This document shows, piece by piece, positions 1 through 39,646 of a stretch of DNA of 39,646 nucleotides (its first letter is position 1; every line of letters begins with the position of its first letter). Source of the stretch: Verrucomicrobiota bacterium (GTDB lineage: Bacteria > Verrucomicrobiota > Verrucomicrobiia > Limisphaerales > SIBE01); assembly GCA_016871535.1 (NCBI GenBank), contig VHCZ01000026.1, positions 1 through 39,646 on the forward strand. Direction: 5' to 3'. Below the pieces are notes generated by a model. It ran no database searches and was not told the origin of the DNA. It was given only the letters and a program-made list of their open reading frames with translations. A program made the translations under genes and the position numbers.

Positions 1-682
1 CATGCCGGTTTCGGTATTGCAGGCCGACGGTGAGGAAACCGAGTCCCGCGAGTGCGGGATCTCTCTCCGCGAGTCCGAGTTGGTCGGCGGCCAGTTGTTC
101 CGTCACGAACCGGTCGTAGGGAACGTCTGTGTTCAAGGCGCGGATGACATAGTCGCGATAGCTGTACGAAAACGGGAACTTGGTAAAACCGATAGCGCTA
201 CCGCCGTGCGTGTCGGCGTAACGGGCCAGATCCAGCCAGTGACGACCCCAGCGTTCGCCGTAACGCGGGGAATTCAACAGACGGTCGATCACCTTCTCGC
301 GCGCATCCGTGGAGGGATCCTCGACGAACGCGCGGACTTCATCCCAAGTCGGGGGCAGTCCGATGAGGTCGAACGTCGCGCGCCGGATCCACTGCCAGCG
401 CGGGATCGACGCCGACAGCGACAGAGCGCGGGCTTGGAGCGCCGAGATCATGAAACGGTCGATTTCCGTGGGGGCCGAGGTCGGTTGCGCGGGCAGCTTG
501 GGCTTGGTTATTGGCTCGAACGACCAGTGCTTTTCCGCGCCAAACTTTGGCGGATTGGCCGCGATTGCCGCGGGCAGAGCCAGCGAGCCTGCGAACAAAC
601 TCAGCGCCCAGAGCGACAGCGAAAGGTGAGCGCAAGCCGCGCGAGGTGGCCAGTCGAACTGGTGGTTGGTTGCGTGTCGCAT
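1..682 (-). CDS. DUF1549 (PSCyt2) family secreted protein, partial
   Basis: Only the N-terminal ~227 residues lie in the window; the gene runs off the left edge. The chosen ATG gives a short lead followed by a hydrophobic stretch (about residues 19-41, ending LPAAIA) that looks like a signal peptide, so the protein is probably exported. It then shows the DUF1549 hallmarks: an HWSFEPI motif, the TEIDRFMISALQ helix, DLIGLPPTWDEV, and ERWGRHWLDLARYADTHG. The N-terminal cytochrome-like PSCyt1 domain found in the neighbouring 1327-aa protein is absent. It lies downstream of, and in the same direction as, a DUF1501 gene and a larger DUF1549/DUF1553 gene, so it may share their transcript. The family's biochemical role is not established; involvement in polymer breakdown in Planctomycetes and Verrucomicrobia is only a proposal. 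No clear ribosome-binding site was seen, so the start is tentative. Confidence 0.8.
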   Translation of the reverse strand, partial: MRHATNHQFDWPPRAACAHLSLSLWALSLFAGSLALPAAIAANPPKFGAEKHWSFEPITKPKLPAQPTSAPTEIDRFMISALQARALSLSASIPRWQWIRRATFDLIGLPPTWDEVRAFVEDPSTDAREKVIDRLLNSPRYGERWGRHWLDLARYADTHGGSAIGFTKFPFSYSYRDYVIRALNTDVPYDRFVTEQLAADQLGLAERDPALAGLGFLTVGLQYRNRH

Positions 683-864
683 TGGTGCGGGTGTAACGCG
701 TTCCAGTTGGCTTCCTGCGCCGGGGCCGGTCCAACGATCCACGTCGCTGCAAGCATTCCCGGAAAACCGATTCTTGGGTCAGCAAGTTACCGATCGGATA
801 CGCGGTTTTCAAGCAGCGAGTTCGATCGAGGGTGCAAGGATCCCTCGTACTTCTAAAACATCGC

Positions 865-2310
865 TTACGCCAAAATACCTTTCACCACATGGCCGTGCAC
901 ATCGGTGAGCCGGTAATCGCGCCCCGTGTGGCGGTACGTCAGCCGCTCATGATCCAGACCCATCAGGTGGAGAATGGTCGCGTGAAAATCGTGAATGTGG
1001 ACGCCGTTCTTCGCGACGTTGATCCCGTAGTCGTCCGATTCGCCGTAAACCGATCCCGGTTTCACGCCCGCGCCGGCCAGCCAAGACGAGAACACCCAGT
1101 GGTGGTGCTCGCGGCCCTTCGCGTCGGCGGCGGCGTTGAACGGCGTGCGCCCGAACTCGGTGGTCCACACGACCAGGGTGTCGTCAAACATCCCGCGCGC
1201 CTTCAAATCGCGCAGCAGTCCGGCGATGGCCTGATCGACATTTTTCGCCAGCGGCGTGTGAGTGAGCATGTCGCCATGCGCATCCCAATTGTCCGACGAG
1301 CCGGCATCGATCAATTCCACGAAACGCACGCCGCGTTCCGCGAGCCGGCGCGCGACGAGGCATTGCCAGGCGAAACCTTTCGTGCTGCCCCGGGTCAATC
1401 CGTAGAGCTTCAGAGTCGCGTCACTTTCCTTCGAGAGATCGAACACCTCGGGCATCTCGGCTTGCATTCCGAAGGCGGTCTCGAAGGACTTGATGCGCGC
1501 GCCGAGAAGCGGGTCACCTGCGCGCGTCGCGAGATGCCGCTGATTCATCTTCTCCATCGCGCCTAGTTCCAGCTCTTGCAAGCGTCCCGTGGCCGCGCGG
1601 CGCTTGAGGTGGGCGACCGGTTCCGTTCCAGGAAGGACAAGCGTCCCCTGGTGTGCGCCGGGCAGGAAATCACTCGCCCAAACTTGGCCCCCCGCATACG
1701 GCGTCTTCGGAGCAATGACGATGAAGGACGGCAAATTGCGGTTCTCCGTGCCGAGACCGTAGCTGATCCACGAACCAATGCTCGGCCGCGCAAACGTGAA
1801 CGATCCGGTGTGGATGCCCAGCGTCGCCTCGTAATGGTTCGTGTGATCGGACTTCATCGAGCGGATCACGCACAAGTCGTCCACGCACTCCGCCATGTGG
1901 GGGAAGAGCGAGCTGGCCTCCGTGCCGCACTTTCCGTGCGGAGCGAAGCTCCACTGCGGCCGCTTGGCGAACATTTTGAATTCGCCCCTGCGTCCCTGAA
2001 ATTCATCGACCGACAGCGTCTTGCCCGCATCGGCGAAGAGCTTTGGTTTATGGTCCCAAGAATCGACATGCGAGACCCCGCCACTCATATAAAGGAAGAT
2101 GACTCGTTTCGCCCTGGGCGCGAAATGGGGCGCCCGCGCCAGGAGCGGGTCCGCGGGACCCGATCGCGCTTCGTCCTCGGCCATCAATTGCGAGACGAGG
2201 CCGGGAAAAAGCACGGAACCGCCAACCAACGATCGGAGGAAGCCGCGGCGGGAAAAGTCGAAGGCAGAATAGCTTCTCATAAAGGCGTCAATCCACGTGG
2301 AGAAATTCAT
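865..2310 (-). CDS. DUF1501 protein with Tat signal
   Basis: DUF1501 family, 481 aa, distantly related to sulfatase/alkaline-phosphatase-fold proteins; the reaction is unknown. The N-terminus carries a twin-arginine motif, SRRGFLRSLVGG (residues 20-31), so Tat export is likely. Family motifs are clear: RAKRVIFLYMSGGVSHVDSW near residue 90, TTEFGRTPF and REHHHW near residue 390, and a histidine-rich HIHDFHATILHLMG followed by GRDYRLTDV at the C-terminus. The start overlaps the end of the upstream DUF1549/DUF1553 gene by 23 bases; an ATG ten codons later (2280) would remove the overlap and still keep the Tat motif. Close linkage with a DUF1549/DUF1553 gene is the usual arrangement in this phylum and suggests the two exported proteins work together. 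Confidence 0.92.
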   Translation of the reverse strand: MNFSTWIDAFMRSYSAFDFSRRGFLRSLVGGSVLFPGLVSQLMAEDEARSGPADPLLARAPHFAPRAKRVIFLYMSGGVSHVDSWDHKPKLFADAGKTLSVDEFQGRRGEFKMFAKRPQWSFAPHGKCGTEASSLFPHMAECVDDLCVIRSMKSDHTNHYEATLGIHTGSFTFARPSIGSWISYGLGTENRNLPSFIVIAPKTPYAGGQVWASDFLPGAHQGTLVLPGTEPVAHLKRRAATGRLQELELGAMEKMNQRHLATRAGDPLLGARIKSFETAFGMQAEMPEVFDLSKESDATLKLYGLTRGSTKGFAWQCLVARRLAERGVRFVELIDAGSSDNWDAHGDMLTHTPLAKNVDQAIAGLLRDLKARGMFDDTLVVWTTEFGRTPFNAAADAKGREHHHWVFSSWLAGAGVKPGSVYGESDDYGINVAKNGVHIHDFHATILHLMGLDHERLTYRHTGRDYRLTDVHGHVVKGILA

Positions 2311-5300
2311 TGCTCCCGAACAGCACGCGGGCCAGGGCGGCCCATCCGGCGGCGTCGCTCAGGTTCTCCGGGCCCGCGCCGAGTTCAGAGCGGCACGCGG
2401 CGAGGAATTCCACCGCTTCAGCCTGTTCCACCTCGGTGGGGATACGCCCCAGGGCGAGGCGATAGGCGGCGGCGATGCGTTGCGTTTCATCCGCGCCCAG
2501 GCTCCGGACGCGGGCGGCAACCTTCTCCGACATGAAGTGAACGAACGGGTCGTTGAGGAAGTAAAGCGCCTGCGTGGGCACGGTCGTGGTGCGGCGCTCG
2601 GCGGTGCTGGCGTTCGGATCGGCGCCGTCGAAGAGCGCGAGGAATGGGTGGCGTTTGAGTCGCTGGGTCATGAGGTAAACGCTGCGCTGGTTGTGATCGT
2701 ACACCGCGCTGAAGGGGCTGTGCTGCGTGAAGCCCCAGCCGGTCGGCGCTGGAAACGGATGGCCGCGGCCGGGCTTTGGATTGAGTTCTCCGCTGACCAG
2801 GAGGATCGTATCTCGGATTTCCTCGGCGGTCAGGCGGCGGCGCGGGAAGGGAGAGAAATAATCGGTCATCCGTGATTCGATATCTAAGGACGCGGAGCGA
2901 CTGCGCGCCGCCGCGGGCGATGGATTGCCGAGGACCGATTCGGTTTTCACTGAACTTTGCTGATAGGTCGCGCTCAGCATGATCAGGCGGTGCATCGTCT
3001 TGATGGACCAGCCACTCTTCATCAACGCCGCCGCCAGATGATCGAGCAACTCGGGGTGAGTGGGCGGTTGCCCGCGCGCGCCAAAGTCGTTGGGCGTTTT
3101 CACCAACCCCTGGCCAAAGTGATGTTGCCAGATCCGATTCACCATCACGCGTGCGGTCAGCGGATTCCCGGGCTGCGTCAGCCACTCGGCCAGTTCGAGC
3201 CGGCCGCTGCCAGAAAGTCCTTGGGGCATTTTGCGGGCCCCGAAAATTCCGAGAAAGCCGCGGGGCACTTCTTTCCCCGGCTTGTCCGGCTCGCCTCGCA
3301 GTTGAATCCGGGAATTGCGCGGGGTGCCTTCACCCACCGCGTAAGCCAGGTCGAACGGACCCTCGGCCAGCAACGCATTCATTTCCTGCTTCGACCTTTC
3401 CACCGACCGGGCCAGTTCGGCCAGTTGGCGGCGCAGCGCGCTAGCCTGCGAGCGGCGGAACCCACGCTCTTCTCCGGTCACCGCGACCGGCACGCGAGCT
3501 GAAGACCCCGGTGGCAAGGCTTCCTCCCCAACGGCAAAATTATCGGCATCCAACGCCGGCTTCACGCCGGGCAGATGGCCGTGGCTGTCGATGAAGGTGT
3601 GGTCAACGCCGCCGTCCCAACCGCTCGCGCACTCGCCGGAAAACTCCGTGCGGTCCGCCGCCGTGGCAATGGAGCCGGTGTAGGTCTTCTCCTTGAGATT
3701 CAACACGAGCTGAACCTGATGCCACTCACCTGCGCGGAGCGGCCGCACCAGGTCCCGCGCCCCGGCGCTGCGGCGGAAGAATTCCTTGCTGTTAAAAAAC
3801 AACTCGATGGCGGCGGACTTCCCCGGACCACGGCCGAGATAAAACCGCCACGAACCGCCGCCGTCCCGCGCGTCGGCGCAACGGAAGTCAAAGCTCGCAA
3901 ACAGCCGCTCAGTCCGGTCGGATTTCCAATGGTTCGTCAGCGTCTGGCCAAATCCGTTGTAGGCTCCGCTGTTCGGCAGTCGAATCCCGAGTTCCCCTGC
4001 GGGATAAAGGTTGCGGAACGGGCTTTGCGACCCCGCCTCGATTTTCACGGCACTGTCCGGGCCTGGACCCCACGGCAGAGCCGGGGGCGCATGGTCCGCC
4101 TGGGATTCGAAGTCGCCGTCGATTCCCACAAGTTGCTGCAACTGGCTCGTCAACGCGGCCGAATCGGGCGTGTCCGTCGCGGCGCCGACGCCGGGAAGGG
4201 TGGTTGAAACGGGCGCAATGGGCTGCACCTGCACGGCCAAGTTGTCGAGCGCGAGACCGGCTCGGACACCGTTGGTCTGGCTGTGCGAATCGAGTCCCAT
4301 GAAATCAATCGTTCCGCTCCACGCCGGTGAAAATGGCCGCGCGCTGAACGCCACCACATCGCCAGGCGATCCGACCTGTCCGGAAACCGTTCGGGCCTCG
4401 AGATCGAGGGTCAGTTGCAAGTTCTGCCATTGGTTCGTCTTCACCGAACGGATTTTTTCCATGCGGTCACCAGCGCGCAGGGAAATCAGGTCTGGAAAAA
4501 GAAAGATTTCCACCGCGGCCGAGCCGGCGGACGCGCCGATCCAGAAACGATGATGGCCGCGGGCCTGGCCTTCCGTGCCCGCCATCCGCAGGTCGAGGTT
4601 GGCGTGCAGCAACCCGCCGCGTTTCCAACCAGGATGCAAGGCCTGGCCCAGATGATAGGCATTGGTCCCGGGCGGCACGCTCGCGCCGACCTTGCCGAGG
4701 GCGTAGAGGTTTTTGAACGGGCTTTGCGCAGCCGTCGTTACGGCGATGGTGCCGCCGTAAACCCAAGGCGGCACCAGCACCCCCTTGCTGCCGCCGGCGG
4801 CCGGAGCCTGCATTTCAAAATCGCCGTCCAGATCATCCACCGACCGCAGCAGGGTTGCGGGCGTGCCCAACCGGGCCACACGCGCATCGAAGGCACGCCA
4901 CTGTGGCTGCGATTCTTCCGGCGGCACCAATGGGACCAGCGCTCGGGCCTTCTGCTTTTGCTCCGAGCCGGGGAATGCGTAGCGAGTGCTCTCGAAAATG
5001 CCGTAGAGCGCGTAATACTCATCCATCGACACTGGGTCGAACTTGTGCGCGTGGCATCGAGCGCAGCCTAACGTCAGCCCGAGCACGGTCTGGCCCAGCG
5101 TATCGATAGTGTCCTGGATGGTGAGGTGGTGATAATTCTCCGAATCGAAACCAAAACGCCGCGAAATCGCCAGGTAACCGGTGGCCGTGACGCGACCGGC
5201 ATAAAGCTCGCGAGGTCCGCGCCGCGCCAGAATGTCGCCGGCGATCTGCTCGCGCAAAAACTCGTCGTAAGGCTTGTCCGCGTTGAAAGCGTCAATGACC

Positions 5301-6271
5301 CAGTTGCGGTAGCGCCACGCCTCCGGGACGGGATAGTCGGCGGTCTCGCCCGCCGTGTCCGCGTACCGCACGAGATCAAGCCAGTGCCGCCCCCAGCGTT
5401 CGCCGTATTCGGGCGAAGCGAGCAGACGCTCGATGACCTGGGCGAAAGCCGTGGAGGAAGAGTCCTTCTCGAAGGCGTCCGCTTGGTCGGCCGTGGGCGA
5501 AAGCCCGGTGAGATCGTAAGTCGCGCGGCGAAGCAACGTGCGTTTGTCGGCAGCGGGGGCTGGTTCTGCGTCCTGTGTCTGCAGCTTGGCGAGAATGAAA
5601 TCATCCACCGAAGTGCGCGGCCACGGCGACGTCACAGCGGGGCGGGCCGGGTCGGTCACGGGTTGAAAGGCCCAGTGCGGCTGGCCTGTTGTCACCACGG
5701 CGCCTGTCGCAAACGGCGCCCCCTGTTCGATCCAGGCTGCGAAGTCGGCGATCACCGGGTCCGGCAGCTTCGGTTTCTTCGCCGGCATCGCGAGATCCTT
5801 CTCCTCATGTCGCACCGCGCGGAGCAGCAGACTTTTCGACGGATCGCCTGGGACGAGGGCGGGGCCGGAGTTCCCGCCCTCGAGCAGCGTCGCGCGCGAA
5901 TCAACTCGCAGGCCACCCTTCAGTTTCTTGGCGGTGGCGCTGTGGCATTCGTAACACTGTTCCACGAGGACTGGACGAATGCGGTTCTCGAAGAAGGACG
6001 GGTTCGCGGCGGCAGGCTCCCCTGCTCCACGCAAAGTCGCCGGCGCGAGCAACGGGCCCGCCACAATGACCCACGAAAAATACGGAAGGAGAATCGATCG
6101 GGCTGTCCTCGCGCAGAGCGGGCTCCGTTCCGCCGTTTCCGGCCGAGCGGCGCGTTTTCCCTTCTCGTCTCTGCTCGGATTCCTCTGGGGTGCGTGCTCG
6201 CCATTTACGGCTGGCCCACGATTGCACTGAAAGCGGGAGATGGTTCGTTCGACCAACTTTGGACTGGCCAT
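2288..6271 (-). CDS. PSCyt1-DUF1549-DUF1553 protein with duplicated central module
   Basis: A 1327-aa protein. After a long N-terminal lead with a hydrophobic segment (about residues 60-82) comes a PSCyt1 cytochrome-like domain with the heme-type motif CYECH (residues 106-110) and GNSGPALVPGDPSKSLLLRA. DUF1549 follows (about 195-430), with ERWGRHWLDLVRYADTAGE and a second CxxCH (CARCH, about residue 402). DUF1553 is at the C-terminus (about 1020-1300; NPLTARVMVNRIWQHHFG). Between them sit two related modules of about 200 residues (about 481-680 and 716-914), both opening with DGDFE, then an SPFKNLY/SPFRNLY stretch, and closing with a DSH motif and LDNLAV/ADNFAV. They resemble LamG/concanavalin-like folds, by inference only. 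The usual family length is about 800-1100 aa, and the modules explain the excess. The true start could be downstream of 6271, since the first ~55 residues are unusually charged. Confidence 0.9.
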   Translation of the reverse strand: MASPKLVERTISRFQCNRGPAVNGEHAPQRNPSRDEKGKRAARPETAERSPLCARTARSILLPYFSWVIVAGPLLAPATLRGAGEPAAANPSFFENRIRPVLVEQCYECHSATAKKLKGGLRVDSRATLLEGGNSGPALVPGDPSKSLLLRAVRHEEKDLAMPAKKPKLPDPVIADFAAWIEQGAPFATGAVVTTGQPHWAFQPVTDPARPAVTSPWPRTSVDDFILAKLQTQDAEPAPAADKRTLLRRATYDLTGLSPTADQADAFEKDSSSTAFAQVIERLLASPEYGERWGRHWLDLVRYADTAGETADYPVPEAWRYRNWVIDAFNADKPYDEFLREQIAGDILARRGPRELYAGRVTATGYLAISRRFGFDSENYHHLTIQDTIDTLGQTVLGLTLGCARCHAHKFDPVSMDEYYALYGIFESTRYAFPGSEQKQKARALVPLVPPEESQPQWRAFDARVARLGTPATLLRSVDDLDGDFEMQAPAAGGSKGVLVPPWVYGGTIAVTTAAQSPFKNLYALGKVGASVPPGTNAYHLGQALHPGWKRGGLLHANLDLRMAGTEGQARGHHRFWIGASAGSAAVEIFLFPDLISLRAGDRMEKIRSVKTNQWQNLQLTLDLEARTVSGQVGSPGDVVAFSARPFSPAWSGTIDFMGLDSHSQTNGVRAGLALDNLAVQVQPIAPVSTTLPGVGAATDTPDSAALTSQLQQLVGIDGDFESQADHAPPALPWGPGPDSAVKIEAGSQSPFRNLYPAGELGIRLPNSGAYNGFGQTLTNHWKSDRTERLFASFDFRCADARDGGGSWRFYLGRGPGKSAAIELFFNSKEFFRRSAGARDLVRPLRAGEWHQVQLVLNLKEKTYTGSIATAADRTEFSGECASGWDGGVDHTFIDSHGHLPGVKPALDADNFAVGEEALPPGSSARVPVAVTGEERGFRRSQASALRRQLAELARSVERSKQEMNALLAEGPFDLAYAVGEGTPRNSRIQLRGEPDKPGKEVPRGFLGIFGARKMPQGLSGSGRLELAEWLTQPGNPLTARVMVNRIWQHHFGQGLVKTPNDFGARGQPPTHPELLDHLAAALMKSGWSIKTMHRLIMLSATYQQSSVKTESVLGNPSPAAARSRSASLDIESRMTDYFSPFPRRRLTAEEIRDTILLVSGELNPKPGRGHPFPAPTGWGFTQHSPFSAVYDHNQRSVYLMTQRLKRHPFLALFDGADPNASTAERRTTTVPTQALYFLNDPFVHFMSEKVAARVRSLGADETQRIAAAYRLALGRIPTEVEQAEAVEFLAACRSELGAGPENLSDAAGWAALARVLFGSNEFLHVD

Positions 6272-6897
6272 AAGCTTGGCAGACTCTTAAAAATCACCGG
6301 TCAACCGTCAATCGAAAATGCCTTCCGCGAAACCGCCACGCCGCATCGTGACCGATGATGCCAGGCCGGTGGCGTCCGCATGAGCGCTGCTTTAGTCGCA
6401 CGGATTTCGCGGACGAATGCAGTCTCACATGGGGAGCACACGCGCCCTCGCGTGCTGTGGTCGGCGCCCTCGCCAACCAGACGGGTGCCATCGAACATTT
6501 CACCACTTAGTGACTTTCCGACACCTCTCTTCCGACCGGCGAGGCGCCGGTCGGAACACGCGAGGGCGCGTGTGCTCCCCGACTCCGGTCGCAGGCTCTC
6601 GGTTGTGGAATCATTCGTCATAAACCCCCGATTCAGAAATGGCCCGGGATGACGTCGCGCTCGTACAAAACGCGGATGCCCAGTGTTTCGAGTCGCTTTC
6701 ACGCATTGCTTTCCGGTTTCCCCAATTTAATAATTGCATTCCGCGAAGATTCAAGGATGCTCCCGGCAGTAACGACAACTCGTCGATTTTCAAGACTTGG
6801 AAAATCTTCAGATGAACAAGTGTTCAGGTGATGATTCAATACCGGATGTCCGGGAAACAGTCTCGGAAGTGGCAGTTCGTCAAATGCACAACCCCTC
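6272..6897. other. 626-bp intergenic region, no convincing gene
   Basis: This lies between divergently transcribed genes (the DUF1549 gene to the left, the RRM gene to the right). Apart from the 150-bp inverted-repeat element at 6431-6580 I see no conserved coding frame. The last 120 bases are AT-richer and include a small hairpin (GATTTTC with GAAAATC around 6785-6806), which may belong to the promoter or leader of the RRM gene. No consensus promoter could be assigned with confidence. Confidence 0.5.
6431..6580. repeat. 150-bp element with perfect 24-bp inverted ends
   Basis: The first 24 bases (6431-6454, starting GGGGAGCACACGCG) and the last 24 (6557-6580, ending CGTGTGCTCCCC) are perfect reverse complements. 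Inside is a second palindrome around 6533-6555 (CCGACCGG...CCGGTCGG). It has no coding capacity. The structure fits a MITE-like or REP-like non-autonomous element. No target-site duplication was obvious. Confidence 0.75.
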
Positions 6898-7197
6898 ATG
6901 AACACCAAATTGTTTGTGGGCAATCTCGCCTACAGCATCACCGAAAACGATCTGGAAGATCTGTTCTCCAAGCACGGGCCTGTCACCGAAGTCAACTTGA
7001 TGTTGGACCGAAACAGCGGCCGCTCCCGCGGTTTCGCCTTCGTCACGATGGCCACGCGGGAAGGGGCCGAAGCCGCGATCAAAGAACTCCATGGCAAACC
7101 GCTCCAAGGCCGGAACCTCACCGTCAACGAAGCGCGTCCGCGCGAGGAACGCTCGGATGGCGGCGGCGGTGGCGGCCGGGGTCCTCGGCGTTACTGA
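6898..7197 (+). CDS. RRM-domain RNA-binding protein
   Basis: A 99-aa single RNA-recognition-motif protein of the bacterial/cyanobacterial type. RNP2 is LFVGNL (residues 5-10) and RNP1 is RGFAFVTM (44-51), both with the aromatic residues that stack on RNA. The domain ends near residue 80 ([10 protein letters not shown]), followed by a short Gly/Arg tail ([12 protein letters not shown]), as in cold-shock-related RRM proteins. It is expected to act in the cytoplasm as an RNA chaperone or post-transcriptional regulator; the target is unknown. The 600-bp upstream spacing and downstream palindromes suggest it is transcribed alone. No strong Shine-Dalgarno sequence precedes the ATG, but the start matches the family's usual [10 protein letters not shown]. 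Confidence 0.95.
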
Positions 7198-7247
7198 AAC
7201 GCAGAGCTGCTTCGCAATTCTCAATCGGCCGCTGGCCTGCAACCCAA

Positions 7248-7317
7248 GGAGCGCGGACAGTTTGTCCGCGCGTTTCGGCTAATGGCGCAAGACCCGCGGA
7301 CAGGCTGTCCGCGCTCC
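7248..7317. repeat. Palindromic GGAGCGCGGACAG repeat
   Basis: A 70-bp element with inverted arms: GGAGCGCGGACAG-TTTGTCCGCGC at the left and CGCGGACAGGCTGTCCGCGC-TCC at the right (7295-7317). Each arm is itself a small palindrome (GCGGACA..TGTCCGC). The same architecture recurs at 22452-22530 and, more diverged, at 24544-24661. It lies between the RRM gene and the amidohydrolase gene and could act as a transcript-end structure. Confidence 0.75.
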
Positions 7318-7349
7318 GGTGGACTTTGGCTTGCGCGATCGCTCCTCGC

Positions 7350-8102
7350 GTGAAAGACCGCTTCAAGATCTTCGACGCCCACACTCATCTCGGCGCCGCG
7401 CGGCACAGCGGACGGCGTTCCACAGCCAGTCAACTGCTCGAAGCCATGGACCGGTTCGGGGTCGATCGGTCGCTGGTGATCCCTTACCCCGTTGTCGAAG
7501 ATCATCGCCAGGCGCACGAAGAGATCGCACGGGCCGTGCGAGAGCATCCGGACCGGCTGACGGGCGCGGCCTGCCTTTATCCGTTCATTGCCGAAGCCGA
7601 ATTCCGCGATGAAGTTCGCCGGTGCGCGGAGGAGTTCGGTTTTCGCGCCTTGAAATTGCAGCCGAAATTTCAGCCGCTGAATCCCACGTCCCCGAGGAGC
7701 GACTTTTTTTTCGAGACCGCCTTGGCTCACCGCCTGGTCGTCGTGGCGCACACGGGCGATGGCGTGCCGTTCTCGCTCCCCTCGTTGTTCATCACTCCAG
7801 CTCGGAGATTTCCTGAGCTTCCAATCGTGCTGGCTCACAGCGGCGGCAGCATCTTTTATCAGGAAGCCATCGTCGCGGCGTCTGTGTGCCCGAACATTTC
7901 CATTGAACTCTCGACGCTCATGCCGCACCACGTCGCTGAGGTCGCGGCACAAGTGCCGAGCAACCGGCTCATGATCGGTTCCGATTTGCCCGAAAGTCTT
8001 GAGATTGAGATGGCAAAGATTCTCAACTCGGCTCTTCCAGCCGCAGCCAGGCAGGATATTCTCTGGAACACCGCGGAGCGACTGTTTGGGTCGCTTCGAT
8101 AG
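7350..8102 (+). CDS. Amidohydrolase family 2 (TIM-barrel metal-dependent hydrolase)
   Basis: A 250-aa amidohydrolase-2 protein (the COG2159 type of hydrolases and decarboxylases). Metal-ligand and barrel motifs are visible: DAHTHLG (residues 9-15, the HxH pair), VVVAHTGDG mid-protein, IVLAHSGGS (His at the end of a strand), and SDLPES near the C-terminus (the conserved Asp). The frame is open far upstream, but that stretch overlaps the RRM gene and the palindromic repeat, so the first sensible start is GTG 7350, placed just before FKIFDAHTHL. The substrate cannot be read from the sequence. It precedes an MFS transporter by about 120 bases in the same direction; import and hydrolysis of one carboxylate or lactone substrate is plausible but is an inference. 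Confidence 0.88.
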   Translation: MKDRFKIFDAHTHLGAARHSGRRSTASQLLEAMDRFGVDRSLVIPYPVVEDHRQAHEEIARAVREHPDRLTGAACLYPFIAEAEFRDEVRRCAEEFGFRALKLQPKFQPLNPTSPRSDFFFETALAHRLVVVAHTGDGVPFSLPSLFITPARRFPELPIVLAHSGGSIFYQEAIVAASVCPNISIELSTLMPHHVAEVAAQVPSNRLMIGSDLPESLEIEMAKILNSALPAAARQDILWNTAERLFGSLR

Positions 8103-8131
8103 AAAGGCGAAGGCTCGGGTAAAGGAGCATT

Positions 8132-8187
8132 GGAGTGCTGGAGTGTTGGGATTTGCATCACGCCCACACTCCAGCGCCCAGCACTCC
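8132..8187. repeat. Imperfect inverted repeat (GGAGTGCTGG)
   Basis: The left arm GGAGTGCTGGAGTGTTGGG (8132-8150) pairs with a right arm at 8163-8187 (CCCACACTCCAG...CAGCACTCC), with a six-base insertion in the right arm. It lies in the short gap between the amidohydrolase and the transporter, and looks like another small palindromic repeat of the kind scattered through this window. Confidence 0.6.
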
Positions 8188-8224
8188 ATTTCGGATTCGC
8201 GGAATCTCGAACGGCACTGCAAAG

Positions 8225-9463
8225 ATGAAACGCTACCTGGTCGTCGCGGTCCTGTTCGTCCTGTCTCTGATCACCTACATCGACCGCGTCGCCATTTCTT
8301 CTGCCAAAGGGCCGATCGCTTCGGAGCTTTCGCTTTCGGATGCGGACATGGGATGGGTGTTTGGCGCGTTCGCTTTGGGCTATGCCATTGCCCAGGTGCC
8401 TTCGGGCTGGTTTGCGGACCGCTACGGACCGAGGCTGGCTCTTGCGGCTGTGGTCACCGCCTGGAGTCTGCTCACGTGTTTGACCGGCGCCGTGGCCAGC
8501 CTGGGCGTGCTGGTGATGGTTCGTTTTCTTTTCGGAATGGGAGAAGCCGGAGCTTTTCCGGGATGCGCGCGCGCCTTTTACAATTGGCTTCCGGTCGGCG
8601 AACGCGGGCGCGCCAATGGGATCATTTTTTCCGGATCACGACTCGGCGGCGCAATGGCGTTTCCACTGCTGGCCTGGCTGATGGCTGACTGGGGCTGGCG
8701 CATGGCGTTCGTTTGGTTGGGCGCCGTGGGCGTCGTGTGGGCGGTGTTCTGGCTGGGTTGGTTTCGGGATCATCCGCCTGTGCCGGTGGACCCTGCGGAA
8801 AAGGAGGCCGAACCGCAAGCCACTTTCGCCCAGGTTTTCCGCTCCCGAGGGATGGGCCTGGCCATGGTCCAATATTTTGCGGGCAACTTCACCTTCTTCA
8901 TCTGCTTGTCCTGGATGCACCCGTATCTCAAGGAGCATTACAACCTCTCGCAGTCCGAAGCGGCGGGATACGCGATGATCCCGCTGTTGTTTGGAGCCAC
9001 GGCACAATGGATGGCGGGCATCCTGGTCGATGCCATCTATCGGAGCCAACATCGCGCGTGGTCGCGCCGGTTTCCGGCTATCCTTGGATTCATCCTGGCT
9101 GTGATCGGAATGGTGGCGGTCAATCTCGTTCAAAGTCCGGGCGCGGCCGTGGCGTGCTTTGCTCTGGCGACATTTGGCGCGGACATGACGATAAGCCCAA
9201 GTTGGGCTTACTGCGTGGACATCGGCGGAAAAAACTCCGGCGCCGTGTCCGGTTCGATGAACATGATCGGCAACTTCGGGTCTTTCGTCAGTTCCATCGC
9301 GTTTCCCTATCTTTACAAGCTCACCGGAAGCGCCGCCGCCTATTTCGTGACTGCGGCGCTGCTGGATGTGCTGGCGATCATTTGCTGGCTCGGAATGAAA
9401 ACGGGGAAAGTTCCGCGAGGGAGTAACCGACCCGCCATGATCCCTCGACTTACTGATCAGTAA
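8225..9463 (+). CDS. MFS transporter, anion:cation symporter type
   Basis: A 412-aa inner-membrane transporter with about 12 hydrophobic segments and the signatures of the anion:cation symporter branch (hexuronate, glucarate, galactonate and phthalate carriers). These include TYIDRVAIS in helix 1, the loop motif GWFADRYGPR, and GMGEAGAFPGCARAFYNW, typical of ExuT/GudP-like proteins. The likely substrate is a sugar acid or another organic anion taken up with H+ or Na+. The start is ATG 8225 (MKRYLVV); an upstream ATG in the same frame lies in the repeat and would add non-family sequence. The stop codon sits in a perfect 14-bp palindrome (TTACTGATCAGTAA). The preceding amidohydrolase is a possible functional partner. 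Confidence 0.93.
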   Translation: MKRYLVVAVLFVLSLITYIDRVAISSAKGPIASELSLSDADMGWVFGAFALGYAIAQVPSGWFADRYGPRLALAAVVTAWSLLTCLTGAVASLGVLVMVRFLFGMGEAGAFPGCARAFYNWLPVGERGRANGIIFSGSRLGGAMAFPLLAWLMADWGWRMAFVWLGAVGVVWAVFWLGWFRDHPPVPVDPAEKEAEPQATFAQVFRSRGMGLAMVQYFAGNFTFFICLSWMHPYLKEHYNLSQSEAAGYAMIPLLFGATAQWMAGILVDAIYRSQHRAWSRRFPAILGFILAVIGMVAVNLVQSPGAAVACFALATFGADMTISPSWAYCVDIGGKNSGAVSGSMNMIGNFGSFVSSIAFPYLYKLTGSAAAYFVTAALLDVLAIICWLGMKTGKVPRGSNRPAMIPRLTDQ

Positions 9464-9470
9464 CCACGCC

Positions 9471-9957
9471 CTACTTCGCCGAGTTCACGAGGCGGTTGTA
9501 TTTTTTCAGTATCTGCCGGAGCAAGTGGTGCGGAAGGGCGATCACCTTGTGGTTGTCGTTTCAACTGATGAGGCAGCAACGGCGCGTCCGTGGCGACGAC
9601 GACAATGATCGAGCCGGCCTCTTCGCTTTTCAACGCTTCGTCCGTCATTTCCAACCCGACCGGCACGCCGGCGATGGAAAGTTGCTGCCGCGTGCCGTGA
9701 TTGCATTGCGCCAGGACGCCGACCACGTAGCCGCCGGATTTCTCATCCAGTTTTCTCGAGGAAGTGCCGATGCCGCCTCTGAAACCGTGGCAAACCATGC
9801 CGATGCCGCCGCCGACATTGCCTTCGGCCGCGGGGCCGGACTTCGCATTATCGAGCGCGGCGAACACATGCTCGGGCTTGACGTGAAAGCCGTTGACGTC
9901 GTTGAGCCGGCCATCAAACGTTTCCGCCACCACCGGCAGCGCCCACGGCTGCGGCAT
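9471..9957 (-). pseudogene. Remnant of P1-family (DmpA-like, S58) aminopeptidase
   Basis: The minus strand encodes the central part of a DmpA-like self-processing aminopeptidase: PVVAETFDGRLNDVNGFHV, GGIGMVCHGFRGGIGTSSRK and EEAGSIIVVVATDAPLLPHQ. The Gly-Ser before IIVVVATDAP is where this family normally self-cleaves. Directly after PHQLKR (about 9559) the frame changes and continues as DNHKVIALPHHLLRQILKKY to a stop at 9471, which matches the family's last residues. So about 70 codons are missing and the frame is shifted. The N-terminal half is also absent: homology stops near 9957, where an unrelated addiction-module fragment begins on the other strand. Family members are about 350-380 aa. 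This is a decayed gene. Confidence 0.78.
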
Positions 9958-9989
9958 GCCGCCGCGCTTTAAGCGCCACGCAATGGTGG

Positions 9990-10202
9990 GCGCTGGCTCT
10001 CGGTGAGAGCGAGAGGGCCCGTCTGGCGGTTTCGCTGATCGAGACGCTTTCGCCAGAAGTCGAGATTTCGGATGAGGAGGTCTTGCGACGTGATGCCGAC
10101 CTGGACAGCGGGCGGACTGAGGAGATTTCGCACGAAGAATTTGTCCGGCGAGTCGTCGTTAAATTATCCTTTTTGGCGAATCCTGATTGCGGCATAAGGT
10201 AA
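9990..10202 (+). pseudogene. Addiction-module component (TIGR02574-like), 5'-truncated
   Basis: The open frame encodes ALALGESERARLAVSLIETL and then RRDADLDSGRTEEISHEEFV, ending at TAA 10200-10202. This is the typical body and tail of the small 'putative addiction module component' family (about 65-75 aa). There is no in-frame start: upstream codons read LSATQWW and run straight into the truncated aminopeptidase on the opposite strand. The gene seems to have lost its first few residues at a rearrangement junction near 9970-9990. No partner toxin gene is adjacent. It lies only 15 bases before the DUF1549/DUF1553 gene. Confidence 0.65.
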
Positions 10203-10217
10203 GGCACACTGACGACC

Positions 10218-13094
10218 ATGAGTGCGCCGATCTTTACGACCAAGACTCTGCTGCCCGCTGTGCTGGTGGCGATGTTATCCACGCTCGCCGAGAGTTCATC
10301 CGTGGCGGCGGACGCTTCCCAACCCGCTTCCGCAACCCAACAGAAATGGAGCGAGCACTGGGCGTTCAAGGCGCCCGTCCGTCCGAGAGTTCCCGAAGTG
10401 CGAAACAAGGATTGGATTCGCACCTCCGTGGACAACTTCATCCTCACGCGATTAGAGAAGGACGGACTCCAGCCTTCGCCTGAAGCCGACAAAATCACTC
10501 TGCTCCGCCGTCTGAGCCTCGATTTGCTCGGCTTGCCGCCGACGATTCAAGAAGTTGATGGGTTTCTGGCGGACGAACGCGACGGCGCTTACGACAGACA
10601 AGTCGAGCGGCTGCTGAATTCGCCGCACTACGGCGAGCGCTGGGGCCGGCATTGGCTGGACGCCGCGCGGTATGCGGATTCCGACGGCTTCGAGAAGGAC
10701 AAACCTCGGTTCATCTGGGCGTATCGCGATTGGGTCGTCAATGCGTTCAATCGCGACGTGCCGTACGACCGGTTCGTCATTGAGCAGGTCGCGGGCGATC
10801 AGTTGCCGAATCCGACTCAGGACCATCTGGTGGCGACGGGATTTCTTCGCAACGCCATGCTCAATGAAGAAGGCGGTGTCGATCCCGAACAGTTCCGGAT
10901 GGAAGCCATGTTCGATCGCATGGATTGCATCGGCAAAAGTGTTCTCGGCCTGACGATTCAATGCGCGCAGTGCCACGATCACAAATACGATCCGATCAAG
11001 CAGGAGGATTACTACCGGCTGTTCGCCTTCTTGAACAACGATCACGAGGCCTCGCTCATCGCTTACAATTCCCAGGAGCACATGCAGATCGCCAACCTCA
11101 CACGGCAATTGCGCGACCTCGAAGCCGGCCTGCGCCATACCACCCCCGATTGGCTCGAACGGATGAATGAATGGGAGGACACGGTCAAGAGCGATCAGCC
11201 CGAATGGATCGTCCTGCGGTGCGTCAATGCCGGAGACAATGGCGAGAGATTTTATTACTACGAGGACGGGTCCATCCGCGCCGCCAGTTACGCGCCGACG
11301 AAGTGGACGGCTCATTTTCGCGGGACGAACAATCTGCCCGTCATCGGCGCGTTCCGTCTGGAGCAACTGCCCGATCCGAATTTGCCGTGCAACGGCCCGG
11401 GCCGTTCGATCAAAGGCATGGCGGCCTTGAGCGAATTCAAAGTCGAAGTGGCGTTTCCGAATTCAACCAACAAGCTGCAAGTGAAGTTCGCCAAAGCAAC
11501 GGCGGACTTCAGCAACGCAGAGAAGCCGCTGGAAGCGGAATTCAGCGATCGCTCCGAAAAGCAGCGCGTTTATGGACCCGTCCAAATGGCAATTGATGGA
11601 AACGCGGACACGGCCTGGGGCATTGACGCCGGGCCAGGCCGCCGCAATCAAGCGCGCAAGGCGGTCTTCCTTCCTGAAAAGCCGCTCACGTTCACGAACG
11701 CCGTCGAACTCAATGTTCGCCTTCAGCAAAACCACGGCGGCTGGAACTCGGACGATAACCAAAATCACAATCTCGGCCGGTTCCGGATCAGCGTCTCCAG
11801 CTCGACAAATGCGGTGGCCGATCCACTGCCGGCGTCGGTGCGTGAGATTTTCAAGGCGCCGCGCGAACAGAGGACACCCGCGCAAGTGGCCGCCGTCTTC
11901 AGTTACTGGCGGACGACCGTGCCTGAATTCAACGAGACCAACGAGAAAATCGAGGCGCTGTGGCAGCGGTGGCCGCAGGGCACGCCAACGCTCACCTTTC
12001 AGGCTCGCGAGGGGCGAGGCCCTGGCGATGCGCCGAGAACCACGCACATGTTCAAGCGCGGCGATTGGCTGAAGCCCGGCGACGAAGTGGCGTACGGTGT
12101 GCCGAGATTTCTGCATCCCTTGCCCGAGAAGGCGGATGGTTCGCGGCTGACGCTGGCAAAGTGGCTGGTGGATCGGAAATCGCCGACCACGGCGCGCGTG
12201 TTCGTGAACCGCGTTTGGCAGGCCTACTTCGGCACGGGTCTGGTGGCGACGCCGGAAGACTTCGGTGTTCGTTGCGATGATCCGTCACACCCGGAACTGC
12301 TCGACTGGCTCGCGTGCGAATTCATGGATTCGGGGTGGAAGGTTAAATCGTTACATCGGTTAATCGTTACATCGGCAACGTATCGGCAGTCTTCTCACGC
12401 TACGCCGGAGTTGAATGCGAAAGACCCGTACAACCGGCGCTTGGCTCGCGGACCGCGGTTCCGCGTCGAGGCTGAGATCGTTCGCGATATTGCGCTGGCG
12501 GCCAGCGGGCTGCTGAATCCGACGCTGGGCGGACGCAGCGTGTACCCGCCGGCGCCGGATTTCCTGTTCCAACCGCCCGCGAGTTATGGTCCTAAAGTTT
12601 GGAAGGAAGAAACCGGGCCGGATCGGTACCGCCGCGGGCTGTACGTCTTCAAGTTCCGTTCAGTGCCCTATCCCATGCTCCAGACGTTCGACGCGCCGAA
12701 TGGCGATTTCTCCTGTGTCCGCCGCCAGCGTTCCAACACGCCGCTCCAGGCGCTGACAACGTTGAACGAAACCGTGTTCATGGAATGCGCCCAGGCGCTG
12801 GCGCGAAGGGCAATTGACGAGGGTGGGAAAACCGAGGCAGAGCGGATGGCCTACGCGTTTCGCAGAACACTCGGCCGCGCGCCGACCGACGACGAACAGC
12901 AGGAGTTGCTCGCGCTTCTCGAAGAGCAAAAGCGCCACATCGCGGAAGGCTGGGTTAATCCGCTGGAACTCGCCACCGGCAAGAACGAAGTCCCGGCGAA
13001 CTTGCCGAAAGGCGTGACGCCCGCGCAACTCGCCGCTTACGCGAGCGTCTCTCGAGTCCTGTTAAATCTGGACGAAACGATCACGAAGGACTGA
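10218..13094 (+). CDS. DUF1549/DUF1553 secreted protein
   Basis: 958 aa. A cleavable signal peptide is likely (residues 1-31, hydrophobic core TLLPAVLVAMLSTLA). There is no PSCyt1 domain. DUF1549 spans about residues 45-290: HWAFKAPVRP, TSVDNFILTRLEKDG, ERWGRHWLDAARYADSDGFE, and a CxxCH motif CAQCH (residues 249-253), which could bind heme or metal. A variable central part (300-630) separates it from DUF1553 (about 642-930; TARVFVNRVWQAYFGTGLV, QALTTLNETVFMECAQALARR). It normally pairs with a DUF1501 gene; here the DUF1501 gene (14627) follows after four interposed genes. The start gives a good signal peptide, and AAGG lies upstream of it. Confidence 0.93.
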   Translation: MSAPIFTTKTLLPAVLVAMLSTLAESSSVAADASQPASATQQKWSEHWAFKAPVRPRVPEVRNKDWIRTSVDNFILTRLEKDGLQPSPEADKITLLRRLSLDLLGLPPTIQEVDGFLADERDGAYDRQVERLLNSPHYGERWGRHWLDAARYADSDGFEKDKPRFIWAYRDWVVNAFNRDVPYDRFVIEQVAGDQLPNPTQDHLVATGFLRNAMLNEEGGVDPEQFRMEAMFDRMDCIGKSVLGLTIQCAQCHDHKYDPIKQEDYYRLFAFLNNDHEASLIAYNSQEHMQIANLTRQLRDLEAGLRHTTPDWLERMNEWEDTVKSDQPEWIVLRCVNAGDNGERFYYYEDGSIRAASYAPTKWTAHFRGTNNLPVIGAFRLEQLPDPNLPCNGPGRSIKGMAALSEFKVEVAFPNSTNKLQVKFAKATADFSNAEKPLEAEFSDRSEKQRVYGPVQMAIDGNADTAWGIDAGPGRRNQARKAVFLPEKPLTFTNAVELNVRLQQNHGGWNSDDNQNHNLGRFRISVSSSTNAVADPLPASVREIFKAPREQRTPAQVAAVFSYWRTTVPEFNETNEKIEALWQRWPQGTPTLTFQAREGRGPGDAPRTTHMFKRGDWLKPGDEVAYGVPRFLHPLPEKADGSRLTLAKWLVDRKSPTTARVFVNRVWQAYFGTGLVATPEDFGVRCDDPSHPELLDWLACEFMDSGWKVKSLHRLIVTSATYRQSSHATPELNAKDPYNRRLARGPRFRVEAEIVRDIALAASGLLNPTLGGRSVYPPAPDFLFQPPASYGPKVWKEETGPDRYRRGLYVFKFRSVPYPMLQTFDAPNGDFSCVRRQRSNTPLQALTTLNETVFMECAQALARRAIDEGGKTEAERMAYAFRRTLGRAPTDDEQQELLALLEEQKRHIAEGWVNPLELATGKNEVPANLPKGVTPAQLAAYASVSRVLLNLDETITKD

Positions 13095-13110
13095 GGGATG
13101 GCCCTGCTGG

Positions 13111-14034
13111 ATGACCGACACCGACCAACTGCTCTTCTACGAGGACCTGGTGCGAAAACTCCGGGCGCGCGGGGTCATCTGCGCCATCACGAGCGGGCTG
13201 GCTTGCGTTCATTACGGTGTCGCGGAAACGACTCAGGATTGCGATTTGCTTTGTCACCCCGGTTCGTTTCCCGTGTTGCTCGACTTGCTGGCCGAAACCA
13301 AGATCGACGGCCAGCCCTGCCATTATCGCGGCAACATCAGTCCGCCCCTGGATGCCCGCTGGCATCACGGCGGGTGGATCAGCCATTTTCAATGGGACAC
13401 GCAGCCCAATGTCACGACGCTGGACGTCTTCGGGCACGCGTTGCGTGAATCTTCGCCGTGGCCGCAGGACATCTTCGGTTTATACGCCGGCGCGCACACG
13501 GTGGCGGCAATGAAGCGCACCAATCGCGATAAGGACTGGGCGTTCGTGACTGCCCTCGGAGTGCGGATGATTGAGGCGGACGATGAACGCGGCTGGCTGC
13601 ACATCTTCGAAGCCGACACCTTGCTGGAGATGCTGGAGGAACATCGCTGCCCGCGGGACCTTGCGGCCAGCCGTCCGGCTCTAGCCCTCGCGCTGAAGAA
13701 CGATACTCAGCTCGCCGGCGCCCTTAACGCGGAGCGAAAACTGTGGGAAGAACTCGATCGCCGGCGCATTCATATCCTTCAGCATCACCTTCGCGCCTAC
13801 GTTTCTGCTGTGCGAAGGGCGCGTGCAGGAAAGGCGCTACCGCTCAAACCGGAACACGCCGTGCGCGTGGAGTGCGCCGGCCTGCATCTGCCGGAAAACC
13901 CGCTGAAGACGTATGGCCTGCAAAAATACTTTGCCGAAGCCAAAGCCGCGCTGGTCGAATCCAGTCTGGTTCCTGAGAACGCGTTGACCTGGCTGCCAGA
14001 CGTGATGATATACTTCGAGTGGTTGAACACATGA
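13111..14034 (+). CDS. Nucleotidyltransferase-fold protein of unknown role
   Basis: 307 aa. The N-terminal 50 residues resemble the nucleotidyltransferase superfamily core: SGLACVHYGV (a Gly-Ser/Gly-Leu loop after a helix) followed by TQDCDLLC, where D43 and D45 form a DxD pair of the kind seen in AbiEii/MNT-type enzymes. The rest is unfamiliar: a Trp- and His-rich middle (HHGGWISHFQWDTQPN) and a basic C-terminal third. Transfer of a nucleotide to a protein or RNA partner would fit the fold but is an inference. The stop overlaps the start of the next gene (ATGA at 14031), so translation is probably coupled. The gene sits between members of a DUF1549/DUF1501 pair, as if inserted. Confidence 0.8.
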   Translation: MTDTDQLLFYEDLVRKLRARGVICAITSGLACVHYGVAETTQDCDLLCHPGSFPVLLDLLAETKIDGQPCHYRGNISPPLDARWHHGGWISHFQWDTQPNVTTLDVFGHALRESSPWPQDIFGLYAGAHTVAAMKRTNRDKDWAFVTALGVRMIEADDERGWLHIFEADTLLEMLEEHRCPRDLAASRPALALALKNDTQLAGALNAERKLWEELDRRRIHILQHHLRAYVSAVRRARAGKALPLKPEHAVRVECAGLHLPENPLKTYGLQKYFAEAKAALVESSLVPENALTWLPDVMIYFEWLNT

Positions 14035-14267
14035 AGCGAGCCCCGCTGACATATCGGTTGCCCCCGTGGACCAAAGAACAGCTCGCGCGCATCCGCGAAA
14101 TCGAGCGCGACTACCATGTGCGAGCCTTCGGCGAAGAACTGGCGCGGGTCAATCTGGATATGACCAAAGAGGAGCGGCATCGTTATCTGGCCTGGATGCG
14201 CAAAACCGCTCGCGCCCACGGCGTGAAGATCGGGCGAAGCCGTCCGCCTTATGGAGACGAGTCATGA
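14031..14267 (+). CDS. Small charged protein, partner of nucleotidyltransferase-like gene
   Basis: 78 aa from the ATG that overlaps the stop of the upstream gene by four bases (MKRAPLTYRL). It is rich in Arg and Glu, with a long predicted helix (WTKEQLARIREIERDYHVRA) and no signal peptide or known motif. Its size, charge and tight coupling to a nucleotidyltransferase-fold gene resemble the small partner of a toxin-antitoxin or substrate-enzyme pair, but no family was recognised. An in-frame start 12 bases upstream would put the N-terminus inside the previous gene and is less likely. Confidence 0.7.
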   Translation: MKRAPLTYRLPPWTKEQLARIREIERDYHVRAFGEELARVNLDMTKEERHRYLAWMRKTARAHGVKIGRSRPPYGDES

Positions 14268-14401
14268 ACTGCCGTGACCATTGCCAGGATGTGAACTGGA
14301 GTGCCCTGTTTGGTTTCGAGTTTGCGGCTTCGCGTGAAATGGCGCCGCCGTTGACCGGTTCAATCCGCACCGATATCTTGGCACCAAATGAAATACGCTA
14401 A
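14264..14401 (+). CDS. Possible 45-aa protein
   Basis: An ORF of 45 codons whose ATG overlaps the stop of the 78-aa gene (TCATGA), ending just inside the next gene. The peptide (MNCRDHCQDVNWSALFGFEF at the start) has no recognisable motif. The only support is the overlapping start/stop, and such overlaps arise by chance. It may simply be the spacer between two real genes. Confidence 0.3.
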   Translation: MNCRDHCQDVNWSALFGFEFAASREMAPPLTGSIRTDILAPNEIR

Positions 14402-14630
14402 GGTCCATTTTCCTTCGCGCGAAGTGTCGGCTAAGGCTCTGCATGGTCTCATGTTGCGCGGCAAGATCGTTGGGCTGCGAAACCGGACTTTTATTGTTCC
14501 CGATCCAGCGCTGGCATGGCTCGACTCTGAAAAGCTGCCCTGCGAATTGGTCGCTCACATGAACCAGGACGATGTCGTTCAAACGCTACGAGATAACCAT
14601 CGATCTAACCTAGACCGCTCTTGGCCATGA
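14388..14630 (+). CDS. Small conserved-looking protein (80 aa)
   Basis: 80 aa beginning [20 protein letters not shown], with a basic strand-helix start, a [20 protein letters not shown] centre and a VVQTLRDN helix near the end. The composition is that of a real small globular protein. I associate similar sequences with small uncharacterised verrucomicrobial proteins found beside nucleotidyltransferase-like genes, but cannot verify that here. The stop overlaps the start of the DUF1501 gene (ATGA at 14627), giving translational coupling. It could be a toxin-antitoxin component. Confidence 0.6.
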
Positions 14631-16060
14631 ACTGCCAATCCCACCTCTATCGAGGACAAGATCCGAAACTCGTGACGCGCCGCTGGTTTTTCCAGCAATG
14701 CGGCGTTGGCCTGGGCGCGATCGCCCTCGGCCATTCGTTCCGCGAGAGCGGCTGGGCTGCGCCTGCCGCACTGAATCCGCTCGCGCCGAAGCAACCGCAC
14801 TACGTTCCGAGAGCCAAACGAGTCATTTACCTCTTTATGGCCGGCGCGCCGAGCCATCTGGAGTTGTTCGACTATAAGCCCGAACTCGCCGCTTGGAATG
14901 GCAAGCTTCCGCCCGCGGACCTGGTGAAGGACTACCGCGCGGCGTTCATTAACCCCAGCTCGAAGCTGCTCGGACCGAAATTCAAATTCGGCAAGCGCGG
15001 CCAATGCGGCGCGGAACTCTCCGAACTTCTCCCTTACCTCGGCCAGATCGTCGATGACCTCGCCATCGTGAAGTCGATGCACACCGACGCATTCAATCAT
15101 GCGCCCGGCCAAATTCAGATGAACACCGGTTCGCAGCAATTCGGCCGGCCGAGCCTGGGCGCCTGGGCGAGCTATGGCCTGGGCAGCGAGACGCAGGATT
15201 TGCCGGCGTTCGTGGTTTTCAGCACGGGCTCTAAAGGGCCGAGCGGCGGCGCGTCCAATTGGGGCGCGGGCTTTCTGCCATCGGTCTATCAAGGCGTGCT
15301 GTTCCGCAGCGTCGGTGATCCGGTCCTTTATCTTTCCAATCCCAAAGGCGTGGACCAAACCCTTCAGCGCAATTCGCTCGACGCCATCAAACGGTTGAAC
15401 CAAAAACGCCTCGACGTCGTGGGCGATCCGGAAATTGCCACGCGCATCAATTCGTTCGAGCTGGCGTATCGAATGCAGCTCACCGCGCCGGAGCTGATGG
15501 ATATCACCAAAGAGCCGAAACATATTCTGGACATGTACGGCGCGGAACCGGGCAAAGGCACGTACGCGAACGCTTGCTTGCTTGCCCGCCGGCTCGTCGA
15601 GCATGGCGTCCGCTTCGTGGAGATTTTCCATGAAGCATGGGATCAACATGGCAACTTGAAGCGAGACCTCGAACGAAATTGCCGCGACACGGACAAACCC
15701 AGCGCCGCGTTGATTGCCGACCTCAAGCAACGCGGTCTGCTGGATGACACGCTGGTGATCTGGGGCGGCGAGTTCGGTCGCACGCCGATGGTCCAAGGCG
15801 GAGACGACGGACGGGATCATCACCCGAACTGCTTCACGATGTGGCTGGCGGGCGGCGGCGTGAAGCCCGGCCTCACTCTCGGCGAATCGGATCAATTCGG
15901 TTTTAACGCCACCGTCGATAAAGTCCACGTCAATGATCTGCACGCCACAATTCTCCATCTGCTCGGCTTTGATCACACGAAGTTGACCTATCGTTTCCAA
16001 GGCCGCGACTTCCGCCTGACGGATGTGGCCGGTGAAGTTGTCGGAAAACTTCTCGCGTGA
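14627..16060 (+). CDS. DUF1501 protein with Tat-like signal
   Basis: 477 aa. The start at ATG 14627 ([10 protein letters not shown]) is preferred over a TTG two codons earlier. The N-terminus has a twin-arginine-like [10 protein letters not shown] (residues 17-26), so export is likely. Family features: [20 protein letters not shown] near residue 65, GGEFGRTPM and DHHPNCF near residue 385-400, and [18 protein letters not shown] then [11 protein letters not shown] at the end. It is the expected partner of the DUF1549/DUF1553 gene at 10218-13094, separated from it by about 1.5 kb of interposed small genes. Compared with the DUF1501 protein at 865-2310 it has the same architecture but is diverged, so the two pairs are not a recent duplication. 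Confidence 0.93.
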
Positions 16061-16115
16061 CGCCGATTTCGTGGCAGGGCTGTGCTGCTGCACAGCCGTG
16101 TTCTGGCATTATAAT

Positions 16116-17330
16116 ATGAAAACTCCTCGTCGCTCCTTTCTTGCCGCTGGTCTGGGGGTGAGTTTGATCTCAGTCCTCAGTCCCAAGCCTCAAGCTGCCG
16201 CCGTCAAAACGAAGTTACCTGCCAAAGGACTTAAGAAAGCCGATCTGCCAACGCCTGCACTGCTGGTCGATCTCGACCTATTTGAGGCGAACGTCAGATT
16301 CCTCGCCGAGCATTGCAAGCAAGCCGGCTGCGGGTTTCGCCCGCACGCCAAAACCCACAAATGCCCGGAGATTGCGCGGCGGCAAATGGCTGCTGGCGCG
16401 CGGGGCATCTGCGTCGCGACCGTGCCGGAAGCCGAGGCGATGGTGGCGGCTGGAATTTCCGGCGTCCACCTGACTTCGCCCATCGTGGATCAGAACAAGA
16501 TCGGTCGCATGATCGACCTGGCACGCAAGGGTCGCGGACTCATGCTGGCCGTCGGACACGCGCGCGAGGTCGCGTTGCTCGCGGAAGCCGCCGAACATCG
16601 CGGCGTCAGTCTTGACCTTTTGATCGACATCGATGTGGGCGATCGGCGCACGGGAATCTTGCCTGGTCAACCGGCGCTGGAACTGGCCCGCCAGATCGCG
16701 AAATGCCGGCGGCTGCGCTTGCGCGGGACGCAGGCTTATTCCGGCGCTTCCACGCATGTGCGCGGTTTTGCCGAACGCGAAAAGACTTCCCGAGGCGTTT
16801 TGGCAAAGGCCGTTGAAACCCGCAGTCTGCTGAGCAAGGAAGGCTTCGACATGGGGATTCTGTCGGGCGGCAGCACCGGCACTTACAACATCGACGCCGG
16901 CACGTTGACCGAACTGCAGGTCGGTTCTTACGTCTTCATGGATGTGAACTACCGCGTGATCGGCGGCAAGAACGGGAGCGAGACCTATACGGATTTTCAT
17001 CCCAGCCTGACTGTCCTCACGACGGTCGTGAATGCCACGCACTCGGATCAAGTTTCCGTGGATGCCGGCATCAAGGCGTTTGCCACCGATGTTCAGGAAA
17101 AGCCGGAACCCAGATCGTGGCCGGGCATTTCTTATCGGCGGTTTGGAGATGAATTCGGCGCGATCACAGTCGCGCCCGGCGCGAAGCTGCCGCAGATTGG
17201 AGACCGGCTGGAGTTCATCGTGTCGCACTGCGATCCCACGGTGAATCTTTACGACCGCATCTACGCCACGCGCGGCGACAAGGTGGAAGAGATCTGGCCC
17301 ATTGCCGCTCGCCGGGAGTTCGCCGGCTGA
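16116..17330 (+). CDS. D-threonine aldolase-like PLP enzyme (DSD1/alanine racemase N fold), Tat-exported
   Basis: 404 aa. The N-terminus MKTPRRSFLAAGLGVSLISV carries a twin-arginine motif, unusual for this enzyme class and pointing to export. The mature part begins with LPTPALLVDLDLFEANV and RPHAKTHK, where Lys79 is the expected PLP lysine of the alanine-racemase-like barrel. SGGSTGTYN binds the phosphate, and the C-terminal domain ends with the metal pair H371/D373 (SHCDPTVNLYD). The likely reaction is retro-aldol cleavage of D-threonine or a D-3-hydroxy amino acid to glycine and an aldehyde, or a dehydratase variant. The start at 16116 gives the Tat motif; an open frame further upstream is not supported. 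It is 55 bases after the DUF1501 gene. Confidence 0.9.
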   Translation: MKTPRRSFLAAGLGVSLISVLSPKPQAAAVKTKLPAKGLKKADLPTPALLVDLDLFEANVRFLAEHCKQAGCGFRPHAKTHKCPEIARRQMAAGARGICVATVPEAEAMVAAGISGVHLTSPIVDQNKIGRMIDLARKGRGLMLAVGHAREVALLAEAAEHRGVSLDLLIDIDVGDRRTGILPGQPALELARQIAKCRRLRLRGTQAYSGASTHVRGFAEREKTSRGVLAKAVETRSLLSKEGFDMGILSGGSTGTYNIDAGTLTELQVGSYVFMDVNYRVIGGKNGSETYTDFHPSLTVLTTVVNATHSDQVSVDAGIKAFATDVQEKPEPRSWPGISYRRFGDEFGAITVAPGAKLPQIGDRLEFIVSHCDPTVNLYDRIYATRGDKVEEIWPIAARREFAG

Positions 17331-17763
17331 TTGGTCCGTCCCCATTCCGATGCCTCGCGTCTTGGGCCTTCCCAATGAACCGGTCCGAGTCGGCTCAGGC
17401 GCCAATGCGCGATTTGCGAATCGTCGAGGCTTCTCAGGAACCGTCTCTTCGGACCGTGGCCTTTAGATTACTGATCAGACCGTGGGATGGACGACAAAGC
17501 TCGTAGCGCAGAGTTGCACTCTGCCGTATCGCAGAATTGTATTCTGCGGGGCGTCTCCCGATCCGAGCACGCTGGGACTTGCCGGCGCCCTGCCGATTGG
17601 AAATCGGCGATACCGCAGATTGAAAATCTGCGCTACGGTTCTCCGGTCGATCTGTCGTCAACGGGATCCCTGGCATCCGTGGTCCCAGAACATGTAATTC
17701 TTGGATTGAGCAGAACCGCAGAACCGGTTGATTCCCGACGACACAACTGATTGACTCTCCAGA
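17331..17763. other. 433-bp intergenic region with a 134-bp repeat
   Basis: No coding frame is supported. The region holds the hairpin-stack repeat at 17503-17636. Upstream of it, TTACTGATCAG occurs at about 17468, which also lies within the palindrome at the end of the MFS gene; this may be chance. No promoter could be assigned for the following gene. Confidence 0.5.
17503..17636. repeat. 134-bp hairpin-stack repeat, copy 1
   Basis: The ends are inverted repeats: GTAGCGCAGAGTTGCACTCTGC at the left, and at the right a sequence ending AATCTGCGCTAC. Inside are further small palindromes, CGCAGAATTGTATTCTGCG and GCCGATTGGAAATCGGC. A second copy of exactly the same length, with the same ends and inner hairpins in a different order, lies at 27815-27948. 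Confidence 0.8.
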
Positions 17764-18900
17764 ATGAAACACTCCGTTAGTCCTGCCTGGTTGGCCATCT
17801 CCTTCACGCTTTTTCTACGAACCCCATGCCCGACTTTTGGTCAATCTCCAGCGGGCGCGGAACAGGTGGTGCGCAAGACGGTCGTCAGCATCGTGAACGG
17901 CGCCTTCCACATCAATGGCCGACCCGCCTACGCGGGTCGCACGTGGAACGGCCACAAAATCGAAGGCCTGCTCATGAACTCGCGGATGGTGCAAGGCATC
18001 TTCGATGATTTGAATCCGGAGACCGCGCGCCAGTGGGCCTATCCCGACAAAGGCCAATGGGACGCCGAACGCAACACCCGCGAGTTCATCGCCGCCATGC
18101 CTGCCTGGCGCCGGCACGGGCTTCTTTGCTTCACCATCAATCTGCAGGGCGGTTCGCCCCAGGGTTACTCGCGGGACCAGCCGTGGCACAACTCCGCCAT
18201 CACTGAGGACGGCGCGCTGCGGCCCGATTTCATGCGCCGCCTGGAGCGCATCCTCAACCGGGCCGATGAACTGGGCATGGCCGTGATCCTCGGCTACTTT
18301 TACTTTGGTCAGGATCAACGCCTAAAGGATGAAGCCGCCGTGCTGCGCGCGACCGACGGCGCAACCCAGTGGCTCTTCGAGCGCGGCTACCGAAACGTGC
18401 TCGTCGAGATCAACAACGAGTGCAACGTCCGCTACGATCACGAGATTCTAAAGCCGGACCGCGTGCACGAATTGATCGAGCGCGTCAAAAAGGTTGCGCG
18501 TCAGGGCCGCCGCCTCTACGTCAGCACTTCCTACGGCGGAAACGCCGTGCCCAAGGAAAACGTCGTGCGCAGCGCGGATTTCCTGCTGTTGCATGGCAAC
18601 GGCGTGAGCAAACCCGAACGCATCGCGGAGATGGTCCGGCAGACCCGCGCTGTGCCCGGCTACCGCGGCCAGCCGATCTTGTTCAACGAAGACGACCACT
18701 TTGATTTCGACCAACCGCGCAACAACTTCATCGCCGCCGTGAGCGAATACGCGTCCTGGGGCTTCTTCGATTTCCGCATGAAAGGCGAGGGTTTCGACGA
18801 AGGCTACCAGAGCGTCCCGGTCAACTGGGGCATTTCCAGCGAGCGCAAGCGCGCTTTCTTCAAACTGCTTGGCGAGATGACGGGAACCAAGGCGGAGTAA
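17764..18900 (+). CDS. Secreted TIM-barrel protein, clan GH-A glycoside hydrolase-like
   Basis: 378 aa with an N-terminal signal peptide (residues 1-26, ending TFGQS). The body reads like a GH5-type barrel of clan GH-A: VSIVNGAFHINGRPAYAG at the start (typical of exported glycosidases), GLLCFTINLQGG, AVILGYFYFGQ, then NVLVEINNECN with Glu219 after strand 4 (possible acid/base), and PILFNEDDH with Glu309 after strand 7 (possible nucleophile). The substrate is unknown. The NE(x) spacing fits a catalytic enzyme rather than a binding protein, but family membership was judged by eye only. It stands alone between a repeat region and pyruvate kinase. Confidence 0.75.
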   Translation: MKHSVSPAWLAISFTLFLRTPCPTFGQSPAGAEQVVRKTVVSIVNGAFHINGRPAYAGRTWNGHKIEGLLMNSRMVQGIFDDLNPETARQWAYPDKGQWDAERNTREFIAAMPAWRRHGLLCFTINLQGGSPQGYSRDQPWHNSAITEDGALRPDFMRRLERILNRADELGMAVILGYFYFGQDQRLKDEAAVLRATDGATQWLFERGYRNVLVEINNECNVRYDHEILKPDRVHELIERVKKVARQGRRLYVSTSYGGNAVPKENVVRSADFLLLHGNGVSKPERIAEMVRQTRAVPGYRGQPILFNEDDHFDFDQPRNNFIAAVSEYASWGFFDFRMKGEGFDEGYQSVPVNWGISSERKRAFFKLLGEMTGTKAE

Positions 18901-18945
18901 CGCAGATTCTCAAGTCCCCTTTTCTTCGCTTCGGCCACTTCGCGT

Positions 18946-20352
18946 ATGCGCAAGACCAAGATCATCGCCACGCTCGGCCCGGCCACTGAATCCCCCGAAG
19001 TGATCGGCCAGCTTATCGACGCCGGGATGAACATCGCCCGGCTCAACATGTCGCACGCGACGCATTCCTGGGTCAGAAAGATCGTCAAGATCATCCGAAC
19101 CGAAGCGGCGGCGAGGAACCAATGCGTCGGCATTCTCATGGACACGCAAGGCCCCGCCATCCGCACCGGAGATTTGCCGGCGGCCCTGGACCTTAAGCCT
19201 GGCCAAAAATTCACGCTTACCGTGCGCGGCGAAAAAAGCGAGGAACTGCACTCGGTCGATGTCAATTACGAGAATTTCGTGAACGACATCAGCGTCGATG
19301 ACGTGGTGTTGATCGACAACGGCGCCATCGAGATGAAGGTTCTCACCAAGTTCGCCAACAGAATTGAGTGTGAAGTGCTGACGCCCGGCACACTCGGCAG
19401 TCGGAGGCACATCAACTTGCCCGGCGTCAAAGTCAGCTTGCCCGCGCTGACCGCGAAGGATCTGGCGGACGTCGCGGCGGGCCTGGACGTCGGCGTGGAT
19501 TTCCTGGCCCTGTCCTTCGTCCGCGAAGCCAAGGACCTCCAGCAATTGCGCGCCGTGATCGAACCGGCCGCCCGCCGCCCGCTCGTCATCGCCAAGATCG
19601 AAGACCAGCAAGCGGTGCAGAATCTCGACGAAATCATTCGCGAGGCGGATGCGGTCATGGTCGCGCGCGGGGATTTGGGCATCGAGTGCCCTTACGAGGA
19701 GCTTCCGATCATCCAGCGCAAGGCCGTCAAAACTTGCCTTCGCGTGGGGCGGCCCGTCATCGTCGCGACGCACATGCTGGAAAGCATGATCGAAAACCCT
19801 TCCCCGACTCGCGCAGAAATCACCGACGTCGCCAACGCCGTGTTCGAGCAATCGGACGCGATCATGCTGAGCGGAGAGACGACCGTTGGCAAATATCCGC
19901 TGCGCTGCGTTGAAGTCTTTGACCGCATCGCGCGGCGCATCGAACGAAGCGGCGGCGCCAATTATCAGGACAAAGCCGAACTCACCACCGCGCGCCAGAA
20001 AATGGTGAAGAGCGCGGTGGTCATGGCCAACGAACTGAAGGCTGAAGCGATTCTCGTGTTCACGCTGCACGGCAACATGGCGCGTTACACGTCCTGGATG
20101 CGGCCGCGCCATTCCCGTATTTACGCGGTTTGCGAGCGCGAGGCCGTCGCCTTGTCCCTCGCCATCAACTGGGGCGTCACTCCTTTCGTCGTCCCGTTCG
20201 ATCACGTCGATCCGGCGGAAACGATGAGCCACGCGATTCAGACGCTGGTGGGTCATGGGTGCCTGCAGAAAGGCAATACCATCGTCATTGTGGGCGCCGT
20301 CGAGGCCGACGACCGGATTGTGGACGCCCTGCAGATGCGCGTCATCGAATGA
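18946..20352 (+). CDS. pyk: Pyruvate kinase
   Basis: 468 aa. It catalyses phosphoenolpyruvate + ADP to pyruvate + ATP, the last step of glycolysis, in the cytoplasm. Family motifs are all present: TKIIATLGPATESP at the N-terminus, ARLNMSHATH (substrate Arg, Asn, Ser), MDTQGPAIRTG, VIAKIEDQQAV with the catalytic lysine, MVARGDLGIE (metal), and the signature HMLESMIENPSPTRAEITDV, where His replaces the common Gln. The C-terminal domain (about 340-468) is complete. Start ATG 18946 gives MRKTKIIAT, matching family starts. Length is normal (about 470). It is 45 bases after the GH-like gene, in the same direction. Confidence 0.97.
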   Translation: MRKTKIIATLGPATESPEVIGQLIDAGMNIARLNMSHATHSWVRKIVKIIRTEAAARNQCVGILMDTQGPAIRTGDLPAALDLKPGQKFTLTVRGEKSEELHSVDVNYENFVNDISVDDVVLIDNGAIEMKVLTKFANRIECEVLTPGTLGSRRHINLPGVKVSLPALTAKDLADVAAGLDVGVDFLALSFVREAKDLQQLRAVIEPAARRPLVIAKIEDQQAVQNLDEIIREADAVMVARGDLGIECPYEELPIIQRKAVKTCLRVGRPVIVATHMLESMIENPSPTRAEITDVANAVFEQSDAIMLSGETTVGKYPLRCVEVFDRIARRIERSGGANYQDKAELTTARQKMVKSAVVMANELKAEAILVFTLHGNMARYTSWMRPRHSRIYAVCEREAVALSLAINWGVTPFVVPFDHVDPAETMSHAIQTLVGHGCLQKGNTIVIVGAVEADDRIVDALQMRVIE

Positions 20353-20361
20353 AACCGTCGC

Positions 20362-20502
20362 ATGAGTGGCCACACCTTCCACGGCGGCGTCATCGAAGGT
20401 TTCAAGGGCCGTCCCTGGAACGCCCGGCAGCGCCACCAATTGTTTTCCTGGATGCGCGCGTGGAAGCTGAACAGATTTCAGCAGTTCCTGCCGATGACTT
20501 GA
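20362..20502 (+). pseudogene. N-terminal fragment of a GH84-type beta-N-acetylglucosaminidase
   Basis: A 46-residue ORF starting ATG 20362 contains GGVIEGFKGRPWNARQRHQ then LFSWMRAWKLN. This matches the start of the GH84 (O-GlcNAcase/hyaluronidase-like) catalytic domain, whose hallmark is GVIEGFYGxPW followed by a helix and an N-x-Y-x-Y-A-P-K-D-D strand. Here the sequence diverges straight after KLNRFQQFL and stops at 20502, so the catalytic aspartates are missing. GH84 proteins are usually longer than 400 aa. This is a truncated remnant placed 9 bases after pyruvate kinase. Confidence 0.65.
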
Positions 20503-20561
20503 TGCCGGTCAAGGCGAAGTGGCGGAGCGGCCTTATTTTAGGCAGGGTAGAACACAGCGAT

Positions 20562-20705
20562 ATGAAACTGCTCCCCTCACGGGCTCTCTGCCTCCTTTTG
20601 TGCTCCGCGGCGCCGGGCTTGATTTTGGAAGATGGGGAGTGGACAAGCGCGCCGGACATGCGCTCCGATCCGAGTTTCCTTAGTCGAGGGTGTTATCATG
20701 GCTGA
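20562..20705 (+). CDS. Doubtful 47-aa ORF with signal-like start
   Basis: It begins MKLLPSRALCLLLCSAAPG, which looks like a signal peptide or lipoprotein leader, but continues with unremarkable sequence to a stop at 20705. It lies among gene fragments and may be the start of a lost secreted protein. I recognise no family. Possible alternatives are a chance ORF or a decayed gene start. Confidence 0.2.
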   Translation: MKLLPSRALCLLLCSAAPGLILEDGEWTSAPDMRSDPSFLSRGCYHG

Positions 20706-20716
20706 GTTTGATCTAG

Positions 20717-21388
20717 ATCACCGTCACGGCGATTGTCGGAGGGTTGGCCTCAACGACGGCTTACACGGGGGGCGTGTCGAAGCTCGTCGCCGAATCGCCG
20801 CAAGCGGCGCTGCCATTGGCGGGCGCGGCGCTGCTGGCCAATTCAATCCAATATCCCCGGTTGCTGCTCATCGTCGCCTTTATCAGTCCGGCCCTCGCGC
20901 AGGCGGCGCTGTTGCCGCTCTGGGCGATGATGCTGGCCGGGTTGGTGTCGTCAGCGATTCTGGTCCGGCCGGGAGCAGGCGCCGCGGCCCGAGACACGTC
21001 GGCTGGATTCAAGAACCCGCTGACGCTGGGTCCGGCGCTCAAATTCGGCGTGGTGTTCACAGGAATCTTGTTTTTGACCCGCGCGGGGAGTTACTTCTTT
21101 GGCCAGATCGGCCAACTGATCACGTCGGCGCTGGGCGGGTTGATCGATACGGATGCGGTTTTGCTTTCGCTCGCGGCGTCATTCGGTGAGAACAAAACCG
21201 CGGCGCATGACGCGGTGCTCTGCATCATTCTCGCGGCCGCCGCCAATGCCGTGCTGAAATCGGGGCTGGCCTACTTGAGCCGGCAACCCGCGTTTTACCT
21301 TCGGTTGATGGCCGGTTTCGCCGTGATCGTTGCCACGGGCCTTGTTGTCTTCTTCGTATTTGGTACCCGTCCGATCCTGGCTTTCTGA
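20717..21388 (+). pseudogene. C-terminal half of a MgtC/DUF4010-type membrane protein
   Basis: The open frame starts directly after a TAG at 20714 and encodes ITVTAIVGGLASTTAYTGGV, then LLANSIQYPRLLLIVAFISP and several hydrophobic helices ending GTRPILAF. This matches the DUF4010 domain found at the C-terminus of MgtC/SapB-like proteins (usually about 400-430 aa). The N-terminal MgtC half is absent and there is no good start: only TTG 20744 or an ATT are in frame. It is either a 5'-truncated remnant or, less likely, a shortened protein of about 214 aa from TTG 20744. It belongs to a run of fragments between pyruvate kinase and the SIS gene. Confidence 0.65.
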
Positions 21389-21427
21389 CAACGCAAGGAG
21401 AGTTCAGAGAAGCAACGTGCTACCCGG

Positions 21428-21502
21428 TGAAGGTAGGGCGAGTGTCCTCACGAGCCAATTCCTATCGATGAACGGCTCGGCGGGAGTCTCGCCCCACCTT
21501 CA
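21428..21502. repeat. 75-bp inverted repeat (TGAAGGTAGGGCGAG)
   Basis: A left arm of 29 bases (21428-21456, starting TGAAGGTAGGGCGAG) pairs imperfectly with a right arm (21474-21502, ending TCGCCCCACCTTCA). The right arm recurs alone at 22396-22421 downstream of the next gene. Confidence 0.7.
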
Positions 21503-21610
21503 CCGATTTTTCCGCACGGGGTTTTCCGGTTGCGTTCGGCCTCGCGCTTCGCGTTGAATCACCCGGCGACATTCTGTGGTGATGCGCCGAACCTATCTCG
21601 GAAAACGCTT

Positions 21611-22345
21611 ATGAAGACAATGAACCGTTACTTCGACACGGTCCTGGCCCAACTGGAGCAACTGCGCCGTTCCGAGTGGTGCAAGATCGAGCAAGCCGCG
21701 GCCTGGGTAGGAGAGGCCCTCGCAAACGATCACTGGCTCTACGCGTTTGGCACCGGGCATTCGCACGCGTTGGCCGAGGAAATTTTCTTCCGCGCCGGCG
21801 GCCTGGTTCGGGGCGTGCCCGTGCTGGATCCCAAATTGATGCTTCATGAAAATGCAATCGAGGCGACGTGGCAGGAGCGGAAGGAAGGTTACGCCGCGCA
21901 ATTGCTCGCGCTGTATCCTATCGCGCGCGGCGATGCATTGATCATCGCTTCCAATTCAGGGCGCAACGCCGTCCCCATCGAGATGGCCCTGGAAGCGCGC
22001 GCCCGTGGTCTCAAAGTCATCGCCATCGCCAGCCTGGCTCACGGCCGCCAATGGCCGTCGCGTCATCCCTCGGGCAAGTCGCTCGCCGACGTGGCGGACC
22101 TCGCCATAGACAACTGCGCGGCGTCGGGCGATGCCTGCCTTGAATTGCCCGGCATGCCTTCGCGGGTTGGCCCCACGTCCACAGTGACGGGCGCGTTGAT
22201 CGTGAATGCGATCATCGTCCAGGGAATTGAAAACGCGCTGCAACAGGGCGCCGCCCCGGAGATTTACATCAGCAGCAACAGCGATGGGGACGAGCACAAT
22301 GAGAAACTGCTTTCCAAATACAAAAGCCGCGTTCGGCATCTTTGA
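21611..22345 (+). CDS. SIS-domain sugar-phosphate-binding protein (COG4821 type)
   Basis: 244 aa, matching the UPF0309/COG4821 group of SIS (sugar isomerase) proteins. Sugar-phosphate-binding loops are visible: AFGTGHSHALAEEIFFRAGG (residues 39-58), IIASNSGRNAVPIEMALEA (Ser-rich loop binding phosphate), and MPSRVGPTSTVTGALIVNAI near the C-terminus. The group is thought to bind or isomerise phosphorylated amino sugars, but its substrate is not settled. ATG 21611 is chosen; the frame is open 81 bases further upstream but that part follows a repeat and lacks family sequence. It is cytoplasmic, with repeats on both sides, so probably monocistronic. Confidence 0.9.
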   Translation: MKTMNRYFDTVLAQLEQLRRSEWCKIEQAAAWVGEALANDHWLYAFGTGHSHALAEEIFFRAGGLVRGVPVLDPKLMLHENAIEATWQERKEGYAAQLLALYPIARGDALIIASNSGRNAVPIEMALEARARGLKVIAIASLAHGRQWPSRHPSGKSLADVADLAIDNCAASGDACLELPGMPSRVGPTSTVTGALIVNAIIVQGIENALQQGAAPEIYISSNSDGDEHNEKLLSKYKSRVRHL

Positions 22346-22395
22346 AATCGTGGGCGGCGTTAGCAGTCGCAACCCCCATTTCTAACGTCTGAACT

Positions 22396-22421
22396 GCTCG
22401 GCAGGAGTCTCGCCCCACCTT
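22396..22421. repeat. Solo arm of the GCTCGGCRGGAGTCTCGCC repeat
   Basis: GCTCGGCAGGAGTCTCGCC plus CCACCTT is almost identical to the right arm of the repeat at 21428-21502, but no partner arm is present nearby. It looks like half an element left behind or truncated. Confidence 0.6.
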
Positions 22422-22451
22422 GATCGAGGGTTACCCCACGGCTGATTCAAG

Positions 22452-22530
22452 AAGGAGCCCGGGCAGTTTGCCCGCGCGGGCTGCCTGAAGATCTCGAAGA
22501 AAGCCGGCGGGCAGCCTGCCCGCGCTCCTT
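22452..22530. repeat. Palindromic GGAGC-CGGGCAG repeat
   Basis: The left side AAGGAGCCCGGGCAGTTTGC and the right side GCAGCCTGCCCGCGCTCCTT are inverted copies, with a short spacer. It has the same architecture as the repeat at 7248-7317, with GGGCAG in place of GGACAG, so both strands of the arm changed together. Confidence 0.7.
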
Positions 22531-22593
22531 TCGCCAGATTCTTGACTCAGCGGTCGGGTTATTCCGGGTTATTCGAAGAACCTTTTCTCAGAT

Positions 22594-22621
22594 TTGACTC
22601 TCGCACTCCCTTTGCTAAAGT
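22594..22621 (+). promoter_or_regulatory. Possible sigma-70-like promoter for the pseudopilin gene
   Basis: TTGACT (22594-22599) and TAAAGT (22616-22621) are separated by 16 bases, about 100 bases before the pilin ATG. The -10 box overlaps one of the CCCTTTGC(T) copies. Assignment is by consensus only. Confidence 0.35.
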
Positions 22622-22689
22622 GGTGATAGCGGTCAGCAAAGGGCAATTCGTGAACAGCAAAGTCGTACTAATATTAACCCGCCCTTTGC
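22608..22689. promoter_or_regulatory. Repeated CCCTTTGC boxes upstream of the pseudopilin gene
   Basis: CCCTTTGCT at 22608-22616 is inverted at 22635-22643 (AGCAAAGGG) and occurs again directly at 22682-22689. GTGAAC/GTTCAC also pair across the second and third copies. The first copy overlaps the proposed -10 box. The arrangement could be an operator for a dimeric regulator or alternative hairpins in the leader transcript. Confidence 0.35.
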
Positions 22690-22719
22690 GATGTTCACGC
22701 CGCGAATGAAAGGCTAGCT

Positions 22720-23070
22720 ATGCAAATCAAGAATCATCGTAAGGGGGGCTTCACCCTGGTGGAAATCATGATCGTCGTGGCCATTATCGGCCTCTTGGCG
22801 GCCATCGCCATTCCCAACTTCGTGAAAGCGCGCACCACAGCCCAGAAGAACGCCTGTATTCAGAACCTGAAACAGATCGACAGCGCGAAGGAACAATGGG
22901 CGCTGGAAAACAAGAAGACCGAAGGCACTTCGACCGCCGGCTCTGAGAGCGCCATCAACGCGTTCATGAAGAGCGCCCCGGCGTGCCCCGGCAGCGGCAG
23001 CTACACTTACAATGCCGTCGGAACTTCTCCGTCCTGCAGTCTGAGCGCGTCCAACGGACATACGCTCTAA
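22720..23070 (+). CDS. Type II secretion pseudopilin / type IV pilin-like protein
   Basis: 116 aa. The N-terminus is a class III signal: MQIKNHRKGG followed by FTLVEIMIVVAIIGLLAAIA, to be cut by prepilin peptidase between Gly10 and Phe11, with the conserved Glu at mature position 5. The globular part is short (about 70 residues) with two cysteines that could form a disulfide. This resembles the many small GspG/PulG-like proteins of Verrucomicrobia, which often occur as orphan genes. It is probably inserted in the inner membrane and assembled in a secretion pseudopilus, though no other secretion gene is nearby. AAAGG lies about 7 bases before the ATG. Confidence 0.93.
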   Translation: MQIKNHRKGGFTLVEIMIVVAIIGLLAAIAIPNFVKARTTAQKNACIQNLKQIDSAKEQWALENKKTEGTSTAGSESAINAFMKSAPACPGSGSYTYNAVGTSPSCSLSASNGHTL

Positions 23071-23206
23071 AGGTTTGTTGAGCGAACTTGGAAAGGCTTG
23101 AGGATCGTCATCGTATTTATGCCCATGACCACTTAGCCCTTTCAAATTCGGCCTGAGCCACACGGTGAAAGCGCCAGACCTGGCCGGTCTGTTTGGATAC
23201 CCGCTT

Positions 23207-23524
23207 GCGCTGGCAGAAGTGGAAGCGGAACGGAACAGCGAATCCCTCAACCTCATGGTCTTCCTCGAACCAGTAACCGAACAGGCGCAGCGTCACTTCC
23301 GACGCACCGGGGAAACCTTCGGTCCGCCACTTGTCCACCGCCTTCCGCAGCTTGGCAATCAACAGCAGCTTGCTCGGCCGCCGGCCGGACTTGTCCACAC
23401 TCCAACCGGTCTCGGACTTCGCATCCTTGACCAGAAACGAATCCGGCTTCAGCCAGGGACACCGGCCTGGAATCTCCGGCAGGTCTTTGTCGTAAGCGAT
23501 GATGCTGGCGGCCGTACCGGCAAC
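23207..23524 (-). pseudogene. N-terminal fragment of a type III restriction (Res) helicase
   Basis: Immediately after the HepT stop, the same frame continues without a start as YDKDLPEIPGRCPWLKPDSF, then RRPSKLLLIAKLRKAVDKW and RLFGYWFEEDHEVEGF...FHFCQR. I recognise this as the N-terminal region of type III restriction-type Res/DEAD-box proteins, whose sequence normally goes on REAIETL into the helicase core. Here it diverges right after FCQR (23207) and stops at 23117. Helicase and nuclease domains are absent, so this is a remnant of a large defence gene. No matching mod gene is in the window. Confidence 0.6.
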
Positions 23525-23872
23525 TCAGGGCTCGACTTCGGCCAGCAACGCACGCACCTGGCCTCGCAAACGCGGCACGTCTGTTTGAATGATGTGCCAC
23601 ACTCGGTCGTGGTCCACGGCGTCATAGCCGTGAATCAGAATGTTTCGAAAGCCTACGATCGCCCGATGCTCCGGAATGCGAGCCGCCGTGGCCTCATCGA
23701 CCTTGTGGATTCGGTTCAACGCCTCCCCGATGATCTCGAAGTTCCGCTCGACCGCCGACCGAAGCAGGCGATCGGCTTCATACTCCGCAAGGGAACGTCC
23801 ACGTGTCGCGCTCTCGATCAGTTCGCACCCATCGAGAATGTCATGAAGCCATTTGGGGCATTTGGGATGCAT
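23525..23872 (-). CDS. hepT: HepT-type HEPN toxin (DUF86)
   Basis: A 115-aa HEPN-domain RNase of the HepT/DUF86 family. The catalytic motif RX4HXY is intact: R76-NILI-H81-G-Y83. In studied HepT/MntA pairs the toxin cleaves RNA and is silenced by the partner, which attaches AMP to the tyrosine of this motif; the presence of that tyrosine suggests the same control here. The remainder is helical (LLRSAVERNFEIIGEALNRI is typical). The start overlaps the 3' end of the MntA-like gene by 32 bases, so the two are translated as a unit with antitoxin first. The gene ends at a TGA fused to a restriction-helicase remnant. Confidence 0.92.
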   Translation of the reverse strand: MHPKCPKWLHDILDGCELIESATRGRSLAEYEADRLLRSAVERNFEIIGEALNRIHKVDEATAARIPEHRAIVGFRNILIHGYDAVDHDRVWHIIQTDVPRLRGQVRALLAEVEP

Positions 23873-24176
23873 CGTAAACCACCCGGCGAGTCTTGGCGGC
23901 CTCGCGGCGAAACCAAGGATTGCGCAGCGCGGAGCCCATCACAATGTCCACCGGACGACCCAACAGTTGCGTCAGCGCCTCCTTCAGTTCCAAAAATCGC
24001 GCAAGCCAGGGACCGAGGTCCGATCCCGGCGGGAACTCCACCAGGAAATCGAGGTCGCTCCGATTGGGGTCGAAATCATCCGTGCACGCCGAACCAAATG
24101 ATTCCAGCCGGCTGACTCCATAACGTCGGCAAACTGCCGCAATGGCATCGATCTTCTCCTGGCTCAACGGGTTCAT
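23841..24176 (-). CDS. mntA: MntA-type minimal nucleotidyltransferase antitoxin
   Basis: A 111-aa minimal nucleotidyltransferase. The active-site pattern GSX10-12DXD is present as G28-S29 and D41-L-D43 (FGSACTDDFDPNRSDLDFLV), and a later acidic residue in RPVDIVMGS completes the metal site. In characterised systems this protein transfers AMP to the HepT tyrosine and so blocks the toxin. The ATG at 24176 gives the normal family start (MNPLSQEKIDAI). It precedes and overlaps hepT. Upstream lies a repeat at 24190, and no clear promoter was found. Confidence 0.92.
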   Translation of the reverse strand: MNPLSQEKIDAIAAVCRRYGVSRLESFGSACTDDFDPNRSDLDFLVEFPPGSDLGPWLARFLELKEALTQLLGRPVDIVMGSALRNPWFRREAAKTRRVVYDASQMPQMAS

Positions 24177-24185
24177 TTCACGTTC

Positions 24186-24494
24186 TTAGGGTCTGTGCAA
24201 AAATAAATTCCGGTTTTGCTGGAGGTGATTTCGCTTTCTGGCAAGGCACGACGAAGGAGCATAGCCAGGGCTCTGCGACTGAGGAGAAACGAAGCCAGAA
24301 AGCGAAATCGCCCCAGCCCTCCGGGGCGGGGCGGCGCCTGGCGGGTGTAGTGTCTGGAGCCATGACAACTCAACCGGTTCCCGCTCGAAAGCCATCGACA
24401 AAGCAACCTGACGCGGAATGCGCTCCCAGCGAATCCGCTCGCGTGCCTCGGAGGACAACTGCCGCCAACGTTGGATGGTTTCTGTCCAGTTCAT
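24186..24494 (-). CDS. Small protein with repeat-derived C-terminus
   Basis: 102 aa from ATG 24494. The first ~50 residues (MNWTETIQRWRQLSSEARER, then IPRQVALSMAFEREPV) read as a genuine small helical protein, which I associate with short uncharacterised verrucomicrobial proteins. From about residue 47 the frame runs into the repeat at 24190-24358 and reads through it (LHPPGAAPPRRAGAIS, QSQSPGYAPSSCLARKR) to a stop at 24186. So the original C-terminus was probably replaced when the repeat arrived. Function unknown; it may be non-functional. Confidence 0.4.
   Translation of the reverse strand: MNWTETIQRWRQLSSEARERIRWERIPRQVALSMAFEREPVELSWLQTLHPPGAAPPRRAGAISLSGFVSPQSQSPGYAPSSCLARKRNHLQQNRNLFLHRP
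24190..24358. repeat. Hairpin element with conserved core, copy 1
   Basis: The arms GATTTCGCTTTCTGGC (24227-24242) and GCCAGAAAGCGAAATC (24294-24309) are perfect complements around a 51-base core that begins AAGGCACGACGAAGGAGCAT and ends CGACTGAGGAGAAACGAA. The same core with wholly different arms occurs at 37575-37627 and, inverted and diverged, at 37682-37737. After the right arm comes CCCTCCGGGGCGG, similar to CCCTTCGGGCCG after the first copy in the other element. The outer limits of this copy are approximate. Confidence 0.7.
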
Positions 24495-24543
24495 CGCACG
24501 GTAAGATAGCCGCCATTCCACGCCCGGCCAAGCGCGAATCCAG

Positions 24544-24661
24544 AGCGTCGGACCGCGGGCGTCCCCGCCCGCAGCGCTTCCGCCAACACGACGGCGCGGT
24601 GGAATTCCGAACGCTACGTGGAAGTCCGAGTTGCTGCGGACGAGGACGTCCGCGCTCCGAG
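24544..24661. repeat. Diverged palindromic repeat (GCGGGCG / GCGGACG)
   Basis: The left side GACCGCGGGCGTCCCCGCCC and the right side GGACGAGGACGTCCGCGCTCC are small palindromes facing each other across about 60 bases. The outer ends (CGTCGGACCGCGG and CCGCGC-TCCGA) resemble the GGAGCGCGG repeats at 7248 and 22452. Confidence 0.5.
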
Positions 24662-24686
24662 CCGCGGCCACGCCCATGTCGCACGC

Positions 24687-24832
24687 TCATCGGCCGGAGG
24701 CTTCCACCAGAGCCGTGGAGAGGGGCTTGCCCTTCGTGTGCAACGGGACAATTTGGTCGCCGCGCAAGGCCAGTTCGGCGTAGGTTTCGCCGCGCTCGTT
24801 ACAGAACTCGACTTCGTAGGCGTCGGGCAAGT
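24687..24832 (-). pseudogene. C-terminal fragment of a DUF4926-like small protein
   Basis: The frame encodes LPDAYEVEFCNERGETYAEL followed by ALRGDQIVPLH, then about 15 further residues to a TGA at 24687. This matches the second half of DUF4926 proteins (about 60-75 aa, ending YEVEFxDxxGxTYAxLALxxxQLxxL), which often sit in toxin-antitoxin-like loci. The first half is missing: upstream it joins a UvrD-helicase fragment. Confidence 0.55.
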
Positions 24833-25041
24833 GAGGAGCAACACCGTCTCCGGGCGGGAAAACGCCACGTAGTGAAGGCGCATTCGGTCAAACTCGGTGA
24901 TGCGATTCTCCGGCTCGAAGGCCGGGCGTTGGAAGAAAGGCTGCAAATCCCGGTCGATTTGTTATCCCGTGGAAAGCTGATTGTGCAGCGAGCCGACGAC
25001 GACGACAGGAATTCAAGCCCTTTCGCCTGATGGATCGTCAT
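24832..25041 (-). pseudogene. UvrD/PcrA-type helicase fragment with frameshifts
   Basis: MTIHQAKGLEF (the conserved motif V region of superfamily 1 helicases) begins at 25041. The next residues fit only after a frame change (PVVVVGSLHNQLSTG), then another frame gives QPFFQRPAFEPENRITEFDR and LHYVAFSRPETVLLL (motif VI region, VAxSRxxxxL). So a stretch of about 70 residues carries two frame changes and has neither the N-terminal nor the C-terminal part of the helicase (usually over 600 aa). It is a clear relic of a nuclease-helicase gene. Confidence 0.7.
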
Positions 25042-25112
25042 GACCTGTCCAAATCAAGATAATCACACCGCCACGGATGCGACAAGACCGGGAAATCGGG
25101 AATTCAGTGAAG

Positions 25113-27734
25113 TTACGGTATTCTTGCGTGCCCTCCAAGCAATGGCTGACTCTTACGTCGCCAGACGGCAACGCACCCCACCAGCGTCGCGAGCGAAACT
25201 GAAGCACCAACTTGAAAGGCGCGGTCGCGGTAAACCAGCGTGATCCGATGCGTACCCGGCGGCACTTCGAGGGCCTGGAACGCGTGGTTGGCGCGCCAGA
25301 GTCGGGTGGCGTTTCCATCCACCGTGGCTCGCCAGGCGGGATAATGGGTTTGCGCCACGACTACCCAGCCCGACTGCCTGGCCTCAACCTCCAATTCAAT
25401 CCTCTGACTTGCTATCTTGCTCGACGTGATCCGGATGTCCGTTTGATTGGTCGCGGTAACAAAAGATCGAGCTTCCAGCGGCAGATAGACGATCTCGTTT
25501 GGCCTGAAGTTGGCATTGGTCAGGCCGCGGAGCGTTTGCGCGGCATCTGCAAAAACGGGCCGTTGCCCACCCGTGACAAGCGGCAAAGCAGTCGGACGCT
25601 TGGTCCATTCCACAACTTCTCCCGGAGCCGTCGCGAGCGACACGGCCAGGAAATCGGCGAGACCCGGCCAATCCGCGTTGGTCGAAGCATACAGCAGCGA
25701 TTGCACTTCCGCCTGTTCCCGAACTTGAAGCGTGGACGAGCCGTTCACTTTCGGCGCGCCTTCGAGCAAGTTGAGATTGGACCAGAGCGCCAGGCGCTTG
25801 CCCAGAAGATCGCTTTGCCGATCAGCGACGCGGCTCAAGAGAAGATGTTGCTCGGCGTGCGGACTGATCATCACCCGGCCCTCTCCGTGGCGAGGCGGCG
25901 GCGTTTTGTGCTGCAACTCGAACAGACCGGGCGCCAGCGCGTACGTCGGGAGCGTCGGATTCTGGTTTGGGACGTGGGTCAACGCGTCCACGAAGAGCAA
26001 ACTTAAGAGTCCAAATCCCGTCGCGCATCGCCAAAGCGACTGACGAACGCGGCCCAAGGCAAACAACAATCCAACGCTCGCGACCAGGAAAGCGGCTCGC
26101 CAAACCCCGCAGCGCAACACCGCCGGCCAGTGGTCATAGATCGTCGGGAACTGCCGCGTAAATTCGACGAGCAGCGCAATTGTGATGAACAGTCCTGCGC
26201 TCAAAAGAAAAAGAAGTCGCCTGGACGCGCCCATGAACTGCGATCCGTTCGGGACCGCGGATAGCACGGATGGGCGTGGATTAACATCCGGCGATGGCGC
26301 CCGTTCTGCGCTCATCGGCGTCATCCGCGAAATCCGCGGTGCTTCCGACTCTCCTTCCTTAGCGCTCCCGGCAATCCATTTCACCGCGAACGCCGCCAGC
26401 AACGGAACGGCGAAAGCAGTCAGCACGACAAACTTGATTGGGTAACGCGCAAAACCCAGGAGCGGGACGGCGGTCTTAACCCAGAGGTAAAGAAATCCGT
26501 TTTCTCCCAAGGCCATCAGCAGCGAGAACAGAGCCAGGCCCGCGAGCAGCCAGATCCGCCGGCCTCTAACAACGCAAACTGCAAATAATCCCAGGAGCAG
26601 CGCCGTGACGCCGAGATAGGTCGAGGTCATGAATTCCTGCCCCATCTGAAAGAAGATTCCTTGCGGTGTGAGAAAACAGCGGAAGAGCGGGAAGACAAGG
26701 TTCGCCCATCCCCAGGGCGGCATCGACCACTTCGCGGTCGCGAATTCCGCGCTGCGCTGGGAGTGAGCGAGCAAGTCGAAGAAAGGCAGCAATTGCGCGG
26801 CAGATAATCCGCACACCAGCAGAACAACCACAGCGGGTCGCACTATGTGAAGCCAGGCTGAACCACCGTTACCGTCGGCGGCTGAGCTGTCGTGGATGTG
26901 GAACACGCCTTCCCCCTCACCCTGCCCTCTCCCTTGGAGAGAGGGAGCATTGACTTCGACGCTTTGAGAAGTCGAACGTGCCAGGTCGCTGCAAGCGCGG
27001 GATGTATTTTCCCCTCTCCCTGAGGGAGAGGGAAATGGTGAGGGGGAAGGCGCCATTCGAAACGCGCGACGCAGCCACTGCAAACGGCGATGAACGATCC
27101 GGGAGTCTGCGGTCCAGAGAACCAATAAGAGTAGCCAGGTGAGCAGGACGATTTCGGGAACGCCCGCCAGCAATTGCATGGTCGCGGCCGAAGCCGCCAC
27201 GATCAGTGTCCTTCCGCCTTCGCGCCAGGCGCGTTCGGTCCACAGCACAACCCACGGCATCCAGCCCAACGCGACGGCGTAGTTCGGCCAGTTCAGGCAG
27301 GATAGCGTGATGCCATTAAAGACAAACGCCACGCCGGCCACGCTCGCACTCAATCGATGCTCTGTCCATCGGAACGCCAGAAAATACATCCCCAGCCCGG
27401 CCCAGAACAAGTGCGCGAGGCAAAAGAAATTCAGCGACCACGGCAACGGCAGCACCACATAGAATAACGAGAAGGGATACAGCGCCATCGTTCCCCACTG
27501 GGCGAGGAACGGCGCGCCACAGTTGCTGAGCGGATTCCAAAGCGGCCATTCCCCACGCCAAAAACTCTCGTGATGATAGAAGATCATGGGGTAAGCCAAC
27601 ACGCCGAAGTCGCGATAAAAAAAAGTGTGGATTCCCAGCGCGACCTTGGGAAAAGCGCAGACGATGGCGAGCGCGAGCAACAGGGCGAAGCGCGCCGGAG
27701 TGAACCAAGCATCTTTGATTTCATTGGCGTTCAT
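25113..27734 (-). CDS. YfhO-family multi-pass membrane protein (paralogue A)
   Basis: 873 aa, with about 12 or more transmembrane helices and a soluble C-terminal domain (about 650-850) ending VVVAQTHYPAWRATVDG and APPGTHRITLVY-like sequence, the hallmark of YfhO-like proteins implicated in glycosylating lipoteichoic acids or other envelope polymers. The N-terminal TFFYRDFGVLAYPM and WNPLSNCGAPFLAQWGT match GT-C-type glycosyltransferases, in which the first loop Asp is catalytic. ATG 27734 is chosen because GAAGG lies 7 bases upstream; the open frame reaches 27914 but there runs through a repeat. It is tandem to a paralogue at 27976. Two low-complexity insertions (about residues 220-290 and 460-505) lie in cytoplasmic or periplasmic loops; the first is a palindromic repeat. 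Confidence 0.85.
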   Translation of the reverse strand: MNANEIKDAWFTPARFALLLALAIVCAFPKVALGIHTFFYRDFGVLAYPMIFYHHESFWRGEWPLWNPLSNCGAPFLAQWGTMALYPFSLFYVVLPLPWSLNFFCLAHLFWAGLGMYFLAFRWTEHRLSASVAGVAFVFNGITLSCLNWPNYAVALGWMPWVVLWTERAWREGGRTLIVAASAATMQLLAGVPEIVLLTWLLLLVLWTADSRIVHRRLQWLRRAFRMAPSPSPFPSPSGRGENTSRACSDLARSTSQSVEVNAPSLQGRGQGEGEGVFHIHDSSAADGNGGSAWLHIVRPAVVVLLVCGLSAAQLLPFFDLLAHSQRSAEFATAKWSMPPWGWANLVFPLFRCFLTPQGIFFQMGQEFMTSTYLGVTALLLGLFAVCVVRGRRIWLLAGLALFSLLMALGENGFLYLWVKTAVPLLGFARYPIKFVVLTAFAVPLLAAFAVKWIAGSAKEGESEAPRISRMTPMSAERAPSPDVNPRPSVLSAVPNGSQFMGASRRLLFLLSAGLFITIALLVEFTRQFPTIYDHWPAVLRCGVWRAAFLVASVGLLFALGRVRQSLWRCATGFGLLSLLFVDALTHVPNQNPTLPTYALAPGLFELQHKTPPPRHGEGRVMISPHAEQHLLLSRVADRQSDLLGKRLALWSNLNLLEGAPKVNGSSTLQVREQAEVQSLLYASTNADWPGLADFLAVSLATAPGEVVEWTKRPTALPLVTGGQRPVFADAAQTLRGLTNANFRPNEIVYLPLEARSFVTATNQTDIRITSSKIASQRIELEVEARQSGWVVVAQTHYPAWRATVDGNATRLWRANHAFQALEVPPGTHRITLVYRDRAFQVGASVSLATLVGCVAVWRRKSQPLLGGHARIP
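26906..27052. repeat. 147-bp inverted-repeat element inside paralogue A
   Basis: The ends CGCCTTCCCCCTCACC (26906-26921) and GGTGAGGGGGAAGGCG (27037-27052) are perfect complements, with further pairing CCCTCTCCC/GGGAGAGGG inside. The element is exactly 49 codons long and is read in frame by the host gene, giving PSPSPFPSPSGRGE...LQGRGQGEGEG. The loop it occupies contains comparable repeats in the paralogous gene. Confidence 0.8.
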
Positions 27735-27814
27735 TGGCGTGCCTTCGCGGTTCAACTGAGTGGAGGCGGCTCGTTTCATTTCAAGATAACGCCTCGGTTT
27801 TGTCCGGCGAGCCG

Positions 27815-27948
27815 GCAGCGCAGAGTTGAACTCTGCTGCATCGCCGATTTGCAATCGGCGGCGCTCCGGCGAGTTCCAGGGCGTTGGAGGTTTCCGGGCT
27901 CTGGTGGAATGCAATTCCGCGATACGGCAGATTGAAAATCTGCGCTAC
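27815..27948. repeat. 134-bp hairpin-stack repeat, copy 2
   Basis: It has the same ends as copy 1 at 17503-17636 (GCAGCGCAGAGTTGAACTCTGC and AAAATCTGCGCTAC) and the same length. Inner palindromes CGCCGATTTGCAATCGGCG and GGAATGCAATTCC correspond to the inner hairpins of copy 1 but in swapped order. It lies between the two YfhO-like genes. Confidence 0.8.
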
Positions 27949-27975
27949 CACCGGGCAACAATGAGGCCTCACATT

Positions 27976-30528
27976 TCAAGTCAGGCTCCACTTCATCCAC
28001 AGCCACGCGCAAGCCAGCAGGCTCAGCACCGAAAGCGCCGTGCCGGCACGGAAGGCATTGTCCACGTATTCCATTTGCACGGCGTGGCGCCCCGCCGGCA
28101 CCTCGACAGCTTGAAAGGCGTAGTTCGCCCGCCACAACTTCGCGGGTTTTCCATCAACGTAGGCCTTCCACGGATGATAAAACGCCTGCGCAACGACCAC
28201 CCACGCAGGCGCGTCGGCTTCAACAGTCAGGAGGATCTCGTGAGCGCGGATTTGCGTTACTTGAACCTGCACGCCCGCGGAATTTGTCACGGCGGTTTGC
28301 GCGCTCGCTGGTGTTGGCAAATACACGCTGCGCGCGGCGTCGAAACCCGGCGCGGCCATCGCGCGAAGAATCTCCGTGTCGTCCGCGAAAACAGGCGTTT
28401 GCCCGCCAGTCGCGAAAGCCAGAAAGTTTCTCCGCGGCTTCCAATGAATGACTTTGTCTTCCGCCGTGAATTGGGAGACTCCCAGAAAAGTTTCCAGCGC
28501 CGGAACCGAGGCATTCGTCGTCGCGTAGAGAAGGGCGCGCACGCGGCTTTCCTCCCGCACGTACAACGAAAAGAACCCGTCCAGTTTGGGGATCGAATCG
28601 AGCAAGTTGGCATTCGCAAACAACGACAGCCGGCTGTAAAGCACGTCATCGACCGCGTTCGTGATCGCGAGATGGTTCAGCCGAAAGTCGGCGAGCGGAC
28701 TGATCATGGCGCGCGATTCGCCCAGCTTCGGTTCGGGCGCGAGCTTCAAATGGTCCTTCGCGAGACTGGCCTCATACACCGACGGCTCGATCGTGGGATT
28801 CAAGCGCGGCGCGTGCGTCATCGCATCCAGCCAGAGCAGCGCGACTAAACTCAGGCTCGGAATCGGAGAAGCCCCCCACCAGCGCGAGCCAAGGCCTGCC
28901 GTCGCTGCCATGATCAGGACCAGCAAGCCCCCTCGGCTGAGTCCGCTTTGCCAGGTGGCTGTCCACTGGTCGGTCGGCAGAGGATGTGTGCGCGCAAACC
29001 AAAGGATCGCGCCGATGAGCACGAGGCAGGTTGCGCCGAAGAGCACCATTGGAATGAGAAGCGTTTCGCGGTGCCCTGACGGCGCCGAGTCACGCTTACG
29101 CGTTGCGCCGTTGACCCGATCTGCGTTCTTCTCCCTCTCCTCCTCGGTCGAGGAGAGGGCCGGGGTGAGGAGTCGCTCGGTTTCTCCGTCCGCTTCCTGG
29201 CAACGACTCCCATCTCGACTCGACGCATTCCGCAGTGCTTGAATTCCGAACGCCGCCAACAGCGGCAAGGCAAAACTTGCGATCACCACGAACTTGATGG
29301 GAAAGCGGACGATTTGGAGCGGCGGAAACAACTCCCGCAGAACTCGGTAAAGATAACCTGGGTCCCCCAGCGCCAGCGCCAAACTCAGAATCATCATCCC
29401 CGTCAAAACCCAGAGCCTCGCATCACGGATTCTTGCGAACCCCACTCCCGCAAGCAGGAGCACGCCAATTCCGGCGTAATACGACGAAACCCAGTATTGG
29501 CCGTGCTGAGCAAACACGCCGTGGTACGAAGGAAAACATCGGAAGAGCGGGACGAGGAAATTGGTCCAACCCCACAGTGGCATCGGCCACGACGTATCGC
29601 TGTATTCCGCGTCGCGCTGCGAATGCGCGAGCAAATCGAAAAACGGCAACATCTGCGCCGCGGTGAGGCCTGCGATAAGAAAAAGGATGCCGGCGAATCT
29701 GAGGAAGACGCGTTTGCGCCCACGTAGGGCAGGCTTCCAGCCTGCCGGTTCGAGAGGCATCTTGCCTCGCGAATCGATGCGAGGAGATTCAGCGCCAATT
29801 CCGTCCGACCTCCGCTCCCCTGACCTCTCCTCCCTTTCGTGAAGAGGGCGAGAATCCCTTGATCCAACCAGATCGGCGATCCACAGCACAGAAACGATCA
29901 CCCAGGTGAACAGAATGATTTCCGGACCACCCGTCAACATCTGCGCGGCGCCGGCCAGGGAGGCCAGAAGGATCGCGCGTCTCCCCTGGCGCCACGCCTT
30001 TTGCGCGAGCAGGACCACAATGGGCATCCAGGCGAGCGCGGCGATGTTATTCGGCCATTTCAGGCAACTCAACGTGAGTCCATTGAAAGCGAAGGCAATT
30101 CCCGCCACCGCTGCCGCCAACCGATTTCCGGTCCACTGAAAGCCAAGAAAATACATTCCGATCCCGGCCAGATAAAGGTGCAGCACGCAGAAAACGCCCA
30201 GCGACAAGGACAACGGAAAGAGCACATAGAACAGCGACAGCGGATACAGCGTCATCGTGTTCCACTGCGCCAGAAAAGGCAGGCCGCAATTGTTGAACGG
30301 ATTCCACAACGGGATTTCCCCTTGCCACAAGCTCTCCCGATGAAAGTGGGCCAGCGGATAACCAAAGATCGCAAAATCCCGATGGAAGAAAGTCCGCGAG
30401 CCGAAGATGACATCCGGAAAAGCGGCCAGGACCAAAAGCGCCAGCAGGCCGGCAAATCGTTGCGGCTTGAACCACGCGTCCAGATTCCCGCCCGTTGGCG
30501 TCGAGGCCCCGCTCGCCGAAGACAACAT
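27976..30528 (-). CDS. YfhO-family multi-pass membrane protein (paralogue B)
   Basis: 850 aa and clearly paralogous to the gene just downstream (TFFHRDFAIFGYPLAHFHRE, WNPFNNCGLPFLAQWNT, AAQMLPFFDLLAHSQRDAEY all have near-identical counterparts). It shares the architecture: GT-C-like N-terminal half with an Asp in the first loop, many helices, and a soluble C-terminal domain ending with AWVVVAQAFYHPWKAYVDG. Its probable role is envelope polymer glycosylation. Two insertions sit in the same loops as in paralogue A: residues about 220-270 (containing GKMPLEPAGWKPALRG) and about 455-500 (containing LLTPALSSTEEERE), both read from palindromic repeats. The start is ATG 30528, with no better alternative. 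The two genes may form one transcript despite the 240-bp spacer with a repeat. Confidence 0.87.
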   Translation of the reverse strand: MLSSASGASTPTGGNLDAWFKPQRFAGLLALLVLAAFPDVIFGSRTFFHRDFAIFGYPLAHFHRESLWQGEIPLWNPFNNCGLPFLAQWNTMTLYPLSLFYVLFPLSLSLGVFCVLHLYLAGIGMYFLGFQWTGNRLAAAVAGIAFAFNGLTLSCLKWPNNIAALAWMPIVVLLAQKAWRQGRRAILLASLAGAAQMLTGGPEIILFTWVIVSVLWIADLVGSRDSRPLHEREERSGERRSDGIGAESPRIDSRGKMPLEPAGWKPALRGRKRVFLRFAGILFLIAGLTAAQMLPFFDLLAHSQRDAEYSDTSWPMPLWGWTNFLVPLFRCFPSYHGVFAQHGQYWVSSYYAGIGVLLLAGVGFARIRDARLWVLTGMMILSLALALGDPGYLYRVLRELFPPLQIVRFPIKFVVIASFALPLLAAFGIQALRNASSRDGSRCQEADGETERLLTPALSSTEEEREKNADRVNGATRKRDSAPSGHRETLLIPMVLFGATCLVLIGAILWFARTHPLPTDQWTATWQSGLSRGGLLVLIMAATAGLGSRWWGASPIPSLSLVALLWLDAMTHAPRLNPTIEPSVYEASLAKDHLKLAPEPKLGESRAMISPLADFRLNHLAITNAVDDVLYSRLSLFANANLLDSIPKLDGFFSLYVREESRVRALLYATTNASVPALETFLGVSQFTAEDKVIHWKPRRNFLAFATGGQTPVFADDTEILRAMAAPGFDAARSVYLPTPASAQTAVTNSAGVQVQVTQIRAHEILLTVEADAPAWVVVAQAFYHPWKAYVDGKPAKLWRANYAFQAVEVPAGRHAVQMEYVDNAFRAGTALSVLSLLACAWLWMKWSLT
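29133..29159. repeat. Hairpin repeat read as LTPALSSTEEERE
   Basis: CCCTCTCCTC and GAGGAGAGGG pair around CTCGGTC. The reverse strand is translated within paralogue B as part of RLLTPALSSTEEERE. I know similar peptides as recurring low-complexity inserts in proteins of this phylum. Confidence 0.55.
29724..29785. repeat. Double-hairpin repeat read as GKMPLEPAGWKPALRG
   Basis: GGCAGGCTTCCAGCCTGCC and GAGGCATCTTGCCTC are adjacent hairpins (29728-29768 approx.). Read on the minus strand within paralogue B they encode GKMPLEPAGWKPALRG. Flanking sequence at about 29815-29860 (CTCTCCTCCC...GGGCGAGAG-like) looks like a second, nested repeat. Confidence 0.6.
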
Positions 30529-30887
30529 AGCTGCGGCAATTTCTCAGAAAGCGCCCGGCGTCCAAAGAAAATTCCGTTCCACTCAATCCACTCACGTTGC
30601 AGCCGCGTAACGCCGACATTCGTGTCGCTCCGATTCTCTTGCGCTTTGGCCGGTCCAATCGTCACCGGATAAAGCGCAATCCACTGCGGTTTATCCGGAG
30701 CGTTCCGTCTCGGAATTCTGGACCGGCCTTCTCCTTGACGGCTCCAGCTCACACACTTACTTTGTGCCAACGTCAAGCCAAAGCGATTTATTGGACCGGA
30801 CAAAAGCGCAGTGGAGTATCCTTAACGCCTCGTCCTGATAAACCGCAACTGCACTGCGTCTATTAACACTGTCGGCAATATTTCACT
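30529..30887. other. 359-bp intergenic region with a palindromic repeat
   Basis: Between the divergent YfhO-like paralogue B and the small coiled-coil gene. It holds the nested inverted repeat at 30648-30728 and a weaker, degenerate relative of it at about 30785-30850 (GATAAACCGCA shared). No gene or assignable promoter was found. Confidence 0.5.
30648..30728. repeat. 81-bp nested inverted repeat
   Basis: The outer arms GGCCGGTCC and GGACCGGCC are exact complements, and the inner arms CCGGATAAA and TTTATCCGG (30665-30698) pair perfectly. It is a cruciform-forming element of the same general kind as the other repeats here, but with its own sequence. Confidence 0.65.
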
Positions 30888-31187
30888 ATGGGCATGATTG
30901 ACCAATTCCAGAAGCTCGATGACCTCATAATCGAAAACACTCAGCCTCCGGTTAGTACAGCGCTTCGTAACCAATTGGCTCTCGTTCGCGAGCAGGTGGA
31001 GGCATATCAAGCATCCTCGGAGAGGCAGGATCAGGCTCTTTCTCGGCAGATGAGCACGATAGAGACTCTTCAGAAGGAGGATCAGCGCCTTGTCGCAGCG
31101 AATGCTGAGTTGAAGCGGAAACGAGCAGCGCGACCGCAGCCAGATGTGCGGATACACCATGGCCCACCGCCGCCGCCGATCAGGTAG
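30888..31187 (+). CDS. Small coiled-coil protein, unknown
   Basis: 99 aa. After MGMIDQFQKLDDLIIENTQP the middle (about residues 30-78) is a long amphipathic helix rich in Gln, Glu and Leu with heptad spacing, typical of a coiled coil. The last 20 residues are basic and then proline-rich (HHGPPPPPIR). There is no signal peptide or known motif. It could be a structural or adaptor protein; no family is recognised. No strong ribosome-binding site was seen. Confidence 0.6.
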   Translation: MGMIDQFQKLDDLIIENTQPPVSTALRNQLALVREQVEAYQASSERQDQALSRQMSTIETLQKEDQRLVAANAELKRKRAARPQPDVRIHHGPPPPPIR

Positions 31188-31320
31188 CGGATGCCGAGGC
31201 GCTGCAGCGAACGGCTTCTCCGCCGTCCGTTCGAGCATCGCGGAAATTCGTGAGCGCTCCGTGCGCTCCACCGCCGCCGCCGAGGCCGTCGCTGAGCTTG
31301 GACGTTAGCCCTCTCACGCC

Positions 31321-31800
31321 ATGAAGAACATCGTCATTCTCGCCTCGGTTGTTGCCGCAGTGATCTTGTCGGGCTGCGCGACCACGCCGCAGCGTCAACG
31401 ATACCGTGTTTCCGTGAATGGGTTGGCGGCACAGACGACCAACGCCCCAGTGTCATTCGTTATTTTGCCCGGCGACAAAGACGTGAGAGCTACCGAGCTC
31501 CAGTTTCAGGAGTATGCTGGTTTCGTGGAGCGTGCCCTGAGCCAGCGTGGTTTTCACCGCGATTCGGCGATAAATTTCTCAAAGACAATTCATGAGCGAA
31601 CGACTGCGAGGAATCCTGGAAAGCAAGCGGGTTATGCGTCGCAAGCTTTCCGCGCTGCCTTTTTCCGACAAGGTCAAGTTGCTGGAACAGTTGCGCGAAC
31701 GCAGTCTCTTGATTGCCTCCAGTCCGCTGAAACGGCGCGAGGCGGCTATCAACAAGGATACGCCGCGCTGAACTCCCATCTGATTCCCGCCGCTGATTAA
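31321..31800 (+). pseudogene. Truncated lipoprotein gene
   Basis: The start MKNIVILASVVAAVILSGCA is a lipoprotein signal with the lipobox cysteine at residue 19, and residues 25-85 (YRVSVNGLAAQ, VSFVILPGDKDV, LQFQEYAGFVERALSQRGF) look like the first domain of a DUF4136-like or related outer-membrane lipoprotein. After GFHRDSAINF (about 31580) the frame loses any protein-like character and continues to 31800 across an intact 59-aa gene in another frame. I infer that the C-terminal part was deleted at about 31585; a full protein would be about 170-200 aa. Confidence 0.6.
31592..31771 (+). CDS. Small helical protein (59 aa)
   Basis: MSERLRGILESKRVMRRKLS then ALPFSDKVKLLEQLRERSLL and ending KRREAAINKDTPR. 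This has the look of the short helical proteins (KLLEQLRERSLLIA pattern) that accompany nucleotidyltransferase genes in related genomes and may act as antitoxin-like partners. No nucleotidyltransferase gene follows here, so it may be an orphan. It lies inside the longer frame of the truncated lipoprotein, in a different frame, and its composition is the more protein-like of the two. Confidence 0.55.
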   Translation: MSERLRGILESKRVMRRKLSALPFSDKVKLLEQLRERSLLIASSPLKRREAAINKDTPR

Positions 31801-32015
31801 CGTCTTGTGACTGATCCACGCCTCCGCGCATCGTTGCCGCGAAGACGACATCCGGGCGTGAAATCCAAAAAACCTTGCGCGGTCCAGGGCCCGGTGTTAG
31901 AAACCTCTCACACTGAATTAGCCAAGATTTCGCGCGAACCAGGCGTGCTGTCGTCGGCAGCGTTCGATAGCCAACTTCTGGCTCGGCGTAGCACCTATCC
32001 AAAAGAAAGGCGACC

Positions 32016-32645
32016 ATGTCCGAAAAACTCGAACCGTCCCAAGTCTCCGGAGTCTCCAGGCGCGGCTTCCTCAAAGGCCTCAGCGTCGGCAGCATGGCCA
32101 CAGGCCTGTTGTCCCCTGCTGTTCCCTCGGCGGAAGCAGCGGCACGAGGATCAGCAATCCAGGGCCCCGGCGAAATCCCCATCACCCTAAAAATCAACGG
32201 CAAGAATCAGAAACTCAGCGTCGAACCGCGTGTCACGCTGCTCGATGCCTTGCGCAATCGTCTCGATCTCACCGGCTCCAAGAAAGTGTGCGACCGCGGC
32301 ACGTGTGGCGCTTGCACGGTCATCGTGGATGGCCATCCGGTCTATTCGTGTTCGATGCTCGCGATCGAGGCCGAAGGCCGCGCTATCACGACCATCGAGG
32401 GTCTGGGCACACCTGCCAGGATGAGCGCAGTCCAGAAGGCGTTCGTGAAACACGACGCGCAACAGTGCGGTTTTTGCACGCCGGGTTTCGTCGTCGCAAG
32501 CACCGCGTTCCTCAGATTGAATCCTAACCCCACGCTCGAACACGCGCAGGCGGGCCTCGGCGGCAACCTTTGCCGCTGCGGAACCTACACCCACATGGCA
32601 GAAGCCGTCGTCGAAGCATCGAAGAGCATGAAAGGAGGCGCCTAA
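32016..32645 (+). CDS. Xanthine-dehydrogenase-family 2Fe-2S subunit, Tat-exported
   Basis: 209 aa; the electron-transfer subunit of a molybdenum hydroxylase. A twin-arginine signal (VSRRGFLKGLSVGS, residues 13-26) precedes a plant-type ferredoxin domain with cysteines 92, 97, 100 and 112 (CDRGTCGAC...SC) and a second 2Fe-2S helical domain with cysteines 151, 154, 186 and 188 (CGFCTPGF, NLCRCGT). The whole complex is probably exported folded through Tat with this subunit as the carrier, as in PaoABC-type aldehyde oxidoreductases. It is the first gene of the operon: AAAGG is 7 bases before the ATG, and its stop overlaps the next start (TAATG). Confidence 0.95.
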   Translation: MSEKLEPSQVSGVSRRGFLKGLSVGSMATGLLSPAVPSAEAAARGSAIQGPGEIPITLKINGKNQKLSVEPRVTLLDALRNRLDLTGSKKVCDRGTCGACTVIVDGHPVYSCSMLAIEAEGRAITTIEGLGTPARMSAVQKAFVKHDAQQCGFCTPGFVVASTAFLRLNPNPTLEHAQAGLGGNLCRCGTYTHMAEAVVEASKSMKGGA

Positions 32646-34804
32646 TGGCTACTGCAAAATGGCCTGCGCAAGATAAGCGCAAACTCATCGGCAAGCGCAT
32701 CGACCGCCTCGACGGCCCGGCCAAGGCCACCGGCGCGGCTAAATACGCCTACGACATCAATCGCCCCGGAATGCTCTGGGCGAAATTGATTACTTCACCT
32801 CACGCCCGCGCGGAAGCGGTCAGCGTCGATTTCAGCGGCGCGAAGAGCCTACCGGGTGTCCAGGCGACCTGGGAGAATCCCAATTCAATCGGCAAAGACC
32901 AGGCCGGGAATGGGAAAATCCAGTACGTCGGCCAGATCGTCGCCGCCATCGCGGCGGACACCGAAGAGATCGCTAAAGAAGCGGCCTCTCGAGTCAAAGT
33001 TCAGTATGTCCCGATGCCGCATCAAGCCAACGACCGGGATCCTCAACTCTTCCAAGGCCAGCCCGGCGGACGCAACGTCGGAAACGTCGAGGAAGCCCTG
33101 GCCAAGGCGGACGTGAAGATCGAAGGCGAATACGGCATCCCCGTCATTACCCATTGTTGCCTTGAATCCCACGGACAGGTTGCGGAACTGAACGACGGCA
33201 AGCTCACCCTTTGGCCTTCGACTCAGGCGGTGTCCAGCTACGCGGACGTGAGCATGACGGACGCTTCCGGTGGATTGCAGCGAAGCAGCATTCATGTGGA
33301 TTGCCAGCACATGGGTGGCGGTTTCGGTTCCAAATTCAATCCGGGAACCTGGGGCGTCGCGAGCACCGCGCTCTCCAAACAGGCCGGTCGTCCCGTGAAA
33401 CTCATGCTGGACCGCGATGAAGAGTTGATGATCGCGGGAAATCGGCCGTCGGCTTACGCCAAGATCAAAGTCGGCGCGGCGAAGGACGGCACTATCACCG
33501 CCATCGATGCCGAAGTTTGGGGCACGGCAGGTCCGGGCGGTGGCATCCCGCAGCAAGTCCCTTACGTCATAGACAAGATTCCCAACATCCGGCTGAGCGT
33601 GAAACGAATTGCCACCAACCGCGGTCCGGCTGCGGCGTGGCGCGCGCCCAATCACCCGCAACAGTGCTTCCTGACCATGTCTGCGTTTGCCGACACGGCC
33701 GCTGCGCTGAAGATGGACGAACTGCAGTTTTTCCTGAAGAACGCCGAACTCACCGCGCGTCCCGATGTGTACAAGGAAGAGCTCAACATTGCTGCCGACT
33801 TGATTGGCTACAAACAAAAGGCTCATTTGCGCGGCGACCCGAAGCCCGGCTCTATCAAACGCGGCCTTGGCATGTCCATGCACACCTGGGGCGGTCGTGG
33901 CCATCGATCCGAATGCGACGTGACCATCAATCCGGACGGCTCTGTGGAAGCGAAAACCGGGTCGCAGGATCTGGGAGTCGGCACGCGAACGGTTATTGCA
34001 ATCGTGGTCGCCGAAACCCTCGGATTGCCTCTGGAAGCCGTGAAGGTTGAGATCGGGCGGAATAGTTACCCGGCTTCAGGCGGATCGGGTGGAAGCACTA
34101 CCGTGGGCGGTGTTTCAACCGCTTCGCGGTTGGCGAGCACGGATGCTTTGAATGCGCTGTTGGCCGTCGTTGCTCCGAAGCTCGGCGTGCAAGCAGATGC
34201 CCTCGAAGCGAGCGACGGTTACATTCGCCAGATCGACAAGCCAAACAACCGTATCGCGTGGAAAAACGCGTGCGCGCTTCTCGGTGTGAATTCCATCACC
34301 AAACGCGGCCTGAACGATCCCGGCCCCAGCGAACAGCAAGGCTTCATCAGTCAGGGCGTCGGCGGCGTGCAAATGGCCGATGTGTCGGTCGATATCGAGA
34401 CCGGCGTCGTGACCGTCAACGAAATGGTGGGCGTGCAGGACTGCGGCTTGATCATTGACCTCAAGACCGCCGAAAGCCAGGTCTATGGTTCGATGATCAT
34501 GGGGATCGCCTATGCGATCTACGAAGAAGCGGTCTATGACTTCAAGACCGGTCGCATGCTGAATGCGGACATGGAATTCTATCGCCTCGCCGGCTTGAAA
34601 GACGTCGGAAAGCTGAAGGTTCACATGATGACGAGCAAAGCTTACGAAGACCGGGGTGTGATTGGATTGGGCGAACCGCCCGTGATCTCACCCGGTGCGG
34701 CCATCGCCAACGCGGTCGCCAACGCCTGCGGCGTACGCGTCCCGCACTTGCCATTAACTCCTGACCGCGTGATCGCGGCGTTGCAGAAAGGAGGCATTGT
34801 ATAA
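32645..34804 (+). CDS. Xanthine-dehydrogenase-family molybdopterin-binding subunit
   Basis: 719 aa catalytic subunit binding the molybdopterin cofactor. Motifs: GKRIDRLDGPAKATGAAKY at the N-terminus (the family's usual start), HCCLESHGQV (ligand-binding), HMGGGFGSKF (about residue 222-231, cofactor loop), GSQDLGVGTRTV and GGSGGSTTVGG (cofactor loops), and GLGEPPV with the catalytic-type Glu677. It has no signal peptide of its own and probably co-exports with the Tat-bearing 2Fe-2S subunit. It hydroxylates or oxidises an aldehyde or N-heterocycle; the substrate is unknown. Start overlaps the previous stop by one base and its own stop overlaps the next start, so the three subunits are translated together. 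Confidence 0.95.
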   Translation: MATAKWPAQDKRKLIGKRIDRLDGPAKATGAAKYAYDINRPGMLWAKLITSPHARAEAVSVDFSGAKSLPGVQATWENPNSIGKDQAGNGKIQYVGQIVAAIAADTEEIAKEAASRVKVQYVPMPHQANDRDPQLFQGQPGGRNVGNVEEALAKADVKIEGEYGIPVITHCCLESHGQVAELNDGKLTLWPSTQAVSSYADVSMTDASGGLQRSSIHVDCQHMGGGFGSKFNPGTWGVASTALSKQAGRPVKLMLDRDEELMIAGNRPSAYAKIKVGAAKDGTITAIDAEVWGTAGPGGGIPQQVPYVIDKIPNIRLSVKRIATNRGPAAAWRAPNHPQQCFLTMSAFADTAAALKMDELQFFLKNAELTARPDVYKEELNIAADLIGYKQKAHLRGDPKPGSIKRGLGMSMHTWGGRGHRSECDVTINPDGSVEAKTGSQDLGVGTRTVIAIVVAETLGLPLEAVKVEIGRNSYPASGGSGGSTTVGGVSTASRLASTDALNALLAVVAPKLGVQADALEASDGYIRQIDKPNNRIAWKNACALLGVNSITKRGLNDPGPSEQQGFISQGVGGVQMADVSVDIETGVVTVNEMVGVQDCGLIIDLKTAESQVYGSMIMGIAYAIYEEAVYDFKTGRMLNADMEFYRLAGLKDVGKLKVHMMTSKAYEDRGVIGLGEPPVISPGAAIANAVANACGVRVPHLPLTPDRVIAALQKGGIV

Positions 34805-35781
34805 TGAAATCATTTGAATACGCAGCCCCGACCAAACTGGACGCCGCCGCCGCGCTGTTGGCGGAGCAATGGGGCGAAACCGAAATCCTCGCCGGAGGCA
34901 CCGACCTGGTGACTTCGCTGAAACAGCACATCACCGCGCCCAAACGCGTCGTCAGTTTGAGAAACATCTCGGCGCTGAAGGGAATCAAAATTCAGAACAA
35001 AGTCGCGCGCGTCGGCGCAATGACGACGCTCTCCGAGTTGGCGGCGCATTCCGGGATCAAAGAAAACTTCCCGGCGCTGGTGACGGCAGTGAAGAGCATC
35101 GGCAGCCCCCAGATTATTTCGGTGGGCACGGTTGGCGGAGACCTCTGCCAGCGTCCGCGTTGCTGGTACTACCGGAATGGTTTCGGTTTGTTCGGAAAGC
35201 AGGGGGACGCCTCGCTCGTGAAGGACGGTGACAACCGATACCACGCCATCTTCGGCAACGAAGGGCCGGCCTATTTCGTGAGCGCTTCCAGCCTTGGCCC
35301 CGCGCTGACCGCGTTGGGCGCGACGATCAAAGTCGCCGGGCCAAACAAAAGCACGCGGTCCATCGCGGCCAAAGACTTCTTCCGCACTCCCAAAGCGGAG
35401 AATGAACGCGAGACTGCGCTCAGGCCAAACGAAATCGTAACCGACATTGAGATTCCCGTCCGCGGCTTGAAAAACGCGACCTATGAAGTTCGCCACCGGT
35501 ATGGTCTCGATTGGCCGTACGTCACGGCGACAGTCGCGTTCGAGTCGAAAGGCGGCGCCGCCTCCAACGCCAGCGTCGTTCTCGGCCACGTTGCTCCAAC
35601 GCCCTGGCCTTCGGCGGGCGCCAGCGGCGCCTTGTCCGGCAGAGTGGATGCCGCGCTCGCAGCAAGATGCGGCGAAGCCGCGGCGCAGGGCGCGAAACCG
35701 CTCAGTGGAAACGGCTACAAAGTGCAACTGGTCAAAGTCGCCGTCAAACGCGCGATCCTGGCCGCGGCTGGAATCGCCTGA
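34804..35781 (+). CDS. Xanthine-dehydrogenase-family FAD-binding subunit
   Basis: 325 aa, with FAD-binding motifs LAGGTDLV (residues 29-36) and SVGTVGGDLCQRPRCWYY (106-123). It is YagS/PaoB-like in the RCWYYR segment, but the additional cysteines that would hold the extra [4Fe-4S] cluster of PaoB and 4-hydroxybenzoyl-CoA reductase are absent: only C115 and C120 occur there. So it probably lacks that cluster. A CO_deh_flav C-terminal domain follows (about 200-320). A strong Shine-Dalgarno sequence (AAAGGAGG) precedes the ATG, which overlaps the upstream stop. The order 2Fe-2S, Mo, FAD differs from that of paoABC. Confidence 0.93.
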   Translation: MKSFEYAAPTKLDAAAALLAEQWGETEILAGGTDLVTSLKQHITAPKRVVSLRNISALKGIKIQNKVARVGAMTTLSELAAHSGIKENFPALVTAVKSIGSPQIISVGTVGGDLCQRPRCWYYRNGFGLFGKQGDASLVKDGDNRYHAIFGNEGPAYFVSASSLGPALTALGATIKVAGPNKSTRSIAAKDFFRTPKAENERETALRPNEIVTDIEIPVRGLKNATYEVRHRYGLDWPYVTATVAFESKGGAASNASVVLGHVAPTPWPSAGASGALSGRVDAALAARCGEAAAQGAKPLSGNGYKVQLVKVAVKRAILAAAGIA

Positions 35782-35792
35782 GGGAGGAATGC

Positions 35793-36002
35793 ATGAACAA
35801 CGAAGAAAACAGTTTCAATATCCGCGTTCCCTGCCGGCATCTGCGCAGCAAGGAAATGTTCCACCAGGATTTGGGCCAGGAGGATGACGAATTCTCCAGC
35901 GGCCTCTTCTGGTGCGGGCAGACCCACGAGAGCTTCGGCCCGGACGGCCAGCCCGTCGGCAAAAAGGAATGTTGCGCCGGAAGGTCCTGCCATATAAGTT
36001 AG
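35793..36002 (+). CDS. Small cysteine-rich protein in molybdoenzyme operon
   Basis: 69 aa: MNNEENSFNIRVPCRHLRSK to FWCGQTHESFGPDGQPVGKK to ECCAGRSCHIS. Cysteines 14, 41, 60, 61 and 66 plus two His suit metal or Fe-S binding. It is 11 bases after the FAD subunit, with GGGAGG before its ATG, so it is part of the operon. It has no signal peptide. I recall similar small Cys-rich proteins near molybdoenzyme operons of Acidobacteria and Verrucomicrobia but cannot name the family. Cofactor maturation or electron transfer is a possible role. Confidence 0.8.
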   Translation: MNNEENSFNIRVPCRHLRSKEMFHQDLGQEDDEFSSGLFWCGQTHESFGPDGQPVGKKECCAGRSCHIS

Positions 36003-36044
36003 CCTTGACGACTAATTCGTTCAGAGCAACTCACAGGACTTACT

Positions 36045-36719
36045 ATGCGAAAAACACTTCTGACCGGCGCGCTGCTCGCCGCCATGGCGATTTCTGTGGC
36101 CGCCGCCAAACAAACGTCCCCGACCATTTCCGGTGAATACCTCGAAGTGCGGTCGTGCGACGTCTTCACGGGCCCCTGTTTTGCCAACGCAGAAATGGGG
36201 CTGACCGGCAAGGAAGCCATCCTGGTGTGGAAGATTCGCCAGGGCGTCTGGCGCGGCACGGCGCTGGACGGCATGAATGTCATCGCTGTCGTTCAGACCG
36301 ATGACACGCTCGGCGACTTGCGCTATCAACCTCGCACAGGCAAGGCCGTGCTCATCGTCGATTCCCGGGCGGACGCGCAACAGATATTCGCGCTCACCGA
36401 TCTGGCGAAGTCGATGGCGGGCCGGTTGATCTCGGAGGTGACGGAAGTCAAGACCTCGTCCATCGAGATGAACGTCGGAGGTTGCGGAAAAGCGGGTTGT
36501 GCCTCGGTGAAGGTACCGGGCCTCGTCGCCATCTCCACCCGTTGTTTCGGTGACGAAGATCACGTCTGCGGCAACGAAGAAACGTTTTATCCGCCGCTCG
36601 CCGACGTGACCGCCCATCCCGCCTACACCGAAGTCGCCAGCTACACCGGCACCGGTCTGGGCCTGACGTGGAAATCCATCGGCGCGCGAAGCGCGTTCCT
36701 TGGAACGTTCACCCGATAA
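36045..36719 (+). CDS. DUF1326-like secreted protein
   Basis: 224 aa with a signal peptide (about residues 1-21, LLTGALLAAMAISVAAA). The SGEYLEVRSCDVFTGPCFAN start is typical of DUF1326, a family of unknown function often found beside metal- or redox-related genes. Several cysteine pairs (C39, C45, and the CGKAGCASV, RCFGDEDHVCG segments) suggest disulfides or a metal site in the periplasm. AGGA lies about 7 bases before the ATG. It is the last gene of the molybdoenzyme operon, followed by a strong terminator. Confidence 0.88.
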   Translation: MRKTLLTGALLAAMAISVAAAKQTSPTISGEYLEVRSCDVFTGPCFANAEMGLTGKEAILVWKIRQGVWRGTALDGMNVIAVVQTDDTLGDLRYQPRTGKAVLIVDSRADAQQIFALTDLAKSMAGRLISEVTEVKTSSIEMNVGGCGKAGCASVKVPGLVAISTRCFGDEDHVCGNEETFYPPLADVTAHPAYTEVASYTGTGLGLTWKSIGARSAFLGTFTR

Positions 36720-36736
36720 GGTCCTATTCCTTCTTC

Positions 36737-36776
36737 AACAGGCCGGAAACGATTGCGTTTCCGGCCTGTTTGTTTT
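36737..36776 (+). terminator. Rho-independent terminator of the molybdoenzyme operon
   Basis: A perfect 15-bp stem (AACAGGCCGGAAACG / CGTTTCCGGCCTGTT) with the four-base loop ATTG, followed by TGTTTT. It lies 18 bases after the DUF1326 stop. Confidence 0.92.
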
Positions 36777-36834
36777 AGCGTTCCGCGTCCAAATCGGACC
36801 GAGAATTCTCTATCTGTAAACTGACTGACCGGAC

Positions 36835-37521
36835 ATGAAACGAAGCTTGAGCACTCTGCGTCTATTCGCTGCGCTCGCGTGCCTTTGCCAGACCAGCGCG
36901 CTGCAGGCCGGAGGACTGGCGCTCAAAGTGGTGAAAAAGGATCCGCCGAGCGCAATCGATGAGTCGATTCGAAAAACCCTCCAACCGACCGCCATTCAGT
37001 TGCTCGACGGCGACAAAGCGGCGTTTGAATTCTGGCTGAGCGCTGAGGTTCCCCTGCAATCGGAACCTGCCTCTCCCTCGGCCGCCATGGACGCCATCAA
37101 GCAAAGCACGCTGCTCGGCGTCGTGGCCGTCGGCAGCGACACGCGAGACTACAAAGACGCCGAACTCTTTGCGGGAGTGTACACGATGCGCTTCGGCCTG
37201 CAGCCCCAGGACGGCAATCATCTGGGCACTTCCGAGTTCAACTATTTCGCCGTGCTGGTCACAGCCAAGAAGGACGTCAAACCGGACGGAATCACCGACT
37301 ACAAGACGCTGGTTAGAGCCAGCCGGTCCGGCACTCCATCGGATCACCCCGTCATTCTCAGTCTCCGGCCTGTTTCGTCGGTCGGGAGCGAAGCGCCGAA
37401 AATGAACGAACCGGCCCCGGAGCACAAAAGCGTGATTCTTAAGATCCCGGCACGTGTCGAGGGCGGCGAGCAAACCGCGCTGTTTTTCGAGTTGGTTTAC
37501 TACGGCAAAGGCAAAGTCTAG
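36835..37521 (+). CDS. Secreted protein of unknown function
   Basis: 228 aa with a signal peptide (MKRSLSTLRLFAALACLCQT, cleavage near QAGG). The mature part contains an alternation of beta-like stretches (AFEFWLSAEVPL, GVYTMRFGLQPQDGNHLGTS, HKSVILKIPARVEGG, LFFELVYYGKG) that I read as a small beta-rich periplasmic domain. I associate proteins of this type with Planctomycetes and Verrucomicrobia. No enzyme motif was seen. The stop codon TAG is the last part of the CTAG at which the 277-bp mobile-type element begins, so the element inserted precisely at the gene end. Confidence 0.75.
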   Translation: MKRSLSTLRLFAALACLCQTSALQAGGLALKVVKKDPPSAIDESIRKTLQPTAIQLLDGDKAAFEFWLSAEVPLQSEPASPSAAMDAIKQSTLLGVVAVGSDTRDYKDAELFAGVYTMRFGLQPQDGNHLGTSEFNYFAVLVTAKKDVKPDGITDYKTLVRASRSGTPSDHPVILSLRPVSSVGSEAPKMNEPAPEHKSVILKIPARVEGGEQTALFFELVYYGKGKV

Positions 37522-37794
37522 TGATGTGTTTCACAAATGGCTGGAGTTATGTTGCGCCCAAAACGGCCTGGGGCAAGGCGCGACGAGGGAGCATAGCCCC
37601 AGTGTTCTGCGACCGAGGAGCAACGCAGCTCCAGACCGTTTTCGGCGCGACCCTTCGGGCCGCAGGTCTTTTGGCCTCCCGATTCGTTGCTCGCGCCTTA
37701 CAGACCCACCAGGGGTATGCGCCTCGCTCGCGCCTCGCGGGAGGCCAAAATCCCTTGCGGCATAACTCCAGCCATTTGTGAGACACATCACTAG
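37518..37794. mobile_element. 277-bp MITE-like element with 34-bp terminal inverted repeats
   Basis: The first 34 bases (37518-37551, starting CTAGTGATGTGTTTCACAAA) and the last 34 (37761-37794) are reverse complements with one mismatch. CTAG at both ends could be part of the repeat or a duplicated target. Inside are two hairpin units facing opposite ways: arms 37560-37574/37628-37642 around core 37575-37627, and arms TTTTGGCCTCCCG/CGGGAGGCCAAAA (37669-37681/37738-37750) around core 37682-37737. There is no transposase, so movement would need one elsewhere in the genome. Confidence 0.75.
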
Positions 37795-37827
37795 CCGGCG
37801 CGCCTCAAAAACCGCCGTGATTTGCTG

Positions 37828-39646
37828 ATGGACGAAAACGAGAGATCAGCTTATCGCGGCCAAGGCCAGTGGAATCTTTCCCATGAGCGCGGTAGGGCTG
37901 CGCTGCCGCGCCGCCGACTTTCAGTCGATCTGCGAGCCTTTATCAAGTCTTCGACCGAATTCCTTCGGCTAACAACCCTCACCGTGCTTCACCCATTCTG
38001 GTCCCTTCTGGTCTTCGTTTTGGCTACCCACGCCTCCCATTGGCAATCGCACGCGGGGTACAGAACCGCACAGCTAACGCCGCCCGCCGGAGGCAAGCCA
38101 GGCTTCACACGACTTCCATCCAATCTCACCGGCGTCGCATTCACAAATCGCCTGGCGCAAAGCCGCTATGTCACGAACCAGATTTATCTGAACGGCTCCG
38201 GGGTCGCCTCCGGTGACGTCGATGGCGACGGTTGGTGCGATCTCTACTTCTGCGGTCTCGACGGGCCGAATGTGCTGTATCGCAATCGCGGCGACTGGCG
38301 CTTCACGGACATCACTTCCTCCGCGGGAGTCGCGTGCGCGGACCTCGACGCCACGGGGGCTTGCTTCGCCGATCTAGATGGGGACCTCGACCTGGACTTG
38401 ATCGTCAATTCCGTCGGTGGCGGAACGCGCATCTTCCTCAACGACGGCAAGGGACGGTTCACTCCCCTGCCCTCTCCAACACCTCTGAACCCCGCCCGCG
38501 GCGCCATGTCGCTCGCCCTGGCTGATATCGATGGCGACGGAGACCTCGACCTTTACATTGCGAATTACCGCACGACGACCATCCGCGACATGCCCAACAC
38601 TCGCATGCACGTCAAGCCGGACGCCAATGGGAAACTCGTCGTCATGACGGTGGACGGTCGATCTGCGGCTGAACCGGACTTGGTGGGAAGATATTCGCTG
38701 GACTATAACAGGAAGATTGTCGAGCACGGCGAGGTGGACGCGCTTTTTCGGAACGACGGCAACGGCAAATTCGTTTCCATCCCGTTTACTCAGGGCAATT
38801 TCCTGGACGAAGACGGCCAGCCCTTGAGCATCCCGCCCTACGACTGGGGACTCTCCGTGATGTTCCGCGATATCAATGGCGATGGTCTTCCTGATTTCTA
38901 CGTCTGCAACGACTTCAGTTCGCCGGATCGAATATGGATCAACCTTGGAGGCACGCGATTTCAAGCCGTCTCGCGCCTGGCCCTTCGGAATACATGTCAG
39001 TTCTCAATGGGCGTGGATTTCGCGGACTTGGACCGCGACGGTTATGACGAAATCTTCGTCGCGGACATGCTGAGCCGGTTTCATCCCAAGCGGCACATCC
39101 AGATCGGGGACATCATGTCGGTGTTTTCGAAAGTCGGGGAAATCGACAATCGGCCCCAGTACTCCCGGAACACGCTGTTCTTCAATCACGGCGACGGCAC
39201 CTACGCCGAAATCGCGCAGTTTAGCAACGTCCAGGCTTCGGAATGGTCTTGGAGTCCAACCTTTCTCGATGTCGATCTGGACGGGTACGAGGATCTGCTC
39301 ATCACCACCGGCCACGAACTCGAAATGATGAACGCGGACGTCGCCCGACGCGCGGAAGCCGTGAAAGCCGCGAAGAAACTGTCCATTCCGGAGCAGTTGG
39401 CGTTGCGCAAAATGTTTCCACGGCTGGATTCGCCTAACGTCGCTTTCCGGAACCTTGGCGACTTGACGTTCGAGGACGTTAGCGTCGCGTGGGGCTTCGA
39501 CGCCAAGAGCGTCTCACACGGCATGGCGCTGGCGGACCTGGACAATGACGGGGACCTGGACGTAGTGATGAATAATTTGAACGAAGTGGCCGGGGTGTTT
39601 CGCAACGAAGGCTCGGCTCCCCGCGTCGCCGTCCGGCTCAAAGGCA
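37828..39646 (+). CDS. CRTAC1/ASPIC-UnbV-type FG-GAP (VCBS) repeat protein, partial
   Basis: At least 606 residues, cut off by the right edge of the window. Seven FG-GAP/VCBS calcium-binding repeats of the DxDxDGxxDL kind are visible, for example SGDVDGDGWCDLYF, LADIDGDGDLDLYI, FRDINGDGLPDFYV, FADLDRDGYDEIF and LADLDNDGDLDVVMNN. Such proteins fold as a beta-propeller, are exported, and usually continue into an ASPIC/UnbV domain beyond this point. ATG 37828 starts the open frame, but the first ~50 residues are Arg-rich (GRAALPRRRLSVDL) and may derive from a repeat; GTG 37984 would place a signal peptide (HPFWSLLVFVLATHA) at the N-terminus. Upstream lies the MITE-like element. Confidence 0.85.
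   Translation, partial: MDENERSAYRGQGQWNLSHERGRAALPRRRLSVDLRAFIKSSTEFLRLTTLTVLHPFWSLLVFVLATHASHWQSHAGYRTAQLTPPAGGKPGFTRLPSNLTGVAFTNRLAQSRYVTNQIYLNGSGVASGDVDGDGWCDLYFCGLDGPNVLYRNRGDWRFTDITSSAGVACADLDATGACFADLDGDLDLDLIVNSVGGGTRIFLNDGKGRFTPLPSPTPLNPARGAMSLALADIDGDGDLDLYIANYRTTTIRDMPNTRMHVKPDANGKLVVMTVDGRSAAEPDLVGRYSLDYNRKIVEHGEVDALFRNDGNGKFVSIPFTQGNFLDEDGQPLSIPPYDWGLSVMFRDINGDGLPDFYVCNDFSSPDRIWINLGGTRFQAVSRLALRNTCQFSMGVDFADLDRDGYDEIFVADMLSRFHPKRHIQIGDIMSVFSKVGEIDNRPQYSRNTLFFNHGDGTYAEIAQFSNVQASEWSWSPTFLDVDLDGYEDLLITTGHELEMMNADVARRAEAVKAAKKLSIPEQLALRKMFPRLDSPNVAFRNLGDLTFEDVSVAWGFDAKSVSHGMALADLDNDGDLDVVMNNLNEVAGVFRNEGSAPRVAVRLKG

Follow-up and report, generated by a model that had tools for sequence, protein, structure and literature searches.

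A CTAG-targeting MITE with a conserved double-hairpin core at a stop codon in a Verrucomicrobiota genome, and its sister elements with different ends

Introduction

Bacterial MITEs are usually described species by species, as decayed remnants of one insertion sequence. REPINs and BIMEs, which are paired REP sequences, consist of two inverted hairpin units, occur in many intergenic copies and move by means of a tyrosine (RAYT) transposase without duplicating their target. MITEPsy1 of Pseudomonas syringae is derived from IS5/ISPsy2, uses CTAG or YTAA as its target and produces a 4-nt duplication (PMC3189936), and further small palindromic transposons with folding transcripts include Correia/NEMIS, RUP, BOX and the QMITEs of Coxiella (PMC10969869).

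Here, we describe an element at positions 37518-37794 of a 39,646-nt stretch of Verrucomicrobiota DNA (contig VHCZ01000026.1, the whole of which we refer to as the window). The element is one copy, of a type that we call A, of a non-autonomous MITE-type DNA transposon, and its two-hairpin core is common to a large set of elements that occur in at least two bacterial phyla and carry differing outer ends.

Results

Structure of the element

The inverted arms of the element (37518-37551 and 37761-37794) are 34 nt long, 97% complementary and separated by 209 nt, giving a total length of 277 bp with CTAG at both edges. The two target-site copies (37518-37521 and 37791-37794), which represent a duplication of at least the central TA, were delimited from the sequence, arm pairing and copy comparison. 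The left terminal inverted repeat, GTGATGTGTTTCACAAATGGCTGGAGTTATG, spans 37521-37551 on the plus strand (arm pairing and copy comparison) and the right repeat spans 37761-37791 on the minus strand (arm pairing); the type A end sequence is GTGATGTGTCTCAC. For the interior, we used a covariance model of the hairpin unit, R1, which also served for the genome searches. It detected unit 1, with a covarying outer stem and a conserved apex, at 37547-37667 on the plus strand (114.8 bits), and the homologous unit 2, in opposite orientation, at 37643-37765 on the minus strand (109.2 bits). Both units end in a common CCC-TTC-GGG mini-hairpin, placed by alignment and covariation within 37547-37667 on the plus strand for unit 1, and the central mini-hairpin between them, CCCTTCGGG (37651-37659), has a conserved CCC...GGG and corresponds to helix 8 of our covariation analysis.

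The left CTAG overlaps the upstream gene (36835-37521, plus strand), whose TAG stop forms its last three bases; the encoded 228-aa protein had no Pfam match. The original prediction, which had described 34-base ends with one mismatch, CTAG on both sides, the shared TAG stop and an interior of two oppositely oriented hairpin units, is thus borne out in each of these respects. The predicted fold energy of 37518-37794 is -163.5 kcal/mol, compared to -100.8 ± 5.1 kcal/mol for shuffled sequences (z -12.3). The open reading frames inside the 277 bp are short and of the kind expected by chance, and there is no transposase gene among them.

Copies of type A and duplication of the target site

The source genome (6.67 Mb in 460 contigs) contains eight full-length type A copies, 94-100% identical, and seven partial ones, all at unrelated loci; the seven full-length copies other than that of the window are 94-98% identical to it, and copy numbers derive from sequence searches and from a survey of 817 kb. 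That these copies are bounded alike shows the element not to be a chance arrangement: CTAG bounds every case but one, and the exception, C254, has CTGG on both sides. CCAG flanks both ends of a type A copy from a different family of the order (G010, SXMN01000023), and a further MAG, F1-80-MAGs106, also holds type A copies. Because CTGG and CCAG are not palindromic, their equal direct copies represent a real target duplication, either of the central TA/TG/CA or of all four bases, and the 2-bp TA and 4-bp CTAG readings fit type A equally. These findings support mobility and the predicted insertion into CTAG, and add the duplication to it. CTAG is scarce in the source genome, with 149 sites in 817 kb against ~2,900 expected from base-composition arithmetic (~20-fold depletion), so the choice of target is strict. 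Together with its size below ~500 bp, the missing transposase gene, the terminal inverted repeats and four orthologous loci that lack the element, the dispersed copies and target site duplication identify it as a MITE.

Type A ends also occur outside complete elements. The stretch L024:135-1061 (G000:C324) holds a ferritin-like gene flanked by type A ends in inverted orientation, one short and the other with half a core. Inverted copies of a further repeat (GGCGAGCCTGTCC...) enclose these ends, and the flanks are unequal (CA, TA). We rejected this 927-bp stretch as an autonomous element, given its unequal flanks and lack of a transposase. Three core-less mini-palindromes consist of type A ends only (L160:430-452, L164:2285-2306 and L056:1261-1307; e.g. 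TAGTGATGTGTCTCACACATCACTAG), and two of them share one junction. Approximately ten solo outer ends (16 bases or slightly more) are followed by unrelated sequence (L157, L158, L159, L161, L163 and L165; matches to TAGTGATGTGTCTCAC) and may be excision footprints or one-ended remnants. L087:1-130 and L159:2404-2508 have ~100 bp in common, ending in ACGCTTGTTGCAGG(G/A)CTAGTGATGTGTCTCACAA, where both contigs break; this stretch may mark the border of a multi-copy element that abuts type A ends and was not assembled.

A common core between different ends

The 817-kb survey of the source genome for hairpin units returned 47, nearly all of them as head-to-head pairs flanked by ~30-bp terminal repeats of several types. 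Irrespective of type, full elements measure 267-274 bp; they comprise 8 of type A, 16 of B, 2 of B', 5 of C, 8 of D and 1 each of E and F. Duplications of 3 bp (TNA), among them TCA/TCA and TGA/TGA, accompany types B, C and D. The source genome therefore holds the same core between at least seven types of terminal repeat: core identity between types was 64-85% in all 21 comparisons, versus at most 57% for shuffled sequences, whereas identity between the terminal repeats was at or near chance, except for B versus B'. The ends of the types may be very diverged relatives, or they may have been replaced. Within the window, a truncated type C sister at 24214-24333 (plus strand; 115.3 bits, with its flanks) retains the end GGGTCTGTGCAAAAATAA and one hairpin unit, its other half being lost. 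Two further long inverted repeats of the window, at 6431-6580 and 7248-7317 (arms of 38 and 26 nt), gave no match to the hairpin model.

Within the order, R1 matched 47 of 116 genomes, in a patchy distribution that leaves out some close relatives; it further matched 15 of 241 genomes across the phylum (a count that includes the source genome) and 41 of 299 genomes of the Pseudomonadota, the phylum of the gammaproteobacterial MAG G362. The matches that we examined were mostly pairs between terminal repeats, and the delimited Pseudomonadota elements are mostly 264-274 bp long. Sister types reside on plasmids of Azotobacter chroococcum, Pseudomonas aeruginosa PA83 and Halomonas sp.; the plasmid search found none of type A.

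Covariation and the folded molecule

We aligned 22 diverse units with MAFFT, without fitting them to a structure, and found compensatory double changes in 24 of 31 predicted pairs. A larger alignment of 76 units, which was fitted to the model and hence leans towards the structure, showed double changes in 30 of 31 pairs, with 93.2% of cells paired compared to 60.5% in shuffled and 31-44% in slid structures. The sequence of the outer stem varies freely, and the unpaired bases of the apex (AGGCGCGA..GA..GAGCATA / GA.GAGCAACG) are conserved. With similar sequences removed and one fixed G-T position excluded, G-T and A-C combinations stood at 38:11 in the model-fitted alignment (p 1.4e-4), and the unfitted alignment, limited to the outer stem, gave a smaller imbalance in the same direction (18:8). 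Since a double-stranded cruciform predicts equal numbers of the two, the folded molecule is probably single-stranded, RNA or ssDNA in the unit's own direction, with RNA the more likely of the two. With two opposed units, any reading direction gives one such unit, which may be what the arrangement is for. No curated covariance model of Rfam matched the window element and its surroundings at E ≤ 1 or nine other loci at E ≤ 0.1, and we rejected membership of an Rfam RNA family.

These data bear on the alternative that the hairpin pair acts as a DNA-level part of transposition, with a cruciform or ssDNA aiding end pairing or the recruitment of a host factor, and not as RNA. The core always sits between terminal repeats at a fixed length (264-274 bp), which raises the possibility that spacing and symmetry contribute to pairing of the ends, and no promoter-like or terminator-like site was found within the window element. 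However, the core is absent from full IS5 elements whose ends match, indicating that the transposase does not need it, and the excess of G-T over A-C runs against a cruciform; we regard this alternative as rather unlikely.

Position at the stop codon

Orthologs of the upstream protein in four genomes (G002, G003, G005 and G006; 64, 55, 52 and 47% aa identity, respectively) all stop at the same codon with no element behind it, in support of the original proposal that the stop codon was preserved on insertion. TAG is part of the duplicated site, so that an insertion at the CTAG stop of a gene does not alter the protein and is harmless. The comparison with empty sites thus yielded four element-free loci with the same protein end, but a literal empty CTAG was not among them, the nearest ortholog ending in TTAG through a wobble-base change in the last codon. 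An ortholog without CTAG had been expected to speak against the insertion; at 64% aa identity this one is too distant for a fair test and is uninformative. The location exactly at a stop codon is real but calls for no special mechanism, as the target is CTAG and 13 of the 149 CTAG sites (about 9%; crude gene call) are TAG stops.

Other copies lie close behind genes as well, as would be expected if the hairpins were 3'-end elements of host genes (transcription terminators or mRNA stabilizers) and copies were retained mainly for that role. Besides the copy behind the upstream gene, one sits at the TAG stop of secG, one lies 19 bp from a NUDIX gene, a solo type A end is found at the stop of a response-regulator gene, and the sister element on the PA83 plasmid begins 11 bp past the stop of an acyl-CoA dehydrogenase gene. 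Over 41 elements of all types, however, we found no 3'-end preference, with 25 start-facing and 25 stop-facing sides (24 unscorable; crude gene call). Moreover, the window copy has no T-tract terminator and presence is patchy between related genomes, making a 3'-end role unlikely as the main reason for retention.

Candidate transposases

The ends of sister types point to a likely mover of the class. An IS5-family element of the source genome (NF033580, 951 bp) has the ends AGAGCCTGTCCGAAAA, close to the type D end, and two IS5 elements from other genomes of the order start with CTAGAGCCTGTCATGCACTTTGG or, at one end or both, with this sequence minus its first base; these ends match those of a hairpin element in G197 that is bounded by CTAG (L188). 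By virtue of these matches, IS5-family transposases plausibly move the class, at CTAG as well as at TNA targets, and, judging from its sister elements, type A is likely to be moved by an IS5-family (DDE) enzyme too. The IS5 elements of the order are about 860-965 bp long, and the hairpin core was absent from all 30 IS5 loci examined. We therefore rejected the core as an IS5 subterminal sequence, and it is not simply the remainder after deletion of these insertion sequences. No complete insertion sequence with type A ends was found by pattern in the source genome, 57 relatives and six named genomes, or by exact 19-mer among 84,980 genomes, each search returning only MITEs and solo ends; multi-copy insertion sequences may be missing from the 460-contig source assembly. 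A transposon with matching ends, as anticipated in the original prediction, was thus found for sister types, in the form of IS5-family elements, but not for type A.

A TA core within CTAG also suits the IS630/Tc1-mariner family. If a transposase of this type moved type A, the duplication would be 2-bp TA in a CTAG context, and the source genome does contain one DDE_3 transposase gene. Its flanking inverted repeats, however, do not match the type A ends, and in sister types, which have the same core, the target is TNA and the ends match IS5 (NF033580) elements, one of them being CTAG-bounded. A CTAG-specific IS5-type MITE is, in addition, on record in Pseudomonas (PMC3189936), and we consider an IS630-type mover improbable.

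The original prediction further suggested that the element was built from a smaller hairpin family, but the relationship is the reverse, the hairpin pair being the conserved core of a transposon class: a few single units exist, but these are truncated or at contig ends, and with nearly all others head-to-head inside terminal repeats, capture of a separate REP-like family by a transposon is highly improbable.

Discussion

The explanation that we favor, and hold with considerable confidence, is that of an IS5-moved, CTAG-targeting MITE in which a common hairpin core is under selection for its fold and the ends have diverged. Type A would be moved in trans by a DDE transposase, most likely an IS5-family enzyme, that binds the ~30-bp terminal repeats; the element would be cut out or copied and inserted into C-TA-G, duplicating TA or the whole of CTAG. 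Type A would then be one of many sister types built on a ~210-bp core of two head-to-head units and the central mini-hairpin, with terminal repeats diverged to suit different IS5-family transposases. The core would be kept by selection on the folded single strand, either reading direction yielding one correctly folded unit.

Conservation is found in the interior, where decay would be expected, and takes the form of strong covariation and a fixed apex, whereas the ends that are needed for movement differ; this combination points to selection on the interior. It raises the testable question of whether the elements persist only as parasites of transposases or for the action of their hairpins; any benefit to host or element is conjectural. 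More speculatively, and with a likelihood that we would put somewhat below even, the double hairpin could represent a structured and conserved nucleic acid, probably RNA, with its own function. It would have reached at least two phyla by parasitizing a changing series of IS5-type transposases, its fold being kept while the ends were repeatedly replaced or remodelled. In practical terms, the R1 model would make it possible to annotate the many copies that public genomes contain without a label.

MITEs as such, including CTAG-targeting ones derived from IS5, are already known. What appears to be new is the double-hairpin core with many end types across phyla, as we found no description of this superfamily or its end sequences in the literature covered, a partial set with a minority of the subscription journals. 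MITEPsy1 resembles type A in being non-autonomous, in inserting at CTAG and in having ends related to an IS5-family element, but it is 100 bp long with 18-bp ends and no double-hairpin core has been described for it, the likeness being one of description only (PMC3189936). IS5-family insertion sequences of the NF033580 type share TNA or CTAG targets and, within the same taxonomic order, ends that match sister types, but they differ in their greater length, their transposase gene and the absence of a hairpin core. The elements described here are likewise not REPINs or BIMEs, despite the paired inverted units and many copies: they are ~270 bp long, bounded by long terminal inverted repeats and a target duplication, and composed of ~120-nt units with a conserved apex, and they are probably moved by a DDE rather than a tyrosine transposase. 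Finally, Correia/NEMIS, RUP, BOX and the QMITEs each represent one lineage, whereas here one covarying core is combined with many end types in two phyla.
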